From Billgrantia tianxiuensis (GTDB lineage: Bacteria; Pseudomonadota; Gammaproteobacteria; Pseudomonadales; Halomonadaceae): a stretch of 64,000 nucleotides of DNA. The translations under genes were made by a program, and so were the position numbers. Below the pieces are notes generated by a model. That model was not told the DNA's origin and made no database searches. It was given only the letters and a program-made list of their open reading frames with translations. The stretch lies in NCBI RefSeq assembly GCF_009834345.1, contig NZ_CP035042.1:4154001-4218000 (forward strand), given 5' to 3'. This document shows, one piece after another, positions 1-64,000 of the stretch (position 1 is the stretch's first letter; each line of letters begins with the position of its first letter).

Positions 1-118
1 CGTACTCTTCATGTGCATGGCGGTCGTAGCTGAAGTCGCTCAGCGATGCCTGGAGCACTGTCACTCCGGGTATCTGCCGGCTTTTGTAGTAGTCGAACCG
101 ACTGGATTGCTTGGCCAT
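1..118 (-). CDS. AraC-family regulator, N-terminal fragment (runs off window)
   Basis: Only the first 39 codons are inside the window; the gene continues beyond base 1. The start is an ATG at 116-118, preceded on the minus strand by an excellent AGGGAGGT ribosome-binding site. The visible residues end in SYDRHAHEEY, which resembles the cupin-type sensor domain at the N-terminus of AraC-family activators, where a conserved H-x-H-E-E-Y stretch is common. The DNA-binding half lies outside the window. The regulator call is inferred from this short motif and cannot be tested here. Confidence 0.55.
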   Translation of the reverse strand, partial: MAKQSSRFDYYKSRQIPGVTVLQASLSDFSYDRHAHEEY

Positions 119-197
119 GCCACACCTCCCTGAACGCCACTATGGCATAGCTTAGGCCCAGCCCAGGACGGGAGCTTGGACATTATTGCGGAAATGG

Positions 198-1130
198 CTA
201 GCGGTTATCGGCGGCCGGAGCCATACCCATGCCAGCCTGAACATCTGGCGCCTTCATCAGGTCGATGAAGGCGCGCAGCGCCGCGGGTACGTGGCGATGC
301 CCAGGGTAGTAGAGCATCAAGCCGGGGTATGGTGGGCTCCACGCTTCGAGCAGCGCCACGAGCTGGCCCGAGGCGAGGCGTTCGCCGGCCACGATTTCGG
401 GAACGTAGGCAATGCCGAGGCCGTCGGCTGCCGCTTCGACCATGAGTTCGTTGTCGTCAAGCGTCAGCGCGCCGGGAACGTCGATGGCGATCTCCTGCCC
501 TCGCCGCTCGAACTCCCAGCGGTAGCGCTTGCCGCTGGGCAGCCGCTGGCGGATGCAGCGATGCTTGTGCAGATCGTCGGGAACGCCGGGCGTGCCGAAT
601 CGATGCAGGTACTCCGGCGAGGCCACCGCCAGGAAGCGCATGGCACCGCCCAGCTTCACCGCGATCATGTCTTGGGGTACCGCCTCGCCCAGCCGGACCC
701 CAGCATCGAAGCCCTGTTCGACGATGTCTACGAGGCGCCCTTCGCTGACGAGATCGAGCTCCACCGCCGGATAGCGACGTAGATAAGCCGGCACGACATG
801 GGCAAGCAGCAGTCGAGCCGCTGCCCTGCTGGCGTTGATGCGCAGCACGCCGCCGGGTTCGCCGCGGTCGTCGGCGAGGGTATCCAGCGTGGCGTTCAGT
901 TCACTCAAGGTCGGTGTGATACGCGCCAGGAACCGGCCGCCGGCATCGGTCAGGGAAACGCTGCGGGTAGTGCGGTGTAGCAGCCGCACGCCGAGTTGTT
1001 CTTCCAGATGCCGCATTCGGTGGCTCAGCGCCGAGCGCGAGACCCCGATGACATCGGCTGCGCGCCGAAAGCTGCGCTCGGCAGCCACCACCGCGAAAGC
1101 TTCCAGGTCGGCCAGTGTCGGCTTGGTCAT
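198..1130 (-). CDS. LysR-family transcriptional regulator
   Basis: A 310-residue protein of normal LysR length. The N-terminal winged helix-turn-helix (about residues 5-65) shows the family pattern SFRRAADVIGVSRSALSHRM followed by LEEQLGVRLLHRTTRSVSLT. The rest is a substrate-binding type effector domain of the CrgA/YafC-like branch. It is divergent from the short-chain dehydrogenase at 1236 across about 105 bp, the classic arrangement in which a LysR protein controls its neighbour. The ATG at 1130 gives the full HTH. The effector is unknown. Confidence 0.9.
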   Translation of the reverse strand: MTKPTLADLEAFAVVAAERSFRRAADVIGVSRSALSHRMRHLEEQLGVRLLHRTTRSVSLTDAGGRFLARITPTLSELNATLDTLADDRGEPGGVLRINASRAAARLLLAHVVPAYLRRYPAVELDLVSEGRLVDIVEQGFDAGVRLGEAVPQDMIAVKLGGAMRFLAVASPEYLHRFGTPGVPDDLHKHRCIRQRLPSGKRYRWEFERRGQEIAIDVPGALTLDDNELMVEAAADGLGIAYVPEIVAGERLASGQLVALLEAWSPPYPGLMLYYPGHRHVPAALRAFIDLMKAPDVQAGMGMAPAADNR

Positions 1131-1235
1131 TAGTGAAATCCTCTCACGAGTTCATACCACAGTAGCCTACTTCTTCATTCCAATCGGGAGCGCCACCATG
1201 GAGCCGTCAATCCACCCGAAGGAAGGAACGGAACG

Positions 1236-2063
1236 ATGAGCAAGACATGGTTGATTACCGGAGCATCCTCGGGCCTCGGCCGACTGATGACGGAACGTCT
1301 GCTGGCGCGTGGCGATCGCGTGGTTGCCACGCTGCGCCGGGAAGGCGTGCTCGACGAACTGCAGCAGGCCCATGGCGAACGCCTGCTGGTGCTGAAACTC
1401 GATCTTACCGATGTGGCTGGGATCCGCGAGGTCACAAGACAGGCCTTCGAGCGTATGGAAAGGATCGATGTGGTGGTGTCCAATGCCGGCTACGGGCTCT
1501 TCGGTGCCGCCGAAGAACTCAGCGATGAGCAGATCGATCACCAGATCGCCACTAACCTCACCGGCTCGATTCAGTTGATCCGCGCGGCGCTGCCCCACCT
1601 GCGCGCCCAAGACGGCGGACGCATCGTACAGGTCTCCTCCGAAGGCGGCCAGAAGGCCTACCCCAACTTCTCGCTCTATCACGCCACCAAGTGGGGCATC
1701 GAGGGCTTCGTCGAAGCGACGGCGCAGGACGTGGCGCCGTTCGGGATCGACTTCATCATTGTCGAACCGGGCCCCACCGCGACCGACTTCGCCGCAGGGC
1801 TCGTGCGCGGAGCGCCGATGAGCGCCTATGACGCAACGCCGGCGGGCGATGTCAGGCGCGCCCTGGCAGATGGCAGCTTCGAGATAAAAGGCGATGCCGC
1901 CAGGACGGTAGACGCCATGATCGCTGCCGCCGACGCGGCGAAGCCGCCATTGCGGCTGGCACTCGGCAGCACGGCATATTCGGGCATCAAGCAGGCGTTG
2001 GAAGAGCGCCTCCGCATGCTCGAGGCACAGCGCGACGTGGCCTTTTCTGCCGATGTCGATTGA
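1236..2063 (+). CDS. Short-chain dehydrogenase/reductase (classical SDR)
   Basis: A 275-residue cytoplasmic NAD(P)-dependent oxidoreductase. It has the Rossmann glycine motif TGASSGLG near residue 8, the NAG motif (VSNAGYG) near residue 85, and the catalytic Tyr-x-x-x-Lys in YHATK near residue 150. The start ATG follows an AAGGAAGG ribosome-binding site. The extended C-terminal segment (about 80 residues after the active site) is typical of SDRs acting on ketones or aldehydes of unknown identity. It is divergent from a LysR regulator and is followed by a strong hairpin, so it is probably a single-gene transcript under that regulator. Confidence 0.88.
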   Translation: MSKTWLITGASSGLGRLMTERLLARGDRVVATLRREGVLDELQQAHGERLLVLKLDLTDVAGIREVTRQAFERMERIDVVVSNAGYGLFGAAEELSDEQIDHQIATNLTGSIQLIRAALPHLRAQDGGRIVQVSSEGGQKAYPNFSLYHATKWGIEGFVEATAQDVAPFGIDFIIVEPGPTATDFAAGLVRGAPMSAYDATPAGDVRRALADGSFEIKGDAARTVDAMIAAADAAKPPLRLALGSTAYSGIKQALEERLRMLEAQRDVAFSADVD

Positions 2064-2089
2064 GTCGAGCCAATGTCGTGAGTCCCTAC

Positions 2090-2125
2090 AGGAGCCGCCT
2101 CGGCAAGCACGCCGAGGCGGCTCCT
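2090..2125 (+). terminator. Strong 15-bp hairpin after the SDR gene
   Basis: AGGAGCCGCCTCGGC (2090-2104) is a perfect inverted repeat of 2111-2125, with a six-base loop. It begins 26 bp after the SDR stop. There is no T-run after it, so it may act as a stem-dependent terminator or as an mRNA 3'-end stabiliser. Confidence 0.65.
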
Positions 2126-2197
2126 TGCGGCCGCATGGGAAGCCGAATGCGAATCGCACGCGAAGATAATATCAAGCAGCTGAATTTAAAGGAAAAA

Positions 2198-2226
2198 TTG
2201 ACCAGCCCTTCGACTCGCACTAGGAT
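2198..2226 (+). promoter_or_regulatory. Sigma-70-like promoter of the ferritin gene
   Basis: TTGACC (2198-2203) and TAGGAT (2221-2226) are separated by exactly 17 bases, 38 bp before the ferritin start codon. The region just upstream (2161-2197) is clearly AT-richer than its surroundings. No convincing Fur box was recognised by eye. Confidence 0.5.
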
Positions 2227-2263
2227 AGGCCGATCACCACCCTCGGCTAATACAGGGAACCCC

Positions 2264-2731
2264 ATGAAAGGCAACCAAGACATCATCGACGCCTTGAACG
2301 GCCTGCTGGCGGCGGAACTCGCCGCCATGGACCAGTACTTCATTCATTCCGAAATGTACGCCGACTGGGGGCTCACCAAGCTTTATGAGCGCATCGCCCA
2401 CGAGTTCGACGACGAGAAGGGCCATGCCAAGCAGTTGATCGAGCGAATCCTGTTCCTGGAAGGAAAACCCGACATGCATACCCGCACCCCGGTGCGCGTC
2501 GGCCAGGATGTGGAGGAGATGCTCGCCAACGATCTGCAGCTCGAATACGAGGTGGGCGACGCCCTGAAGGAAGCCATTGCCCTGTGCGAGCGGGAGCGCG
2601 ACTTCCAGACCCGTAACGTGCTGCTGGGATTGCTGGCCGATACCGAAGAAGATCATGCCTACTGGCTCGAGCAGCAGCTGCGACTGATCAAGATGCTGGG
2701 CAAACCGAACTACCTCCTCTCGCAGATGTAA
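2264..2731 (+). CDS. Bacterioferritin-type ferritin lacking the haem-ligand methionine
   Basis: A 155-residue iron-storage protein that should form a 24-mer shell. Ferroxidase ligands are in place: E18, E51, H54, E94, and E128/H131 in a C-terminal EEDH motif. In classical haem-binding Bfr, residue 52 is the axial Met; here the stretch reads DDEKGH, with Lys52. The protein therefore resembles the non-haem FtnA (formerly BfrA) type of Pseudomonas, with which it shares the ending TEEDHAYWLEQQL. The ATG at 2264 is chosen because the family starts MKG and a sigma-70-like promoter lies just upstream. No bacterioferritin-associated ferredoxin gene is adjacent. Confidence 0.92.
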   Translation: MKGNQDIIDALNGLLAAELAAMDQYFIHSEMYADWGLTKLYERIAHEFDDEKGHAKQLIERILFLEGKPDMHTRTPVRVGQDVEEMLANDLQLEYEVGDALKEAIALCERERDFQTRNVLLGLLADTEEDHAYWLEQQLRLIKMLGKPNYLLSQM

Positions 2732-2797
2732 GCCCGGGGCGCCCTGGCGATGTCGCCATGCTAAGCTCGAGTTCTTAGCTCGATAACGGAATGGCGC

Positions 2798-3322
2798 ATG
2801 GACGAGATCGGACTCCGGTGGCTGCTGGGCCAGGGCGTCAGCCTGGTGGCGCTGACCCTGTGCCTGGTCGCCTTCGCCAGCAAGCGCGACGACCGCCTGT
2901 TCGTCCTGCTGCTGTTCGCCAACGTGGCCTTCGCGGCACAGTTCGCCCTGTTCGAGAGCTGGGTGGCCTCCGGCATCTCGGCACTGATCGTGCTGCGCAT
3001 CGCCCTGGTGCGCCGCTTTCCTCGCAACCGTGCCGTCATGCTGGCCATGCTGCTCGCCACCGTGGCGGTCGCCCTAGCGACCTGGAGCGGCCCGCGGGAC
3101 ATCCCAGCCTTGGCCGCGGGCCTGCTCGGCACCTACGGCATGTTCATGCTACGCGGCATTCCCATGCGCATCGCGCTGGCCGCGGCGGCGCTGTGCTGGG
3201 TGGCCAGCAACCTGCTGGCGGGCTCCATCGGCGGCACCATCGCCGAAAGCCTGATCTTTCTGACCAACGTGATCACCATGCTGCGCCTGCGGCGCGAGGC
3301 GCGGTTGCAGTACATGGGCTGA
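2798..3322 (+). CDS. YgjV-family inner-membrane protein
   Basis: A 174-residue, very hydrophobic protein with about six predicted membrane segments and short loops. The pattern of an N-terminal helix, a KRDDR-type turn, then repeated helices ending in TNVITMLRLRREARL matches the Imp-YgjV family, whose function is unknown. The start ATG at 2798 has only a weak ribosome-binding site. A short inverted repeat (GCTAAG 2760-2765, CTTAGC 2774-2779) precedes the gene. Confidence 0.7.
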   Translation: MDEIGLRWLLGQGVSLVALTLCLVAFASKRDDRLFVLLLFANVAFAAQFALFESWVASGISALIVLRIALVRRFPRNRAVMLAMLLATVAVALATWSGPRDIPALAAGLLGTYGMFMLRGIPMRIALAAAALCWVASNLLAGSIGGTIAESLIFLTNVITMLRLRREARLQYMG

Positions 3323-3414
3323 GGCCGAACGAGTTCCAGCCCAACTGTCGAAACCGCCCCGGCCCATCCGATACAGGAGAGTACATTCCCTCTTCCAGTC
3401 AGAAGGAGCTTTCC

Positions 3415-3828
3415 ATGTCGCGCATGATCTTCGTGAACCTGCCCGTTGCCGATCTCGAAAAGTCGATGGCGTTCTACGAGGCGCTCGGTTTTACCAACAA
3501 CCCGAACTTCAGCGATGAAACGGCGGCGTGCATGGTGCTGAGCGAAACGATCCACGTGATGCTGCTCACCCATGCCAAGTGGCGCATCTTCACCGACCGC
3601 CCGATTCCGCCGACCGACTCCAGCGAGGTGATGCTGGCCCTCTCCTGCGAGAGCCGCGCAGCGGTGGATACCATGATCGAGACGGTCGGCACCAATGGCG
3701 GCACGGCCGACATCAACCCGCGGCAAGATCATGGCTTCATGTACGGCCGCTCCCTGGCAGACCCCGATGGACACGTCTGGGAGTCATTCTGGATGGACCC
3801 GGCGGCCATACCCCCAACTGCAGAATGA
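3415..3828 (+). CDS. VOC-superfamily (glyoxalase/bleomycin-resistance fold) protein
   Basis: A 137-residue single-domain protein. It begins with the VOC signature of a short strand, then VADLEKSMAFYEALGF, and ends with SLADPDGHVWESFWMD, where the DPDGHxWE motif supplies a conserved metal-ligand Glu. Members are lactoylglutathione-lyase-like or extradiol-type enzymes or binding proteins; the substrate cannot be read from the sequence. The start ATG follows AGAAGGAGCT, an almost ideal ribosome-binding site, which excludes the longer upstream frame. Confidence 0.85.
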   Translation: MSRMIFVNLPVADLEKSMAFYEALGFTNNPNFSDETAACMVLSETIHVMLLTHAKWRIFTDRPIPPTDSSEVMLALSCESRAAVDTMIETVGTNGGTADINPRQDHGFMYGRSLADPDGHVWESFWMDPAAIPPTAE

Positions 3829-3845
3829 GCAGCGTCATTGAAGAC

Positions 3846-3862
3846 GGCGGCCATCGGCCGCC
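3846..3862 (+). terminator. Hairpin after the VOC gene
   Basis: GGCGGCC (3846-3852) and GGCCGCC (3856-3862) form a 7-bp GC stem with a three-base loop, 18 bp after the stop codon. The tail that follows is only moderately T-rich (TTATGCCGTTAT), so termination strength is uncertain. Confidence 0.45.
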
Positions 3863-3942
3863 TTATGCCGTTATGGCTTGTAGCGAGTCAGTGCGATACC
3901 GCATGCCTTGGCACCCTCCAGTACGACTTCAGCAAAGGAGCT

Positions 3943-4221
3943 TCATTTACCATCGCGTCCGTTTTCACCACACTCTTCGTCTCCCAAAAGACCTTGCCAT
4001 GGGTCTTCATCCAGACGCTCGGCCCGCTTCGGCCCTTCTCTCAATAGTGCCTGTACAGCATACAATTTCTTTAATGGGATCAGCATAAGTCTGGCATTGA
4101 GCCCATCCGCAGCCAGCTCGAGCGTATCCAGACGCGGGGCACCACCACACTCAAGCCGTTGATATTGCTGACGTACCATGCCGGCCCGGTCGGTGATGTC
4201 CTGCTGGGTGAAGTGCAGCGC
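3943..4221 (-). pseudogene. Truncated XRE (helix-turn-helix) regulator remnant
   Basis: The 498-bp gap between the VOC and ABM genes holds this open stretch and a hairpin. Read on the minus strand, it encodes FTQQDITDRAGMVRQQYQRL followed by a PRLDTLELAADGL segment, which is the core and third helix of a HipB/XRE-type domain. A tail with DPWQGLLGDEE is typical of short antitoxin-like regulators. There is no start codon or ribosome-binding site in front of the homologous part; the frame runs back into sequence that is antisense to the ABM gene. The first helix of the domain appears to be lost. No toxin partner is adjacent. I read it as a decaying fragment, not an expressed gene. Confidence 0.5.
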
Positions 4222-4239
4222 CTTTCCAGCCCCCACCCC

Positions 4240-4263
4240 ACCTTGCCCCGCCGCGGGCAAGGT
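4240..4263. repeat. Perfect 9-bp inverted repeat at the 5' edge of the XRE remnant
   Basis: ACCTTGCCC (4240-4248) and GGGCAAGGT (4255-4263) flank a six-base loop, sitting between the broken XRE frame and the ABM start. It has no T-tail on either strand. It could be a REP-like intergenic palindrome or a leader hairpin of the ABM mRNA. Confidence 0.5.
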
Positions 4264-4326
4264 GTCATCGTCACTCTTCAGGCTGTACCCACCAGGCCAC
4301 CGCCACCACATCCAAGGAGAGTCGCT

Positions 4327-4659
4327 GTGTTCATTGCCATGAACCGTTTCCGGGTCAACCCCGAGAGGGTGGAAGAGTTCGAGCAGATCTGGCTGGAGCG
4401 CGAGACCCATCTGCAGGGGCTGCCCGGCTTCGTCGAGTTCCACATGCTGCGCGGCCCTGAAGAGGAGGATCACGTGCTCTACGCCTCGCATACCGTGTGG
4501 CGCTCACGCGAGGATTTCGAGGCCTGGACCCACTCCGAGGCATTTCGCAAGGCGCATGCCAATGCCGGCCAGAGCCGTCGCGAGGGGCTGTACCTGGGTC
4601 CGCCGAAATTCGAGGGCTTCGAGGTCATCCAGACGGTAGGCGACGCCAGCCAACGCTGA
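4327..4659 (+). CDS. Antibiotic biosynthesis monooxygenase (ABM)-domain protein, HmoA/IsdG-like
   Basis: A 110-residue protein of the dimeric alpha-beta ABM fold. It starts at a GTG six bases after AAGGAGA, giving the family N-terminus MFIAMNRFRV. Conserved features include a HLQGLPGFVEFHMLRG strand-turn, HTVWRSREDFEAWTHSEAFRKAH, and a C-terminal FEVIQTV strand. This pattern is shared with haem-degrading monooxygenases of the HmoA/IsdG type, so haem or a quinone-like substrate is possible, but the reaction is not established here. A second, unrelated-looking ABM protein is encoded at 32148-32483. Confidence 0.8.
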   Translation: MFIAMNRFRVNPERVEEFEQIWLERETHLQGLPGFVEFHMLRGPEEEDHVLYASHTVWRSREDFEAWTHSEAFRKAHANAGQSRREGLYLGPPKFEGFEVIQTVGDASQR

Positions 4660-4678
4660 CTCCTGTCCGCGCGTCCGG

Positions 4679-5665
4679 CTATCTATCGCTGACTCTCTCG
4701 GCCCGCTTGCGCTTCCTCCCCCGCCGTTCCAGCACCAGGAACATCAGGAAAGCCACCGCCAGCGGCAGCAGGAAGTAGAGGGCGCGGTAGCCGATCAGCG
4801 CGGCAAGGATCTCGCTCGTTGCAAGGCGATGCTGGAGCAGAGCGAGGAAGACCGCTTCCAGCACGCCGAGGCCGGCAGGTATGTGGGTGATCACCCCGGC
4901 GATGGCACTGATCAGCAGGATGCCGAGAACGCTGGGAAAGAACACCTCCTCCGGCAGCAGCAGGTAGATCAGCGTAGCCATCAGCGACCAGTTCGCCGCT
5001 CCCAGCGCTGCTTGCATCAGCGCCAGCTTGAGCGGGGGCAGGACGATCTCGTGGCCTCGTACATGCCATACGCGTCGCTTGGAGAAGCGACAGGCGAGCA
5101 GGTAGGCCAACGAGGCGCCCAGCAATCCAAAGCCGATGATTTGAAGGCCCGTGGCGCCGATCTCCCACGCTCGCGGCAGTTCGAGCAGGCGAAATGAGAA
5201 GATGGTACCGGCGAGGAGCATGTAGCCCAGCCAGTTGGCGATCAGGCTGATGCTGAGCACACGGGTCACGGTGCCCACCCCGAGGCCCAGGCGGGTGTAG
5301 AGCCGGTAGCGCATGGCCAGGCTGCCGACCCAAGCGCCCAGGTTGAGGTTGAAGGCGTAACAGACGAAGGCAACCTCGAGGACTTGCCGGACCGACAGCT
5401 CGTGCCCGGTGTACCTCTTGCCCAGCAGGTCGTAGCTGCTGAACGCGACATAACTAGCGACGGCAATGACCAACCCGCCCGCCAGGGTCAGCAGGCTGTA
5501 GCCTCTTAGGGTCTCGGCCACCGCCGGCCAGTCGACGTTTCTGATGAGCGAGAACAGCAGCACGACCACCAGCACGAAGAACGCCAGGGTGACGATGCGC
5601 TTTGCCCAGCCGAGCCAGCGTTGGCGTGAGCGGGACCTGTGCGTTGCGGAAGCGTTCATAGGCAT
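4679..5665 (-). CDS. ybhN: YbhN-type UPF0104 membrane protein (LPG synthase transmembrane fold)
   Basis: A 328-residue protein with about eight membrane segments of the lysylphosphatidylglycerol-synthase transmembrane family. Recognisable pieces are the N-terminal hydrophobic segment at about residues 22-45, AGVITHIPAGLGVLEAVFLAL near residue 250 (the family's glycine-rich motif) and a basic C-terminus. The start lies 7 bp after the clsB stop. The order ybhP, clsB, ybhN is the same as in Escherichia coli. Its role is presumably in phospholipid handling at the inner membrane, inferred from the family and operon. Confidence 0.85.
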   Translation of the reverse strand: MPMNASATHRSRSRQRWLGWAKRIVTLAFFVLVVVLLFSLIRNVDWPAVAETLRGYSLLTLAGGLVIAVASYVAFSSYDLLGKRYTGHELSVRQVLEVAFVCYAFNLNLGAWVGSLAMRYRLYTRLGLGVGTVTRVLSISLIANWLGYMLLAGTIFSFRLLELPRAWEIGATGLQIIGFGLLGASLAYLLACRFSKRRVWHVRGHEIVLPPLKLALMQAALGAANWSLMATLIYLLLPEEVFFPSVLGILLISAIAGVITHIPAGLGVLEAVFLALLQHRLATSEILAALIGYRALYFLLPLAVAFLMFLVLERRGRKRKRAERVSDR

Positions 5666-5672
5666 CCTTGCT

Positions 5673-6884
5673 TCAGTGCAGTTCCTGTTCGTTGTCCTGC
5701 TTCTGGGCCTGAGGGGTTGGTGTCAGCGGCTCGAGCCTCGGGGTGTGGCCCGGTTGCCAGCCCACGCTGACCGGGAAGTGGCGCAGGAAATGGTAGCTCA
5801 CGAACATTAGCGGAGCCCGCCACCAGCGCCCCCTTTCCGCCGCTTCGGGAGTAACCATGTGGCAGCTGTTCTCGATCAGCTCCATCAGGTGATCGTGGAT
5901 CTTGCGATTGAGCTTGGCATCGCGAATAAACAGGTTGGCTTCCAGGTTCAGCGAGAGGCTGAGCGGATCGAGATTGCTCGACCCTACCGTGGCCCATTCG
6001 TCATCGGCGATGGCAATCTTGGCGTGCAGGGGCCGCTCCTTGTACTCGTAGATATGGATGCCGTCCTTGAGCAGGTAGCTGTACAGCGAGCTGGAGAACA
6101 TCCTGGCCCAGGGCATGTCGGGCCGGCCCTGCAGGATCAGCACCACCTCGACACCCCGCCGGGCCGCATTGCGCAGCTCACGCCAGATACGGTAGCTGGG
6201 AAAGAAATAGGCATTGGCGATCACCAGCCGCGACCTGGCCGTACGAATCGCCTGTAGATAGTGATCTTCGATGTCGGTGCGGTGTCGGTGATTGTCGCGG
6301 ATGGCCATACGCATGGCGGCCTGCCCCACCGGTGGCGTTTCCGCCAGGGTTTCCGGCAACCCCCGCACGGCCTGGTGTTCCAGCAGCAGCGCCCTGGCGG
6401 TGCGGCGGATGTCCTCGACGATTGGCCCCCGCACGCGAATGCCGTAGTCCTGCTTGCCCATGGCGTATGCCTCGGGCAGGTGGTCCCAGCCGAAGTTGAT
6501 CCCGCTGATGTAGGCCACCTCACCGTCCACCACCACGATCTTGCGGTGCAAGCGGCGGAACAGGTTGGTGCGCACGCCGAGGCGACGGGGTTGTGGGTCG
6601 TAGATATGCATGTGTACCCCGGCCTCAGTCAGCTCGGCGACGTATTCATCCCCAAGGTCCGCCGTGCCGTAGCCGTCCACCGTGACTTCGATACGCACCT
6701 GCCGCGCCGCGGCTTCGAGCAGGGCCTCCTTCAGCGCCTGGCCGACCTCATCGTCGAAGATAATGAAGGTCTCGATCAGGATTTCCCGACGCGCCGAGCG
6801 AATCGCCTCGAACACATCGGGAAAGTACTCGCTGCCATTGATCAACAATTCGGCGTCGTTGCCTTCCTTCCACTGGAATTTCAC
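5673..6884 (-). CDS. clsB: Cardiolipin synthase B (phospholipase D family)
   Basis: A 403-residue protein with two HKD (HxKxxxxD) active-site motifs: [20 protein letters not shown] in the first half and [20 protein letters not shown] in the second. ClsB condenses phosphatidylglycerol with another phospholipid to make cardiolipin at the membrane. The start is a GTG at 6884 whose last two bases overlap the stop of ybhP (GTGA), and it gives the family N-terminus MKFQWKEGN. An upstream in-frame ATG at 7010 lies inside ybhP and is rejected. The overlap implies translational coupling. Confidence 0.92.
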
Positions 6885-7669
6885 AAGCCTATCTCTGCAA
6901 TGAGGGGAACATGATCGGAGAGATGCGACCACGGCTTTCGATAGAGGGCGCGGGGGTTGCGACATACGGCATTGCGCACGTAGATACGATCGAGGCGCAG
7001 CAATGGCCAATGCGCCGGGAACGTTTTCGCCGGTCGTCCATGACAGTGCACGAACGCTTCATGCAGCCCGCATTCGGCCAGCACCCTGTCGGCCTTCAAC
7101 TGCCAGTCGTTGAAGTCTCCCGCCACGATGACCGCTTTATCCTCGGGTATCGTGTCCAGTAGCTCGCACAGCAATTTGAGCTGGCGCAGGCGATGCTTGT
7201 GGCGCAGCCCAAGATGCACGCAGATCGCATGCACCGTGGGCTGTCCGGGAACCGCCAACTGGCAGTGAAGAAGCCCGCGTCTTTCGGTGCCGTGGATGGA
7301 GACATCCCTGTTTTCGTACTGAAGGATCGGGTAGCGGGACAGCAGCGCATTGCCATGATCGCCGTGGGGATAGACGGCGTTGCGGCCATAGGCGAATTCC
7401 GGCCACATGGTATCGGCCAGGTATTCGTACTGCGGCACGTCCGGCCAGTCGCGGTAGCGCAGGGGGTGTTTCTTGTGCTCGCCATGCACCTCCTGGAGGA
7501 ACACCATGTCGGCGGAGAGCGTGGTCACGGCGTCACGCAGCTCCGGCAGGATATGACGACGATTGAACACGTTGAAGCCCTTGTGCACGTTGATCGTCAT
7601 GACCTGCAGAGACGCTATGGGCACTGCCTGTTGCAGTTCCTGTTGCGGCTTCCGTTCCGTCACACTCAC
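6881..7669 (-). CDS. ybhP: YbhP-family endonuclease/exonuclease/phosphatase protein
   Basis: A 262-residue protein of the Mg-dependent EEP superfamily. Motifs in order are [12 protein letters not shown] (metal-binding Glu), [29 protein letters not shown] and SDHVPL (catalytic Asp-His). The GTG at 7669 is preferred because AAAGGG lies nine bases ahead and the length matches E. coli YbhP; a TTG at 7699 is the alternative. It is the first gene of the ybhP-clsB-ybhN operon, so a phospholipid-related phosphodiesterase role is likely but unproven. Confidence 0.85.
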
Positions 7670-7690
7670 TGCCAATATCCCTTTCCCACC

Positions 7691-7719
7691 ATTAGACAAG
7701 GCCCACGATTAGACAAGGC
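7691..7719. repeat. Two direct copies of ATTAGACAAGGC
   Basis: The 12-mer occurs at 7691-7702 and 7708-7719 (17-bp period), just upstream of the ybhP start. It may be a duplicated regulator site or simple local duplication; no function can be assigned. Confidence 0.6.
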
Positions 7720-7886
7720 ACCTCCGGCCACTCAATCAAAAGAAAGCTTAGCAGTGGATGAAGGTGCCTGCTTCTGACGACAGAACGCCGCGAGTCCCAC
7801 GCGACAAGCGAAGACGGTGCGGAGGGAAAAAGGAGCACGGCGATACGTGGCGGTGTCTCGCCATGCTCGGAATCGCTGTCGGCGGG

Positions 7887-8923
7887 CTACGGCTTGCCCT
7901 CACCGCCCGTGGCGCCGTAGTCCTGGCCAGTGGCGTAGCTGGATTCCTGCGAGGCCAGCAGCACGTAGACGCCAGCGAGCTCCACCGGCTGGCCGGGCCG
8001 CCCCATGGGCGTGTCCTGACCGAACGAGGCGACGTTCTCCTGGGGCTGGCCGCCGCTGGGCTGCAGCGCTGTCCAGAACGGGCCGGGCGACACGGCATTG
8101 ACGCGAATGCCCCGGTCGGCGAGCTGCTTGGCCAACGATTTGCTGAAGTTGGTGATGGCCGCCTTGGTCATCGAGTAATCGACGAGAATCTCCGGCGGGT
8201 CGTAGGTCACCACTGAGGAGGTATTGATGATCGAAGCGCCCTCCTCGAGATGCGGAAGCGCGGCCTTGGTAATCCAGAACATCGCGTAGAGGTTGGTCTT
8301 CATGGTGGCATCGAAGTCTTCGGTGCTGATGTCCGTGATCGACTCGGCCCATTGCTGACGTGCGGCATTGTTGACCAGGATGTCGAGCCCGCCGAGCTGC
8401 TCCACGGCCGATTCAACCAGCTCTTGGCAGAACGCCTCATCGCGGATGTCTCCGGGAATGGCGACTGCCGTGCGCCCTTCCGCCTCGATCAGCTCGATCA
8501 CCTCGCGGGCATCCGGCTCCTCCACCTCCAGATAGTTGATCGCCACGTCGGCGCCCTCGCGAGCGTAGGCAATGGCTGCCGCCCGGCCGATACCGGAGTC
8601 GCCGCCGGTGATCAGCGCCTTGCGACCGTTCAGGCGCCCGCTACCGCGGTAACTCTCTTCGCCGTGGTCCGGCCGCGGCTCCATCTCGCCGGCCAGGCCC
8701 GGCCACTCCTGGGGCTGTTCGGGAAACGGCGGCCGGGGTACTGCTCGAGAGGGTTCTGCTTTTGGGCGAGGGGGTTGTCGCCCGCGGCGCTGCGTTCGGC
8801 CGAGGCCTGGCCAGCGCCGTTCTGCTGGCCGAAGGCAGGCGCGGCAACCGCTGCCGCCATACCGCTGGCCAGGCCACCGACGAACTTGCGACGTGCGGGG
8901 TCGTGGGAACGATCGGGCTCCAT
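7887..8923 (-). CDS. Tat-exported short-chain dehydrogenase (YghA/stress-protein-39 type), frameshifted
   Basis: The SDR domain (TGGDSGIG glycine motif, NNAARQQW, catalytic YSMTK) is open from 8684 to 7887. The natural start is the ATG at 8923, behind AAAGGAGGT, and gives a twin-arginine signal (RRKFVGGLASG). The two parts are out of frame by one base at the run GGGG 8735-8738. One extra base there would join NPLEQYP to PRPPFPEQPQEWPGLAGEM, the usual pre-domain of this SDR family, giving 345 residues. Most likely a sequencing deletion; otherwise a recent pseudogene. The Tat signal implies a folded, cofactor-loaded oxidoreductase in the periplasm. Confidence 0.82.
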
Positions 8924-8938
8924 GCGTGGACCTCCTTT

Positions 8939-8967
8939 CCTTGGGATTTCGGGCCTTGGGATTTCGG
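8939..8967. repeat. Tandem 15-bp repeat in the SDR leader
   Basis: CCTTGGGATTTCGG(G) is present twice back to back at 8939-8953 and 8954-8967, just upstream of the ribosome-binding site of the Tat-SDR gene. It is probably a small slipped-strand duplication. Confidence 0.6.
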
Positions 8968-9122
8968 ATAAGCCTTATCAGACCCTAGCCCGCCTCTGCG
9001 ACGATTCAATGCCTCCCCGGTTACCGTGTGTTGCCGCCAGGTAGGAGATTACCTGCTTGCCCGGGAATGGGTTTGCTGGTGGGATACGCAGCAGCGTAGA
9101 AAGCAGAACGGAGGAGAACGAA

Positions 9123-9335
9123 GTGCAGCCTGAATACCTGGAAAAGCTGGTCACGCGAAAGATGCCGTTCGGCAAGTACGAAGGCTGGCTGATCGCCGAC
9201 TTGCCTGGCCCTTACCTCAACTGGTTCGCCCGCGAGGGTTTTCCGCCCGGCGAGATTGGCGAACTTTTGCACTTGATGCACGAGATCGACCACAACGGAC
9301 TGGGCGCCCTGCTCGATCCGCTGCGCCGGTCATGA
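9123..9335 (+). CDS. DUF3820 (QSregVF_b-like) small protein
   Basis: A 70-residue protein with the DUF3820 core: MPFGKYEGWLIADLPGPYLNWFAREGFPPGEIGELL, a compact module also seen beside exonuclease domains. Function is not established. The start is the GTG at 9123, preceded by GGAGGAG. Its stop overlaps the convergent downstream gene by six bases. Confidence 0.75.
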   Translation: MQPEYLEKLVTRKMPFGKYEGWLIADLPGPYLNWFAREGFPPGEIGELLHLMHEIDHNGLGALLDPLRRS

Positions 9336-9674
9336 GCCCGGGTCAGCGCAAGGCCGCTCGGCGAGTGCCCGGCGGAACTCCTCGCGATAAGCCTCGACAT
9401 GCCGGCCCGGATCGGCGGGGAAACGACCCAGCGCCACGGCCAGCTCGAAGAAGCCCTGGGCCGGCAGCCCATCGCGCCGGCTGACCACCAAGGCGGCGAC
9501 GAACGGCCGACCCCGCTCGGCATCCTCGCGCATCAGCGCCTCGAGCGCCTGGGCCACGCGTTGGATGGTCCGCGGCGGGGTAAGCCCCAGCGCCTCGGCG
9601 AGCTTCTGGTAGGTCAGCGGCAGCGCCGAAGCCGGTGTCGCTTCGAGCAGGTGGCGGGCCTGGCTAGTCAGCAT
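9330..9674 (-). CDS. Conserved hypothetical protein with HTH-like N-terminus
   Basis: A 114-residue soluble protein that I do not recognise with confidence. Residues 1-55 look like a small helical domain (LTYQKLAEALGLTPPRTIQRVAQALEALM), reminiscent of a winged-helix or MGMT-like DNA-binding segment. It is followed by AALVVSRRDGLPAQGFFELAVALGRF. The start ATG at 9674 is chosen because GGAGAG lies six bases upstream; a longer TTG start is possible. It is 58 bp from the peptidase stop but on the same strand, so possibly cotranscribed. Confidence 0.5.
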   Translation of the reverse strand: MLTSQARHLLEATPASALPLTYQKLAEALGLTPPRTIQRVAQALEALMREDAERGRPFVAALVVSRRDGLPAQGFFELAVALGRFPADPGRHVEAYREEFRRALAERPCADPGS

Positions 9675-9732
9675 GACGACACTCTCCATGACGGGAACTC
9701 GAGGCGGGAGCAACTTCTCCCGCCGTCGTTGT

Positions 9733-11013
9733 TCATGAGGGATGCTTCTGCCGATGGCCCGTCTCGCCCCGATGCTCCTCGGGCTTGGCCGAGCCCTGAT
9801 GCGTCAGCCGCTCGGCCTGGTCGAGCCGCGGGTGGTTGTCGAGGAACTCACGGTGCGGATCCGGTAGGGCATCCAGCGCCTGGAGCGTGCGGGTGAGCAC
9901 ATGAATGGCGGCCAGCACGTCCTGAGTGTTGCCGGTTTCCGAGATGGTGTGCATGTTGCGAATTGGAAAACCGATGGAGGTGGCGGCGCAGTCCACTGCG
10001 GCGAGCACGCCGGCCATGCCGTCGGTGCCGGTGTCAGCGCCGACGATGTCACGCTGCATGGGGATGCCATGCTCCCGGGCCGTGGTTTCGATGATGCGGT
10101 TGAGCTGCTCGCTGGCGATCGCCCCCACCGACATGGTGAAGCCCTTGCCCATTTCCAGTGGCTGCATACGCCGCTCGCCGATGCCGGGTGCGGCCACGTA
10201 GTCATGGTTCACGTCGACGCCGATCACCACATCGGGCCTGAGCTCGCCGGCCAGTACACGGCTGCCGAAGCGGCCGATCTCCTCGTAGCTGGCAATGGCG
10301 AACAGTAGGCGCACCTTCTCGGTGCCGCCCGCTTCGGCGATCAGCCGTGCCACTTCGGCGGTAACGAAGCAGCCGAGCCCGTTGTCCAGGTAGGCGCCGT
10401 AGAAGGTGTTGGGGCTGAAGCCGTGACGGATGGGACGGTCGAAGATGATCGAGTCCCCGGGGCGCACACCCAGGTTGAGCACCTGCTGCTTCTTGTTCTC
10501 GCCGTGAATCTGCAGGTCGAGGTAGATCTGCTCCTTCTTGATGCCCTTGCTGCCCTCACGCTGCGCGGCGTCGGAAAAGTGGATGGCACCCAGCGCCTCC
10601 ACCGTGCCGCCCTGGATGATGCGGTAGCTCCCCGGCGCCTCGGGGTCCTCGCTGAACAGCTTGACCTCGTGGCCGACCAGCACGTTGGGCAGGAAGGCGT
10701 CGGTATTGATCCAGATCTTGCCGTCGTCGCCGATGCTGCGCACCTGCATGCGGATCTTGTCGGCATGACCAATGATCATCACCTTGAACAGGTCATCGCG
10801 GCCCGGGTGGGTGTCCCACACCACCCCGGCGTGTCCCTTGTACTGGCGCATGTGCCAGTCCCGTGGCGCGAAGCTCTCGAAATGGGGCTTGAGCACGCCA
10901 TAGGTCATCGCGCCTTCCAGCCCCACGGGGCTGGGCGCATCCAGAATACGCCGCATCAGGGTGAACTGCCGTTCCGGCATGGGCTCGGCCCAAGGCTTGT
11001 TCGTCTCGCTCAT
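9733..11013 (-). CDS. M20/M28/M42-type metallo-aminopeptidase
   Basis: A 426-residue cytoplasmic zinc peptidase of the M42-like group. Likely metal and catalytic positions are seen in IIGHADKIRMQV (His ligand), GAYLDNGLGCF (bridging Asp), SYEEIGRFGS (Glu-Glu pair), GVDVNHDY (Asp) and RNMHTISETGNTQD (His). The usual VQEE motif is replaced by ASYEE, with the catalytic and ligand Glu pair preserved. The last 40 residues are charged and probably disordered. Substrates are probably short peptides, inferred from the family. Confidence 0.8.
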   Translation of the reverse strand: MSETNKPWAEPMPERQFTLMRRILDAPSPVGLEGAMTYGVLKPHFESFAPRDWHMRQYKGHAGVVWDTHPGRDDLFKVMIIGHADKIRMQVRSIGDDGKIWINTDAFLPNVLVGHEVKLFSEDPEAPGSYRIIQGGTVEALGAIHFSDAAQREGSKGIKKEQIYLDLQIHGENKKQQVLNLGVRPGDSIIFDRPIRHGFSPNTFYGAYLDNGLGCFVTAEVARLIAEAGGTEKVRLLFAIASYEEIGRFGSRVLAGELRPDVVIGVDVNHDYVAAPGIGERRMQPLEMGKGFTMSVGAIASEQLNRIIETTAREHGIPMQRDIVGADTGTDGMAGVLAAVDCAATSIGFPIRNMHTISETGNTQDVLAAIHVLTRTLQALDALPDPHREFLDNHPRLDQAERLTHQGSAKPEEHRGETGHRQKHPS

Positions 11014-11110
11014 GTCGTGTCGCTTCCTTGTCTCGAATCCTCGGGATACGCCTACAGCGTAGTCTGCCAGATGGTAGGACGAGCGGGAGCAGGTATCGAC
11101 CCAATAAAGA

Positions 11111-11134
11111 GGGCAAGGCCATATGGCCTTGCCC
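11111..11134 (-). terminator. Rho-independent terminator of the first PRC-barrel gene
   Basis: GGGCAAGGCC (11111-11120) and GGCCTTGCCC (11125-11134) form a perfect 10-bp stem with an ATAT loop. Read on the minus strand it is followed by TCTTTATT, a reasonable U-tract. It lies 36 bp after the stop at 11170. Confidence 0.8.
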
Positions 11135-11169
11135 TTACGATCGATCCAGCAAGCTAGGATTGGAGGGTC

Positions 11170-11772
11170 TTACTGCCCCCAGGCATCGCCCAGGGTCATT
11201 TCATCGTCGTCCAGTTCGCTGTAGCGCTCCTCGTCATATTCCTCGGCGGATTCCTCGAGCTCTTCTTCGCCATAGCTCTCCTGGATCACCAGTTGATCGT
11301 CCTGGAGCTGCATTTCCGCCAGCGGCAAGGTGATGTCGGTACCGCCCATGCCCCAGAGGCCACCCACGGTGACTACCACGTGCAAATCGCCGGTGTCGTT
11401 GTCTCGCACCACGCTCTGCACGTCGCCGATCTCCTCGTCCTCGAGATTGACCACGGTCATGCCCTCGATCTCGCTGACCTGCATGTCGCGCAGCGAATCG
11501 TCGAGCTGGCTGCCGGTGGCCATGGCATCGGCACCGCCCGCGTCATCGGTGCCCATGGCACCTTCGTCCGTCGGCTCGGTGCCCTCATCCATCGGTTCGG
11601 CACCCTCATCCATCGGTTCGGCGCCGGTATCGCCCATGGTGGATTGCTCTTCGCCAACGGCGGCATCGCCATTGAGCCCGTTCTCTTCTTCACCGTTGTC
11701 CTGGGCCAGGGCGCCTCCGGCAATACCGGTGGAAATGGCGCCGATCATGATGGCCAGCAAGGTCCTTTTCAT
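11170..11772 (-). CDS. Secreted acidic PRC-barrel protein (paralogue 1)
   Basis: A 200-residue protein with a clear Sec signal (MKRTLLAIMIG to ALAQ, cleavage near residue 24). A short acidic linker contains a threefold repeat of the type AEPMDEG. The C-terminal PRC-barrel domain (about residues 90-160) carries VSEIEGMTVVNLEDEEIGDV. An acidic tail with EEYDEERYSELDDDEM follows. The start ATG follows TAGGAGGGAG. It is a tandem paralogue of 11911-12806 with the same leader and domain. PRC barrels bind partner proteins or ligands; a periplasmic stress role is possible but unproven. The heavy Asp/Glu content fits a halophile. Confidence 0.78.
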   Translation of the reverse strand: MKRTLLAIMIGAISTGIAGGALAQDNGEEENGLNGDAAVGEEQSTMGDTGAEPMDEGAEPMDEGTEPTDEGAMGTDDAGGADAMATGSQLDDSLRDMQVSEIEGMTVVNLEDEEIGDVQSVVRDNDTGDLHVVVTVGGLWGMGGTDITLPLAEMQLQDDQLVIQESYGEEELEESAEEYDEERYSELDDDEMTLGDAWGQ

Positions 11773-11910
11773 TGCACTCCCTCCTAGAGTTGACTCGGTA
11801 CCCACCTTTTGAAAATAGCGCTTACGCTGACGGCCAAAAGAAAATTAGGGAAATAAATGGCAACGAAGCGTAAGCGTTTCGCTTGGGATGACGCTAGGCT
11901 TCAGCCTCCC

Positions 11911-12806
11911 TTAGCGTCCCATCGCCTCGGATAGGGTCATGTCGCCATCCACTTCGCTGTGGCGGTCCTCGTCGTAGTCGGTCGCAAGGTCATCGAGCTC
12001 GTCCTGGCCGATGATGTCCTGCAACACCAGTTGCTCGCCTTCAAGCCGCATGTCGGCCAACGGCAGAGCGACATCGGAACCGCCGAAGATCCAGAAACCG
12101 CCCACCGAGACGATGGCATGCAGGTCGCCGGCATCGTCATGGCGCAGCACGTTCTCGACCTGGCCGAGCGTTTCTCCCTCGGCGTTGACGATGGTCATGC
12201 CTTCGACCTCGCTGACTTGCAGAGAGGCAATCGAGGGGTCCAGCGACACACCTGTCGGCCCCATTTCCTCGAAGCCTGCCTCGGTGTCTTGCTGAGCGGC
12301 CTGTCCGGCCTGCTGTTCCTGCTCACCCTGGGGAGTCTGCTCGGCCTGTTCTGCGGAGGGCTCGGCAGAGGTCGCCTGTTCCCCGGGTCGGTCTGCATGT
12401 CCGTGTCGTCGGCGGCCTCCTGTTCTTCAACCGAGGCGGCATCGCCAGCCTCCTCTTCGCCACCATTCGCCTCCTGATCGGCATCACTCGCCTGGGCGCC
12501 ATCCTCAGGCTGATCGTCAGTTGCGCCTTCTGCGTCTCGCACTTCCTGATAGTCCTCGGCATCATCGCCTGCGTCGGGCAACGCTTCTTCGCTGGCCGAT
12601 TCGTCGGTCTGTGCGTCCTGCTCTTCCTCGGGGCGCTCGGCTTCAGCCTGGGATTCCTGGTCCTGAGACTCCTGGGTCTCGGCGGCCTGCTCTTCGCTAA
12701 CCGCAGCGTCATCGTTGAGCTGGGCCTCGGTGTCCTGTGCCAAAGCGCCACCGGCAAGCCCGGCAGAGATGGCGCCGATGACAATCGCCAATAGTGTCCT
12801 TTGCAT
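11911..12806 (-). CDS. Secreted acidic PRC-barrel protein (paralogue 2), frameshifted
   Basis: The signal peptide (MQRTLLAIVIGAISAGLAGG) and a long Glu/Gln/Asp-rich linker are read in one frame, and the PRC-barrel domain (VSEVEGMTIVNAEGETLGQV) in another. One base is missing in the run CCCC 12381-12384. Restoring it continues the acidic linker (DPGEQATSAEPSAEQAEQ) into the domain and gives 298 residues. The start ATG at 12806 follows AAGGAGGAT. The linker is about twice as long as in the downstream paralogue. Likely a consensus error, since the two halves are otherwise undamaged. Confidence 0.75.
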
Positions 12807-12931
12807 GGCACATCCTCCTTGGGTGGGTCCTATTGGGTCAAGATAGGCAGCGTCGATACCGAGCCTCCAGTAACACAACGAAACAAAACGTTATCGCCAG
12901 GAATCTCATGTCACGATCGTGCAACGCCACC

Positions 12932-13408
12932 TCACTGCGCTGGATGCACGTAGCCGCGCCAGCCCTGACCGGTCCCCAGGTGCGTAGCCACGCCGATCAC
13001 ATCCGGCCGATGCGTCGAGGCCCTTGCCCGCCCCTGCTGGGTGCCCAGATGGGTAGCAATCATGCGCTGTGGCGCTTCCTGTCGGGTAGGAATCGGTGCG
13101 CCCTGCAAGCGAGGGGCGTGTGTTTGGGCATCGCGGCGCGAGGCGCGCAGTTGGGAAACGAACAACCAACCCAAGCCAATGCCGGTCATCAGCGCAGGAG
13201 CGGGGTGCTCGCGAATCGAATGCCCCAGGCTGCTGAGAAAGCCGGCTGCGGTACCATTTCTGCGGGGCAGGTGCTGAGAAATGCTGTGCTTGAGCTGCGT
13301 AGGCGAGAGCCGGCTTTCGAGGGCGTGCAGCGTGTCGTCGAGCTGGGCACGGGTCTGACGAATATCGGTCTCGAGTTCATCGGCCCGGCGTTGATGATAA
13401 CGGCTCAT
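12932..13408 (-). CDS. DUF3618 protein (membrane-associated, YqjD-like context)
   Basis: A 158-residue protein. Residues 8-45 carry the DUF3618 pattern LETDIRQTRAQLDDTLHALESRLSPTQL, a predicted amphipathic helix. A hydrophobic stretch (APALMTGIGLGWLFVSQL, about residues 85-102) is likely a single membrane anchor. The C-terminal part has two similar segments, IATHLGTQQG and VATHLGTGQG. The start ATG follows AAGGAGG. Such proteins often sit in stress-induced clusters with phage-holin-like and YqjD genes, none of which is visible here. Function unknown. Confidence 0.7.
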   Translation of the reverse strand: MSRYHQRRADELETDIRQTRAQLDDTLHALESRLSPTQLKHSISQHLPRRNGTAAGFLSSLGHSIREHPAPALMTGIGLGWLFVSQLRASRRDAQTHAPRLQGAPIPTRQEAPQRMIATHLGTQQGRARASTHRPDVIGVATHLGTGQGWRGYVHPAQ

Positions 13409-13480
13409 GTCGGCCTCCTTGGCTTCACCGTTTCGTTGACTTCCCTTGTCATCACAAGCTGGCCCGGGAGCGGAACTTCG

Positions 13481-13807
13481 TCAAGCCGCAACCCGGTCGA
13501 GCGTCTGGGCAATGGCCTCGGCGCTGGTAGGACGTACCAGTCGCGCCATCTCCTCGCCATCGTGGAGAAACACCAGCGTCGGCCACAGCTTGATGCGAAA
13601 CGCACGCCCCAGGCGACGCCCAGGGCCATCCTCGATCTTGAGGTGGCGCACCTCGTCGCGCGAGGCCAAGGCCCGTTCGATCCCGGGCTGGGCGATCTGG
13701 CAGTAACCGCACCAAGGGGTGCCGAACTCAAGCACGGTAAGCCCCTCGAAGCCATGGACCCGCTCGAGACTCGGCGCTTCGCTCATGTACTCACGTTGCA
13801 TCGGCAT
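13481..13807 (-). CDS. Thioredoxin-family protein
   Basis: A 108-residue thioredoxin fold with the redox motif W-C-G-Y-C (FGTPWCGYCQIAQPG) and the conserved cis-proline in LWPTLVFLHDG. The GY dipeptide between the cysteines differs from the usual GP of thioredoxin 1, suggesting a different redox potential or partner. There is no signal peptide, so it acts in the cytoplasm. The start ATG follows AGGAGGCAAGAAC. It lies 73 bp upstream of DUF3618 on the same strand and may be cotranscribed. Confidence 0.85.
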   Translation of the reverse strand: MPMQREYMSEAPSLERVHGFEGLTVLEFGTPWCGYCQIAQPGIERALASRDEVRHLKIEDGPGRRLGRAFRIKLWPTLVFLHDGEEMARLVRPTSAEAIAQTLDRVAA

Positions 13808-13896
13808 GTTCTTGCCTCCTCGACTCCTGTCCTCGCCCCTTGCCGAGCGTCTTCTCTCACTCTTCCTGGCAGCCTAGAAAGAAGGACGCGCTGCGC

Positions 13897-15507
13897 TCAA
13901 CTGCGGCGCCTGTCGTCCGTCCCGCGCGAGGTCCCGGACTCTGCCTTGGCACTCTCGCATCGCCGCAGCCCGAGATAGAGCCCAGCGCACATGAACAGCA
14001 GGATCACCACGAACGGTAGCCCCGAAATCGTTGCCACTGCCTGCAGCGCTTCCAGGCCGCCGGCCGTGAGCAGGATGGCCGCCACCACGCCCTCCATGGT
14101 GGCCCAGAACACCCGCGTGGTCTTGGGCGGATGCGGGTCGCCACCGGAGGTGATGATATCGATGATCAGCGATCCGGAGTCCGACGAGGTGACGAAGAAG
14201 ATGGCCACGGTGGCGATCATCAGGGTCATGCTGGTCGTCACCACCCACTCGGGGAGCTGGAAGTTGTCGAGGAATAGGAAGAACGCCAGCTCCGGCTCGT
14301 CCTCGACGATATCAACCAGGCCGGCCGCCTCGAACAGCTCGCGATAGAGCGCCGAGCCACCCATCACCGTGAGCCACAGCACCGAGGTGCCAGTAGGGAC
14401 CAGCAGCACGCCGAGCAGGTACTCGCGCAGAGTACGCCCACGCGAGACCCGGGCGATGAACAGGCCGACGAAGGGCGACCAGGAGATCCACCAGGCGAAG
14501 TAGAACAGCGTCCATTCGTTCTGCCAGCTCTCGGCATCGGGGGAATGGAAAGCCTCGGTGAAAGTGCCGCGGCTGGGGATCTCGTTAATGTAGTTACCCA
14601 GGCTCTGCAGCATCGAATCGAAGATGAACTGAGTAGGGCCGAACAGCAGGACGTAAACCACCAGCACCGCACCGATCAACAGGGCCAGCTTCGACAAGCG
14701 CTGAATGCCCTTGGCCAGACCCGAGAGCACCGAAAGCAATGCCACCGTGGTGATGCCCGCGATCAGCCCGAGCTGCACGCCAAGGTTGTCGGGCACGCCA
14801 TAGGCGTGCTCCAGGCCAGTGTTGATCTGGCGTACGCCCAGGCCCAGCGATACCGCCACGCCGATCAGCGTGCCGGCCGCCGCCATGGCGTCAATGCCGT
14901 TGCCGATCGGTCCCTCCACCCGCGCCTTTCCCAGCAGCGGCACGAAGGCCGAACGGATGGTCAGCGGCAGGCCACGGTTGAAGCAGAAATAGCATAGCGA
15001 TAGCCCCACCAGACCGTACATGGACCAACCATGAAGGCCCCAGTGGAAGTAGCTGTGCACCAGCGCATCGCTTGCCGCCTGTTCGGTTTCAGCCTCGCCG
15101 AAAGGCGGGTCGGCGAAGAACGAGACCGGCTCGGCCACGCCGTAGAACAGCAGCCCCACCCCGGTGCCGGCGGCGAACAGCATCGAGAACCAGCCCCAGT
15201 TGGAAAACTCGGGCTGCTCGTCCTCACCGCCGAGGCGTACGCTGCCATAGCGGCTGAAGATCAGGTAAAGCGCCAGGATGAGAAAGGCGTTCATCGCCAG
15301 CAGGTAGAACCAGCCGAGATTGTCGGCGATGGCGTCCTGCACCGTCTCGGCGCCGCTCTGGAGCCGTCCCGGCATGGCGGCCCCGACGATCACCAGAGTG
15401 AGAATGACACTGGCGGAAATGAGGAAGACGGCGCGGTGTACGGGTATACCGAGCAGGTTGTGCCGCTTGGAGCTGCCGTAGCGATCGGCGTCAGAGCGGG
15501 TCGGCAT
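13897..15507 (-). CDS. BCCT-family osmolyte transporter (betaine/carnitine/choline)
   Basis: A 536-residue protein with twelve predicted membrane helices. The BCCT signature is in helix 8: FYFAWWISWSPFVGLFIARV followed by RGRTLREYLLGVLLVPT. The glycine-rich helix (FAAGTGVGLLFYGVAEPV) carries the substrate and Na site. Such carriers import glycine betaine, choline or related compatible solutes, fitting a halophile. The start ATG at 15507 follows AGGAGG at good spacing; a longer reading frame upstream has no ribosome-binding site. The C-terminal tail is short (about 30 residues), unlike the long osmosensing tails of BetP or BetT. Confidence 0.9.
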   Translation of the reverse strand: MPTRSDADRYGSSKRHNLLGIPVHRAVFLISASVILTLVIVGAAMPGRLQSGAETVQDAIADNLGWFYLLAMNAFLILALYLIFSRYGSVRLGGEDEQPEFSNWGWFSMLFAAGTGVGLLFYGVAEPVSFFADPPFGEAETEQAASDALVHSYFHWGLHGWSMYGLVGLSLCYFCFNRGLPLTIRSAFVPLLGKARVEGPIGNGIDAMAAAGTLIGVAVSLGLGVRQINTGLEHAYGVPDNLGVQLGLIAGITTVALLSVLSGLAKGIQRLSKLALLIGAVLVVYVLLFGPTQFIFDSMLQSLGNYINEIPSRGTFTEAFHSPDAESWQNEWTLFYFAWWISWSPFVGLFIARVSRGRTLREYLLGVLLVPTGTSVLWLTVMGGSALYRELFEAAGLVDIVEDEPELAFFLFLDNFQLPEWVVTTSMTLMIATVAIFFVTSSDSGSLIIDIITSGGDPHPPKTTRVFWATMEGVVAAILLTAGGLEALQAVATISGLPFVVILLFMCAGLYLGLRRCESAKAESGTSRGTDDRRRS

Positions 15508-15703
15508 ATCCGTTGCCTCCTGAAGCGGCGCAGCGCTCCGCGCCGGTGCATGGCTTCCTTGCGTGGCGTTGGGCATATGCCCTTGAGGCAACGATAGCAG
15601 CCATCGGCGCACAACACGCAGGCAGCGGAAGAAAACGGATTCGGCACGCCCGCGCTTGGCCGGATATGCTAAGAGATACGACCCATGGCTAGCCGAGGGA
15701 TCC

Positions 15704-16471
15704 ATGTCCGCTCTGAATCGTCAGCGTCGCCTTCGTGGAGGCCGCTGGCCGGCGCGCATCGCCTGGCTCAGCGTACTATTGCTGCTGTTGGCCGCCTTGC
15801 TGCTGGCCGGTGCCGGCCCGGCCTACCGCCTGGACCTGCTGCCGCTGGGCAGCGCCTTCGGCATGCTGCGGCGCGGCATTCAGATCACGGCCGGCGCCGC
15901 GGCCGTGGGATTGCTGGCGCTGCTTGTCGCCACCCTATGCCGGCGTCTGCAACCGGCGCTGCTCGGCGGACTGGTGGTGGCCGCCGCCGCCATCATGCTC
16001 GCCGTGCCGTGGCTGCACTGGCAGCGTGCCCAGACGGCACCACCGATACACGACATCACTACCGATACCGAGGACCCGCCTGCCTTCGAGGCGCTGGCTG
16101 CGGCCCGCGAGGCGGCCCCCAACGCGGTGGAGTACCCCGGCGAGGCTTTCGCCCGCCAGCAGCGCGAGGCCTATCCCGACATCGAGCCGCTGGTGCTCGA
16201 GCTGCCACTGGGCCTGGCACGTGACGTCGCCGAAGCCGCAGTGCTGGACCTGGGCTGGGAGATTGCCGACAACTCGCTGACCCGGATCGAGGCCACCGAC
16301 ACCACCACCTGGTTCGGCTTCAAGGACGACGTGTCGATCCGCCTGACCGAAACCGACGAGGGCGTGCGTATCGACGTGCGCTCGGCTTCGCGGCTGGGCC
16401 GAGGTGACATGGGCACCAACGCGGCCCGTATACGCGATTATTTCGAGGCCATCGAACGACGCCTCGATTGA
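15704..16471 (+). CDS. DUF1499 membrane protein
   Basis: A 255-residue protein. Three hydrophobic segments occupy the first 110 residues. A soluble DUF1499 domain follows, with DTTTWFGFKDDVSIRL and a final RSASRLGRGDMGTNAARIRDYFEAI, the family hallmark. The domain's role is unknown. The start ATG at 15704 is preferred over one 48 bp upstream because the upstream codons add a poorly conserved extension; neither has a strong ribosome-binding site. The promoter region is shared with the divergent BCCT gene. Confidence 0.75.
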   Translation: MSALNRQRRLRGGRWPARIAWLSVLLLLLAALLLAGAGPAYRLDLLPLGSAFGMLRRGIQITAGAAAVGLLALLVATLCRRLQPALLGGLVVAAAAIMLAVPWLHWQRAQTAPPIHDITTDTEDPPAFEALAAAREAAPNAVEYPGEAFARQQREAYPDIEPLVLELPLGLARDVAEAAVLDLGWEIADNSLTRIEATDTTTWFGFKDDVSIRLTETDEGVRIDVRSASRLGRGDMGTNAARIRDYFEAIERRLD

Positions 16472-16520
16472 GCCTGGAAGCCGCCCCACGGCGGCGCGGA
16501 GCGGCTCCGGCATTGCGGCA

Positions 16521-17342
16521 TCAGTCCTCGGCAGGCAGCGCCTCGATGGTGCGCAGCGCCTCGGCGACGATGCCCTGGCGCTTGGGCAGGTCGGCCATGC
16601 GGTTGGGCGTTTCCATGTTGAGGGCGAAGAACACCGGGCCGCTGGGGCGCTCCACCCAGCCCACCCACCAGCCGAGCTGGCCGGTCCAGCCGGTCTTGCC
16701 ACGCAGAATCCAGTCGTTTCCTGCGCCGACGATCATCAGGTCCTTGACCAGCCGCTGGTCCGCCTCGTCGAACGGCAGCTCATTGCGGTAGAGCCGCTCG
16801 AGGAACTCGATCTGCTCTTCAGCGGAGATTTCCAGCATGTCTTCTTCCAGCCAGAAGTGCTCCAACCGGTCGCCGATGTCGGCGTTGCCGTAGTCGATCG
16901 CCTCCAGGTAGTCGCGCTCGCGCTCCTCGCCCAGTTCCCTGGCGAAGTGCTGGTAGAGCCACACCACCGAAAGGCGCATGCCCGAACGCAGGTCGTGGTC
17001 GGCGTTCCACTGCGGGAAGTCCCGCTCGACGCCGTCCCAGGCAAAGACCTGGAATTCATCCTCCACCACGCCGGCATCCAGGGCGAACAGGGTGTGCGGT
17101 ATCTTGAAGGTTGAGGCGGGCACGAAGCGTTGCCGGGCACGCTCGCCGTCGTGCACCATCGCGGTGGCGGCACCATCGCGCTTGTCGACCACCAGCAGCG
17201 TGCCGCTAGCCTCGTTGGCGCGGAAGATCTCATGCCAATCGGCACGTTCCTGCCAGGTTTCGGCTATGGCGCTCAAGGGCGTTAGTGCCAACAGCAAGGC
17301 GCCGGCCACCAATGATTTTATGGGTATCGTTTTCAGGGTCAT
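16521..17342 (-). CDS. Class D (OXA-type) beta-lactamase
   Basis: A 273-residue periplasmic serine beta-lactamase. The signal peptide ends near Ala27. All class D motifs are present: S77-T-F-K80 (in PASTFKIPH; the lysine is normally carboxylated), S125-V-V127, Y151-G-N153 and K216-T-G218 followed by Trp. It hydrolyses beta-lactam rings; the spectrum cannot be read from sequence. It is divergent from an AmpR-type regulator 128 bp away, which suggests inducible expression tied to cell-wall recycling. An ATG four codons upstream (17354) is an alternative start. GC content matches the neighbours, so there is no clear sign of recent transfer or of a mobile element. Confidence 0.9.
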   Translation of the reverse strand: MTLKTIPIKSLVAGALLLALTPLSAIAETWQERADWHEIFRANEASGTLLVVDKRDGAATAMVHDGERARQRFVPASTFKIPHTLFALDAGVVEDEFQVFAWDGVERDFPQWNADHDLRSGMRLSVVWLYQHFARELGEERERDYLEAIDYGNADIGDRLEHFWLEEDMLEISAEEQIEFLERLYRNELPFDEADQRLVKDLMIVGAGNDWILRGKTGWTGQLGWWVGWVERPSGPVFFALNMETPNRMADLPKRQGIVAEALRTIEALPAED

Positions 17343-17416
17343 GGCTCCATCCACTCGTCATGCTTCAGTTATTCAAGGGTTGAGGACGCGTCGGATGGCA
17401 GGTTAGCGGGATGGCA

Positions 17417-17470
17417 CCCAAGCCCACAAACCATGATATCTTGCAGGAGACATAAACTGAGCTTGGGCTT
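17417..17470. promoter_or_regulatory. Inverted repeat in the ampR-blaOXA intergenic region
   Basis: CCCAAGCCCA (17417-17426) and GCTTGGGCTT (17461-17470) contain the inverted pairs CCCAAGC/GCTTGGG and AAGCCCA/TGGGCTT, about 35 bp apart. The right arm abuts the regulator ATG. It could be an autoregulatory operator. It does not match the known AmpR-ampC operator closely, so the assignment is tentative. Confidence 0.35.
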
Positions 17471-18364
17471 ATGACGAGACCCTACCTGCCGCTCAATGCC
17501 CTGCGAGCCTTCGAGGCCTCGGCCCGCCACTTGAGCTTCACCCGCGCCGCCGACGAGCTGAACGTGACCCAGGCGGCGGTCAGCTACCAGGTCAAGCTGC
17601 TGGAGGAGCGGCTGGGCGTGGCGCTGTTCAAGCGTCTGCCCCGCGGGCTGATGATCACTGCCGAGGGCGAGGCGCTGCTGCCGGTGATGCGAGAGTCCTT
17701 CGACCGCATGGCGGACATGCTGGAGCGGCTCGAGGGCGGCAAGGTGCGTGACATACTCAATATCGGGGCCGTGGGTACGTTTGCCGTGGGCTGGCTGCTG
17801 CCGCGCCTGGCACGCTTCCAGGCCGGCCACCCGCTGATCGAGGTACGCCTGTCGACCCACAACAACCGGGTCGACATGACACTCGAGGGGTTGGATTACG
17901 CCATTCGTTTCGGTGACGGTGCCTGGCATGGGCTCGAGGCACAGCGGTTGTTCGATGCGCCACTCTCCCCCCTGTGTACGCCGCGTCTGGCCCAGTCCCT
18001 CGAGGCGCCGGCGGACCTGATCCGTCACACCCTGCTGCGCTCCTATCGCGAGAACGAATGGACACACTGGTTCACCGCCGCCGGTGTGTCGCGCCCTCCG
18101 GCGCGTACCCACGGCGTCACCTTCGACTCCTCATTGGCCATGATGGAGGCCGCGGTCCAGGGCGTGGGCGTGGCTCTCGCCCCGCCGCGCATGTTCGCTC
18201 GCCAGTTGAGCAGTGCCCAGGTGGTGCAGCCCTTCGACATCCACGCGGCACTCGGCAGCTACTGGCTCACCCGGCTCAAGTCGAGACCGCCTAGCGGCGC
18301 CATGGAGGCTTTCGAGGCGTGGCTGTTCGACGAGGTGCGCCTGGCCTATGGCCACGAAGCCTGA
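17471..18364 (+). CDS. ampR: AmpR-type LysR regulator of beta-lactamase
   Basis: A 297-residue LysR protein. Its N-terminus (TRPYLPLNALRAFEASARHL) and continuing HTH are the characteristic AmpR sequence. The effector domain keeps AVGTFAVGWLLP (the Thr that binds muropeptides in AmpR), STHNNRVDMTLEGLDYAIRFG and GSYWLTRL. AmpR responds to 1,6-anhydro-muropeptides and UDP-MurNAc-pentapeptide to switch beta-lactamase transcription. The start ATG matches the family exactly, although the nearest AGGAGA is 20 bases upstream. The target here is apparently a class D enzyme rather than the usual ampC. GcvA is the nearest alternative family; the effector-domain motifs favour AmpR. Confidence 0.85.
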   Translation: MTRPYLPLNALRAFEASARHLSFTRAADELNVTQAAVSYQVKLLEERLGVALFKRLPRGLMITAEGEALLPVMRESFDRMADMLERLEGGKVRDILNIGAVGTFAVGWLLPRLARFQAGHPLIEVRLSTHNNRVDMTLEGLDYAIRFGDGAWHGLEAQRLFDAPLSPLCTPRLAQSLEAPADLIRHTLLRSYRENEWTHWFTAAGVSRPPARTHGVTFDSSLAMMEAAVQGVGVALAPPRMFARQLSSAQVVQPFDIHAALGSYWLTRLKSRPPSGAMEAFEAWLFDEVRLAYGHEA

Positions 18365-18377
18365 GAGACTGCCTCGC

Positions 18378-19010
18378 TCAGCTCAGCGCCTCGGCAATGG
18401 GTCGCTCGCCGTCGAGCAGCACGAACTCCCGATTCAGCAGATCGCGTGCCTGGGCCAGGTGCAGCAGGGCATGAGCGACATTGGCTCGCGAGACGCTGTT
18501 CTCACCGCCGGTTTCCTCCAGCGAGGTGGCAACGCGCTGGGTAACGGGCTCATCGATCAGCCGTCCCGGCTTGAGGATCACGTGAGGCACCGGGGCGACA
18601 CGCAGGTGGGCATCGGCGGCATGCTTGGCCGCCATATAGGGTCGCAGCTTCTCGGGTGCCTCCAACGGACGCTCGGCGCGCATGGCACTGACCATGATGA
18701 AGCGCGACAGGGCACGTTCGGTAGCGAGGTCGGCAGCGCGAATGGCGCCATAGAGGTCGATCAGCAGTGTCTTGTCGGGGCCGGTGTGCGGCCCGGAACC
18801 GGCCGTGAAAATGACCTGGTCGCAGCCGTCGAAGGCGCCGTCGAGCTCACCTTCGAGATCGGCGATGACAGTCTCGATTCCTCTCTCCTGGAACCAGGGC
18901 TGCTGCGCCACATCACGGATCATGGCCCGGATGGGTAGGTCTGCCGCCTCGGCCAGCTCGCAGAATTGGCGGCCGATCTGGCCGTTGGCACCGATCACCA
19001 GCGTGGTCAT
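18378..19010 (-). CDS. NAD(P)-binding atypical SDR (NmrA/YtfG-like)
   Basis: A 210-residue Rossmann-fold protein. It has the atypical SDR glycine motif VIGANGQIGRQ at residue 5 and lacks a classical YxxxK, carrying instead RPYMAAKHAADAHL. It ends with a short C-terminal domain (VSRANVAHALLHL). The length and layout match the SDR_a5-type proteins that act on isoprenoid, flavin or quinone substrates or serve as redox sensors. The start ATG at 19010 follows GGAGGAG. It is convergent with ampR, with 13 bp between stops. Confidence 0.78.
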   Translation of the reverse strand: MTTLVIGANGQIGRQFCELAEAADLPIRAMIRDVAQQPWFQERGIETVIADLEGELDGAFDGCDQVIFTAGSGPHTGPDKTLLIDLYGAIRAADLATERALSRFIMVSAMRAERPLEAPEKLRPYMAAKHAADAHLRVAPVPHVILKPGRLIDEPVTQRVATSLEETGGENSVSRANVAHALLHLAQARDLLNREFVLLDGERPIAEALS

Positions 19011-19148
19011 GCGCTCCTCCACCGTCAGCTTTCGTGGATGACCCGAGCAGCCTAACTCACGCCATGGAGGGTCGCCAGGCAAGGACTGTAGCGGTTGTGC
19101 TAGCCTTTGTTGCTGCTCGACGACTCAACCCGTACGCAAGAGGCCGAC

Positions 19149-19562
19149 ATGCTGCGACTCTCCAATAGCGTGGAGCTGGCCGACCACGAGATCGAGATCA
19201 GCCAGATACGCGCCCAGGGCGCAGGCGGCCAGAACGTCAACAAGGTGGCCTCCGCGGTACACCTGCGCTTCGACATCCCCCGTTCCAGCCTACCGCCCTT
19301 CTACAAGGAGCGCCTGCTCGCGCTCTCAGACAGCCGCATCACCAAGGAAGGCGTGGTGGTGATCAAGGCCCAGAGCCATCGCACCTTCGAACAGAACCGC
19401 GAGGATGCCCTGGAGCGCCTCAAGGCGCTGATCCAGGAGGCGGTGAAGACGCGCAAGGCACGCAAGCCGACCAAACCGACCCGCGCCTCGAAGCAGAAGC
19501 GCATGGATAGCAAGACGAAGAAGGGGCAGACCAAGGCACTGCGCAGCAAGCCCAAGCTCTAG
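19149..19562 (+). CDS. arfB: Alternative ribosome-rescue factor B
   Basis: A 137-residue peptidyl-tRNA hydrolase that frees ribosomes stalled without a stop codon. The catalytic GGQ motif is in IRAQGAGGQNVNKVASAVHL. The C-terminal tail is basic (KARKPTKPTRASKQKR), as needed to insert into the empty mRNA channel. The start ATG at 19149 matches E. coli ArfB; an in-frame ATG 42 bp upstream is less likely. The gene follows the atypical SDR divergently. Confidence 0.92.
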   Translation: MLRLSNSVELADHEIEISQIRAQGAGGQNVNKVASAVHLRFDIPRSSLPPFYKERLLALSDSRITKEGVVVIKAQSHRTFEQNREDALERLKALIQEAVKTRKARKPTKPTRASKQKRMDSKTKKGQTKALRSKPKL

Positions 19563-19616
19563 TTCACTGGCGGCTGCTAGGCTTAACGCAACGTTGTGTC
19601 GAGCCAAGGAGCCCCC

Positions 19617-20621
19617 ATGCCGTCGAGAAGAGTCTCGCGCCCGCTGAGTCCGGGGCTGGAGCGCCTGCATCTGGTATGGGATCTGCTGATCCTGGTGTTG
19701 GTGGTGGCCAATCTAACGCTGCTGCTGTTCGACGCGCTGTTCCTGCTCGGCCCGCTCAACGATGCCTTCGCTGCCCTCGCCCCGGGCCTGCATGGCGCCT
19801 ACGACCGCCACGTTCATGCCAATTTCATCGAGATCGACCTGATCTTCGTGGCGGTGTTCGTGCTCGACGTCCTACTGGGCTGGGCGGTGGCCATCGCCGA
19901 ACGACGCTATCATCGCTGGTTCTTCTATCCCTTCGTGCACTGGTACGACGTGCTGGGCTGCATCCCGGTGGGCGGCTTTCGCCTGCTGCGCATCCTGCGC
20001 GTCATCTCGCTGCTCACCCGTCTGCATCGCCTGGGCCTGATCGACGTGCGCCGCTGGCGGCTCTATGCCGTCTATGCCAAGTATTACGAGATCTTCTTCG
20101 AAGAGCTCTCGGACCGGGTGGCGATCCGCCTGCTGGGCAACATGCAGGAGCAGATCCGTTCCAGCGATTCGCTGTCGACACGGGTCATCGACCGGGTGGT
20201 GATGCCGCGCAAGCAGCAGCTGATCCATGAACTGTCACGGCGGCTGGAGGAGATGACCGGTAACGCCTATGCGCGCAACCGCGAGGAAACGATGCGCTAC
20301 GTCAGCGCCCTGGTCGGTCGCACCGTGGCGGAGAGCCAGGAGATACGCCGTCTGCGCAGGCTACCGATGGGCGATGCCGTGGCCCGCAGCATGCAGTCGA
20401 GTCTCTCGGAGCTGGCCTGTCGCCTGGTCCACGAGGCCATGGAAGGGTTGCGCTCGCCGGAGTTCACCGCACTGGTCGAGCGCCTGGCCGACAGCGGTTT
20501 CGATACCTGGCTACAGGTCGACGAGCACACCGATCGGGTGACCGAACAGGTGCTCGTCGACATGCTCGAACTGATGAAGGAACAGATCGCCGTCAAGCAG
20601 TGGCGGCGTCGCTACGATTGA
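19617..20621 (+). CDS. Voltage-sensor-like membrane protein without an evident pore
   Basis: A 334-residue protein. The first 150 residues hold about four membrane segments. The last of these, FRLLRILRVISLLTRLHRLG, has arginines every third residue, like an S4 voltage-sensor helix. An acidic residue sits in the segment FIEIDLIFVAVFVLDVLLGW. No K-channel TxGYG filter or Na/Ca-channel pore loop follows. Instead there is a long, charged, helical cytoplasmic region (about 180 residues). The start ATG follows AAGGAG. It ends 29 bp inside the convergent racemase gene. Function unknown. Confidence 0.6.
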   Translation: MPSRRVSRPLSPGLERLHLVWDLLILVLVVANLTLLLFDALFLLGPLNDAFAALAPGLHGAYDRHVHANFIEIDLIFVAVFVLDVLLGWAVAIAERRYHRWFFYPFVHWYDVLGCIPVGGFRLLRILRVISLLTRLHRLGLIDVRRWRLYAVYAKYYEIFFEELSDRVAIRLLGNMQEQIRSSDSLSTRVIDRVVMPRKQQLIHELSRRLEEMTGNAYARNREETMRYVSALVGRTVAESQEIRRLRRLPMGDAVARSMQSSLSELACRLVHEAMEGLRSPEFTALVERLADSGFDTWLQVDEHTDRVTEQVLVDMLELMKEQIAVKQWRRRYD

Positions 20622-21669
20622 CCGCCACGGGATGACGATCACTGAGAATGTGGTGCACGCCGCCACAATCCACCATCGGGTCGTCGCAGTTGACCACGAT
20701 CTCCGAGCGCGCCAACACATAGCTCTTGCCGGTGATGGTGTTCTCCACCACCTGATGCTTGCCGCCGGCCTCGCGCACCGCGACGACTTCACCGATGAAG
20801 CCCGTCTCGCGCAGGGATACGGTCTCCAGCTTGTCGCCGGGCTTGATGGTGCCCTCATAGTGCATCAGCGCCAGCCGCGCCGAGGTACCGGTACCGGTGG
20901 TGCTGCGGCAGATCACGCCGGGATGCACGTAGGTGGTCGAGCGCGAGCGGTAGAAGTCGTCGGCAATCTGTTCCACCGGCCCCATGAAGTGCAGGAACGG
21001 CAGCGGCCCGACGTCGCCCAGGGTGTAGTGGGAGAAGCCGCTGTGGGCCTGGATCGCCTCGACGATGCGATGCGCGCACTCGGCCAGGGCGCGCTCCTCC
21101 TCGCGCTTGAGCGAGAAGCCGAGTTCGGCCGCGTCCACCAGGGCATAGAACCCGCCGCTGTAGGCGATGCTGTAGGTCACATCGCCCACTCCGGGCACGT
21201 GGATCTGCGCCCGGTGGGTGTCGATGTAGCTGGGCAGCCCGCCGCAGGTGATCGCCTCGACCACGCCGTTCTCGACCCGCGCTTCGATCTGCACCAGGCC
21301 GGCGGGGGATTCCAGCGTGAAGTGCTGGATCCCCTCGCGCTTGGGAATCAGCCCGGTTTCGAGCAGCGCCGTGGCGGTACAGATGGTGTTGGAGCCGGAA
21401 TAGACCGGGTAGCCCATCACTTCCATGATGATGTAGCCCATCTGTGCCTGGGGATCGCAGGCCGGCACGATCAGGTCCACCGACATCTCGGGGATGCCAT
21501 AGGGCTCGTTCAGCAGCAGCTTGCGCAGGCCGTCGGCGTCGTTCTCCAGGTACTCCATCTGCTCGCGCACGGTGGTGCCGGGCAGCGGGTCGATGCCGCC
21601 GATCACGATGCGGCTGACGTCGCCGCCGGCATGGGTGTCGAGCAGTTGCAGGGTGAGTTCGTGGCTCAT
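20593..21669 (-). CDS. Proline racemase-superfamily enzyme with Ser91/Thr258 instead of the Cys pair
   Basis: A 358-residue protein of the proline racemase / hydroxyproline epimerase / trans-3-hydroxyproline dehydratase superfamily. The first catalytic position, Cys in the usual MCGHN, reads YSGSN (Ser91). The second, in the usual DRSPCGTGTSA, reads CRSTTGTGTSAR (Thr258). The fold-defining GGFYALVDA is intact. Ser/Cys and Cys/Thr combinations are known in the superfamily. Two-base racemisation is unlikely here; a dehydratase or lyase-like role is possible. The start ATG overlaps the upstream alcohol dehydrogenase stop (ATGA), so the two are translationally coupled. Confidence 0.82.
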   Translation of the reverse strand: MSHELTLQLLDTHAGGDVSRIVIGGIDPLPGTTVREQMEYLENDADGLRKLLLNEPYGIPEMSVDLIVPACDPQAQMGYIIMEVMGYPVYSGSNTICTATALLETGLIPKREGIQHFTLESPAGLVQIEARVENGVVEAITCGGLPSYIDTHRAQIHVPGVGDVTYSIAYSGGFYALVDAAELGFSLKREEERALAECAHRIVEAIQAHSGFSHYTLGDVGPLPFLHFMGPVEQIADDFYRSRSTTYVHPGVICRSTTGTGTSARLALMHYEGTIKPGDKLETVSLRETGFIGEVVAVREAGGKHQVVENTITGKSYVLARSEIVVNCDDPMVDCGGVHHILSDRHPVAVNRSDAATA

Positions 21670-22838
21670 ACGTTTTCCTTGAGAGCGAAGGGCGCGCCAT
21701 GCTCGGCCCACTGGGAATCGGGCACGATGACGATCTTGCCCAGGTAGTTGCTGCCGCGGTTGACGAAGTAGCGCTCCGCCTCGTGCAGCTCGGAGAGCTT
21801 GAACGCGGCGTGCAGCACCGGCTTGAGCTCCCCCGTGCGAATCCACTCGACGAGCTGCTCGGCCTCCTCGCGGGTACCGTGGGAAACGCCGAAGATCTGC
21901 ACCTGGTAGAGGTAGATTCGCGTCCACATGATCTCGCTGAGATTGCCGCCGCTGGCCCCGGCGATGGAGAGCCGCGGATACGTGCTGCGCGCCTTCATGT
22001 CGCCGATCATGGTGTCAATGAACAGATCAGTCATTTCGCCGCCGACCAGGTCCATCACCGCATCGATGGGCGCACTGCCGGTGGCCTCGAGCACGCGCTC
22101 GACGAAGGTGGGCAAGTCACCGCGGTCGATCACCGCCTCGGCGCCCAGCGCCAGCAGCGCCTCCGCCTTGTCGGGCTGGCTCACCGCATAGGGAATCGCG
22201 CCGACGATCCGGCACATCTGGATCAGCGCCGCGCCCACGCCGCCGCTGGCGCCGCTGACCAGCACCCGCTCGCCCGCCGCGACCCTGGCCGAAGTCATCA
22301 TGTGGTAGCCGGTCTGGTAGGAGCACATGCCCATCGCCGCCAGCTCGGCGTCGGCGAGCTCCGGGTTGGGTACGTGATGGAACTGATCCGACGGCACGGC
22401 GACGTACTCGGCGTAGCCACCGTCGGCGCCGTGGCCGTAGTAGTCCGGTGTCAGGTTGATGTCGCGCCGCGCGTCGGCGTAGAGGTTGAAGTCGAGCAGG
22501 CCGCGCTCGCCGATACGCGAGGCATCCACGCCCTCGCCCACCGCCACCACGCGTCCGGCCACGTCGGCGCCCTGGATGCGCGGAAAGGTCAGGGTCGGCT
22601 CGCCGCCCATGGCGAAGGAGGTTACCTCGCCCTTGTCCTTGGTCGGATAGAGTCCCTCTCGGGCCTTGCGGTCGGTGTTGTTCTTGGCCGTGGCGGTGAC
22701 CTGCACCAGCACTTCACCCGGACCCGGCCGGGGCGTGGCGACATCGGTGCGATACACCAGCTTGTCGATCCCGCCGTGGCCGGTCAGGACCATGGCGTTC
22801 ATGGTGGCCGGAATGGTCGGTACGTTCTCTGTGGGCAC
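21666..22838 (-). CDS. Zinc-type alcohol dehydrogenase / quinone oxidoreductase (MDR family)
   Basis: A 390-residue medium-chain dehydrogenase. It has the substrate domain signature PRIQGADVAGRVVAVGEGVDAS, the NADP-binding motif VSGASGGVGAALIQM near residue 190, and a C-terminal HAAFKLSELHEAERYF. Structural-zinc cysteines are absent, as in quinone oxidoreductase-like members. The start is a GTG at 22838, seven bases after AGGAGG, giving a leader MPTENVPTIPAT before the usual MNAMVLTGHG. It is coupled by a 4-bp overlap to the racemase-family enzyme, suggesting consecutive steps on the same, unknown substrate. Confidence 0.85.
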   Translation of the reverse strand: MPTENVPTIPATMNAMVLTGHGGIDKLVYRTDVATPRPGPGEVLVQVTATAKNNTDRKAREGLYPTKDKGEVTSFAMGGEPTLTFPRIQGADVAGRVVAVGEGVDASRIGERGLLDFNLYADARRDINLTPDYYGHGADGGYAEYVAVPSDQFHHVPNPELADAELAAMGMCSYQTGYHMMTSARVAAGERVLVSGASGGVGAALIQMCRIVGAIPYAVSQPDKAEALLALGAEAVIDRGDLPTFVERVLEATGSAPIDAVMDLVGGEMTDLFIDTMIGDMKARSTYPRLSIAGASGGNLSEIMWTRIYLYQVQIFGVSHGTREEAEQLVEWIRTGELKPVLHAAFKLSELHEAERYFVNRGSNYLGKIVIVPDSQWAEHGAPFALKENV

Positions 22839-23228
22839 GATGGTCCTCCTGGCTGAGCCTCGTTGGCGGTTACCTGCTCTCCACGCTTGGCCGAAGCCTC
22901 CCTCCCCTGCCCTCGTCGCCGCGCGGCCCCAGGCAACGACATGCCGAAGAGCCAGCGCGCGGTTCGCGCCGACCGGGGTCGAAGTGCAACGGGGAAACGA
23001 ATGAGGTGGGGCAGCCTGTCCGGCGTGTCGATATGGGCAGATTGAATCATGCCCTGCTGGGGGCTGCATACCGTTGATGATTGGGTATTTTTTCTGTTTT
23101 GGGCGGCTGCGACTGGGGATTCTTTCTTGTACCGCCGCCCTCTGCTTCCGGTGGCAAATGACACGGGCGACGCGTCCGCTAGCTCGCTATCCTTGTGATC
23201 AGGAGAGGGCCCAGGTGAAGGAGACACC
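22839..23228. other. 390-bp intergenic region between divergent genes
   Basis: This region separates the alcohol dehydrogenase (minus) and the lipid kinase (plus). The half next to the dehydrogenase is GC-rich and the middle (about 23040-23130) is AT-richer with a T6 run, as expected for promoters. I see no ORF with a ribosome-binding site, no tRNA and no clear hairpin or repeat. Confidence 0.6.
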
Positions 23229-24140
23229 ATGAACTACTGGCTGATGGCCAACACCGCTGCCGGCGACGGCAGCCACGATGCCAATTTCTGGCGCGAGCGC
23301 CTGCTCGCCGCAGGCCTCGATAGCCTACAGGTGCGAGATATTGTCGAAACCGACTGGCACCGCCAGATCGAACCCGGCGACCGGCTACTGGTCGCCGGTG
23401 GCGATGGTTCGGTGAACAGTGCCGCGGCGCTCTGCATCGAGCGCCGTGCCGTGCTGGGCGTGCTGCCCTCAGGCACGGCCAATGACTTCGCCCGCAACCT
23501 GGGGCTGCCCGACGATCCCGTGGACGTATGCCGGGTGGCGCTCGGGGCGCACACGGCCAAGGTCGACGTGGCCTGGATCAACGGCCAGCTCTATCTCAAC
23601 GTTGCCCATATCGGGCTTGGCACTGTGCCCGCCCGAGAGGCCTCCCCACGAGAGAAGAAACTGCTGGGACGCTTCAGCTATCTCGTCACCCTGGCCAGAA
23701 AGCTCGGCGTACAGCGAGGCTTTCACGGGCGCATCGAGGGCGACGACCAGACCGTCGAGGGACGCTGGCTGACCATCGCCATCGCTTCGGGAGCCTATTT
23801 CGGTGGCGGTCACGGTATCGCGGGTGCGCGTATCGACGACGGCCAACTGGACATCGTGGCGGTACGGCAACGCGCCTGGTTTCGCCTGCTGCTCTCTTAT
23901 CTCTCCACGCGCCTGCTGGGGCATCCACCCGAAGGCGACGACACCGTGGTTCACCTGCGCTCGCCCCAGTGCCACGTACAGCTGCGCCATGCGCGTACAC
24001 TCACCGCCGATGGCGAAACCATGGGGCGTATGGCCAACGTTTCGGCCTTTACCCGGCGCGCCGTGCTGGAGGTCGCCTGCCAGGGCGTGGTGGGCGCCCA
24101 CGACAGCACCCTGGCAGGCGAGATTCGCGAGGCGTCATGA
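23229..24140 (+). CDS. Diacylglycerol/lipid kinase family protein (YegS-like)
   Basis: A 303-residue protein with the DAGK catalytic domain. It has the nucleotide-binding GGDGS motif (LLVAGGDGSVNSAAA, about residue 58) and LPSGTANDFARNLGLP (about residue 82), followed by the two-domain lipid kinase fold ending in ADGETMG. It phosphorylates a lipid alcohol such as diacylglycerol or phosphatidylglycerol at the inner membrane face; the exact lipid is not evident. The start ATG follows AAGGAGACACC. It converges on the phosphoesterase with a 14-bp gap. Confidence 0.87.
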   Translation: MNYWLMANTAAGDGSHDANFWRERLLAAGLDSLQVRDIVETDWHRQIEPGDRLLVAGGDGSVNSAAALCIERRAVLGVLPSGTANDFARNLGLPDDPVDVCRVALGAHTAKVDVAWINGQLYLNVAHIGLGTVPAREASPREKKLLGRFSYLVTLARKLGVQRGFHGRIEGDDQTVEGRWLTIAIASGAYFGGGHGIAGARIDDGQLDIVAVRQRAWFRLLLSYLSTRLLGHPPEGDDTVVHLRSPQCHVQLRHARTLTADGETMGRMANVSAFTRRAVLEVACQGVVGAHDSTLAGEIREAS

Positions 24141-24154
24141 GGGGTCGAGAGTCT

Positions 24155-24640
24155 CTAAAGCAGGTGAAGTATCGCACCACGCAGGCCGCGCGAGTCGGCC
24201 CACAGCTTGCCCAGGGTGATCGGCAGCCGGAAGCGGCGCTTGCCCGCCGCCCCGGGGTTGAACAGCAACCGCTGCCGTTGCCACTCATGGCGCGGCTTGT
24301 GGGAATGGCCGTGCAGCACGGCATCGCACGCGGTGGTAGGGTCGAAATCGGCCAGGGCATGAACCAGGTGCAGGCGCCAGCCGTTGACGACGAGATCCTG
24401 GCACTGCGGCAGGGACTCGGCCCAGCCGGCCGTGTCGATGTTGCCGCGAACGGCGTAAAGTGGCGCCAGCTCGCCCAGGCGTTCGAGTATGGCGACATCC
24501 TCCGGCTTCGCTCCCACATCGCCCAGGTGCAGGATCAGCTCACAGCCTGCCAGCAGCGTTACCGCCTCCTCACGCAGCAAGCCGTGGGTGTCTGAGATCA
24601 CCCCGATGGGCGTGGCGATATCGAGACGTGGCGGGAGCAT
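24155..24640 (-). CDS. YfcE/MJ0936-type metallophosphoesterase
   Basis: A 161-residue calcineurin-like phosphodiesterase with metal-binding blocks SDTHGL, HLGDVG, VRGNID and HGHSHKPRHE in order. It is a small single-domain member similar to YfcE, which hydrolyses phosphodiesters in vitro; the natural substrate is unknown. The start ATG at 24640 is preferred to an upstream TTG (24652). The downstream gene is convergent. Confidence 0.85.
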   Translation of the reverse strand: MLPPRLDIATPIGVISDTHGLLREEAVTLLAGCELILHLGDVGAKPEDVAILERLGELAPLYAVRGNIDTAGWAESLPQCQDLVVNGWRLHLVHALADFDPTTACDAVLHGHSHKPRHEWQRQRLLFNPGAAGKRRFRLPITLGKLWADSRGLRGAILHLL

Positions 24641-24717
24641 CGTGCTTCTCAATACGGGAACCTCCCGCCACGCTAACGTATCTCCCTGGCCGCGTCACGC
24701 CAAGAGCACGACCCATG

Positions 24718-24746
24718 AAAAAGGGCATCGCCTCGGCGATGCCCTT
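24718..24746 (-). terminator. Rho-independent terminator of the CBS-domain gene
   Basis: GGGCATCGCC (24723-24732) and GGCGATGCCC (24735-24744) form a strong stem. On the minus strand it is followed by five T residues, about 57 bp after the stop of the CBS gene. Confidence 0.85.
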
Positions 24747-24802
24747 CAGCATCCATAGGGGAACGTTCTTGCTCGCTCTCAGCAGTGGAGCTGGGCAATG
24801 GT

Positions 24803-25225
24803 TCAGTGATAGTGCTTGCTGCAGTTGGCAATCTCGCGAGCCATCTGGTCGTCTTCGCAGCGGTCGGCGATATCGCTGAGCGTCACCACGCCGACGAGAC
24901 TCTTGTCGTTCTGATTATTGAGCACTACCAGACGTTGCACATGCTGCTCCTGCATGTTGCGCAGCACATCCTTCACATCTTGATCCTCGAAGGCGTACAG
25001 CACATCCGAAGTGGCGATGGAACTCGCCTTGTCGTCGGGGCTCTTGCCTTCAGCGAGGGCGCGAACCGTGAGGTCGCGATCGGTCACGGTACCCACGATG
25101 CGGTCTCCCTCGACGAGGGGCTCGAAGCCAGAGTTGTCCTTGCGCATGCGCTCGGCAACCTGGCGAATGGTAGCGTCTGCCGGGCAGTAGTCCGGGCGCT
25201 TGGTCATCACTTCGCGAACTTGCAT
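24803..25225 (-). CDS. Tandem CBS-domain protein
   Basis: A 140-residue protein made of two CBS motifs. The first reads VREVMTKRPDYCPADATIRQVAERM ... IVGTVTDRDLTVRALAEG, and the second VLYAFEDQDVKDVLRNM ... LVGVVTLSDIADR. Stand-alone CBS pairs bind adenine nucleotides and act as energy or stress sensors. The start ATG follows AAAGGAGGT, an ideal site. A small C-terminal extension with Cys and several His residues (ANCSKHYH) could bind metal, but this is speculative. Confidence 0.88.
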   Translation of the reverse strand: MQVREVMTKRPDYCPADATIRQVAERMRKDNSGFEPLVEGDRIVGTVTDRDLTVRALAEGKSPDDKASSIATSDVLYAFEDQDVKDVLRNMQEQHVQRLVVLNNQNDKSLVGVVTLSDIADRCEDDQMAREIANCSKHYH

Positions 25226-25464
25226 CTCGTACCTCCTTTCATCGACGTATCGCACGGCTGAAGCCGTGCCGCTTCCTGCTTTGCGATGTCTTACCGTAGA
25301 AAAATAGCTGCCCCCCATGCGGGCTTCAAAACCCTCTCTGTCTTTGTTTATTGCCGTCGGTTACCGCAGGTGTTCGGCGTTGACGCGTCCCTCTCGGCTG
25401 CTAGCTTGACTAGCGAAGCCAAGCCAATCCCAAATCGACAACGACAATTCAGAGGGATCGCATC

Positions 25465-27015
25465 ATGACCGGAAAGGATGCTCGAGTCTGGTGGCGGGGG
25501 GCGTTGCCGCTGACGCTTCTGCTCGTCTCCCCCGTCCTGGTCCAGGCGGCGACCGACGACCTGCCCCGCCTGGAGAGTGCGGAGTGTCCGACCCAGGCCC
25601 TGCGCGAGCTGGGCGCCACCTGCCATACCTTCCATGCCCCCGAGAACTGGGACGCTCCCAGCGGCAACACGATCTCGCTGCCCGTGGCGGTGATCGAACC
25701 GGAGGGTGGTGCACCGGACGAGGAGGCGCTTCCGGTGTTCTTCTTTCCCGGTGGCCCGGGCTACTCGTCGTTGGGCGAACGCGAGTACATGGAACAGCTA
25801 CTCGAGGACATCGGCCAACGCACCTTGGTGACCATGGACAACCGCGGGTTCATCCATGCCGAACCGGCCCTGGAGTGTCCGGAGTACGCCGCCGTCTCGC
25901 CGTACCACAACATCATCCATACCCCGGCCATCACCGCCTCGCTGGATCCCATGGAGCGCCTGGACGCGATCTCCGGCGTGGTGAGCGACTGCTATCGCAA
26001 GCTGGTCGACGAGGGCATCGATGTCAGCCAATACAACGCCCGTGCGGTATCGCGCGACGTGGACGAGATACGCCAGCTGCTCGGCTACGAGCGGATCGAC
26101 GGCTTCGGCTCGTCCACGGGTAGCGGCACCCTGGTCTCGTTCATCCAGTATCACCCCGACAGCATCCGCGCCGCGATACTCGGCTGGGCCTGGTACAACC
26201 ACCTGCGCAACCGTCCACCGGTAGACGAACTCTACACGGCCAAGCAGTCGTTCACCGACGCCTTGGCGCTGTGCGTTGCCGACGACGAGGCCTGCCGCGA
26301 GCTGCTGCCGAACTGGCTGCAAGCCATAGACCGCACACGCCGCGCCCTGGACGGCCGCCCCTTCATCACCCAGGTGGAAGAGACCGATGGCAGCGACAAA
26401 ACGCTCTACTTCGATGGCGCGGCCTTCCTCGACACCCTCTACCTGACCCTGGCCAGCGACTACGCTGAGTTGCCGAGCCTCATCGCGGATGTCGAAGCGG
26501 GCGACTACTCACGCCTGCCCGATTTCTTCCGTGTCGATGACTACGACCCCGAGCCCGAGGCACCCAACTATGCGCTAGGCTACTTCCTCGCCCACGTATG
26601 CAACGACATGGGAACCAACCGCCCGAGCGTGGCCGATTCCACCGCTGCGGTGGCCCGCGAGCCTGCCGTGCTCGGCTTCGAGCCGCCCTGGCTGTGCGCC
26701 TGGTGGGGCGAGGATGGCGACGTGCCCGCCGAGCACAACGACCCGCCGGTCAGCGAGACACCGGCGCTGGCGATTCACGGCGAGATGGACCCCTGCTGCA
26801 CCCCGCGCTGGAGCGAGCACCTGGGACGCACCATGCCGAACCTGCAATATGTCGTTTACCAAGCGCTCGGACATAACCCCGTCAACGAGTGCCGCTCGAC
26901 CATGGTCCAGGCGTTTCTCGACGACCCCTACAGCCCCGTCGACGACAGCTGTCGCGATGAGGTCGCGCGTGAGCCCTGGGTGATAGTGCCTCCCCGGGCA
27001 ACCGGCGATACCTGA
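25465..27015 (+). CDS. Secreted alpha/beta hydrolase (tripeptidyl aminopeptidase-like, S33/TAP type)
   Basis: A 516-residue exported protein with a signal peptide ending near VLVQAA. The oxyanion motif FFPGGPGYSS precedes the nucleophile elbow GFGSSTGSGT. The C-terminal TAP-like domain has HGEMDPCCTPRWSEHL (Asp) and LGHNPVNEC (His). Several cysteines in the mature part suggest disulfides. The family includes tripeptidyl aminopeptidases and prolyl-type esterases. The upstream gap (25226-25464) is AT-rich and promoter-like. Confidence 0.8.
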   Translation: MTGKDARVWWRGALPLTLLLVSPVLVQAATDDLPRLESAECPTQALRELGATCHTFHAPENWDAPSGNTISLPVAVIEPEGGAPDEEALPVFFFPGGPGYSSLGEREYMEQLLEDIGQRTLVTMDNRGFIHAEPALECPEYAAVSPYHNIIHTPAITASLDPMERLDAISGVVSDCYRKLVDEGIDVSQYNARAVSRDVDEIRQLLGYERIDGFGSSTGSGTLVSFIQYHPDSIRAAILGWAWYNHLRNRPPVDELYTAKQSFTDALALCVADDEACRELLPNWLQAIDRTRRALDGRPFITQVEETDGSDKTLYFDGAAFLDTLYLTLASDYAELPSLIADVEAGDYSRLPDFFRVDDYDPEPEAPNYALGYFLAHVCNDMGTNRPSVADSTAAVAREPAVLGFEPPWLCAWWGEDGDVPAEHNDPPVSETPALAIHGEMDPCCTPRWSEHLGRTMPNLQYVVYQALGHNPVNECRSTMVQAFLDDPYSPVDDSCRDEVAREPWVIVPPRATGDT

Positions 27016-27059
27016 ACACAGTCCACGACACCAGGCCATGGACGGTACCGTAGGTTCCC

Positions 27060-28343
27060 TCAGGCCTGGCGCGGAGCGCGCAGCAGCCAGGAGGCTACGG
27101 CCACCAGCGCCAGGCCGAACAGCGCTCCGGGGCGCGCTCCCAGCACCAGGCTGACGGCAAGCCCCAGGAACAGCGCCAGCCCGCCGACGGCAATGCGCCA
27201 GGGTTGCTGCGTAACGGCGACATGCTGCTTGCGGTAGCGCTCGAAGGCCACCACTGCGGCCATCACCGGTACCATCATCAGGGCGCACAACCCGATCCAC
27301 TCCAGGCGGCCGATCCAGAATCCCGGCTCGCCCGGGATGCCGGCATCGATCGGCCAGTCGAGCCGCTTGCCGAGCCATGCCGCGGGCAGTTCGGCCAGCT
27401 TGTGCCAGAGATAGAGCTGCAGCCCGAAGGCGCCGAACATTGCCATCCAGCGCCCCAAGTGCTGACGCTGCAGAAAGCGCCTTACCGGTGTTTCGAACAA
27501 CACCACCAGCCCCACCTGGAACCACATGACCCCGAGCAGGGCCAGCGTCGGCGGCAGCAGGTTGGTATCGCCACCGGGGTTACCGTTGACCATCGAGGCG
27601 GGGTAGCCGAGAGCGACGGCCCCTACCAACCAGGCCAGCCCTACCGCCACCAGCGCAAGCCCCAGGCGTCGCCCGGCGAAGCGTCCGTTCCACCAGGCAA
27701 TGCCGAGCTGTTGCGGCAGCAGCCAGAAGAGCAGTGTATTGATCCAGGCGAAGGCATCGTGCCGCGCGGTGACGAACCGGCCCAGGGCGAGCCACTCCTC
27801 AAGCGCGGCGGGACGTGCGCGCAGCAGGTCCACCATGGCGATGCCGACGATCAGGCCGGCCGCCGCCCACAGGCCGAAGCGCCGGTCGGCCCACACGCTG
27901 AGCGGCAGTAGCAGCTGTACGCCGAGCAGGATCAGCAGGAACCAGAGATGCACGGTCAATGAGTGGTTGAGCGGCCCCAGCACCCCCTCGCGAGTGAAGA
28001 AGGCGATGCCCACGAAGAGCGTCAGTATGGCCAGGTAGGTCACGGTCGGTCGGGCCAGCCCCAGGGCACGCTCCGCCCACCAGTGGGAATGCGGGTCGCC
28101 GGCCCGGTAACGCTCCCACACCCCTTCCGAGCTGACTGCGGCGGAGACGAAGATGAACAACGGCACGACCTGGAACAGCCAGGTGAAAAAGCCGGCCGGC
28201 GTCCAGGCGTCGAGAAGGTGCCCGGTTTCCACCAGCATGCCATGCTCGACCCGTGGCAGCGTGGCCACCCAGTGCCCGAGGACCACGATCAGCAGCGCAA
28301 CCGCACGCAGCGCATCGGGATACGGATCGCGTGCGTCGCTCAT
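27060..28343 (-). CDS. Acyltransferase-3 family membrane protein
   Basis: A 427-residue protein with ten or eleven membrane helices. The family motif near the N-terminus is RAVALLIVVLGHWVATLP (the catalytic His follows the first helix), and WFLLILLGVQLLLPLS lies mid-protein. Such proteins transfer acetyl or other acyl groups to glycans, lipids or peptidoglycan across the membrane. No glycan cluster is adjacent, so the acceptor is unknown. It is divergent from the tricorn protease gene. Confidence 0.8.
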   Translation of the reverse strand: MSDARDPYPDALRAVALLIVVLGHWVATLPRVEHGMLVETGHLLDAWTPAGFFTWLFQVVPLFIFVSAAVSSEGVWERYRAGDPHSHWWAERALGLARPTVTYLAILTLFVGIAFFTREGVLGPLNHSLTVHLWFLLILLGVQLLLPLSVWADRRFGLWAAAGLIVGIAMVDLLRARPAALEEWLALGRFVTARHDAFAWINTLLFWLLPQQLGIAWWNGRFAGRRLGLALVAVGLAWLVGAVALGYPASMVNGNPGGDTNLLPPTLALLGVMWFQVGLVVLFETPVRRFLQRQHLGRWMAMFGAFGLQLYLWHKLAELPAAWLGKRLDWPIDAGIPGEPGFWIGRLEWIGLCALMMVPVMAAVVAFERYRKQHVAVTQQPWRIAVGGLALFLGLAVSLVLGARPGALFGLALVAVASWLLRAPRQA

Positions 28344-28503
28344 GGCCTCTCCTTCCTTGCATGGATGACGAAACGCCCGCTTCCAGCCAGCAGCCTAGCC
28401 CAGGCTGGCTGAACGAGCCAAAGCTGACCGATTCGCATTCGAAGAGGTGCGCAATCGTTGCTACGTTGGGAAGGCACGGCATCGGCAAAGGACAGGCTCG
28501 GGA

Positions 28504-31500
28504 ATGCTAGGCTCTCGTAATCTTCGCACGCCACTCTGTATCGCCCTGCGCAGGCTCTCTCTCGTGACGACTTTGGGGGGTCTGCTGGCCAGCCTGCCGG
28601 CGGGCGTGTTGGCACAATCGGGGCAGGTCGGCCTACCGCGCTTCCCCTCCATCAGCCCGGACGGCTCGGAACTCATCTTCAGCTGGCGCGGCGACCTGTG
28701 GCGCGTCGCGACCGAAGGTGGTGAGGCGGTGCGGCTGACGCGCCACAATCTCGACGACCTGCACTCCAGTTGGAGCCCCGATGGCGAGTGGATCGTGTTC
28801 GCCTCGATGCGCGACGGTTACCTCAACCTGTGGCGTATGCGCCGCGACGGCAGTCAACTGATGCAGCTCACCCACGGCGACCAGCACCTGCGCAACCCTG
28901 CCTTCGGCCGCGATGCGAACGGCGAGACGGTCATCACGTTCTCGGGAATGCTCGAGGCCGACGTGTATCGCGACCAGCGGCCTTATCTGCTCTCCGCGGA
29001 GGGTGGCGAGTATACCCGGCTACACGATGCGTTTGGCTCCGAGCCGCAGCTCTCGCCCGATGGCCGCAGCGTCGTCTTTACCCGGGGCGGCGCCTATCAC
29101 GACTGGAACCGGCGCCACTACCGCGGCCCGGATGCGATGAACGTCTGGCTACACGAGCTCGGGACCGATCGCTTCGAGCCGCTGACCGAACGCGACGGCG
29201 ACGACGGCATGGCACGCTGGGTCGACGAGGACACCCTGCTGTTCATGTCCGACCGCGAGGACCAGACGGTCAACCTCTATCGCATGGAACTCGATGCCGA
29301 GCGCACTATCGAGCGGCTCACCCAGTTCGACGAGCGTGACCTGCAGTATTTCGACGTCTCGCGTGATGGCAGCACGGCCGTGCTCCAGGTCTGGGACACC
29401 CTGCTGACTCTCGACCTCGAAGAAGAGGATGCCCAGCCCGAGTCCATCGCCCTGCGCGCCCCCGACGACGGCCGCGATACCCATGCGCTGCGCCGCATCG
29501 ACCGGGACATCAGCGAAGCGGCCCTGAGCCCGGACGGCCAGACCATGGCCTACGTCGCCTACGGGCGCGTCTACCTGCGCCATGTCGACGAGCAGAGTCC
29601 GACGCTGCTGGTTACGCCAGGGACCCATGCCCGCCACCACAGCTTGGCCTGGTCGCCGGATGGATTGCGGCTCTACTTCGTCAACGATGCCGATGGCAGC
29701 GAGTCGATCTACCAGGCGCACGTGACGCTGACCCGCGAGGAGGTGCGCCGCAGCCACGAGCGCCAGCGCGCGCGAGGCCGCGTTTCCCACCGCTGGGACG
29801 GCGATCCCACCGTCTCGCTCGCCGCTGCGAGCCCCGCCGAGGACCCGGACCGGGAAGACGATCCCGACGCCGAACTCGACCCCGACCTGGCCGTGCGCGG
29901 CGAGGAGCCGGAAGATCCCTTCGCCCCCAGGATCCCGGATTGATACTGGACCCGATCCTGATTCCCCTGCCAGGCGATCCCGCCGACATTCCACCGCCGC
30001 CCCAGGAGCCGCCGGTAGATGTCGAAAGCATTCCCGAAGAGGAACTTGAGGAGGAATTGCCCGAGGACGTCCCCGCCGATCGCGACCCGACCCGCTGGCA
30101 CGATGCGATCCAGTTCGAGGTCACCCCGGTAATCGCCGAAGAGACCAACGACCGCGACGTCTCGCCATCGCCGGACGGACGCTCCCTGGCCTTCCGTCGT
30201 GGTCGTGGCGACCTGGTGATCCGCGACCTCGAGAGCGGCGAAGAACGCACCCTGGTAGAGGGCTGGGACAGCTTCATGCAGTGGCGTTGGTCGCCCGACG
30301 GCCGTTACATCGCTTACTCCCAGAACGATCTCGACTTCAGTGCCAACATCTTCGTGGTGCCGGCCGACGGCTCGGCGGAACCGGTCAACATCACCCGGCA
30401 TCCACGCAACGACCTCAACCCGCGCTGGTCGGCCGACGGCCGCAAGCTGACCTTCATTTCCAACCGTTCCGGAGAGAACTACGATCTCTACCGGGTCTAC
30501 CTGGACCGCGACATCGAAAGCTACACCCCGCGCGAACTCAGCACGTACTACCGCAACGCCCGGAATCAGGCGCTGGCCCAGTCACCGCTACCGGTAGACG
30601 ATGCACAAGACGCGACAGAGGCGGATCGGGAAGTCGCGGAGCTCGAACTGGAAGATGCCTGGCGACGCGTCGAACGCATCACTGCCTCGCCCGCGCACCA
30701 GACCGCCAACGAGATGACGCCGGGCGGCGACCGCTATGTCTTCAACGCCGGCAGCGAAGGGCTCGTGGCGATGGACTGGGATGGCAGCAACCGTACCCGC
30801 ATCGGCCCGAGCGCCAACGTCCAGCACCTCAACATCACCGGCGAGCAGGTGGTCTATATCGCCAACGGCCGGGTCGCCGTGGCCAATCTTTCCGGCAGTG
30901 GCTCACCCCGCTACCTCGACATTTCCGACCGCTTGCGCATCGACCTGCGCCAGCAGGCATTGCAGAAATTCCACGAGGCCGCCCGGGTCATCGGCGAGAA
31001 CTTCTATCGCACCGACCTGAAGGGCCTGGACTGGCCCGCGGTGGTCGAGGAGTATGCCGCCTTGATCCGCCGTGCCCGCACCTCGAGCGAATTCAGCGAT
31101 ATCGCCAATCGCCTGATGGGGAGCTGGCGGCCTCGCACATGGGGGTGGCCAACCCGGGACCGGTGTCGGCCCTGCGCGAGCCTTCGGGCCGGCTGGGTCT
31201 CGAATACGAACGCATCGTCTCGCAACAGGACGGCCGTATCGGCTATCGCATCACCGAGGTGATTCCCGCCGGCCCCGCCTCCCGCGGCCCCATGCCCCTG
31301 GCCCCGGGCGACATCGTCACTGCGATCGGCCTGCGCCCCTTCGAGGAGAACGAGACGCTGCTGGAACGGCTGAGCGGCCAAGTAGACCAGGAGGTGATCG
31401 TCACCTTCGACCGCCCGGGCGAGGAGGGCTATACCGAATACCGTACCATGCTGAGGACCGTAGGGCTGTCCGAGCTGGCCCGGCTCAAGTACGACGCCTT

Positions 31501-32125
31501 CCGCGAGGAGAGCCGGCGCCTCGTCGAAGAGCTGTCGGACGGACGCCTCGGCTACCTGCACATCCAGGCCATGAACCAGACCTCGCTGGAGGGCTTTCAG
31601 GGCGATCTCTACGCCGCGGCGGCCGACAAGGACGGTCTCATCATCGACGTGCGCAACAACGGTGGCGGCAACACCACGGACCGCATCCTCACCTCGATCA
31701 TGGCCGGCGAGCATGCCTACACGATACCGGCGGGTGCCGACCGCGATGAAACCGGCCACTACCCGCAGGATCGCCTCGACGCGCCGCGTTATACCCTGCC
31801 GATCAACATGCTGGCCAACGAGAAGAGCTACTCCAATGCGGAGATTCTGGCCCACGCCTTCACCACGCTGGGTCGCGGCACGCTGGTGGGCCAGCAGACC
31901 TATGGCGGGGTGATCTCCACCAACAGCCATACCTTGATCGACGGAGCTACCGTGCGCCGCCCCTTCCGCGGCTGGTACATGCCGGACGGCACCGACATGG
32001 AGCACAACGGCGCCAGGCCGGATCTGCTGGTCGAGCAGACACCCCAGGATGAAGTGGCCGAGCGCGACCGTCAGCTCGAGGCGGCGGTGGCCGATCTACT
32101 CGAGAGGATCGACGGCGAGCAGTGA
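28504..32125 (+). CDS. Tricorn-type protease (S41), exported, with two frameshifts
   Basis: Three consecutive frames give one protein of 1207 residues once two missing bases are restored: in the C-run 29924-29928 and the G-run 31118-31121. The order is a signal peptide (to about residue 38), a first beta-propeller (SPDGSELIFSWRGDLWRV, SWSPDGEWIVFAS), a second propeller (SPSPDGRSLAFRRG, RWSADGRKLTFISN), a PDZ domain (GPMPLAPGDIVTAIGLRPF) and a C-terminal S41 serine-protease domain with RNNGGGNTTD and the nucleophile region NEKSYSNAEILAHAF. An acidic, proline-rich insert (about residues 455-530) separates the propellers and makes it longer than usual. It degrades peptides, probably in the periplasm. 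The splits are probably sequencing errors. Confidence 0.85.
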
Positions 32126-32147
32126 ATCAAGCGGGGGGTGAAACGGC

Positions 32148-32483
32148 CTAGATGGCGTCTTGCTCACCGAAGCCGTAGTCGCGCTCCACCCGAGCGACCC
32201 GCACCCGGTAGGCCGCGTACCAGTCGCTGCGCCCGAGGCGCTGCGCTTCGCGGTGCTCTACCTGTCGCTTCCACTGCGCGATCGCCTCCAGGCTTTCCCA
32301 GTAGGAAACCGTGACGCCGAGTTCGTCGCGTGCCGACTCCATGCCGAGAAAACCCGGCTGCTGGGCGGCCAGCTCGGCCATGCGCTCGGCCATCAGGCCG
32401 TAACCATGATCCTCCGGCGTGCGCAGCGAGGTGAAGATGACGGCGTAGTAGGGCGGTTCCGGGGTATTGGCGATAAGAGTCAT
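32148..32483 (-). CDS. Antibiotic biosynthesis monooxygenase-domain protein
   Basis: A 111-residue ABM-fold protein with the sequence PPYYAVIFTSLRTPEDHGYGLM, GFLGMESARDELGVTVSYWESLEAIAQWK and a RDYGF tail. This matches the YqjZ/Bsub-like branch, whose reaction is not known. It is the last gene before the tricorn protease on the opposite strand (22 bp between stops), and is divergent from the MFS gene. It is distinct in sequence from the ABM protein at 4327-4659. Confidence 0.75.
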   Translation of the reverse strand: MTLIANTPEPPYYAVIFTSLRTPEDHGYGLMAERMAELAAQQPGFLGMESARDELGVTVSYWESLEAIAQWKRQVEHREAQRLGRSDWYAAYRVRVARVERDYGFGEQDAI

Positions 32484-32593
32484 AAAGCCTCACTGGTGTC
32501 TTTGCTGGCGACGGGTGTTTCCCCAGGCGCCATTCTCGGAGAGTATAAGCGCGCGCGAGCCCCGCTTGCCCTACGTTTACCCTTGGAGACGAC

Positions 32594-33748
32594 ATGCCGA
32601 CGCTCGATCATGGAAGACGGGTCACCCTGACCTATTTCGTCGCCTTCATCGCCATCGGCATGTGCGTCGGCCTGCTCGGCCCGGCCCTGCCCCACCTTGC
32701 CGTCATGACGGGATCGGGCATGGGGCAGATCGCCATCCTGTTCACCGCCCGCGCGCTGGGCACCATGCTGGGATCGGTGTTCTCCGGCCTGCTGATCGAC
32801 CGCTTCGATGGCCACCGGGTGCTGGCGGCGATGCTGTTGCTGCTGGCGGCGGGGCTCGCCGCGGTACCGTTCAGCCAGGCGCTGGCACTGCTCACAGCCG
32901 TGATGTTCCTGCTCGGCCTGGCCGAGGTGTCGGTCAACGCCGGCGCCAACACCCTGCTGCTGTGGACCCACGGCCCCGCATCGCCCCCCTGGATCAGCGC
33001 GCTGCACTTCTGCTTCGGCCTGGGCAACATGTTGGTCCCGCTGGTGCTGGTGGCGGTACTCCACCTGCAGCTCTCCTTCGCCTGGGCGTTCTGGCTCGTC
33101 GCCCTGTACGTCGTGCTGCTGTTGCTTCCGCTGCTGCGCCTGCCGAGTCCACGCCCACCCGACATGTCGCTGGGCGATCGCACGGCCCCACCGCCACAGG
33201 ATGGCTGGCGACTGGCAATCTTCCTGCTGATGTTCGGCCTCTACGTGGGCATGGAAGTCACCTTCGCCGGCTGGATCACTGCCTATGGCGTGCTCAGCGG
33301 CATGGCGCCGGCCGATGCCGCCCTGCTGGTGACGCTGTTCTGGCTGACGCTGTCGGCCGGGCGCCTGCTGGCGATTCCGCTGGTGCGCCTGCTGACGCCA
33401 TGGATGGTACTGCGCGGCTGCCTCGGGCTCGGCCTGGTTAGCACGCTGGCACTGCACGGCCAGTGGCTGCCGCTGCCACTCGTCGCCCTGCTTTTCGGCC
33501 TCGCCGCCTCGGCGGTCTTTCCCACCTTGTTCGGCTTGAGCAACCAACTGATGCCGGCCAACGGGCGTACCACCGGCTGGATCTTCCTGGCCAGCGGGAT
33601 CGGCGGCATGGCACTACCCTCGCTGACCGGACCACTGCTGGAGCGTGCCGGCACTGCGGCCTTCCCGCTACTGCTGGTCGCCCTGATCGCGCTGCTGATC
33701 CTGGGTCTCATCCTGCTGCGCGCCCGGGTGCGGCTGGCGGGCCGCTGA
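32594..33748 (+). CDS. MFS transporter
   Basis: A 384-residue protein with twelve predicted helices. The MFS loop 2-3 motif reads GLLIDRFDGHRVLA, a variant of GxLxDRxGRR. Helix pairs with FGLGNMLVPLVLVAVL and FGLYVGMEVTFAGWI resemble the FucP/sugar and drug transporter branch. The substrate is not evident, and neighbours give no hint. The start ATG follows TTGGAGACGAC. Confidence 0.82.
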   Translation: MPTLDHGRRVTLTYFVAFIAIGMCVGLLGPALPHLAVMTGSGMGQIAILFTARALGTMLGSVFSGLLIDRFDGHRVLAAMLLLLAAGLAAVPFSQALALLTAVMFLLGLAEVSVNAGANTLLLWTHGPASPPWISALHFCFGLGNMLVPLVLVAVLHLQLSFAWAFWLVALYVVLLLLPLLRLPSPRPPDMSLGDRTAPPPQDGWRLAIFLLMFGLYVGMEVTFAGWITAYGVLSGMAPADAALLVTLFWLTLSAGRLLAIPLVRLLTPWMVLRGCLGLGLVSTLALHGQWLPLPLVALLFGLAASAVFPTLFGLSNQLMPANGRTTGWIFLASGIGGMALPSLTGPLLERAGTAAFPLLLVALIALLILGLILLRARVRLAGR

Positions 33749-33757
33749 GACTGCCGT

Positions 33758-34989
33758 TCAGTGCCGCTTCACCCGCCAGATGCGCCAGGCCAGCAAGGCG
33801 ATGATGGCCGCGCCCAGTGGCCCGAGGATGGCCGCTGCCGTGTGCGGATGCACCTCGACCCCAAGCGCTTCCAGGCTCTCCAGGCCCAGCTTGAACAAGC
33901 TGAAGATGTAGTAGCTGATGACGATGATCGAGAGCCCTTCCACTGCCTTCTGAATCTTGAGCTGGCTGCTGGCTCGCTCGTTGAGGCTGTTGAGGATGCT
34001 CGAGTTCTGCTCCTCGATCTCGACCTGGGCACGGGTACGCAACAGGTCGTTGAGGCGGGCAGCACTCTCGGCCAGGCTCTCCTGGCGCTGATGAATGGCA
34101 GCACAGTAGTGCACCGTGGGGCGAAAGCGCCGCAGGATGAAGGTACCGAGCCGCGGGCAGTGATCGATCCGCGACTCTCTCAGTTCCTCGATGCGTGAGA
34201 AAACGATGCGCGCATAAGCATCGGTCGCGCTGAAGCGCTGGCGCGATCGGGTACCGCTGCGCTCCAGCCGGGCTGAGAGCTGCGACAGGGCAGTCAGCAA
34301 CGGGCGCGGGTTGGCGTCTTCCTGTTCGGCATTGCGGTCGGATAGCTCGCCCAGCTCCATCTCGTAGGCATGCAGTTCCAGCGCCAGTTCCTTGGCCAGG
34401 GCAGTGACAGCGAGGCCATCATGCGGTAGGTCTCGATCTCCAGCAGGCGGCGCACCATGCGTCCGAGGCGGAAGTCGTTGAGGCCATGGTTGAGCAGCAG
34501 CAGGCGATTGACGCCGTCCGCATCGAGATGAAAGTCGCCCCACACCGTGGCATCGCCGCCGCCCACCTGCGAACCGGCAGGGTCGATGAAGCCGTAGGCC
34601 TCGGCGCTTCCCCGCCAGGCATCGCTGCCTTCCACCAGCACCAGCGTGGCGTTGACCAGGGTGGCACCGTAAGCCTCGACGACCTGCGCCAGCCATGCTG
34701 GAGGAGCCGCCCAGGGATCGCTCTCGGGCGCCTTGGGTACCATCAGGGTCAGGGTGGAGAACTCCGTATGCCGTTCCCATTTCAGCACCCTGCCGTCAAG
34801 GGTGACGATCTGCTGAACCTGCTCGTTATCGAAGGCGCGGCCGGTGGTTTCGCCCAGGTGCGCCAGCAGGCCGGCATGCTCTTCGGCGTTGGCCAGGAAG
34901 GCGTAGTGATAGAGATGGGCTGGCTCCGAAAAGTAGATCGATGGGCGGGCGTGCAGTTCGTTGTGCAGACGTTCGCGTTGTGGGTGCAT
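33758..34989 (-). CDS. DUF3422 membrane-anchored protein, frameshifted
   Basis: The N-terminal part (from 34989: HPQRERLHNELHARPSIYFS, the DUF3422 hallmark) and the C-terminal part (down to 33758) are in different frames. They meet near 34402-34413, where one base is missing after MMASL. The restored 410-residue protein has a globular N-terminal half, a coiled-coil region (RTRAQVEIEEQNSSILNSLNERA) and two C-terminal membrane segments (IVISYYIFSLF, AILGPLGAAIIALLAW). This match to the family is good; its function is unknown. The break is not in a long homopolymer, so a real mutation is slightly more plausible than elsewhere. Confidence 0.75.
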
Positions 34990-35088
34990 TTCAGGGGCCT
35001 GAAAGAAGTCGAGCCTATGAGACTAAAGTCTGCAAGGCCCTTCGCCAACCCCGCTTTCGACTCCCCCCGTCACGTCGCTTGGTAGTAG

Positions 35089-36006
35089 TCAGTCGTCGAG
35101 AGCGGCCTTCTCTGCCACAGCGGCGTCCTCGGCCAGCGCTTCGAGCGGCACGGGTCCCTGCAGGAAACGCCCCATCCAGGCCAAGGCATTGGGCAGGCTG
35201 GCACGCCACACGCGCCAGGTATGGCCGCCATTGAGCACCTCCATCGCCACTAGGTCAGGCTGATGCGGCGCCAGCGCCTGACGCACCAGGCGAGCATGGT
35301 GTTCCGCATTGTAGGCGTCGCGATTGCCGGCACTGAGATAGAGCGGCACGATCTCTTCCCGTTCCAGGTAGCGATCCAGGTGGGCGGTATAGTTGCGCCG
35401 CTGCCACAGCGCGATATCGAAGTTTCCCGTCTCGTCGAGGAAGGCCGGGTGGCGCCAGGCCGAGGAGTTGCGGGGCGGCAGCGGATGATAGCTCGCCGGG
35501 CTCAGGGCCGCCGCGGCGGCAAACAGGTCGGGGCGCTCGAGCATGAAGTTGAGCGTGCCATAGCCACCGGCGGAGAGTCCGGCGATGGCGCGCCATTCAC
35601 GCAGTGGCACGACCTGCCAGGTCTCCTCTACCCAAGGCATGAGTTCGTCGAGGAAAGCCGTGCGTGCCGCCTCGTTGTGCCCGTCGATCCACCAGCTCTC
35701 GCTGCCCGGCATGACGATGACCAGCGGCGGGATGAGGCCGTCCCGGATCATGCGATCGACGGTCCGCTCGAGATCGCCGCTCTCGACCCAGTCCCGCTCG
35801 TTGCCGAACGAGCCGTGCAGCAGGTAGAGGATGGGATAGGCCTGATTGGACTCGTGGTAACCATCCGGAAGGTAGAGCGCGTAATGGTAATCCCGCCCCA
35901 GCACCTCCGATGCGAAGTGATGGTAGGTGACCTCGCCGGCATGGACTGGCGAGCCGCCCCACAGCGCTGCCACGATCCACGCGGCAATGGTGCGCTTGAG
36001 TCGCAT
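35089..36006 (-). CDS. Exported esterase D / enterochelin-esterase-like hydrolase
   Basis: A 305-residue alpha/beta hydrolase of the PF00756 group. It has a signal peptide (to about residue 23, GSPVHAG), the nucleophile elbow AIAGLSAGGYGTLN, the motif YLLHGSFGNERDWVE near the oxyanion hole, and the catalytic His in NGGHTWRVW. Such enzymes cleave acyl or feruloyl esters or siderophore esters. The start ATG at 36006 is favoured by AGGGAG and the leader; a start 63 bp upstream lacks both. It is divergent from an acyltransferase gene, so the pair might add and remove the same acyl group (inference). Confidence 0.82.
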   Translation of the reverse strand: MRLKRTIAAWIVAALWGGSPVHAGEVTYHHFASEVLGRDYHYALYLPDGYHESNQAYPILYLLHGSFGNERDWVESGDLERTVDRMIRDGLIPPLVIVMPGSESWWIDGHNEAARTAFLDELMPWVEETWQVVPLREWRAIAGLSAGGYGTLNFMLERPDLFAAAAALSPASYHPLPPRNSSAWRHPAFLDETGNFDIALWQRRNYTAHLDRYLEREEIVPLYLSAGNRDAYNAEHHARLVRQALAPHQPDLVAMEVLNGGHTWRVWRASLPNALAWMGRFLQGPVPLEALAEDAAVAEKAALDD

Positions 36007-36139
36007 AGCACTTGACTCCCTGTGCGAAAATAACACTAGCCTGTTAATGGAATTTTTCCGCTTCGTCATGGTCCGACATCATGTCGACGATCGATGTTCC
36101 TCGCACCGAGGATCTGGTACCAAGGAAGGCAAGGCGCTC

Positions 36140-37201
36140 ATGAGGCGGATCGAAGAAATCTACTGGCTGCGCTTCTATGGCTGCCTGGCCGTGTTCGGCT
36201 ACCACTTCCTCGATCGCTTGAACCAGCATATCGATAACGTCTACGTCGACCTGGCACGTATTCCCACCGTGCTTGGCACCCCCATCTTCATCTTCATTTC
36301 GATCTTCCTGTTCTCGTTCCGCTACGGCGACCGCCCTCCTTCGGGATTTTTGGTCAAGCGCCTGCAGTACGTCATGGTGCCGTATGTCGTCTACGGTCTG
36401 ATCTATTCATTGACCAAGTACGTCAACCTGAGGCGGGAGGGCGTGCCGATCGATTTCGTCGCCAACCTGGTCGAGTATCTGATCTACGCCGGCTGGCACG
36501 GCTACTTCCTGATCATCGCCATGCAGTTCTACGCCTTCTACTGGCTCTATTCCCGCTATGGTCTGGAGCGCTGGCTGCCGCCCGGCCCCTGGCTGGTTCT
36601 CGGCAGTCTCATCGGCATCGCCTACTGGGGCCTGACCCGCCACTACGACATCGAACCGCCAGGCTACCTGCTCTGGATCGCCCCGCTCGGCTGGATCTAC
36701 CTGTTCTTCCTGGCCATGCTGGTGGTGCACTACTACCCTCGGCTCGCCCCCGATCGCCTGGCGGAAGTGCCCTGGCTCAAGTGGCTTTCGCGGCCGGCAC
36801 TACTGCTGGTCTTCGTCGGCGTAATCGTGCTGCTGACCCTGCGCGGCGAATTGGAATACTCCTCCAAGGAAACCTGGGTCGTGCCGCTCTTCATCCTGTT
36901 CACGCTGTTCACCGTCACTCGGCTGCGTAACGTTCGAGCCACGCCCCTGGTAAAGACCGTCAACCGCTATTCGTTCGGTATCTATCTCGCGCATCCCATG
37001 TTCTTCGCCATGGTCGACTTCGCGCAAGAGTTCGCTCCCTTCTCGCTACTGGTCTATTCCCTGCTGCTGATCGTGGTGGGCATGGCCGGCTCGATAGGGC
37101 TGAACTGGGTAGCCAATCGGCTACCCTGGGGTGGCATGCTGTTCGGCAAGACGCTTTACGTACCGGAAGAGCAGCAGACTTCCGCAACGCAAGTACGCTA
37201 G
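36140..37201 (+). CDS. Acyltransferase-3 family membrane protein
   Basis: A 353-residue protein with about ten membrane helices. The N-terminus WLRFYGCLAVFGYHFLDRLN carries the family R-x10-H pattern. The C-terminus SFGIYLAHPMFFAMVD matches the conserved YLxHP motif, as in OafA-type and WecH-type O-acyltransferases. The start at 36140 gives the family N-terminus; the longer frame upstream overlaps the divergent esterase and is rejected. The acceptor glycan or lipid is unknown. Confidence 0.8.
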   Translation: MRRIEEIYWLRFYGCLAVFGYHFLDRLNQHIDNVYVDLARIPTVLGTPIFIFISIFLFSFRYGDRPPSGFLVKRLQYVMVPYVVYGLIYSLTKYVNLRREGVPIDFVANLVEYLIYAGWHGYFLIIAMQFYAFYWLYSRYGLERWLPPGPWLVLGSLIGIAYWGLTRHYDIEPPGYLLWIAPLGWIYLFFLAMLVVHYYPRLAPDRLAEVPWLKWLSRPALLLVFVGVIVLLTLRGELEYSSKETWVVPLFILFTLFTVTRLRNVRATPLVKTVNRYSFGIYLAHPMFFAMVDFAQEFAPFSLLVYSLLLIVVGMAGSIGLNWVANRLPWGGMLFGKTLYVPEEQQTSATQVR

Positions 37202-37269
37202 GCTATGCCTGGAAAGCGAAGGATGGCCCCGTTCGGGCGCCTGTTACTCGAACTCAGAGGGAACCTTGC

Positions 37270-38160
37270 ATGAGTGAGCTCATTTCGCTCGTGATCGTAC
37301 CGGTGGACGACTCACCCACGGCACATGCGGCAACACGCCATGCCGCCTTGCTGTCTCACCTGCTCCATGCCCCCCTGCGGCTGGTGCATGTCATGCCTCT
37401 CAACCCGGCCGAATTCAGCGATATCCCGGCCAATCGACAGGCCGAAAAGGACCGCGACCGCTCGCAGCGCCTGGCAGCAGCCCAGAATGCCTTCGCCAGC
37501 GCCAGGCAGGCCATCGACCCAACGCTCGACTCCCCTCCAGAGGAAGTCACGCTGGAAGAAGAGGGCTTCGTCCATCATCCGGCCCGCACCCTCGTTGACT
37601 ATGCGCGCCGGCACGAGGGCTGCCTGCTGGTGGTCGGTGCCCGTCACCTGAGCGATCTCGGCAAGTTCGTCGAGGGCAGCATCAGCGACGAGGTCGTACA
37701 CAAGGCCCCCTGTCCGGTCACCGTGGTGCACCCCGAGGCAGTCACCGAAGACATCAAGCGTATCGGCCGAGTGGTCGTTCCAGTCGATGGCTCCCGCCAC
37801 AGCGATAACGCCGCCAGACTGGCAGGCGACCTGGCCCGTAGCGCAGGCGCCCGAGTGGACCTGCTGTTCTGCCGCCCGGCAGGCGCCCCGCCGCCCCAGA
37901 AGGGCAAGCAAGACGAGTCCGAACAGCTCTTCGCCCAGGCGCGACAGCACTTGGGGGAAATACCGGCAGGTATCGCAACCCATCTGCTGGAAGGCGACCG
38001 CTACGCGGAAGCGATCACCGAATTCGCCCACAGCCTGCCCGATAACCCGGTCATCGTCATGGGACGCAGAGGCTTGGGGACTCTACGTGAGAAGCTGGTA
38101 GGCAGCGTCAGTCATCGCGCCATCGATCTGGCCCACTGCCCGATCACGGTAGTGGTCTAG
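37270..38160 (+). CDS. Tandem-domain universal stress protein
   Basis: A 296-residue cytoplasmic protein with two USP domains (about residues 1-150 and 160-296). The second domain keeps the ATP-binding signature G-x2-G-x9-GS (MGRRGLGTLREKLVGSVSH) and an N-terminal VVPVDGS. The first has a partial version (VVGARHLSDLGKFVEGSIS). E. coli UspE has the same double layout. Such proteins accumulate in starvation and membrane stress. The start ATG follows CAGAGGGAACC. The gene is isolated from its neighbours. Confidence 0.88.
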   Translation: MSELISLVIVPVDDSPTAHAATRHAALLSHLLHAPLRLVHVMPLNPAEFSDIPANRQAEKDRDRSQRLAAAQNAFASARQAIDPTLDSPPEEVTLEEEGFVHHPARTLVDYARRHEGCLLVVGARHLSDLGKFVEGSISDEVVHKAPCPVTVVHPEAVTEDIKRIGRVVVPVDGSRHSDNAARLAGDLARSAGARVDLLFCRPAGAPPPQKGKQDESEQLFAQARQHLGEIPAGIATHLLEGDRYAEAITEFAHSLPDNPVIVMGRRGLGTLREKLVGSVSHRAIDLAHCPITVVV

Positions 38161-38181
38161 CCTCGCTCCGTCCGGCTTCGC

Positions 38182-38895
38182 TCAGCTGCCGTTCTCGTAA
38201 GCCGACTTGAGGCGATAGAACTCAGCGACGATGTCGTTCATGGCGGCGGCATCGTAGTCGCTGAGGCCGCTGACGACCAGCTTCTTCGAGCCGCTGCCGA
38301 CAGGCACGCCGCCATCGGTGATGCGGAACTCGAGCCTGACGTCGCCACGCTTGCCGGTGACGTCGAGGCTCGAGTCGACCAGCTCCAGGGAGGGAGCGAC
38401 AAGGTCGATCCGGTCGAGCGAAAAGCCCATGCTGTCGTAGATCACCAGCGGGCGCTTGGGGTTGAACATGACGCCCTGCGCCTCGAGCAGCGGCTTCAAC
38501 ACGTGCGGGAAGTTCTTTCCCGAAAAGGCCACATAGCAGCGAGTGAAGGCTTCAATGGCCGCGGCATCGTGGTTGGTATCGCCCTCGCAGCTCACTTCCA
38601 GGTACTGCTTGCCCTCTTCGTCCCTGACCTCGATCTGGCCCGCCGCGTTCTTCTCCAGGCTCAGCAAGGTTCCATCGCCTACCATGCTGCGAAAGCGAAA
38701 GTCCATGTGCCGTGAAAGGCCGAACCGGCTCAGCACCAGGGCAAATAGCAGGTCGCCGGGTACGCAAAAGCGCCGGGCCCCCGCATCGTGTATGGGATTG
38801 AAGTCCCCGGCGACGCGCTTGGCGAAGTCGCTGGCCTGCTGTGCCGAGATGCGGATGCCCGCGTCAGCCTGCGTGTGGTAAGGGTCGAGAAACAT
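38182..38895 (-). CDS. DUF3581 protein (hot-dog-like fold)
   Basis: A 237-residue protein matching the DUF3581 family. Recognisable blocks are ISAQQASDFAKRVAGDFNPIHD near the N-terminus, which recalls the MaoC-like hydratase motif with the NPIH pair, and LYDSMGFSL-type text (VIYDSMGFSLDRIDLVAP) mid-protein. The function is unknown; a hydratase or acyl-binding role is an inference from the fold. The start ATG at 38895 is preceded by AAGGACAGG. Convergent with the USP gene. Confidence 0.75.
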   Translation of the reverse strand: MFLDPYHTQADAGIRISAQQASDFAKRVAGDFNPIHDAGARRFCVPGDLLFALVLSRFGLSRHMDFRFRSMVGDGTLLSLEKNAAGQIEVRDEEGKQYLEVSCEGDTNHDAAAIEAFTRCYVAFSGKNFPHVLKPLLEAQGVMFNPKRPLVIYDSMGFSLDRIDLVAPSLELVDSSLDVTGKRGDVRLEFRITDGGVPVGSGSKKLVVSGLSDYDAAAMNDIVAEFYRLKSAYENGS

Positions 38896-39200
38896 GCGTG
38901 CTCTGGCCTGTCCTTGGTTGGAAGTGCTCAAGGGGTTGATGATGCCATTTTTTCCACCGGCGCGGCCACTTCGACCGGGCAGGATGGCGGCCCGTCCGTC
39001 GCTTCGGTACATGGTCGCCGCACCGCCGCATCAGCCATGGAATCCATGTTAATGTGAAACGAAGCATGACAGGGCATCATGGGTTTTGACGTCCTTGCAT
39101 GGGCTCGTCATTCTCGCGAAATGCCTATATTGTGCAACGACGCCTAACGGCTAAAGTACGACACATAATCATCAGGGAGCACGACATTACCGGGTCATGG
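38896..39200. other. Non-coding promoter region upstream of the structured leader
   Basis: The 305 bp between the DUF3581 start and the structured leader hold no ORF with a ribosome-binding site. The part at about 39040-39190 is AT-richer than its surroundings. TTGTGC at about 39132 and TAAAGT about 16 bp further on is a weak sigma-70-like pair that could drive the downstream operon. I see no other repeat or hairpin here. Confidence 0.4.
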
Positions 39201-39316
39201 CCGTTCCGGCTCGGTAAGGGATCGGGGGGATAACGCTATCGAGACGCTCATGAAGTCCTGGCCGACCGTCGGCGCCGATGGGCCAGGCATGAGGGCCATC
39301 TTGCCGAGCCGAACGG
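39201..39316 (+). promoter_or_regulatory. Candidate structured leader RNA (putative aptamer domain)
   Basis: CCGTTCCGGCTCGGTAAG (39201-39218) pairs with CTTGCCGAGCCGAACGG (39300-39316) to form a 17-bp helix with one bulged C. Inside lie a weak 4-bp hairpin (GATA 39229-39232 with TATC 39237-39240) and a long hairpin: CTCATG (39247-39252) with CATGAG (39288-39293), CCTGGCC (39257-39263) with GGCCAGG (39281-39287), and a capping 5-bp stem at 39267-39280. The layout is a three-way junction. It does not match the c-di-GMP-I, c-di-GMP-II, TPP, cobalamin or other riboswitch cores that I know. Function is inferred only from structure and position. Confidence 0.5.
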
Positions 39317-39318
39317 GA

Positions 39319-39363
39319 TCAGCCCAGCAATGCCTTCGGGAAGGTGGCACGTGGCTGGGCTGA
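39319..39363 (+). promoter_or_regulatory. Hairpin enclosing the ribosome-binding site of the operon
   Basis: TCAGCCCAGC (39319-39328) is the exact reverse complement of GCTGGGCTGA (39354-39363). Inside, TGCC (39331-39334) can pair with GGCA (39346-39349), or CCTTC with GAAGG. The Shine-Dalgarno GGGAAGG (39338-39344) and GTG start (39351) are thus held within the hairpin, which would block initiation unless it opens. Confidence 0.5.
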
Positions 39364-39785
39364 CACGTGCGCTGATGCTGACCCTGGTGTTGGGACTTCT
39401 GCCCCTGTCGGCCACTGCTCTTGAGCGGCAGGTCGTGCTGATCGCTCATCCGAACGTCGCCAACACCTCACTGACCCGCGATACCACCCGGGCGATCTTC
39501 GCCATGCGTCAGCGCAGCTGGCCCGATGGCCAAGCCGTTCGGGTCTTCGTGCTGCCCAACGATCATCCCGTGCATGCACGTTTCGCCAAGGAGCGGCTGA
39601 CCGTGTATCCACACCAGTTGCAGCTGGCCTGGGATCGCATGGTGTTCTCGGGAACGGGACAGGCCCCGAGCCAAGTCAACACCCAGTCTGAGATGCTGGA
39701 ACGCGTCGCCACCACGCCTGGCGCCCTTGGGTATCTGGAAAGGGAGTATCTGGATGAGAGAGTCCAAGTCATCACCATGGATTAG
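39351..39785 (+). CDS. Small periplasmic phosphate-binding-like (PBP) domain protein
   Basis: A 144-residue exported protein. The signal peptide LMLTLVLGLLPLSATA ends about residue 24. The mature part resembles the short PstS-like PBP domain: LIAHPNVANTSLTRDTTRAIFAM, FVLPNDHPVHARFAKERL, and TPGALGYLEREY near the end. Such half-size proteins often lack a cognate ABC transporter and accompany sensory genes. The GTG at 39351 is preferred (GGGAAGG six bases upstream); an in-frame ATG at 39330 has no good site. The 3' end overlaps the next gene by 32 bp. It is the first gene of a three-gene operon. Confidence 0.72.
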   Translation: MAGLTRALMLTLVLGLLPLSATALERQVVLIAHPNVANTSLTRDTTRAIFAMRQRSWPDGQAVRVFVLPNDHPVHARFAKERLTVYPHQLQLAWDRMVFSGTGQAPSQVNTQSEMLERVATTPGALGYLEREYLDERVQVITMD

Positions 39786-40968
39786 CCGCCGCTCGCGTCC
39801 GGTGCTCCTGGCACTGGCTCTCGCCTGGGCGCCTGCGGCCGTGGCGGAAGGCGTCATGGATACCTTGCAGGTACATGGCTTCCTCAGCCAGGCGCTGGTC
39901 ATTACCGATCACAACAATTTCTTCGGGCCCAGCAGCAGTGGCGGCGGCAGTCTCAAGTACACCGAGATCGGCGCCAATGCCTCGATCCGCCCACGCCCCG
40001 ATGTCCTGGTGGCCGCCCAAGTGCTCAGCCGCCGGGCCGGTGGCGACGGCAGCGATGCTCGACCGGCGCTCGACTATGGCGTGATCGACTATCAACCGCT
40101 CTCCGACCAGCGGCGTACCCTGGGCATTCAGCTCGGGCGTTTCAAGAACCCTTTCGGCTTCTACAACCAAACCCGGGACGTCGCCTTCACACGCCCCAGC
40201 ATCCTGCTGCCCCAGTCGATCTATTTCGATCGTACCCGCTCGCTGGGACTTGCTGCGGATGGCTTGACCGCCTACTACGAAGAGAGAATTCCTACCGGCA
40301 CCGTTCGTACGCAGTTGGGGATAGGTAATACACAAGCAGGTGACGACCTGAGACGCACCATGCGACTGGAAAACACTCCTGGATCGTTGGAACCCAGGAG
40401 TTCGGTCATCGGACAGGTGCGTTACGAACATGACGGGGGCCGCATTGTGGCCGCACTCAGCGGCGCCAGCGCTCGTGCTCGCTTCGAGGCCGGCACCCCC
40501 GGCATGAGCGATGGGAATTTCAAGTTCCAACCTTGGATACTGTCGCTGCAATATAACGCCGAACAGTGGAGCCTAACGGGTGAGTACGCTCTCAGAAGCT
40601 CGACCTTGGATGGCTTTGCCAATCCATTCATGAACTTCGATGTCACCGGAGAGAGCTGGTACGTACAATACGCGCGTCGGTTCAATGGCAATTGGCAATG
40701 GCTGATTCGCTATGATCGCCTGGTCAATAATCGGGACGATAGGTCGGGGAAGGCCTTCGAGGCCATGGGAGGCGGGCCAGCCCACACCCAATACGCCAAT
40801 GACGTGACTCTAGGCGTTCAATGGACCGTGACACCTCGGGTTCTTCTCGCTGCTGAATACCATCACGTCGATGGTACGGGCTGGTTACCACTACAAGATG
40901 AGCCCGACCCCTCAGAGACGCGCCGACGCTGGAACATGCTGCTATTTCAGCTCTCTCTGCGCTTCTGA
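39754..40968 (+). CDS. Outer-membrane beta-barrel (porin-like) protein
   Basis: A 404-residue exported protein with a signal peptide (VLLALALAWAPAAVA). It has alternating amphipathic strands throughout (for example YTEIGANASIRPRPDVLVAAQVL and TLGIQLGRFKNPFGFYNQTRDVAFTRP) and ends in QLSLRF, with a terminal Phe as the outer-membrane assembly signal. It resembles porin-like proteins of the DUF3138/TonB-independent type with the motif GRFKNPFG. The start ATG follows AAAGGGAG. It overlaps the PBP gene (39785), so is probably cotranslated. It might be the outer-membrane partner of the PBP. Confidence 0.72.
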   Translation: MRESKSSPWISRRSRPVLLALALAWAPAAVAEGVMDTLQVHGFLSQALVITDHNNFFGPSSSGGGSLKYTEIGANASIRPRPDVLVAAQVLSRRAGGDGSDARPALDYGVIDYQPLSDQRRTLGIQLGRFKNPFGFYNQTRDVAFTRPSILLPQSIYFDRTRSLGLAADGLTAYYEERIPTGTVRTQLGIGNTQAGDDLRRTMRLENTPGSLEPRSSVIGQVRYEHDGGRIVAALSGASARARFEAGTPGMSDGNFKFQPWILSLQYNAEQWSLTGEYALRSSTLDGFANPFMNFDVTGESWYVQYARRFNGNWQWLIRYDRLVNNRDDRSGKAFEAMGGGPAHTQYANDVTLGVQWTVTPRVLLAAEYHHVDGTGWLPLQDEPDPSETRRRWNMLLFQLSLRF

Positions 40969-41012
40969 GAATTGGCCCGCCATCTTTCATGAATCGGCCA
41001 GGGAATGCCAGT

Positions 41013-43838
41013 ATGAGCGAACCCACCTCCCAAGTACCTCGCCCCCGCCTGAGCCTGACTTGGCGAGTGCTGGCCTTGAGCAGCCTGGTACTGCTCGTGC
41101 TGGTGGTACTGTTCACCTGGCTCGGCCACACCAACCTGACCCGTCAGTTCGAGGAAAGTCGCAAGGAGAGCAATGCACGCGAGTCGCGCGAGATCGAACT
41201 CGCATTGCAGCGCTCCGAGATCGGCCTGCAGCGTATCGCCGCGCTGATCGCGGCATCTCCCGATCTGGGCCCGGCCCTGGCCGCGAGGAACCAGGCGGAG
41301 CTGGTCGGCTCGCTTGCGTCACAATGGCCCACGCTGCAGCTCGAGGCAGGTATCGAGGAGATCCTGGTATTCGACGCCGATGGGAGGCAACAGGCCGAGT
41401 GGGGCGAAGGCCAGCTAGACCAGGATCGGCCGATGCAAGACTGGGTTCATCAAGTCATGGAGACCGAGTACCCGCTCTCGGCACTGCGCTGCGCCAACGA
41501 TTGCCGACAATATGCCGCCGTCCCCATACTGGTCGAGGGCGCGAGCGTGGGCATGGTGATTCTGTCGCGCTCCCTGGCGGACGTGACCCGCCAGGCCCAG
41601 CAGGTCTCTGGCAGCGACGTTGCGCTGCTGGTCAGCGGCAGCCATGAAACGGAGGAAGAGCCCGAACGACACCTGACCAACTGGAACGGCTACTTGGTCG
41701 CACTGACCCATGCCGAACACTATCTTCCGATACTGCAGCGGGCCGCTCGCATGGCCATGCTCAACGACATTCTTGAAACGCCGCTGCGGTTACAGCACGA
41801 CGGTCGTGATTACGAGCTGTCCGTGGTGCGTATGGAGGCCGATAACGGGCGGCGCAGCACCGGCTTCTTTCTCCTCGCGACCGACATTACCGCACAGATT
41901 CGCGCCATCCAGAAGGACACACGCAACCTGCTGCTGGTCGGCATCGGCGGCTGGCTGGCAGCCGAGTTGCTGCTGCTGGCCATCCTGCTGCGCCCCATGG
42001 CCAGGCTGCGCCGGCTGGCCGGTGTTCTCCCGGCCCTGGCCCACGGCGGCTTCGCCGAAGCTCGCAGCGCGATTCCCATTTCACGCAGCCGGCTGGAGGA
42101 CGAGATCGACGTGCTGGAAGGCACCACGCTGGCGCTATCGGAGCAGTTGGAAACCCTGGAACGGGAGGTCAGCGCACGTGGCGCTCAGCTTGCCGAGCGC
42201 GTCGACGAGCTGGCCCGCGAGCGCGATTTCGTCGGCAGCCTGCTGGACACGGCACGCGTTTTCATCGTCACCCAGGATGAGCAAGGCTACATCACGCTGG
42301 TCAACGACTATGCCCTCACGACCCTGGCCATGCAGGAAGAGCGCCTGCTTGGCCGCTCGTTCGATGAGGTTTTTCTCTCACGCGGCGGTGACGGTGACAA
42401 CGCCGGCGAAGAAGTGCCCCAGGAGGAGCGTAGCCTGACCACGGCGGATGGACTCCAGCGGACCATCGCCTGGTACCACGCCCCGCTATCACGCAGCGAC
42501 GCGCGGGCGGCACGCATCTCGGTCGGCCTCGACATCACCGAACGTAAGCTCGCCGAGGCGCGCCTCACCTGGCTAGCCGAACGCGACCCGCTCACGGAGC
42601 TATACAATCGGCGCTACTTCCAGGAAGCGCTAGGCAGCGCCATGCGGCGCGGACGCAGCGGCGCGGTTCTGCTGCTCGACCTCGATCATTTCAAGGACGT
42701 CAACGAGCTCAGCGGGCACCACACCGGCGACCAGCTCCTGCGCAGGGTGGGCGATACGCTATATCAGGAGTTCGGTCACTGCGGCATCATCGCCCGCCTG
42801 GGCGGCGACGAGTTCGCGCTGTTGCTGGAAGGCGCCGACACCCGGCGCGCCATCAGCATCGCCAAACAGATCACCCCGCTGCTCGACAATACCGGCCTGG
42901 ATGCCGGAGGACAGCTTCACCGGGCGACAGCCAGCCTGGGTATCGCCCTGTTCCCGATCCACGGCGACAACCCCGCCGACCTGATGGCCAATGCCGACCT
43001 GGCCATGTACAAGGCCAAGGAGAGCAGCGCCCAGCGCTGGCATCTGCTCTCGACCCTCGAGCGCGCCAAGGACGAGCTGCAGGAGCGTGTTTATTGGGTG
43101 GAACGGATTCGCCAGGCGATCGACGAAGAGGGTTTCGAGCTGATGGTACAGCCGATCGTACGCTTGAGCGATGGCGACGTGCGTCATTACGAAGTGCTCT
43201 TGCGCATGCGCGGCCCCAAGGGAGCACTCATCTCACCCGCCCACTTCATTCCGGTGGCGGAGCGCAGCGGGCAGATTGTACAGATCGACCGCTGGGTACT
43301 GCGCCATAGCCTGCGCGCCTTGAGTCATGTCCAGGCGCAGGGCATCAGCCTCGCCGTCAACCTGTCGGGGCAGACGCTGCACGACGAGGAGCTTCAACAG
43401 TTTCTCATGGAAGAGCTGTCGGCCACCGGCGCGGATCCTCGCCACTTGATCCTCGAGATTACCGAGACCGCGGCGGTTACCGATTTTTCCAGCGCACGAG
43501 GCGTCCTCCAGGCCCTGCGCGACCTGGGCTGCCGCACCGCCCTCGACGACTTCGGGGTTGGCTTCAGCAGCTTCCATTATCTCGGCGAACTCCCCGTCGA
43601 CTTCATCAAGATCGATGGCGCCTTCATACGCACCCTGATCACCAGCCCGGACAGCCAGGTCATCGTCAAGGCCATTGCCGATATCGCGGCAGGCTTCGGC
43701 AAGCTGGCCATTGCCGAGTTCGTCGATCAGGAGGCATTGATACCCCTTTTGACTTCCTATGGTATCTCGTATGGTCAGGGTTACTATCTGGGGAAACCGG
43801 CTCTACTGAGCGATACCTTTGCCATTGCCAGCAGTTGA
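41013..43838 (+). CDS. Membrane-bound GGDEF-EAL protein with periplasmic sensor and PAS domain
   Basis: A 941-residue protein. The order is TM1 (about 16-40), a periplasmic sensor of about 260 residues (dCache/CHASE-like), TM2 (about 305-328), a linker and PAS domain (about 400-520), GGDEF (RLGGDEFALLL, about 595) and EAL. The GGDEF site is intact. EAL reads EVLLRM, keeping the catalytic Glu, with LEITETAAV and LDDFGVGFSSFHYL also intact. It may both make and degrade c-di-GMP; no RxxD inhibitory site is visible. The start ATG at 41013 has CAGGGA upstream; one 24 bp earlier is weaker. It follows the PBP and barrel genes, suggesting it senses their ligand. Confidence 0.88.
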   Translation: MSEPTSQVPRPRLSLTWRVLALSSLVLLVLVVLFTWLGHTNLTRQFEESRKESNARESREIELALQRSEIGLQRIAALIAASPDLGPALAARNQAELVGSLASQWPTLQLEAGIEEILVFDADGRQQAEWGEGQLDQDRPMQDWVHQVMETEYPLSALRCANDCRQYAAVPILVEGASVGMVILSRSLADVTRQAQQVSGSDVALLVSGSHETEEEPERHLTNWNGYLVALTHAEHYLPILQRAARMAMLNDILETPLRLQHDGRDYELSVVRMEADNGRRSTGFFLLATDITAQIRAIQKDTRNLLLVGIGGWLAAELLLLAILLRPMARLRRLAGVLPALAHGGFAEARSAIPISRSRLEDEIDVLEGTTLALSEQLETLEREVSARGAQLAERVDELARERDFVGSLLDTARVFIVTQDEQGYITLVNDYALTTLAMQEERLLGRSFDEVFLSRGGDGDNAGEEVPQEERSLTTADGLQRTIAWYHAPLSRSDARAARISVGLDITERKLAEARLTWLAERDPLTELYNRRYFQEALGSAMRRGRSGAVLLLDLDHFKDVNELSGHHTGDQLLRRVGDTLYQEFGHCGIIARLGGDEFALLLEGADTRRAISIAKQITPLLDNTGLDAGGQLHRATASLGIALFPIHGDNPADLMANADLAMYKAKESSAQRWHLLSTLERAKDELQERVYWVERIRQAIDEEGFELMVQPIVRLSDGDVRHYEVLLRMRGPKGALISPAHFIPVAERSGQIVQIDRWVLRHSLRALSHVQAQGISLAVNLSGQTLHDEELQQFLMEELSATGADPRHLILEITETAAVTDFSSARGVLQALRDLGCRTALDDFGVGFSSFHYLGELPVDFIKIDGAFIRTLITSPDSQVIVKAIADIAAGFGKLAIAEFVDQEALIPLLTSYGISYGQGYYLGKPALLSDTFAIASS

Positions 43839-43888
43839 CGTTTCGAAAGAGGACTTCACCACAACACTAGCCAGGCAAGGAGTGCACG

Positions 43889-44707
43889 ATGGGACGCAGC
43901 AGAATTTCCGAGCTTGGAAGGGATAACCGAAGCGACCTTTTCTCGCAACTGGAGGAGGATTTTGCCTTCACGCTGGCTCATGACGAACGGTCCAGGCAAC
44001 GCGTCTATCGCCTGAGATATCGAATCTATTGCCAGGAGATCGGATACAACCCACCTAACGAGGACGATGCGGCCCTAGAGCAGGATGCCTACGACGAAAG
44101 CGCTCTACACTGCCTCCTTGTGCACCGCAAGTCGGGTATTGCAGCGGGCTGTTTCCGATTAGTACTGCCCGCTCCAGGCAAAGATCCGAAGATAAGGCTC
44201 CCGCTACAGGAATATGGCGGAACTAGTCTGACCCACAAGGCGCTGCACCCAAGCCTGCTGCCCATTGAGGAAATTTGCGAGATATCGCGCTTTGCTACCG
44301 CCCGTGAGTTCCGCAATCGCCCGATCAATCATGAGACGCTCGACAAACCCACCTACGACTTTACCCTTGAGGAGCGACGCGTCTTTCCACTACTGACAAT
44401 CGCCCTGTTCCTGGCCACCCATGCGCTGGTTGGACTGGTGGATCGCCGCCATATCTTTGCCATGATGGCGTCTCGCCTGCCGCGGCTGCTGGCCATGTCG
44501 GGATTTCGCTTCCAGCGCATCGGCGATGCCATCGAGCTACATGGCCGACGCAATGCCTTTTATATCGACAACGTCATGGCGCAGCGCGAGATGCGTCGTG
44601 AACTGCTCGAACCCTACCGGCATATTCACAGGCAGCTCGCCAGCCAGTTGCCGCGGGCGATCGCCAATGTTGCCCCACTCCCGCTCCGCATATTGGAAGA
44701 GCCGTGA
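43889..44707 (+). CDS. PEP-CTERM/exosortase-system-type acyltransferase (GNAT, autoinducer-synthase related)
   Basis: A 272-residue protein of the TIGR03694-type group, a branch of the GNAT/N-acyl-amino-acid synthase superfamily. Marks are VYRLRYRIYCQEIGYNPPNEDD near the N-terminus, EEICEISRFATAREFRNR (the LuxI-like ExSRF-type motif) and FPLLTIALFLATHALVG. Such enzymes use acyl-ACP or acyl-CoA to acylate an amino acid or polyamine. No exosortase, PEP-CTERM protein or LuxR partner is visible. The start ATG follows AAGGAG. Codon usage is less GC-rich than neighbouring genes, a possible sign of transfer. Its last 171 bp overlap the convergent lipoprotein gene. Confidence 0.7.
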   Translation: MGRSRISELGRDNRSDLFSQLEEDFAFTLAHDERSRQRVYRLRYRIYCQEIGYNPPNEDDAALEQDAYDESALHCLLVHRKSGIAAGCFRLVLPAPGKDPKIRLPLQEYGGTSLTHKALHPSLLPIEEICEISRFATAREFRNRPINHETLDKPTYDFTLEERRVFPLLTIALFLATHALVGLVDRRHIFAMMASRLPRLLAMSGFRFQRIGDAIELHGRRNAFYIDNVMAQREMRRELLEPYRHIHRQLASQLPRAIANVAPLPLRILEEP

Positions 44708-45793
44708 TAGATCGGGCCCGGGATGCAACTGCCCAGGCCAGGTGAGCACCATGATGGCAAGTACGTTGCGATGCTCGCCACGCGCCAGGTCGCTGCCTCC
44801 TCTGGTAGAAGGAATGATGCCGGCCTGCGGATCGACCGCCTCCACCAGACGCTGGCGAATCCGGGCCACCAGAGGATGTCCCTCATAACCGGTCAGCAGG
44901 AACGTCAGCGCCACCTCGGCCAGGATGTCCTCGGTGGCTTCGGCGAGGATACGCTCGCTCTCGGCGGCAAAGGCATCGAGGATCCAGGCATGCGGCTCAG
45001 TTTCTACCCAACGCTGGTAGTAGCGACTGTCGGCAATCACCACGTGGGTCATACCGTATAGCCTGTTGTGGTAATCCGCCTCGCCCAGCGCCGCCACGGC
45101 AGCGGTGGGATACACCCCGCGGAACGCCTCGAGCATTTCCTCGCGCAGATCGACGATGCCGAGCTGGTGGAGGAACCAGGCCTGGTTCGCCACCTGGGCG
45201 GCGTAAATGCGAATGACCTGCGGATCCGTCAGGAATCGCTGCCACTCGAGGCCTGCCAGATAGCCGAAAGCGAGGTGCCGCTGCGGCACTGCATCCAGCA
45301 ATCCGTAGTAGTCCGCCTGCATCAAGCGAAAGAGAAGCTGCCTGCCGAAGGCGATCTCGCCCCACTCCGCCAGCATGGCCTTGCGCGCACGCTGCTTGGC
45401 GGTGCGCTGCGGATAATTTGCCACGACCTCACGGGCGCGTTCCGCCGCATAACCCGGCTCTTCGAGCCCGGCGATGTCGCGCTCGAGCTGGCCCAGCAAC
45501 AGCCGGCCATGGGTTTCCATGATCGAGAGATAACGCGGATCGCCGCTGATGCGATAGAGCCGCTGGGCATAGTGGCGCTGCTTGTCCTGGGGCAAGCCGG
45601 GCAGAGCGGCCTCGTAGACGGCCTGAATGGCCTGGCCCGTTGCCTTCTCATCGAACGTTGGCGACACCAGGGGAGTGGCGCAGCCGGCGAGCCATGCCAG
45701 CAAGAGCAGAGCGAGCCAACTGCGCACCGCAAGACGCAACGCCGCCACGCACGCGCCGCTCTGTGCCGCGCCCTCGCTCATTGCTGTCGTCAT
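44537..45793 (-). CDS. Lipoprotein, DUF3541-like
   Basis: A 418-residue protein. The lipobox LAWLAGC places Cys near residue 38, so it is probably anchored at the outer or inner membrane. The mature part is helical and resembles the DUF3541 family (ADYYGLLDAVPQRHLAFGYL, GYEGHPLVARIRQRL). Its start overlaps the TRIC channel stop (ATGA), implying coupling. Its last 57 codons lie antisense to the end of the acyltransferase gene, an unusually long convergent overlap. The real end could lie upstream if one base is missing. Function is unknown. Confidence 0.65.
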   Translation of the reverse strand: MTTAMSEGAAQSGACVAALRLAVRSWLALLLLAWLAGCATPLVSPTFDEKATGQAIQAVYEAALPGLPQDKQRHYAQRLYRISGDPRYLSIMETHGRLLLGQLERDIAGLEEPGYAAERAREVVANYPQRTAKQRARKAMLAEWGEIAFGRQLLFRLMQADYYGLLDAVPQRHLAFGYLAGLEWQRFLTDPQVIRIYAAQVANQAWFLHQLGIVDLREEMLEAFRGVYPTAAVAALGEADYHNRLYGMTHVVIADSRYYQRWVETEPHAWILDAFAAESERILAEATEDILAEVALTFLLTGYEGHPLVARIRQRLVEAVDPQAGIIPSTRGGSDLARGEHRNVLAIMVLTWPGQLHPGPDLSRLFQYAEREWGNIGDRPRQLAGELPVNMPVGFEQFTTHLALRHDVVDIKGIASAM

Positions 45794-46572
45794 CTTCCGC
45801 TACCGTCCTTGTTCTGCCGCCCACGCCTCTGCTTGGGCGAGATCATGCGCACCCTGACCTTGGGCCTTACCCTGGGCTGGTCGACCTGCCTCCGGGAATC
45901 CGACTCCTCCGGAGATTCGTTTTCGACTGCCGCTGGCAGCGGAGCGGGTGGGGGAATGACCACCCAGGCGAATACCGGTAGTGCCAGCCCCCAGTAGATG
46001 GCCGCCAGGCGCAGCCCCAGCGTTACCACCAGCGCCAGGCCGATGGCGACACCGGCCGGTACGCCTAGCGCCCCCAGGCCCACATAGGCGATACCACCGG
46101 CGATGGAGGCGGTGGCATATACCTCTTCGCGCAGCACCATCGGCACACGGCGTGCCAGAACGTCGCGTACCATGCCGCCGGCCACGCCGGTCAACAATCC
46201 CATCAACACCGCCACCACGCCGGGCGCCTCCAGTTGCAGCGCCTTGTGCGCCCCGATCACCGTGAACAGCGCCAGGCCGAAGGCATCGGCCACCGGCAGA
46301 AACACGCGAGAAAGGCGATGAATGTAGTGGAAGCCGACGATGGAGAGGCCCACGGTGGCAAGAATCACCCACAGGTAGGTCGGGTCGGCGACCCAGAATA
46401 CCGGCCGCACGCCCAGCACCAGGTCACGCAGGGTGCCGCCGCCGATACCGGTAACCGCCGCCAGCACCAGCATGCCGAAGGGATCCATGCGCGAGCGGCA
46501 GGCCAGTATCACTCCCGAAAGGGCGAAGACGACTACGCCCGCCATGTCCAGCCAGTACACCAGAGACGTCAA
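45790..46572 (-). CDS. Trimeric intracellular cation channel (TRIC/UPF0126) family protein
   Basis: A 260-residue protein with seven predicted helices in two similar halves. The first half has the glycine-rich GIGGGTLRDLVLG, and the second GVAGGMVRDVLARRVPMVLREEVYA, as in YicG/YadS and archaeal TRIC channels. An extra 70-residue charged cytoplasmic tail is unusual for the family. The start is TTG at 46572, seven bases after AGGAGAAGG; a downstream GTG is the alternative. Cation permeation is inferred from the family. Confidence 0.82.
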   Translation of the reverse strand: MTSLVYWLDMAGVVVFALSGVILACRSRMDPFGMLVLAAVTGIGGGTLRDLVLGVRPVFWVADPTYLWVILATVGLSIVGFHYIHRLSRVFLPVADAFGLALFTVIGAHKALQLEAPGVVAVLMGLLTGVAGGMVRDVLARRVPMVLREEVYATASIAGGIAYVGLGALGVPAGVAIGLALVVTLGLRLAAIYWGLALPVFAWVVIPPPAPLPAAVENESPEESDSRRQVDQPRVRPKVRVRMISPKQRRGRQNKDGSGR

Positions 46573-46624
46573 GTCCTTCTCCTGAAACGCGGACCAGAAA
46601 ATTGCCAGGCAGACAACTGCGCTG

Positions 46625-47194
46625 TCACTGATAGGTCACGACGAGAAAGCTCACCAGCTCCTCTTCGCCGTCATTCTCGATGGTGTGCTCGAGGTCGGCA
46701 TGGTAGTGGGCCGAATCGCCGGGATTGAGCTCGCAGCGATTCTCCCCGGCAATGACCCGAGCTTGCCCCTGGGTCACGGTCAGCAGCTCGCGAGTGCCCT
46801 CGAAATGGGCTGCGCTTTTCAAGCGCGCCCCGGGCGCCAGGCGGATCTCGTAGAACTCGACGTTCTTTTCCATGTGCAGCGGCGAGAGCGTGCGGATGCG
46901 GCAGTCGCGGTCGTCGCGGAACAGCTGGCTGGCATCGTTGCCGCGCACCACTTCGATACGCGAGGCCGTCCAGGGCTGATCCACCAGATCGCCGATGTTC
47001 ATGTCGAAAGCCTGGGCGATACGCAGCGTTACCGCCAGTGTCGGGTTGGCCTTGCCGCGTTCGATCTGGCTGAGCATCGAGCGGCTGACGCCAGACGCCG
47101 CCGCCAGTTGCTCCAGGGTGAGCCCACGCCCCTTGCGTAGCTCGATCACGCGGCTGGAAAGGCTACCGGCTTCCGTTTGTGCTTCGTCTGCCAT
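46625..47194 (-). CDS. XRE-HTH plus cupin transcriptional regulator
   Basis: A 189-residue regulator with an N-terminal XRE domain (LRKGRGLTLEQLAAASGVSR then SMLSQIERGKANPTLAVTLR) and a C-terminal cupin (about residues 110-185; APGARLKSAAHFEGTRELLTV, NPGDSAHYHADLEHTIEN). Such proteins (PuuR/SutR type) bind small metabolites and usually repress amino-acid or polyamine catabolism. It is divergent from tdh-kbl, which makes it the obvious candidate regulator for threonine degradation. A longer start (GTG) six codons upstream is possible. Confidence 0.85.
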   Translation of the reverse strand: MADEAQTEAGSLSSRVIELRKGRGLTLEQLAAASGVSRSMLSQIERGKANPTLAVTLRIAQAFDMNIGDLVDQPWTASRIEVVRGNDASQLFRDDRDCRIRTLSPLHMEKNVEFYEIRLAPGARLKSAAHFEGTRELLTVTQGQARVIAGENRCELNPGDSAHYHADLEHTIENDGEEELVSFLVVTYQ

Positions 47195-47369
47195 CGTTTT
47201 GTCATTCACCTCGCTCTTTCCTCTATACCCAAGACATGGGGCTAAGACATGGACCATGAATAGGACCAAGACAGACGACTCAACCCATGCCTTGCCAGAA
47301 AAAAATCCAACATGAAGGATAATTTTCTTGCATTGAGGAAGTGTTCTGCAATACTGGAAATCGTTCTCC

Positions 47370-47394
47370 TATAGTAAATATTTCGTTGCGAAAT
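47370..47394 (+). promoter_or_regulatory. Promoter -10 and palindromic operator candidate upstream of tdh
   Basis: TATAGT (47370-47375) is a good -10 box, with only a weak -35. Five bases later ATTTCG (47380-47385), TTG and CGAAAT (47389-47394) form a perfect inverted repeat near the expected +1. The intergenic region (47195-47452) is AT-rich. The palindrome is a likely site for the divergent XRE-cupin regulator. Confidence 0.45.
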
Positions 47395-47452
47395 GCCAGC
47401 CCCTCGCAGCTCAACCACCTGAATCTCCAACCACAAGTCAGGAAGGCAGAAC

Positions 47453-48481
47453 ATGAAAGCACTGATCAAGAAAGAGGCATCACCCGGCCTCTGGCTGGAA
47501 GAGGTGCCGGACCCACAGGTCGGCATCAACGACGTGCTGATCAAGGTGAAGCGTACCGCCATCTGCGGCACCGACGTGCACATCTACAACTGGGACAGCT
47601 GGGCGCAGAAGACCATTCCGGTACCCATGGTGGTGGGCCACGAGTTCGTCGGCGAGATCGTCGAGGTCGGCTCCAACGTAAACGACTTCCACCCCGGCCA
47701 GATCGTCTCCGGCGAGGGCCATGTGGTATGCGGGCGCTGCCGCAACTGCCTGGCTGGGCGCCGCCACCTGTGCGCTCACACCAGCGGGGTGGGGGTCAAC
47801 CGGCCCGGCGCCTTCGCCGAATACGTGGCGTTGCCCATGTCCAACGTGTGGGAGCACAAGCCCGGCATCGACCTCGACGTGGCCGCCATCTTCGACCCCC
47901 TGGGCAACGCCGTGCATACCGCGCTGCAGTACGATCTGCTCGGCGAGGACGTGCTGATCACCGGCGCCGGGCCGATCGGCGCCATGGCCGCGGCAGTGTG
48001 CCGCCATGCCGGGGCACGCCATGTGGTGGTCACCGACCTCAACCCGGGCCGCCTTGAACTGGCCAGGCAACTGGGCGCCACCCGCACCGTGGACGTACGC
48101 CACGAGACGCTTGCCGACGTGCAGCGCGAGCTCGGCCTTAGCGAAGGCTTCGACGTGGGCCTGGAGATGTCCGGCAGCCCCGCCGCCTTCCGCGACATGC
48201 TGGCCAACATGTGCCATGGCGGCAAGGTGGCCATGCTCGGCATTCCCACCGAGGAGATGGCCATCGACTGGAACACGGTGATCTTCAACATGCTGACGCT
48301 GAAGGGCATCTACGGCCGTGAGATGTACGAGACCTGGTACAAGATGTCGGTGATGGTCGACTCCGGCCTCGACATCTCGCCGGTGATCACCCACCGTCTG
48401 CCCTATAGCGAATTCCAGCGCGGCTTTGACGCCATGCTCAGCGGCGAAGCGAGCAAGGTCGTTCTCAACTGGGAGACATGA
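47453..48481 (+). CDS. tdh: L-threonine 3-dehydrogenase
   Basis: A 342-residue zinc-dependent MDR enzyme that oxidises threonine to 2-amino-3-ketobutyrate with NAD. Catalytic-zinc ligands are in [10 protein letters not shown] and VVGHEFVG. The structural-zinc loop is [16 protein letters not shown], with four Cys. The NAD motif is [13 protein letters not shown]. It ends one base before kbl, forming a tight operon. Confidence 0.96.
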
Positions 48482-48482
48482 C

Positions 48483-49673
48483 ATGTACGGAGCCTTCAAG
48501 CAGCACCTGCACGGCGAGCTCGACGCCATTCGCCAGGCCGGGCTGTACAAGCACGAGCGCCAGTTGACCACGCCTCAAGGCGCCCATGTCGGCATCAATA
48601 CCGGCACTGAGGTACTCAACCTGTGCGCCAACAACTACCTGGGTCTGGCCCAGCACCCCGAGGTCAACGCCGCCGCCAGGGCCGGGCTCGAGGAGTGGGG
48701 CTACGGGTTGGCCTCGGTGCGCTTCATCTGTGGCACCCAGAGCCTGCACAAGCAGCTCGAGCAACGCCTCACCGACTTCCTCGGCACCGAGGACACCATC
48801 CTCTACCCCTCCTGCTTCGACGCCAACGGCGGCCTGTTCGAGACCCTGCTCGGCGCCGAGGACGCGGTGATCTCCGACGAACTCAACCACGCCAGCATCA
48901 TCGACGGCGTGCGCCTGTGCAAGGCCCGGCGCTACCGCTACCGCAACAACGACATGGCCGACCTCGAGGCGCAGCTCAAGGCCGCCGACCACGACGGCGC
49001 GCGCTTCAAGCTGATCACCACCGATGGCGTGTTCTCCATGGACGGCTACATTGCCCGGCTCGATGAGATCTGCGACCTGGCCGAACGCTACGGCGCCCTG
49101 GTGCACTTCGACGACTGCCACGCCACTGGCTTTCTCGGCAAGGGCGGCCGTGGCACCCACGAATACCGCGGCTGCATGGACCGCATCGACATCACCACCG
49201 GCACCCTGGGCAAGGCACTGGGCGGTGCCAGCGGCGGCTACACCAGCGGCAGGCGCGAAGTCGTCGAGCTGCTGCGCCAGCGCTCGCGCCCGTACCTGTT
49301 CTCCAACACCGTGGCGCCGCCGGTGGTCGCCGGCGCGCTGAAGGCCATCGAGCTGGCCGCCGAGTCCCGCGAGCTGCGCGACCGCCTTACCGAGAACACC
49401 GCTTTCTTCCGCGAAGGCCTCGAGCGGCTCGGCTTCGAGCTGCTGCCCGGCGAGCATCCCATCGTGCCGGTGATGCTGCACGATGCCGGGCTTGCCGCGC
49501 GCTTCGCCGAGGAGATGCTCAAGGAGGGCGTCTACGTGATCGCCTTCTCCTACCCGGTGGTGCCCCAGGGCAAGGCGCGCATCCGTACCCAGATGTCCGC
49601 TGCGCTGAGCCGCGACGACCTCGAGTTCGCCCTGGCCGCCTTCGGCAGGGTCAAGGAGCGCCTGGGGCTGTGA
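48483..49673 (+). CDS. kbl: Glycine C-acetyltransferase (2-amino-3-ketobutyrate CoA ligase)
   Basis: A 396-residue PLP enzyme of the alpha-oxoamine synthase family. It splits 2-amino-3-ketobutyrate with CoA into glycine and acetyl-CoA, completing the Tdh pathway. The PLP lysine is in [28 protein letters not shown] carries the PLP-binding Asp and His. The start ATG at 48483 is one base past the tdh stop and gives the standard N-terminus MYGAFKQHL; an earlier ATG inside tdh is rejected. Confidence 0.96.
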
Positions 49674-49716
49674 CGGGCTGTTGTGAGGGGCCTTTGTGAG
49701 GGGCTTTGCCTGAATA

Positions 49717-49744
49717 CCGCGCCGCTTCGGCGAGAACGGCGCGG
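49717..49744 (+). terminator. Hairpin after kbl
   Basis: CCGCGCCG (49717-49724) pairs with CGGCGCGG (49737-49744) across a 12-base loop, 43 bp after the kbl stop, followed by CTTCT. It probably ends the tdh-kbl transcript, though the T-tract is short. Confidence 0.5.
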
Positions 49745-49830
49745 CTTCTACGCCCTTGGTCGAAGCCTGTCCTTTCGATGAGCGATAGCAGGCATACTGA
49801 CTGAATCGTTACAGATTCGTGCCGGCCGCC

Positions 49831-52535
49831 ATGCCCCTGCTCCAGGAAAAGCTCACTCCGCCTGCCCTGCCCGTCAGCGTCGTCGCCCGGGAGCGGCTCA
49901 ACGATCGCTTCGCGCTGACCGAGCGGGTGCGCCTGCTGGTGGTTCAGGCCCCCCCGGGCTACGGCAAGAGCGCGCTGCTGGCCGAGCGTCTGCCGCAGTT
50001 GGACCAACCGGCGGCCTGGCTGCGCCTGGATGCACGCGACGACACCCCGAACGCTTCGCTGCCTACTTCCACGCCACCCTGGCCGAACTCTGCCGCCGGC
50101 TCGGTCTCGCGCCGACGCTGCCTCCACCGGGCGACCTGCCAGCCACCATGGAGGCCTGGCTCGCCGCCCTGCCGCGCGAGGCCCCGCCTGGCAGGCTGGT
50201 GCTCGACGACTTCCACCACCTGCGCCATCCGCAGATTCTCGAGGCCCTGCGCCACTGGCTCGACCATCAGCCTCCCTGGCTCACTCTCACCTTGGCGTCA
50301 CGCACCCGCCCCGCGCTGGGTACGGCGGGGCTACGGCTGCGTGGCGAGCTGGAGGAGATCGGCATGGCCGAGCTGGCCTTCGAGCTGGAGGAGGCCCAGA
50401 CGCTGTGCGCCGAGCAGCTCAGCTTCCCGCCGACCCGGGTCAGCCTGGAACGTGCCCTGCGCCGCACCGAGGGCTGGCCGCTGGCGCTGGCCTGGCTGAT
50501 CGAGCGCACCACCACCCGGGCGTCTTTCGACAGCCTGCTCGAGCGTCTCGATGGCAGCCATCCGGATTTCGTCGCCTGGTTCGACGAGCTGCTCGAACGC
50601 AGCATCGACGACCAGGACCGTCAGCTGCTGCTGCAGCTTGGCGTGCTGGAGCGCTTCTCGCCTAACCTGGTGGCCCGGTTGCTGGAGGGCGAACGGCTCT
50701 CGCAGCGGCTGGAGGCGCTCGAACAGGGTAGCCTGTTCCTCGAGCGAGTCGAGCCTCACTCTCAATGGCTGCGCTTCCATCCGCTGTTCGCCGGCTATCT
50801 GCGTCACCGACGTCATGAACTCAGCCTGGCCACCCAGCGCGAACTGCACCAGCGCGCCAGCACCGCCTGGCTGCGCCTGGGCAACCCGGCCCTGGCGCTG
50901 GCCCAGGCGATCGAGGCCGAAGCGCCCAAGGCGCTGGCCGAACTGCTCGAGCAGCAGGGGCCCACCCTGCTGGCCAACGGCCACTTCGCGCTGCTGGCAC
51001 GCGGGCTTGCCGCCCTCGGCGACACTCGCCTGGTCGATTCGCCCCGGCTGACCCTGCTGCACGGCTGGGCCTCCCATGCCCAGTACCACTTCGACCGCAC
51101 CCGCCAGGCCATCGACTGGATCGAGGCGCAGCTCGAAGCGCCCGAGTGGGCCGCGCTTGCCGCCGAGTTCGCCACCCTGCGTGCCCAACTGGCGATCAAC
51201 GAGGGTGACGCCGAGCGCGCCGCCCCGCTGGCCGAGCAGGCCCTAACCCTGCCGCCTCGCTACCTGGCCAGCACGCCGCTCACCGCCGCATCCATTCTCG
51301 CCGAGGCTCGCTTCGTCCAGGGAGAGCTGGCCGAATCGCTCGAGCGGACCCGCCGTGTGGAGCACGAAGCGGCGCGCCTCGGCGACGAGCAGCGCCGGCT
51401 GTGGGCGCTGTGCCACCAGTCCGAGACGCTGGTGGCGCAGGGACGCCTGCAGGCCGCCTACGATGTGCAGGAGCGCGCCATGGCCCACGTCGAGCGCTGC
51501 GGCCTCGACCGTCTGCCGGTGGCGGAATTCCTCTATCGCATTCGCAGCCAGCTGCTGTGGGAGTGGCAGCGCCTCGACGAAGCGGAGCAGGCGGCGCTGA
51601 AGGGCATCGAGGTGCTCGACACCCAGGGCGAGCGCTGGACCCTGCAGTGCCACGTCGGCCTGGCCAAGGTGGCACTGTCGCGGGGCGACCCCGCCCAGTG
51701 CGCCGACCATATCCGCCGGGTACGCAAGATCCTGGTCCAGGGCGACTACCACATCGACTGGCAGGCCAATGCCCACGCCACCCTGCTCGCCTGGTGGCAG
51801 GCCAACGGCGACCTCGACGCCGTGGCCCGGTGGCTGCAGGAGGCCCCCGCGGGCGATCCGGCACGGGCCAGCAACCACTTCGCCCAGTGCAACCTGCGCA
51901 ACCACGCCCGCGCACTGACCTTGCTCGGCCGCTTCGACGAAGCCGAAGCGCTGCTCGTCGAGCTCGAGCGCCAGACCCAACGCCTGGGGCTCGTCACCGA
52001 CGCCAACCGCAACCGCCTGTGCCTGGCGGCGCTGGCCTGGCAGCGCGGCCGTCACGACGAAGCCTCGGACCACCTGCGCCAGGCACTGACGCTTGCCACC
52101 CGCACCGCACTGGCCGGCAGTTTCCTGCGCCTGGGACGGGCACTGCCCGAGATGCTCGCGCCGCTGCTGGAAGATGACGGCCTCGACCCGCTGGCCAGGA
52201 GTCACGCCGAACGGCTGCTCGAACTCGCTCGGCGCCAGCGCGAGTTCGGCCGCGCCGTGCGCCTGTTGCTCGACGACTCGGTGATCGAAGAGATCGTCTC
52301 CCGCCCCGACGTGCCGGAGCTGATCCGTACCTCGCCACTGACCCGCCGCGAATGGCAGATCCTCGGCCTGATCCACGCCGGGCTCTCCAACGAGCAGATC
52401 GCCGAGCAGCTCTCGGTGGCGCCTACCACGGTCAAGACCCATATCCGCAGCCTCTACCAGAAGCAGCACATCCGCCGCCGCGAGGAGGCCATCGCGCTGG
52501 CCGGCGAGCTGCTCACGCGCATCCAGGGGGAGTAG
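49831..52535 (+). CDS. malT: MalT-type LuxR-family activator (LAL), frameshifted
   Basis: One base is missing in the run CCCC 50045-50048. The restored 901-residue protein equals E. coli MalT in length. It has the Walker A motif APPGYGKSALL (about residue 38), then AAWLRLDARDD and, across the repair, DTPERFAAYFHATLAEL. TPR-like helical repeats and a C-terminal LuxR HTH (LTRREWQILGLIHAGLSNEQ with EQIAEQLSVAPTTVKTHIR) follow. MalT is activated by ATP and maltotriose. The start ATG at 49831 (or GTG 49819) has no strong ribosome-binding site. It precedes the glucosidase and malK, on the same strand. Confidence 0.88.
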
Positions 52536-52544
52536 ACACCGGTC

Positions 52545-52609
52545 TCCTCCCTTCTACGCCTCCTCCCCCTTTCTACGCCTCACTCATCCTGGGCGTAGAG
52601 GATTCCTCC
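52545..52609. promoter_or_regulatory. Cluster of MalT-box-like sites upstream of the alpha-glucosidase
   Basis: The MalT core GGA(T/G)GA appears on the minus strand four times: TCCTCC at 52545-52550, 52561-52566 and 52604-52609, and TCATCC at 52584-52589. The second lies in CCTCCTCCCC (52559-52568), whose complement is a full GGGGAGGAGG box. TTCTACGCC is repeated at 52552 and 52571. TTTCTACGCCTCACTCAT (52570-52587) recurs, 15 of 18 bases, before malE. Confidence 0.6.
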
Positions 52610-52672
52610 CGTTGTCCCCGGGGTCACCATCGTCCCTACGTTTCCCCGTATGGCAAGCGACAAGGACAACGC

Positions 52673-54335
52673 ATGAACGCACAGCAACTCTACGGCAGGC
52701 AGGGGCAGGAGTGGTGGCGCGGCGCGGCGATCTACCAGATCTACCCGCGCAGCTTCATGGACAGCAACGGCGACGGCATCGGCGACCTGCCGGGCATCAT
52801 CGACAAGCTCGACTACATCGCCTCGCTGAACGTCGACGCCATCTGGCTCTCGCCCTTCTTCACCTCGCCGATGAAGGACTTCGGCTACGACGTCGCCGAC
52901 TATCGCGGCGTCGACCCCATGTTCGGTACCCTGGAGGATTTCGACCGTCTGGTGGAGGCCGCCCACGCCCGCGGGCTCAAGGTCACCATCGACCAGGTGC
53001 TCTCGCATACCTCCGACCAGCACCCCTGGTTCAGCGAGAGCCGGGCCAGCCGCGACAACTCCAAGGCCGACTGGTACGTATGGGCCGAGGCCAAGGCCGA
53101 CGGCTCGCCGCCCACCAACTGGCAGTCGGTATTCGGCGGCAGCGCCTGGCAGTGGGATACCCGTCGCTGCCAGTACTACCTGCACAACTTCCTGGCCAGC
53201 CAGCCGGATCTCAACTTCCGCAACCCTGAGGTGGTCAAAGCCATCCTCGACGAAGTACGCTTTTGGCTCGATCGCGGTGTCGACGGCTTCCGCCTCGACG
53301 CCATCAACTTCTGTACCCATGGCGAGCTTCGGGACAATCCGCCCCGCCACGAGGCGGTGGAGAGCTTCCTCGGCACGCGGCCGGACAATCCCTACGGCTT
53401 CCAGCAGCATCTTCACGACAAGACCCAGCCCGAGAACCTGATCTTCCTCGAGCGGCTGCGCGCCCTGCTCGAGGAGTATCCCGGCACCACCAGCGTCGGC
53501 GAAGTGGGCGACGACGATTCGCTGGGCGTGATGGCGGCCTATACCCAGGGTGGCAACCGCCTGCACATGGCCTACTCCTTCGACCTGCTCGGCGAGCGCC
53601 ACGACCCCGAGTTCCTGCACGCAACGCTGACCGCCATGGAGGCACGCATCGGCGACGGCTGGCCGTGCTGGGCGCTGGGCAATCACGACGTGCCACGTGT
53701 CGCCACGCGCTGGCACGCCGAGGGTGACGCAGCCCGGCTGCGCCTGTACCTGGCCTTCCTGCTGACCCAGCGCGGCAGCGTCTGCCTCTATCAGGGCGAA
53801 GAGCTGGGCCTGCCCGAGGTCGAACTGACCCTCGAGCAACTGGTCGATCCGGCCGGCATCACCTTCTGGCCGGCCTACAAGGGCCGCGACGGCTGTCGCA
53901 CCCCGCAGCCCTGGTGCGCCGATACCCGCCACGGCGACTTCTCCCGGGGCGAGCCCTGGCTGCCGGTGCCCGACGAACACCTGGCGCTGGCCATGGACCG
54001 GCAGGACGACGATCCCGACTCGCTGCTCAACGCCTACCGCGCCTTCCTCGCCTTTCGTCGCGAGCACGCAGCGCTGGTAAAAGGCGAAGTGCGCTACCAC
54101 CCGCTGCGCGACGACGTGCTCTGCCTGGAGCGCCGCCATCCCGGCCGGGCACCGAACGAGCGCCTGCTGGTGGCGCTCAACTTCAGTGCCGAGCCGCGCA
54201 CCCTGCCCGCACCGCGCGAAGCGAGCCCCCTCGACGATGCCCCGGCGCTGGTGAACGGCCGTTGGCAAGAGGGCCGGCTGCACCTACCCCCCACGGCGTC
54301 GCCATCGCTCGCTGCCCAGTCGAGGAGGAAGTCAC

Positions 54336-54348
<13 letters not shown>
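52673..54348 (+). CDS. GH13 alpha-glucosidase (Halomonas HaG-like), frameshifted near the 3' end
   Basis: A 558-residue cytoplasmic glycoside hydrolase after one base is restored in the run CCCCCC 54287-54292. It starts WWRGAAIYQIYPRSF and has the GH13 motifs DQVLSHTSDQHPW, GVDGFRLDAINF (nucleophile Asp), TTSVGEVGDD (acid/base Glu) and ALGNHDVPR (transition-state Asp). The repair gives the end RCPVEEEVTWDV, with a stop overlapping the malK start by 13 bp; without it the frame runs on into malK. It probably releases glucose from maltose, sucrose or related alpha-glucosides. The start ATG at 52673 follows AAGGACAACGC. Confidence 0.88.
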
Positions 54349-55451
<1,103 letters not shown>

Positions 55452-55458
55452 GAAACAA

Positions 55459-55584
55459 TGCACAAATGTCTACGCGCGCGAATCACTGCGTTGCGCGGTG
55501 CTCGGAATCCTCACATATACCGCATATGCTCCGGTTCCTGCGCTCCGGGCGCCTTGTGCTTCATCTCGCTCGCCAATTTGTGCA
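55459..55584. repeat. Palindromic intergenic element between malK and malG
   Basis: TGCACAAAT (55459-55467) and ATTTGTGCA (55576-55584) bracket 108 bp that contain a second, imperfect dyad (CACATATACCGCATATG with flanking GGAATCC and CCGGTTCC arms). The layout resembles a REP/MITE-like element without an ORF. It may be a dispersed genomic repeat; I cannot see other copies in this window. Confidence 0.4.
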
Positions 55585-55621
55585 GCGCTTCCCTAGCACC
55601 AGCGTCCACGGCTACCAACGG

Positions 55622-55649
55622 CGCCCCGATCTCGTCAGAGATCGGGGCG
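55622..55649. terminator. Bidirectional terminator hairpin between convergent mal operons
   Basis: CGCCCCGATCTC (55622-55633) pairs perfectly over 12 bp with GAGATCGGGGCG (55638-55649) around a GTCA loop. TCTTG follows on the plus strand. It sits between the malK and malG stops and probably serves both. Confidence 0.75.
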
Positions 55650-55691
55650 TCTTGCCATGAGTGCAGCCAGTATTGGCTTGTCGTCAGCCCT

Positions 55692-56573
55692 TCACGCCCC
55701 CGCCGTCAGCCCGCCGATGATCCAGCGCTGGCAGATCAGGAAGGCCACGGTGATGGGCAGGCCGGAGAGCACCGCCGCCGCGGCGAAGTTGCCCCAGCGC
55801 TGGTTGTGGTCGGCGAGGTACTGCTGGGCCCCGACGGCCAGCGTCAGCTTGTGTTCGTCGACCAGCAGCACCGAGGCCATGGGGTACTCCATGATGCTCA
55901 TCACGAAGGCGAGGATGAACACCACCATCAGGATCGGCAGCGACAGCGGCAGCAGGATATAGCGGAACGCCTGCCAAGTGCTGGCGCCGTCGACCATGGC
56001 AGCCTCCTCCAGCGAGCCGTCGATCGATTCGAAGTAGCCCTTGATGGTCCAGATATGCAGCGCCACCGCCCCCAGCGAGGCGACGATCAGCGCGCCGTGG
56101 GTGTTGATGCCGAGCCAGCCGACGAACTGCCCCAGGCGGTCGAACAGGGCGTAGAGCGCCACCAACGAGAGCACCGCCGGGAACATCTGGAAGATCAGCA
56201 TGCCCTTGAGGATCGGCCCCTTGCCGGCGAAGCGCATGCGAGCAAAGGCATAGGCGCTGGTGGTGGAGAGCAGCACGATCAGCAACGATGAAACGAGCGC
56301 CACCTTGATCGAGTTCCACAGCCACAGCAGCACCGGGAACGGCGGCTGCACTACGCTACCGTCGGCGCGCTCCCAGGGTATGCCCAGCGCCAGCGACCAA
56401 TGCTCCAGGGAGAAGCTCTCGGGAATCAGGCTGCCGGTGGCGAAGTTACCCTCGCGAAAGGAGATCGAGATCACCAGCAGCAAGGGAAACAGAATCAGCA
56501 CCAGAAAGCCGCACAGGCTGAGATGGGCCGCCAGCTTGCGCCAGCGTAGGGTACGCGGTTGAACCATGGCCAT
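55692..56573 (-). CDS. malG: Maltose ABC transporter permease MalG
   Basis: A 293-residue permease with six predicted helices. The EAA loop that docks on MalK is in [32 protein letters not shown], with the variant start EEAAMVDGA. The periplasmic N-terminal loop and the C-terminus (LTAGA-type end) fit MalG. The start ATG follows CAGGAGAATCGTC. It follows malF after 25 bp. Confidence 0.92.
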
Positions 56574-56598
56574 GACGATTCTCCTGTGACCTTGCGAA

Positions 56599-58224
56599 TC
56601 AGACCCTGACCTTGGCCAGGCGCAGGTTGAGCAGCGCCAGTCCTGCCACCAGCACGAAGATCAGCGTGGCGATGGCGGCGGCCAGGCCAAAGTTCTGCCC
56701 GGCGTCCTGGAAGGCGATGCGGTAGGTGTAGCTCACCAGCAGGTCGGTGGTGCCCGCCGGCGTACTGGCGCCGAGAATGTCCGGGTTGCCCCCGGTGAGC
56801 AGCGCGATCAGCACGAAGTTGTTGAAGTTGAAAGCGAAGCAGGCGATCAACAGCGGCGTCAGCGGCTTGATGATCAGCGGCAGGGTGATCTGGAACAGGT
56901 TGGTGAGCGGACCGCCTCCGTCCACCGCCGAGGCTTCGTAGAGATCCTTGGGAATCGACTGGATCAGCCCCATGCACAGCAGCAGCATGTAGGGATAGCC
57001 GAGCCAGGTGTTGACGATCAGCAGCATGCTGCGAGCGAGCCAAGGGTCGGTGAACCAGCCGGGACGTACGCCGAACAGGGCGTCGAGGATCAGGTTGATC
57101 TCGCCGAAGTGCTGGTTGAACATGCCCTTGAAGATCAAGATCGAGATGAACGCCGGCACCGCGTAGGGCAGGATCAGCAGGGTGCGGTAGAGCGCCTTGC
57201 CGCGCAGCTGGTCCCACTGCAGCAGCGAGGCGAGTACGAAGCCGACCATCAGCGTGAACAGCACGGTGAGCCCGGCGAAGGCGAAGGTCCAGACGAAGAT
57301 CTGAATGAAGGGGCCGCGGATGTCGGGGTCGAGAAATATCCTGGCGTAGTTGTCCAGCCCCACCGCCACCGGCCAGCCCGGGGTGATGCGTTCACCCTCG
57401 TCGGTAACGAAGAAACCCGTCTCTCTATCAGCGATCAATAGCCGGTCGTCACGGCGATCGTACAGGCTGCCGTCGTCGCGCGCCTCGAAGCGATCCAGCA
57501 TGGGAGCGAAGTGGCGCAGGCCGGCCATGCGCAGCTCGAGCCCTTCAGGCGTCGCCAGCACCAGATTTTGCAGCGCAGCACGATAGGCGATCACCTCGCG
57601 CATGGCCAGCGGCTCGCCCACTGGCTCGCCCTCGGCGGGGTGGATCTGAACATGGCGCGGCCCTTCGCCCTCAAGCGGAATCGGCCCCGTGGTGAAGCGC
57701 GTCACGCCGCGCAGCGCTGCCTCGGCTTCTGCCTCGCCCTCGTCCACGTTCCCGCCAGACTCGCTCGGGCGACCCTCGCGCTCCAGATGGAGCCGCACGC
57801 CTTCGTCGGTCGAATAGAGCTGAAAGCCGAAGGTGGCGCTCTCCTCCTGATAGGTACGCGAGAGCAGCTGGGAACGCACCCGCTCCTCGCTGAGCAGGTT
57901 GCTGGAACTGTAATTGCTGAAGCTGATGCCGATGGTATAGAGCAGCGGAAAGATGACGAACAGTGCCATGCCGGCCACGGCGGGGAAGATATAGCGATGA
58001 CTCATCAGCCGACGGCGGGAGAAGACCACGCCCAGCGCCGCGCCGAGCACCAGGAACAGCAGCGCAAAGATCGGCTGGCCGTGGAGGTGGAAGGCCAGCA
58101 CCAGCCACAGCAGGGCCAAGACCAGCGCTGCCACCAGGCCGCGCAGTGCCCAGCGGGTATAGCGCTCGGCGGGGTAGCGGGAGCGATGCCGGGGTAGCCC
58201 CCGGGAAGCATTGGTGGTGTACAT
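56599..58224 (-). CDS. malF: Maltose ABC transporter permease MalF
   Basis: A 541-residue permease with eight predicted helices. After helix 3 there is a large periplasmic domain of about 190 residues (from [13 protein letters not shown] on), the MalF P2 loop that contacts MalE. The EAA loop is in [26 protein letters not shown]. The start ATG at 58224 follows AGGACGC; the open frame extending upstream into malE is out of register with any homologue. An acidic patch ([10 protein letters not shown]) in the loop fits a halophile. Confidence 0.92.
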
Positions 58225-58286
58225 GGGTAGCGTCCTGCGCCGGGCCGGCGACATTGGCCGCCGGCTGGGCTTCGAGCGAGGTGGGC

Positions 58287-59473
58287 TTACTGGCGCATGC
58301 GGCGGGCCGCGGCATCCAGCGCTTCGCGCGGCGACTGACGGCCGCTGCCGATGTTCTGCAACGCCGGCTCCATGGCGGCCCAGAAGGCTCCCATCTCGGG
58401 AATGTTGGGCATCGGCATGCCGAGTTCGGCGTTCTCCAGGGTGGCGGCGATGTTGGGGTCGCTCGCCAGCTCCTGCTGGTAGGCGATATGCGCCACCGCT
58501 CCAGGGTGCCGTCGCTGTTGAAGGTGCGCATGCCCTCCTCACTGAGCAGGTAGTTCTCGAGGAACTCCACGGCCAGGAAGTCGTTGGGCGAGGCGGTGTT
58601 GATCATCGCCGCCATCACGCCGAACATCGGCTTGGCGCGCTCCTCGCCCACCCTGGGCAGCAGCGCCACGCCATAGTCGATGCCGCTCTGCTCCAGGTTG
58701 CTCCAGGCCCAGGGGCCGCTGATCATGGCGGCCACCTCGCCGCGATTGAAGCGCGTGTCCATGATGCTGTAGTCGGTGCCGCGCGGCAGCACGCCGCTCT
58801 CGATCAGCTCCACCAGCAGCTCGGCGCCCTGCAGGGCCCCTTCGTTGTTGACGCCGATGTCGTCGACGTCGAAGCCCTCCTCGGTCTGGCGGAAGGGATA
58901 GCCGCCGTTGGCCGCCAGCAGCGTCCAGCCGTAGTAGGGCTCGCCGTAGTCGAACAGGATCGCCTTCTTGCCCTGCTCGGCGAGTGCGGCATCGAGCGCT
59001 TTCAGCTCTTCGAAGCTCTCCGGCGGCGTCTCGACCAACGCCTTGTTGTAGATCAGCCCCAGCGCCTCTACCGAAATGGGGTAGCCGTAGTGCTCGCCGT
59101 TCCACAGGGTGGCATCCCAGGTGAAATCGAAGTAGCGCTCGCGGAAATCCGTGGAGGGCGAGACGGGGTCCAGCAGCCCGCTCTGGGCCCACTCGCCGAT
59201 GCGGTCGTGCGCCCAGATCACGATGTCAGGTCCCTGGCCGCTGCCGGCAGCCTGCTGGAAGCGGTCGGTGAGGTTGTCGGGATTGACGATGTCGACGGCA
59301 ATGCCGGTGTCGTCGGTGAACTGGCTCGCCACCTCACGGATGCCGTCGTAGCCCTTGTTGTCGCCCATCCAGATCGTCAACCGATCATCGTCGAAGGCAT
59401 AGGCGGAAAAGGCCAGGCCGCTGCCGAGCGCGGCCAGCATGGTGAAGCTCACAGCATGGCGTGTCCAAGGCAT
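58287..59473 (-). CDS. malE: Maltose-binding periplasmic protein MalE, frameshifted near the 3' end
   Basis: A 395-residue binding protein once one base is restored at the CC 58501-58502. The signal peptide ends about AYA. The mature protein follows E. coli MalE closely: LTIWMGDNKGYDGIREV, GPDIVIWAHDRIGEWAQSGL, GYPISVEALGLIYNK, MISGPWAWSNLEQSG and, across the repair, GTLGAVAHIAYQQELASDPN. Without the repair the frame is wrong for the last 71 codons. The start ATG follows CCAGGAGG. First gene of malEFG. Confidence 0.92.
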
Positions 59474-59565
59474 GAGAGAACCTCCTGGTTGTTGTTATCG
59501 ATGCCGCTGCCGTTGCGGCACGGCGAAAGGAACTCGCCTAGGCTCGCCAATCGCGGCGCAGGCGT

Positions 59566-59613
59566 CCTCCTCCCCGGGGGCGTAGCGATGGCGTATGGGT
59601 GGGGCGTAGGAAA
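59566..59613. promoter_or_regulatory. MalT-box and shared element upstream of malE
   Basis: On the minus strand 59575-59566 reads GGGGAGGAGG, a full match to the MalT consensus GGGGA(T/G)GAGG. ATGGGTGGGGCGTAGGAAA (59595-59613) is the counterpart of the element at 52570-52587 upstream of the glucosidase, in the same orientation relative to transcription. GGCGTA occurs three times within 59579-59609. Confidence 0.6.
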
Positions 59614-59631
59614 AAACGGCGGGGTAGGAGC

Positions 59632-59656
59632 CGGCGGCATGGGAGGCATGCCGCCG
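59632..59656 (-). terminator. 10-bp hairpin after the DUF305 gene
   Basis: CGGCGGCATG (59632-59641) pairs with CATGCCGCCG (59647-59656) around a five-base loop, 40 bp after the DUF305 stop (59697). No T-tract follows directly, so it may be a weak or rho-assisted end separating this gene from malE. Confidence 0.5.
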
Positions 59657-59696
59657 ACGGATTCATGAAGAACCGAACGCTCTCACGCGAAGGCCT

Positions 59697-60254
59697 TCAT
59701 TCGGCTTCGTCGTGACCGTGCTGTGCCAGCCAGTCGCGCAGGAAGGCGATCTCCTCCTCCTGGGCTTCGATGATCTCGCGGGCGAGATCGCGGATCGCTT
59801 CGTCCTCGCCGTGGGTGAGAACCACGTTGGCCATGTCGATGGCGCCCTGATGGTGGGCGATCATGCCGCGGGCGAAGTCGACGTCAGGATCACCGTTGTA
59901 CTCGGTCTGCATCTCGGCGTGCATGCGCTCGGCAATTTCACGATAGGCCTGTACGGCCGGGTTGTCGGCATGCTCGTCCTCTTCGGGCTCGATGACATGC
60001 TCGGTGTGCCCCGCATGATCGGCCTCTACGCCGGTCACGTCTTCCTCCGACTCGCCCCCCTCGCCTGCCCCGTCCTCGGCCTCGTTCACCTGAGCGTCGT
60101 CCTGCTGCGTCTCGGCTCGCTCGGAAGCCTGCTCGATCCGTTCCTGCGCCTGGGCCTCCTCTTCCGCCGCCAGCACTGGGGCAGCCAGCAGGGCGCCACC
60201 GGCGAGAATGACGGCAAGTGCCGAAAGGGGGCGTAATGCCAGGGTGTGCGACAT
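59697..60254 (-). CDS. Secreted acidic DUF305 (ferritin-like fold) protein
   Basis: A 185-residue exported protein. A signal peptide (LAVILAGGALLAAPVLA) is followed by a Glu/Asp-rich linker. The C-terminal DUF305 domain has the hallmark FARGMIAHHQGAIDMANVVL and ends with EIAFLRDWLAQHG. His-rich helices suggest metal binding, and the family is often linked to copper tolerance. The start ATG follows TAAAGGAGAGCACC. Divergent from NfeD-SPFH. Confidence 0.85.
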   Translation of the reverse strand: MSHTLALRPLSALAVILAGGALLAAPVLAAEEEAQAQERIEQASERAETQQDDAQVNEAEDGAGEGGESEEDVTGVEADHAGHTEHVIEPEEDEHADNPAVQAYREIAERMHAEMQTEYNGDPDVDFARGMIAHHQGAIDMANVVLTHGEDEAIRDLAREIIEAQEEEIAFLRDWLAQHGHDEAE

Positions 60255-60357
60255 GGTGCTCTCCTTTACCATAGGGATCGTACGACTACGATAGAACCAA
60301 GCGCCGCGCAGTGCGTTGCAGCGGCGCATCGGGAAACAATTCATTACCGAGACTACC

Positions 60358-60810
60358 ATGGACTGGAACCCCGCCCTGATCTGGCTGGCCATCGCCCTGC
60401 TGCTGGGCCTGGCCGAACTCTCCTCCGGCGGCCTGGTGCTGCTGTCGCTGGGGGTGGCTGCCGCTCTCACCTCGGCACTGGCGGCACTGGGGCTGACCCT
60501 ACCCTGGCAACTGCTCGCCATGGGCGTGTTCTCGGGCATTTTGATCCCGCTGGCGGTCAAGGTGATCCGCCCCTGGTTCTCGCCTAGCGGGGTGTCCTAT
60601 GGCACCACCGGCACAGGCGTGGAGCAGGGGCGCACCTACACCACCCTGAAGCGCGACTTCGACGGCGCCAGCGGGGTCAAGATCAACGGCGACTTCTACC
60701 GCCTGCGCGTGGCCGAAACCGGCGAGACCGAGCTGCCTGAAGGCACCCTTGTGGTCTTTCAACAGTTCGACGGCACCACCGCCATCGTCAGCCACGCTCA
60801 ACCGCGCTGA
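60358..60810 (+). CDS. NfeD-family membrane protein (short form)
   Basis: A 150-residue protein with two or three N-terminal helices (IWLAIALLLGLAELSSGGLVL and neighbours) and a C-terminal OB-fold NfeD domain with GASGVKINGDFYRLRV. It is the short class without the ClpP-like protease, normally paired with a stomatin-type SPFH protein, as here. The start ATG at 60358 gives the family N-terminus MDWNPALIW. Confidence 0.85.
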   Translation: MDWNPALIWLAIALLLGLAELSSGGLVLLSLGVAAALTSALAALGLTLPWQLLAMGVFSGILIPLAVKVIRPWFSPSGVSYGTTGTGVEQGRTYTTLKRDFDGASGVKINGDFYRLRVAETGETELPEGTLVVFQQFDGTTAIVSHAQPR

Positions 60811-60883
60811 ACCGAGCATGACCGTTTGGGGGGCGCACGACGGCCCCGCTCACATCTACGCCACTGCATAAGGGAACGTGAAC

Positions 60884-61930
60884 ATGGATCTACCCATCAA
60901 TCCGGGGCTGCTATTGGCCCTCATCGTCGTCGTCATCGGCATCCTGATCATCGCCAAGGGATTGGTCATCGTGCGCCAGTCCGAGGTGATGGTCATCGAG
61001 CGACTGGGGTCGTTCAACCGACTGCTGGAGAGCGGTATCAACATCATCATTCCGTTCATCGAGCAGCCCCGTGCCATCACCATGATCCGCTACCAGAAGC
61101 GCGGCGAGGAGTATGTTGCCGTTACCACCAGCGAGGTGCGCATCGACCGCCGCGAGACGGTGATGGACTTCCCCGGCCAGCCGGTGGTGACCACCGATAA
61201 CGTCACCGTGCGCATCAACGGTGCGCTCTACTTCCAGATCATCGACCCGCGCCGCGCCGTCTACGAAGTGGAGAACATGAGCCAGGCGGTGGAGGTACTG
61301 GCCAAGACCACCCTGCGCTCGGTGGTGGGCAAGATGGAACTCGACAAGCTGTTCGAGTCCCGCGCCGAGGTCAACAATGAGATCCAGGCCGCCATGGAGG
61401 AGCCCGCCTCCAAGTGGGGGGTGAAGATCTCGCGGGTGGAGGTGCAGGACATCGCCATGCCCGAGGAGGTCGAGGAGGCCATGCGCCTGCAGATGGCCGC
61501 CGAGCGCAAGCGCCGTGCCACCGTGACGGAAGCCGAGGGCGAGAAGGCCGCCGCCATCGCCAAGGCCCAGGGCCAGCGCGAATCGGCGATCCTCAACGCC
61601 CAGGGCGACAAGGAGTCGGCCATTCTGCGCGCCCAGGGCGAGCAGGAGTCGATCAAGCTGGTACTCAACGCCATCGGCGACAGTGACGAGCACAAGCGCA
61701 CCGTAGTGGGCTACCTGCTCGGCCAGAGCTACATCAAGGTCCTGCCGAACATGGCCAAGGACGGCGAACGGGTGTTCGTGCCCTACGAGTCCTCCGCCCT
61801 GCTCGGCTCCATGGGCATGTTCCGCGAAATGGCCGGCTCGCCGGAAGACACCGTGGCGAAGCACCTGCGCGGCAGCGACCGCCAGGGCAGCCTGCACGGC
61901 GGCATCGTCGGTGGGGCGGCCAGCAGCTAA
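60884..61930 (+). CDS. SPFH/stomatin-family membrane scaffold protein (QmcA-like)
   Basis: A 348-residue protein with one N-terminal membrane helix (GLLLALIVVVIGILIIAKG) and an SPFH/band-7 domain (RQSEVMVIERLGSFNR to VEVQDIAMPEE). A long Ala/Glu-rich coiled-coil with a repeated QG(Q/D/E)xES pattern and a C-terminal Gly-rich tail follow. Paired with NfeD it forms an oligomeric membrane microdomain scaffold. An in-frame GTG at 60878 (MNMDLP) is an alternative start. It overlaps the convergent zapE stop by 4 bp. Confidence 0.88.
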   Translation: MDLPINPGLLLALIVVVIGILIIAKGLVIVRQSEVMVIERLGSFNRLLESGINIIIPFIEQPRAITMIRYQKRGEEYVAVTTSEVRIDRRETVMDFPGQPVVTTDNVTVRINGALYFQIIDPRRAVYEVENMSQAVEVLAKTTLRSVVGKMELDKLFESRAEVNNEIQAAMEEPASKWGVKISRVEVQDIAMPEEVEEAMRLQMAAERKRRATVTEAEGEKAAAIAKAQGQRESAILNAQGDKESAILRAQGEQESIKLVLNAIGDSDEHKRTVVGYLLGQSYIKVLPNMAKDGERVFVPYESSALLGSMGMFREMAGSPEDTVAKHLRGSDRQGSLHGGIVGGAASS

Positions 61931-63063
61931 GCGCCGCCCCCAAACCTCGCCAGCTGCATCTCGCGCAGCCGGCTGAGGGTGCGCCGGAAGGCAAACGACA
62001 GGTAGCCATGGGCGTAGAGTTCGTCCATGGCGACCTCGGCTTCGATGTAAAGCGGCACGCGGCGGTCGTAGCACTCATCGACCAGGGCGATGAAGCGGCG
62101 CACCCCATCGTCGCGCCGCGACAGCGGCGGCAGTTCCCGCTCCCCGGCCTCGATGCGCTCGGCGCCATCCTCGGTGCCGCGGGCGATGCGTCCCGCCGAA
62201 GCGGCACCGCTCAACCGCGGTACCTCGCTGAGCATGACATGGTCGAACGCGTCGGCCAGGGCGATGAAGTCGAGCGCCGCCAGCGGCTGTTCGCACAGCT
62301 CGGCGTAGCGGCACCACACAACTCCTTCACTGCGCCGTTCCACCCTGATGCTGCGATGGCCCAATTCGATGGGCTCGCTGCTCGTCGGCTGCCCCTCGCT
62401 CAAGCACCCGAATACCGCCGCCAGTGCGCTCGGCCGGCTGGGCTCGGCCACCCAATAGCGCTGGCACGCCCGGCCGGGGTGCAGGCGGTGATCGAAGCCG
62501 CCGTCCAGCTCCACCACTTCCATACAGCGTTCGATGGCGGCAATGGCGGGCAGAAAGCGCTCGCGGTTGAAGCCATCGGCATAGAGCTGGCTCGGCGCCT
62601 GATTGGAGGTACACACCAGCACCACACCGTGGTCGAACAGCGCCTGCAGCAGGCGGCCAAGCAGCATGGCATCGGCGATGTCGCTGACGAACAGCTCATC
62701 GAGGCAGAGCACGCGCACCTCGGACGCCAGCTCACGGGCCAGCGCAGTGAGAGGGTCGGCGGTGCCGCTGAGTTGGAACTGGCGCTGGTGCACCCAGCGC
62801 ATGAAGTGATGGAAGTGCAGTCGCCGGGAGGGCACCCGCAGGTGGCGCTGAAAACCGTCCATCAGCCAGGTCTTGCCGCGGCCTACCGGCCCCCACAGGT
62901 AGACACCAGGTACGGCCCGGCTCTCTGACGAGGCGCCTTCCCCGTGCAGCGCCTGGAAGCATGCGTCGAGCCGCGCGGCGGCAATTTGCTGGGCCTCGTC
63001 AGGAGCGAAGCCTTGGCGCTCCACCGCCTCGCGGTACAGTGCCAGCGGTGAAGCGGCCGTCAT
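61927..63063 (-). CDS. zapE: Cell-division ATPase ZapE (AFG1-like)
   Basis: A 378-residue cytoplasmic AAA-type ATPase that acts on the FtsZ ring in E. coli. It has Walker A GPVGRGKTWLMD (near residue 55), Walker B VLCLDELFVSD (DE pair) and the sensor-like VVLVCTSNQAPSQLY. The protein ends with YLSFAFRRTLSRLREMQ. The ATG at 63063 overlaps the GNAT stop by 4 bp (ATGA), so translation is coupled; the open frame upstream lies in that gene and is not used. Confidence 0.92.
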   Translation of the reverse strand: MTAASPLALYREAVERQGFAPDEAQQIAAARLDACFQALHGEGASSESRAVPGVYLWGPVGRGKTWLMDGFQRHLRVPSRRLHFHHFMRWVHQRQFQLSGTADPLTALARELASEVRVLCLDELFVSDIADAMLLGRLLQALFDHGVVLVCTSNQAPSQLYADGFNRERFLPAIAAIERCMEVVELDGGFDHRLHPGRACQRYWVAEPSRPSALAAVFGCLSEGQPTSSEPIELGHRSIRVERRSEGVVWCRYAELCEQPLAALDFIALADAFDHVMLSEVPRLSGAASAGRIARGTEDGAERIEAGERELPPLSRRDDGVRRFIALVDECYDRRVPLYIEAEVAMDELYAHGYLSFAFRRTLSRLREMQLARFGGGA

Positions 63064-63533
63064 GTCTCGAGCCGGCGCAGCATGATGGTGACGTCTTCGC
63101 CCCGGTAGCGCAGTTCCTCGTGGTCGCGCCAGCCGAGCCGGCGGTAGAGCGCCTGCTGGTCGGGCGTGAACAAATAGAATCGACGAACACCGCAGGCTAC
63201 GGCTTCCTCTTCTACCCGCCGGATCAACGTCGAGGCGATGCCCTGTCCACGCCACTCCGGCAGCACGAACACCGAGGCCAGCCAGGGCGTGAGTTCGCGG
63301 CGGCTGTCCATGTCCTCGGCCAACAGCGCCGCCGTTCCCACCGGCTGATCGCCCTGCATGGCCACGAAGACCGAAGGCACGCCGCCTTCACCGCACTCGC
63401 GACGAAAGGCCTCACGCCAGGTGTCGGCCGTATAGCCGGGGTTGAGGTGCCCCCACTCGGCATAGGTCCAGCTTGCCACGGTGGCGACATGATCCGATTC
63501 GGGGCTCAGGCGTACGATGGTGATCCCGTGCAT
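63060..63533 (-). CDS. GNAT-family N-acetyltransferase
   Basis: A 157-residue acetyltransferase with the acetyl-CoA motif A RGQGIASTLIRRVEEEAVACG, preceded by WLASVFVLPEW and followed by YLFTPDQQALYRRLGWRD. It is typical of small-molecule or amino-acid N-acetyltransferases; the substrate is unknown. It lies immediately upstream of zapE with a 4-bp overlap, and 12 bp from astB. Confidence 0.87.
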   Translation of the reverse strand: MHGITIVRLSPESDHVATVASWTYAEWGHLNPGYTADTWREAFRRECGEGGVPSVFVAMQGDQPVGTAALLAEDMDSRRELTPWLASVFVLPEWRGQGIASTLIRRVEEEAVACGVRRFYLFTPDQQALYRRLGWRDHEELRYRGEDVTIMLRRLET

Positions 63534-63545
63534 GACGTCCTTATC

Positions 63546-64000
63546 TCAACTGGAAGATCTCAACTGAAAGGGGTAGACCGAACCAATTTGCAGGATGCGA
63601 GTGAGCTCGTCCAGTGCGGTGAGGGTTTCGTCAGCCAGCTGCGGGTCGGCCAGGTCGTCGGGCGCCAGGCGGTCGCGGTAGTGGCGCTCGACCCAGGCGG
63701 CAAGCTCGTCGTGCAGCGCGTCGGTGAGCAGCACGCGGCCGGTCAGCGCGGTGCGCTCCTCGGCGGAGAGCACCACCCGCAGGCGCAGGCAGGCGGGGCC
63801 ACCGCCGTTGCGCATGCTCTGCTTGACGTCCTTGACGATCACTTCACCGATGGGATTGTGGCCGGCCAGCAGATGATCCTGGATGGTGCGCCACACCGCT
63901 TCGCGCTCCTGGCACTCGCCGGGCACCACCAGGGTCATGCTGCCGTCGGAGTTGCTCAGCAGCTGCGAGTTGAACAGATAGGAGGCCACGGCGTCATCCA
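63546..64000 (-). CDS. astB: N-succinylarginine dihydrolase AstB, C-terminal part (runs off window)
   Basis: About 151 C-terminal codons are visible; the 5' end is outside the window. Recognisable text is [41 protein letters not shown] (with the catalytic Cys of the amidinotransferase-like fold) and the terminal YPFQLRSSS. AstB converts N-succinylarginine to N-succinylornithine, CO2 and ammonia in the arginine succinyltransferase pathway. Other ast genes probably lie beyond the window. Confidence 0.9.

Follow-up and report, generated by a model that had tools for sequence, protein, structure and literature searches.

The window analysed here, a 64 kb stretch of a 5.0 Mb single-contig genome, contains a probable leader, flanked on one side by a divergent DUF3581 gene (38182-39012, minus strand) and on the other by a PBP-like gene with a GTG start at 39351, a start codon found at the equivalent place in the 19 leaders compared. 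The PBP-like gene is followed by genes for a porin-like outer membrane protein and a dCache_3-PAS-GGDEF-EAL protein (Table 1). The start of the porin-like ORF is uncertain, and the ORF as listed overlaps the end of the PBP-like gene. Directly 3' of the GGDEF-EAL gene stands an acyltransferase gene (TIGR03694), which probably belongs to the operon, as judged by its spacing. Relatives of the PBP gene are present in 120 of the 201 family genomes drawn, and a second, distant PBP-like relative (31% identity) is encoded in the same genome (G000, C1, 4372737-4373126).

Table 1. Features of the leader region and the downstream genes, in window coordinates.
Feature	Position	Strand	Basis
SD-like motif CAGGGAG near the likely leader 5' end	39173..39179	+	alignment of 18 leaders
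P1 hairpin, 5' arm (ATTACCGGG)	39186..39194	+	pairing counts, compensatory changes
17-bp closing helix of the earlier note (39201-39218 with 39300-39316)	39201..39316	+	fold; duplex z
P1 hairpin, 3' arm (CTCGGTAAG); same bases in 5' arm of 17-bp helix	39210..39218	+	fold, pairing counts, duplex test
Conserved core, 45 nt (46 in the window strain, one extra G)	39218..39263	+	between-clade identity, 19 leaders
P2, possible hairpin within the core (39222-39229 with 39236-39242)	39222..39242	+	98.1% of cells paired
37-codon reading frame across the PBP start, ATG 39250 to TGA 39361-39363	39250..39363	+	frame scan
P3 hairpin (39257-39262 with 39282-39287)	39257..39287	+	93.5% of cells paired
10-bp start hairpin (39319-39328 with 39354-39363)	39319..39363	+	fold, pairing counts
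Shine-Dalgarno GGGAAGG of the PBP gene	39338..39344	+	sequence
PBP-like secreted protein, start GTG 39351	39351..39785	+	PF12849 E 3.2e-4, under Pfam cut-off
Porin-like outer membrane protein	39727..40968	+	PF13609 E 3e-4, under cut-off
dCache_3-PAS-GGDEF-EAL protein	40989..43838	+	domain search
PEP-CTERM/exosortase-associated acyltransferase family protein	43889..44707	+	TIGR03694, 168.5 bits vs cut-off 111.95

A consensus scan of 38990-39400 revealed no sigma-70-like promoter, and no terminator-like site that could act as an intrinsic terminator was found in the same interval. Close to where the leader probably begins, the CAGGGAG motif is altered in L016, L019, L057, L021 and L022. Further upstream, in the divergent intergenic DNA, four of the 11 leaders inspected (L016, L017, L021 and L022) carry a perfect 14-bp palindrome, GATATACGTATATC, which is a possible operator; a diverged version is found in the window near 39119-39136.

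We compared the leader with known RNA families. Rfam returned no match at the gathering score across the 64 kb; on 38950-39500, a threshold of E <= 10 yielded two unrelated matches only, both far under the gathering score, and on five related loci a threshold of E <= 1 yielded one unrelated weak match. Membership in a known RNA family was rejected on the basis of these results, in agreement with the earlier note, according to which the leader matches neither c-di-GMP-I/II nor another known riboswitch. The leader was likewise not found in the literature on Halomonas riboswitches, Halomonadaceae RNA motifs or Billgrantia untranslated regions, as judged by titles and abstract openings among the matches listed, and its absence from print is stated at that level.

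To describe its distribution we used a covariance model built from 18 leaders, with stricter filters in the family and class searches that lose some weak matches. At E <= 0.1 the model matches 21 of 275 family genomes, 20 of them with E <= 5.4e-10 and one (G268) with E 0.07; the latter was taken as chance, and its locus is without the PBP gene. The 20 strong matches are present in one copy per genome, all belong to one genus (Billgrantia and close Halomonas), and all 20 have the PBP gene directly downstream. Among 369 class genomes drawn, the model matches only the window's own. Matches in L009 and L010, which fall within long open frames at a distance from the PBP gene, were dropped as chance, and the best hit of the R1 search against 23 loci of other clades (E 0.14) was also taken as chance. 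As far as searched, the leader occurs in one copy, before one operon and in one genus. In the analyses below, alignment A1 comprises 18 leaders (without L139 and L147), and the identity, folding, accessibility and duplex tests comprise 19 (without L147).

In the window strain, the leader region folds strongly. The MFE fold of 39190-39375 has an energy of -92.9 kcal/mol (z -2.97), and 39199-39318 folded alone reaches -60.6 kcal/mol (z -2.92), with 0 of 200 shuffles equally stable in both cases. The earlier note had read three elements from this sequence, and all three appear in the MFE fold: the 17-bp helix, with one bulged base at 39207; a long hairpin at 39247-39293; and the perfect 10-bp start hairpin, with the Shine-Dalgarno (SD) and GTG inside its loop. 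The same note took the 17-bp helix to close an aptamer, and this part does not hold for the family. The duplex z of the helix is -3.81 in the window strain (L013) and -4.36 in its 97%-identical relative L014, but it falls below -1.64 in just four of the 19 leaders, L020 and L021 being the other two, and the mean is -0.94 over the 19 leaders and -0.57 over the 17 without L013 and L014. Furthermore, when the window leader is recut to begin 40 nt upstream of the core and to end 135 nt downstream of the core start, its z is only -1.17, and the 19 leaders cut in the same way are unremarkable (mean z +0.19, none below -1.64), which we count against reading the region as an RNA leader. The strong fold is therefore a property of the strain that depends on the cut, not a property of the family, and the striking architecture is mostly private to the window strain and its nearest relative.

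The conserved element is the 45-nt core, which in most leaders reads GGGATCGGGGG followed by C..TATCGA.ACGC.CA.GA.GTCC.GGCC. Between-clade identity over 19 leaders is 0.81 in the core, 0.45 in the next 35 nt, 0.35 in the segment -40..-14 before GTG, 0.83 in the SD segment (-14..GTG+3) and 0.54 in the first PBP codons, and the invariant columns in the alignment of 18 leaders mark the core as near invariant. Within the core, the dyad TATCGATA is intact in 13 of 20 leaders and broken in seven, which speaks against a symmetric DNA operator.

Three hairpins were evaluated in and around the core. For P1, 90 of 99 cells are paired and four columns are changed on both sides in 11 chosen leaders, a set that leaves out the near duplicates L014 and L025 together with five leaders without P1. 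At least as many double changes as observed occurred in 102 of 5000 shuffles, and at least as many extra pair types in 1591; no shuffle attained the observed number of paired cells. When all 18 rows are counted (L023, with its hairpin in another register, left out, and L147 not included), 116 of 162 cells are paired, P1 having been lost in five leaders that belong to a single subclade; these five keep the core and form 0-4 of the nine pairs, a loss that counts against the RNA-leader reading. As a local hairpin, P1 has a mean z of -1.2 (below -1.64 in 8/19 leaders). As a free duplex it has a mean z of -0.77 (below -1.64 in 5/19), no better than the 17-bp helix, which we likewise count against that reading. 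The helix takes up the 3' arm of P1, and the two are therefore mutually exclusive. Because the 19-leader mean of the helix is as low as -0.94, the duplex test by itself does not place P1 above it; the compensatory changes do.

P2 shows no changes on both sides of a pair, and covariation neither supports nor refutes it. P3 has one pair changed on both sides and a local-fold mean z of -1.13 (below -1.64 in 5/19 leaders); in the window strain it is lengthened by CTCATG/CATGAG to give the long hairpin mentioned above. Taken together, 95.8% of the P2 and P3 cells are paired versus 26-49% in slid controls, and the covariation is weak: 24 of 500 shuffles reach both the covariation score and the cell count, and 209 of 500 reach the number of double-change pairs. 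The alifold energy, only -7.8 kcal/mol, was also counted against the RNA-leader reading. The check for compensatory changes in homologous leaders that the earlier note had proposed is thus positive for P1 in the 11 chosen leaders and weak for P2 and P3, while the 17-bp helix is not conserved.

Riboswitch expression platforms hide or free the SD, or form a terminator, and the earlier note had assigned such a role to the start hairpin. In this hairpin, the SD and GTG 39351-39353 both lie in a 25-nt loop, and the 3' arm begins at codon 2. In eight clade-A leaders, 68 of 80 cells are paired (13-34 of 80 in slid controls) and two columns are changed on both sides, with 413 of 5000 shuffles reaching the count of 68; in the other clades, 11 leaders can form 1-7 of the ten pairs at that position. 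The SD-start segment is unpaired with a value of 0.45-0.46 in L013, L017 and L019 versus 0.26-0.29 in shuffles (0.45 versus 0.26 in the window), and it is clearly less accessible than in shuffles only in L139 and L024 (0.18-0.19 versus 0.30-0.31). Over the 19 leaders the mean accessibility z is +0.35; on average, the segment is no less accessible than in shuffles, and hiding of the SD is not supported as a rule or as a family trait.

A feature absent from the earlier note is a reading frame that overlaps the PBP start. The core, read as GGA TCG GGG GAN, lies in a frame that is open for 46-60 codons in 20/20 leaders and that ends in 19 of them with a TGA at GTG+13, counted from the first base of GTG. 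The exception, L051, has its stop in another phase, at +8, and is counted against the RNA-leader reading. With the extra G of L013 and L014 set aside, the core-to-GTG distances in these 19 leaders are 129, 132, 156, 159, 162 and 171, all multiples of three, and the window strain differs from L017 by insertions of 2 nt and 1 nt that sum to three. Each spacer would be open by chance with P 0.3-0.8, and the TGA partly follows from the CTG (Leu) codon of the PBP N terminus and the A after it.

A conserved start codon with an SD was not found for the leader frame: an in-frame start is present at core codons 10-13 in 13 of 20 leaders, with no good SD by eye, and the ATG near the leader 5' end is replaced by ACG in the window strain and lies out of frame in some other leaders. 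The variable sites of seven clade-A leaders (without L022) are distributed 20/20/21 over the codon positions, and the coding z of the open frame in 18 leaders is -0.19 for the core and 0.0 and 0.18 for longer blocks. With neither codon-position bias nor a coding score, a conserved peptide is not supported, and we rejected a protein-coding explanation as unsupported in any frame. The three close clade-B leaders, with variable sites of 0/4/6, offer too few sites to judge.

To place the overlap in a wider context, we used 86 distinct upstream regions from 103 oriented loci, 12 loci that short tblastn left unoriented being omitted; a simple rule served to assign the PBP starts, the homologues are related, and two (L062 and L063) come from outside the family. 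A same-phase frame with its stop no more than 30 nt from the PBP start is found in 65/86 homologues, and one in the other phase in 11/86; when an ORF of 15 or more codons beginning with ATG is required, the counts are 45/86 and 6/86, respectively. The ATG-ORF test gave 0/27 in the same phase and 3/27 in the other phase for control genes with free upstream DNA, a small set, taken from a crude gene finder, in which one gene can be represented by several species. Where another gene lies upstream, control genes gave 31/102 and 11/102.

Other leader types precede the same PBP gene elsewhere in the Halomonadaceae. At 33 loci of other clades (L041, L039, L071, L105 and others), a different conserved leader contains GGGAGAA or a similar motif, and about 8 nt further on AUC, AUU or AUA opens a frame (25, 6 and 2 of 33); AUG does so in 0/33, given a search pattern that asked for AUH and that no row failed. 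This frame is 34 codons long in 21 of the 33, where codon 16 is ATG, GTG or TTG (14, 5 and 2), no stop occurs, and the codon positions show no bias (27/26/26). This second leader type combines conserved sequence with a weak consensus structure (-3.7 kcal/mol, 27 sequences). The third type (L027, L033, L034, L035, L037 and L040) holds a short ATG-started ORF, read as 24-25 codons, that ends in ...TWRG or similar and, in the same phase, runs across the PBP ATG.

The conserved leader is probably a control element. The proposal of a new cis-regulatory RNA in the earlier note is partly upheld, in that the leader is conserved, is absent from Rfam, shows compensatory changes in P1 and stands before a PBP-like/porin-like/dCache-PAS-GGDEF-EAL series; the architecture on which the proposal was built is not the conserved part. 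We favor, with a confidence somewhat short of even, the view that the PBP-porin-GGDEF/EAL operon has a cis-acting, clade-specific 5' leader that would control translation. In its favor are the between-clade identity of the core, its single copy per genome before one and the same gene, P1 and P3 in most leaders, the P2/P3 pairing compared with slid controls, the open frame across the PBP start and the broken core dyad. According to this proposal: (i) the leader region would be transcribed; (ii) a factor or ligand would recognize the RNA of the 45-nt core; (iii) the state of the core would alter translation of the leader frame; and (iv) coupling at the overlapping stop and start would pass the effect on to PBP and the rest of the operon. 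Competition between the 17-bp helix and P1 for one strand could add a switch in the window strain, which is not a family trait.

Several other explanations have to be weighed. A simpler arrangement, which we regard as unlikely although it deserves serious consideration, is plain translational coupling, where the leader holds a short upstream cistron with an irrelevant peptide, ribosomes ending at the TGA re-initiate at GTG 39351, and control acts on the upstream start. The open frame with its stop at GTG+13, the phase-preserving spacings and insertions, and the same-phase overlap among homologues versus free-upstream control genes all agree with coupling, and iraD provides a tested precedent in the available part of its description (PMC5574718). 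Against it, no start codon is conserved, an in-frame start at core codons 10-13 being present in 13/20 leaders and lacking a good SD by eye, the 5' ATG is lost or out of frame, the codon positions vary about equally, the spacers are readily open by chance, the same phase is frequent in control genes with a gene upstream, and the CTG+A of the PBP N terminus supplies the TGA. Coupling also leaves the nucleotide conservation of the core unexplained. Another reading places control at the DNA level, with the core as a transcription-factor site or promoter part and the hairpins as incidental, a reading that the divergent intergenic region, with the DUF3581 gene on its other side, and the upstream palindrome in four of 11 leaders make conceivable. 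We consider it improbable: only a short distance separates the core from the SD downstream, the promoter may lie in another conserved stretch that precedes the core, the core dyad is intact in 13/20 leaders only, and P1 pairing is kept through double changes, with some G-U pairs on the plus strand.

Two further readings remain. Binding of CsrA/RsmA to the leader, as for other c-di-GMP genes and possibly via the overlapping frame as at iraD, is very improbable. The genome has a csrA gene, the leader is GGA-rich, and literature among the matches listed links CsrA/RsmA with c-di-GMP genes, as far as its titles and abstract openings go; in addition, the available part of PMC5574718 describes CsrA acting at iraD on a leader ORF coupled to its target. 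CsrA is nevertheless a weak candidate because ANGGA, given as the CsrA motif in the accessible text of PMC12889724, is not kept, being found near the 5' end in 8/20 leaders and at the core in 12/20. Least probable is a metabolite riboswitch with the aptamer and expression platform of the earlier note. A near-invariant core next to hairpins, and the mutual exclusion of P1 and the 17-bp helix in the window strain, would suit a riboswitch, but its closing helix is not conserved, the SD is not hidden as a rule, the leader is confined to one operon and one genus among the genomes searched, and there is no credible Rfam match even at E 10. The response to phosphate, a metal or a nucleotide that the earlier note had suggested likewise finds no support in these results.

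Returning to the favored translational leader, we also entertain a bolder and improbable version of it, in which translated regulatory leaders of a new kind would be at work: an RNA core conserved in its nucleotides, placed in an open frame without a fixed peptide, would set the translation of the leader, the stop/start overlap would signal to the c-di-GMP operon, and different cores would have arisen at this position in different Halomonadaceae clades, with the frame overlap retained. If real, the leader adds an unlisted cis-regulatory element to c-di-GMP control in halophiles, and it shows that a striking fold of a single strain can mislead when what is conserved is a short core together with an overlapping frame. 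Frame overlap of this kind, present at the operon in many Halomonadaceae, would allow a direct test of coupling in which no peptide is conserved.

Among known systems, the c-di-GMP-I and c-di-GMP-II riboswitches occur in leaders of c-di-GMP-related genes. The present leader resembles them in standing before such genes and differs in having no such Rfam match in the window or in five related loci. E. coli iraD offers a closer comparison: its leader contains a short ORF that runs with its stop into the iraD start, CsrA acts on this ORF, and a translational route via an overlapping leader ORF thus exists (PMC5574718, in its available part). As far as that part describes iraD, both leaders have an ORF stop that overlaps the start region of the regulated gene, and both have RNA structure. 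The iraD stop overlaps the start codon itself, whereas the present stop lies 13 nt inside the gene; the iraD structure hides the SD and its CsrA sites are proven, whereas the present SD is not hidden as a rule and ANGGA is not conserved. What sets the present leader apart from iraD, as there described, is its main feature, the nucleotide-conserved 45-nt core.
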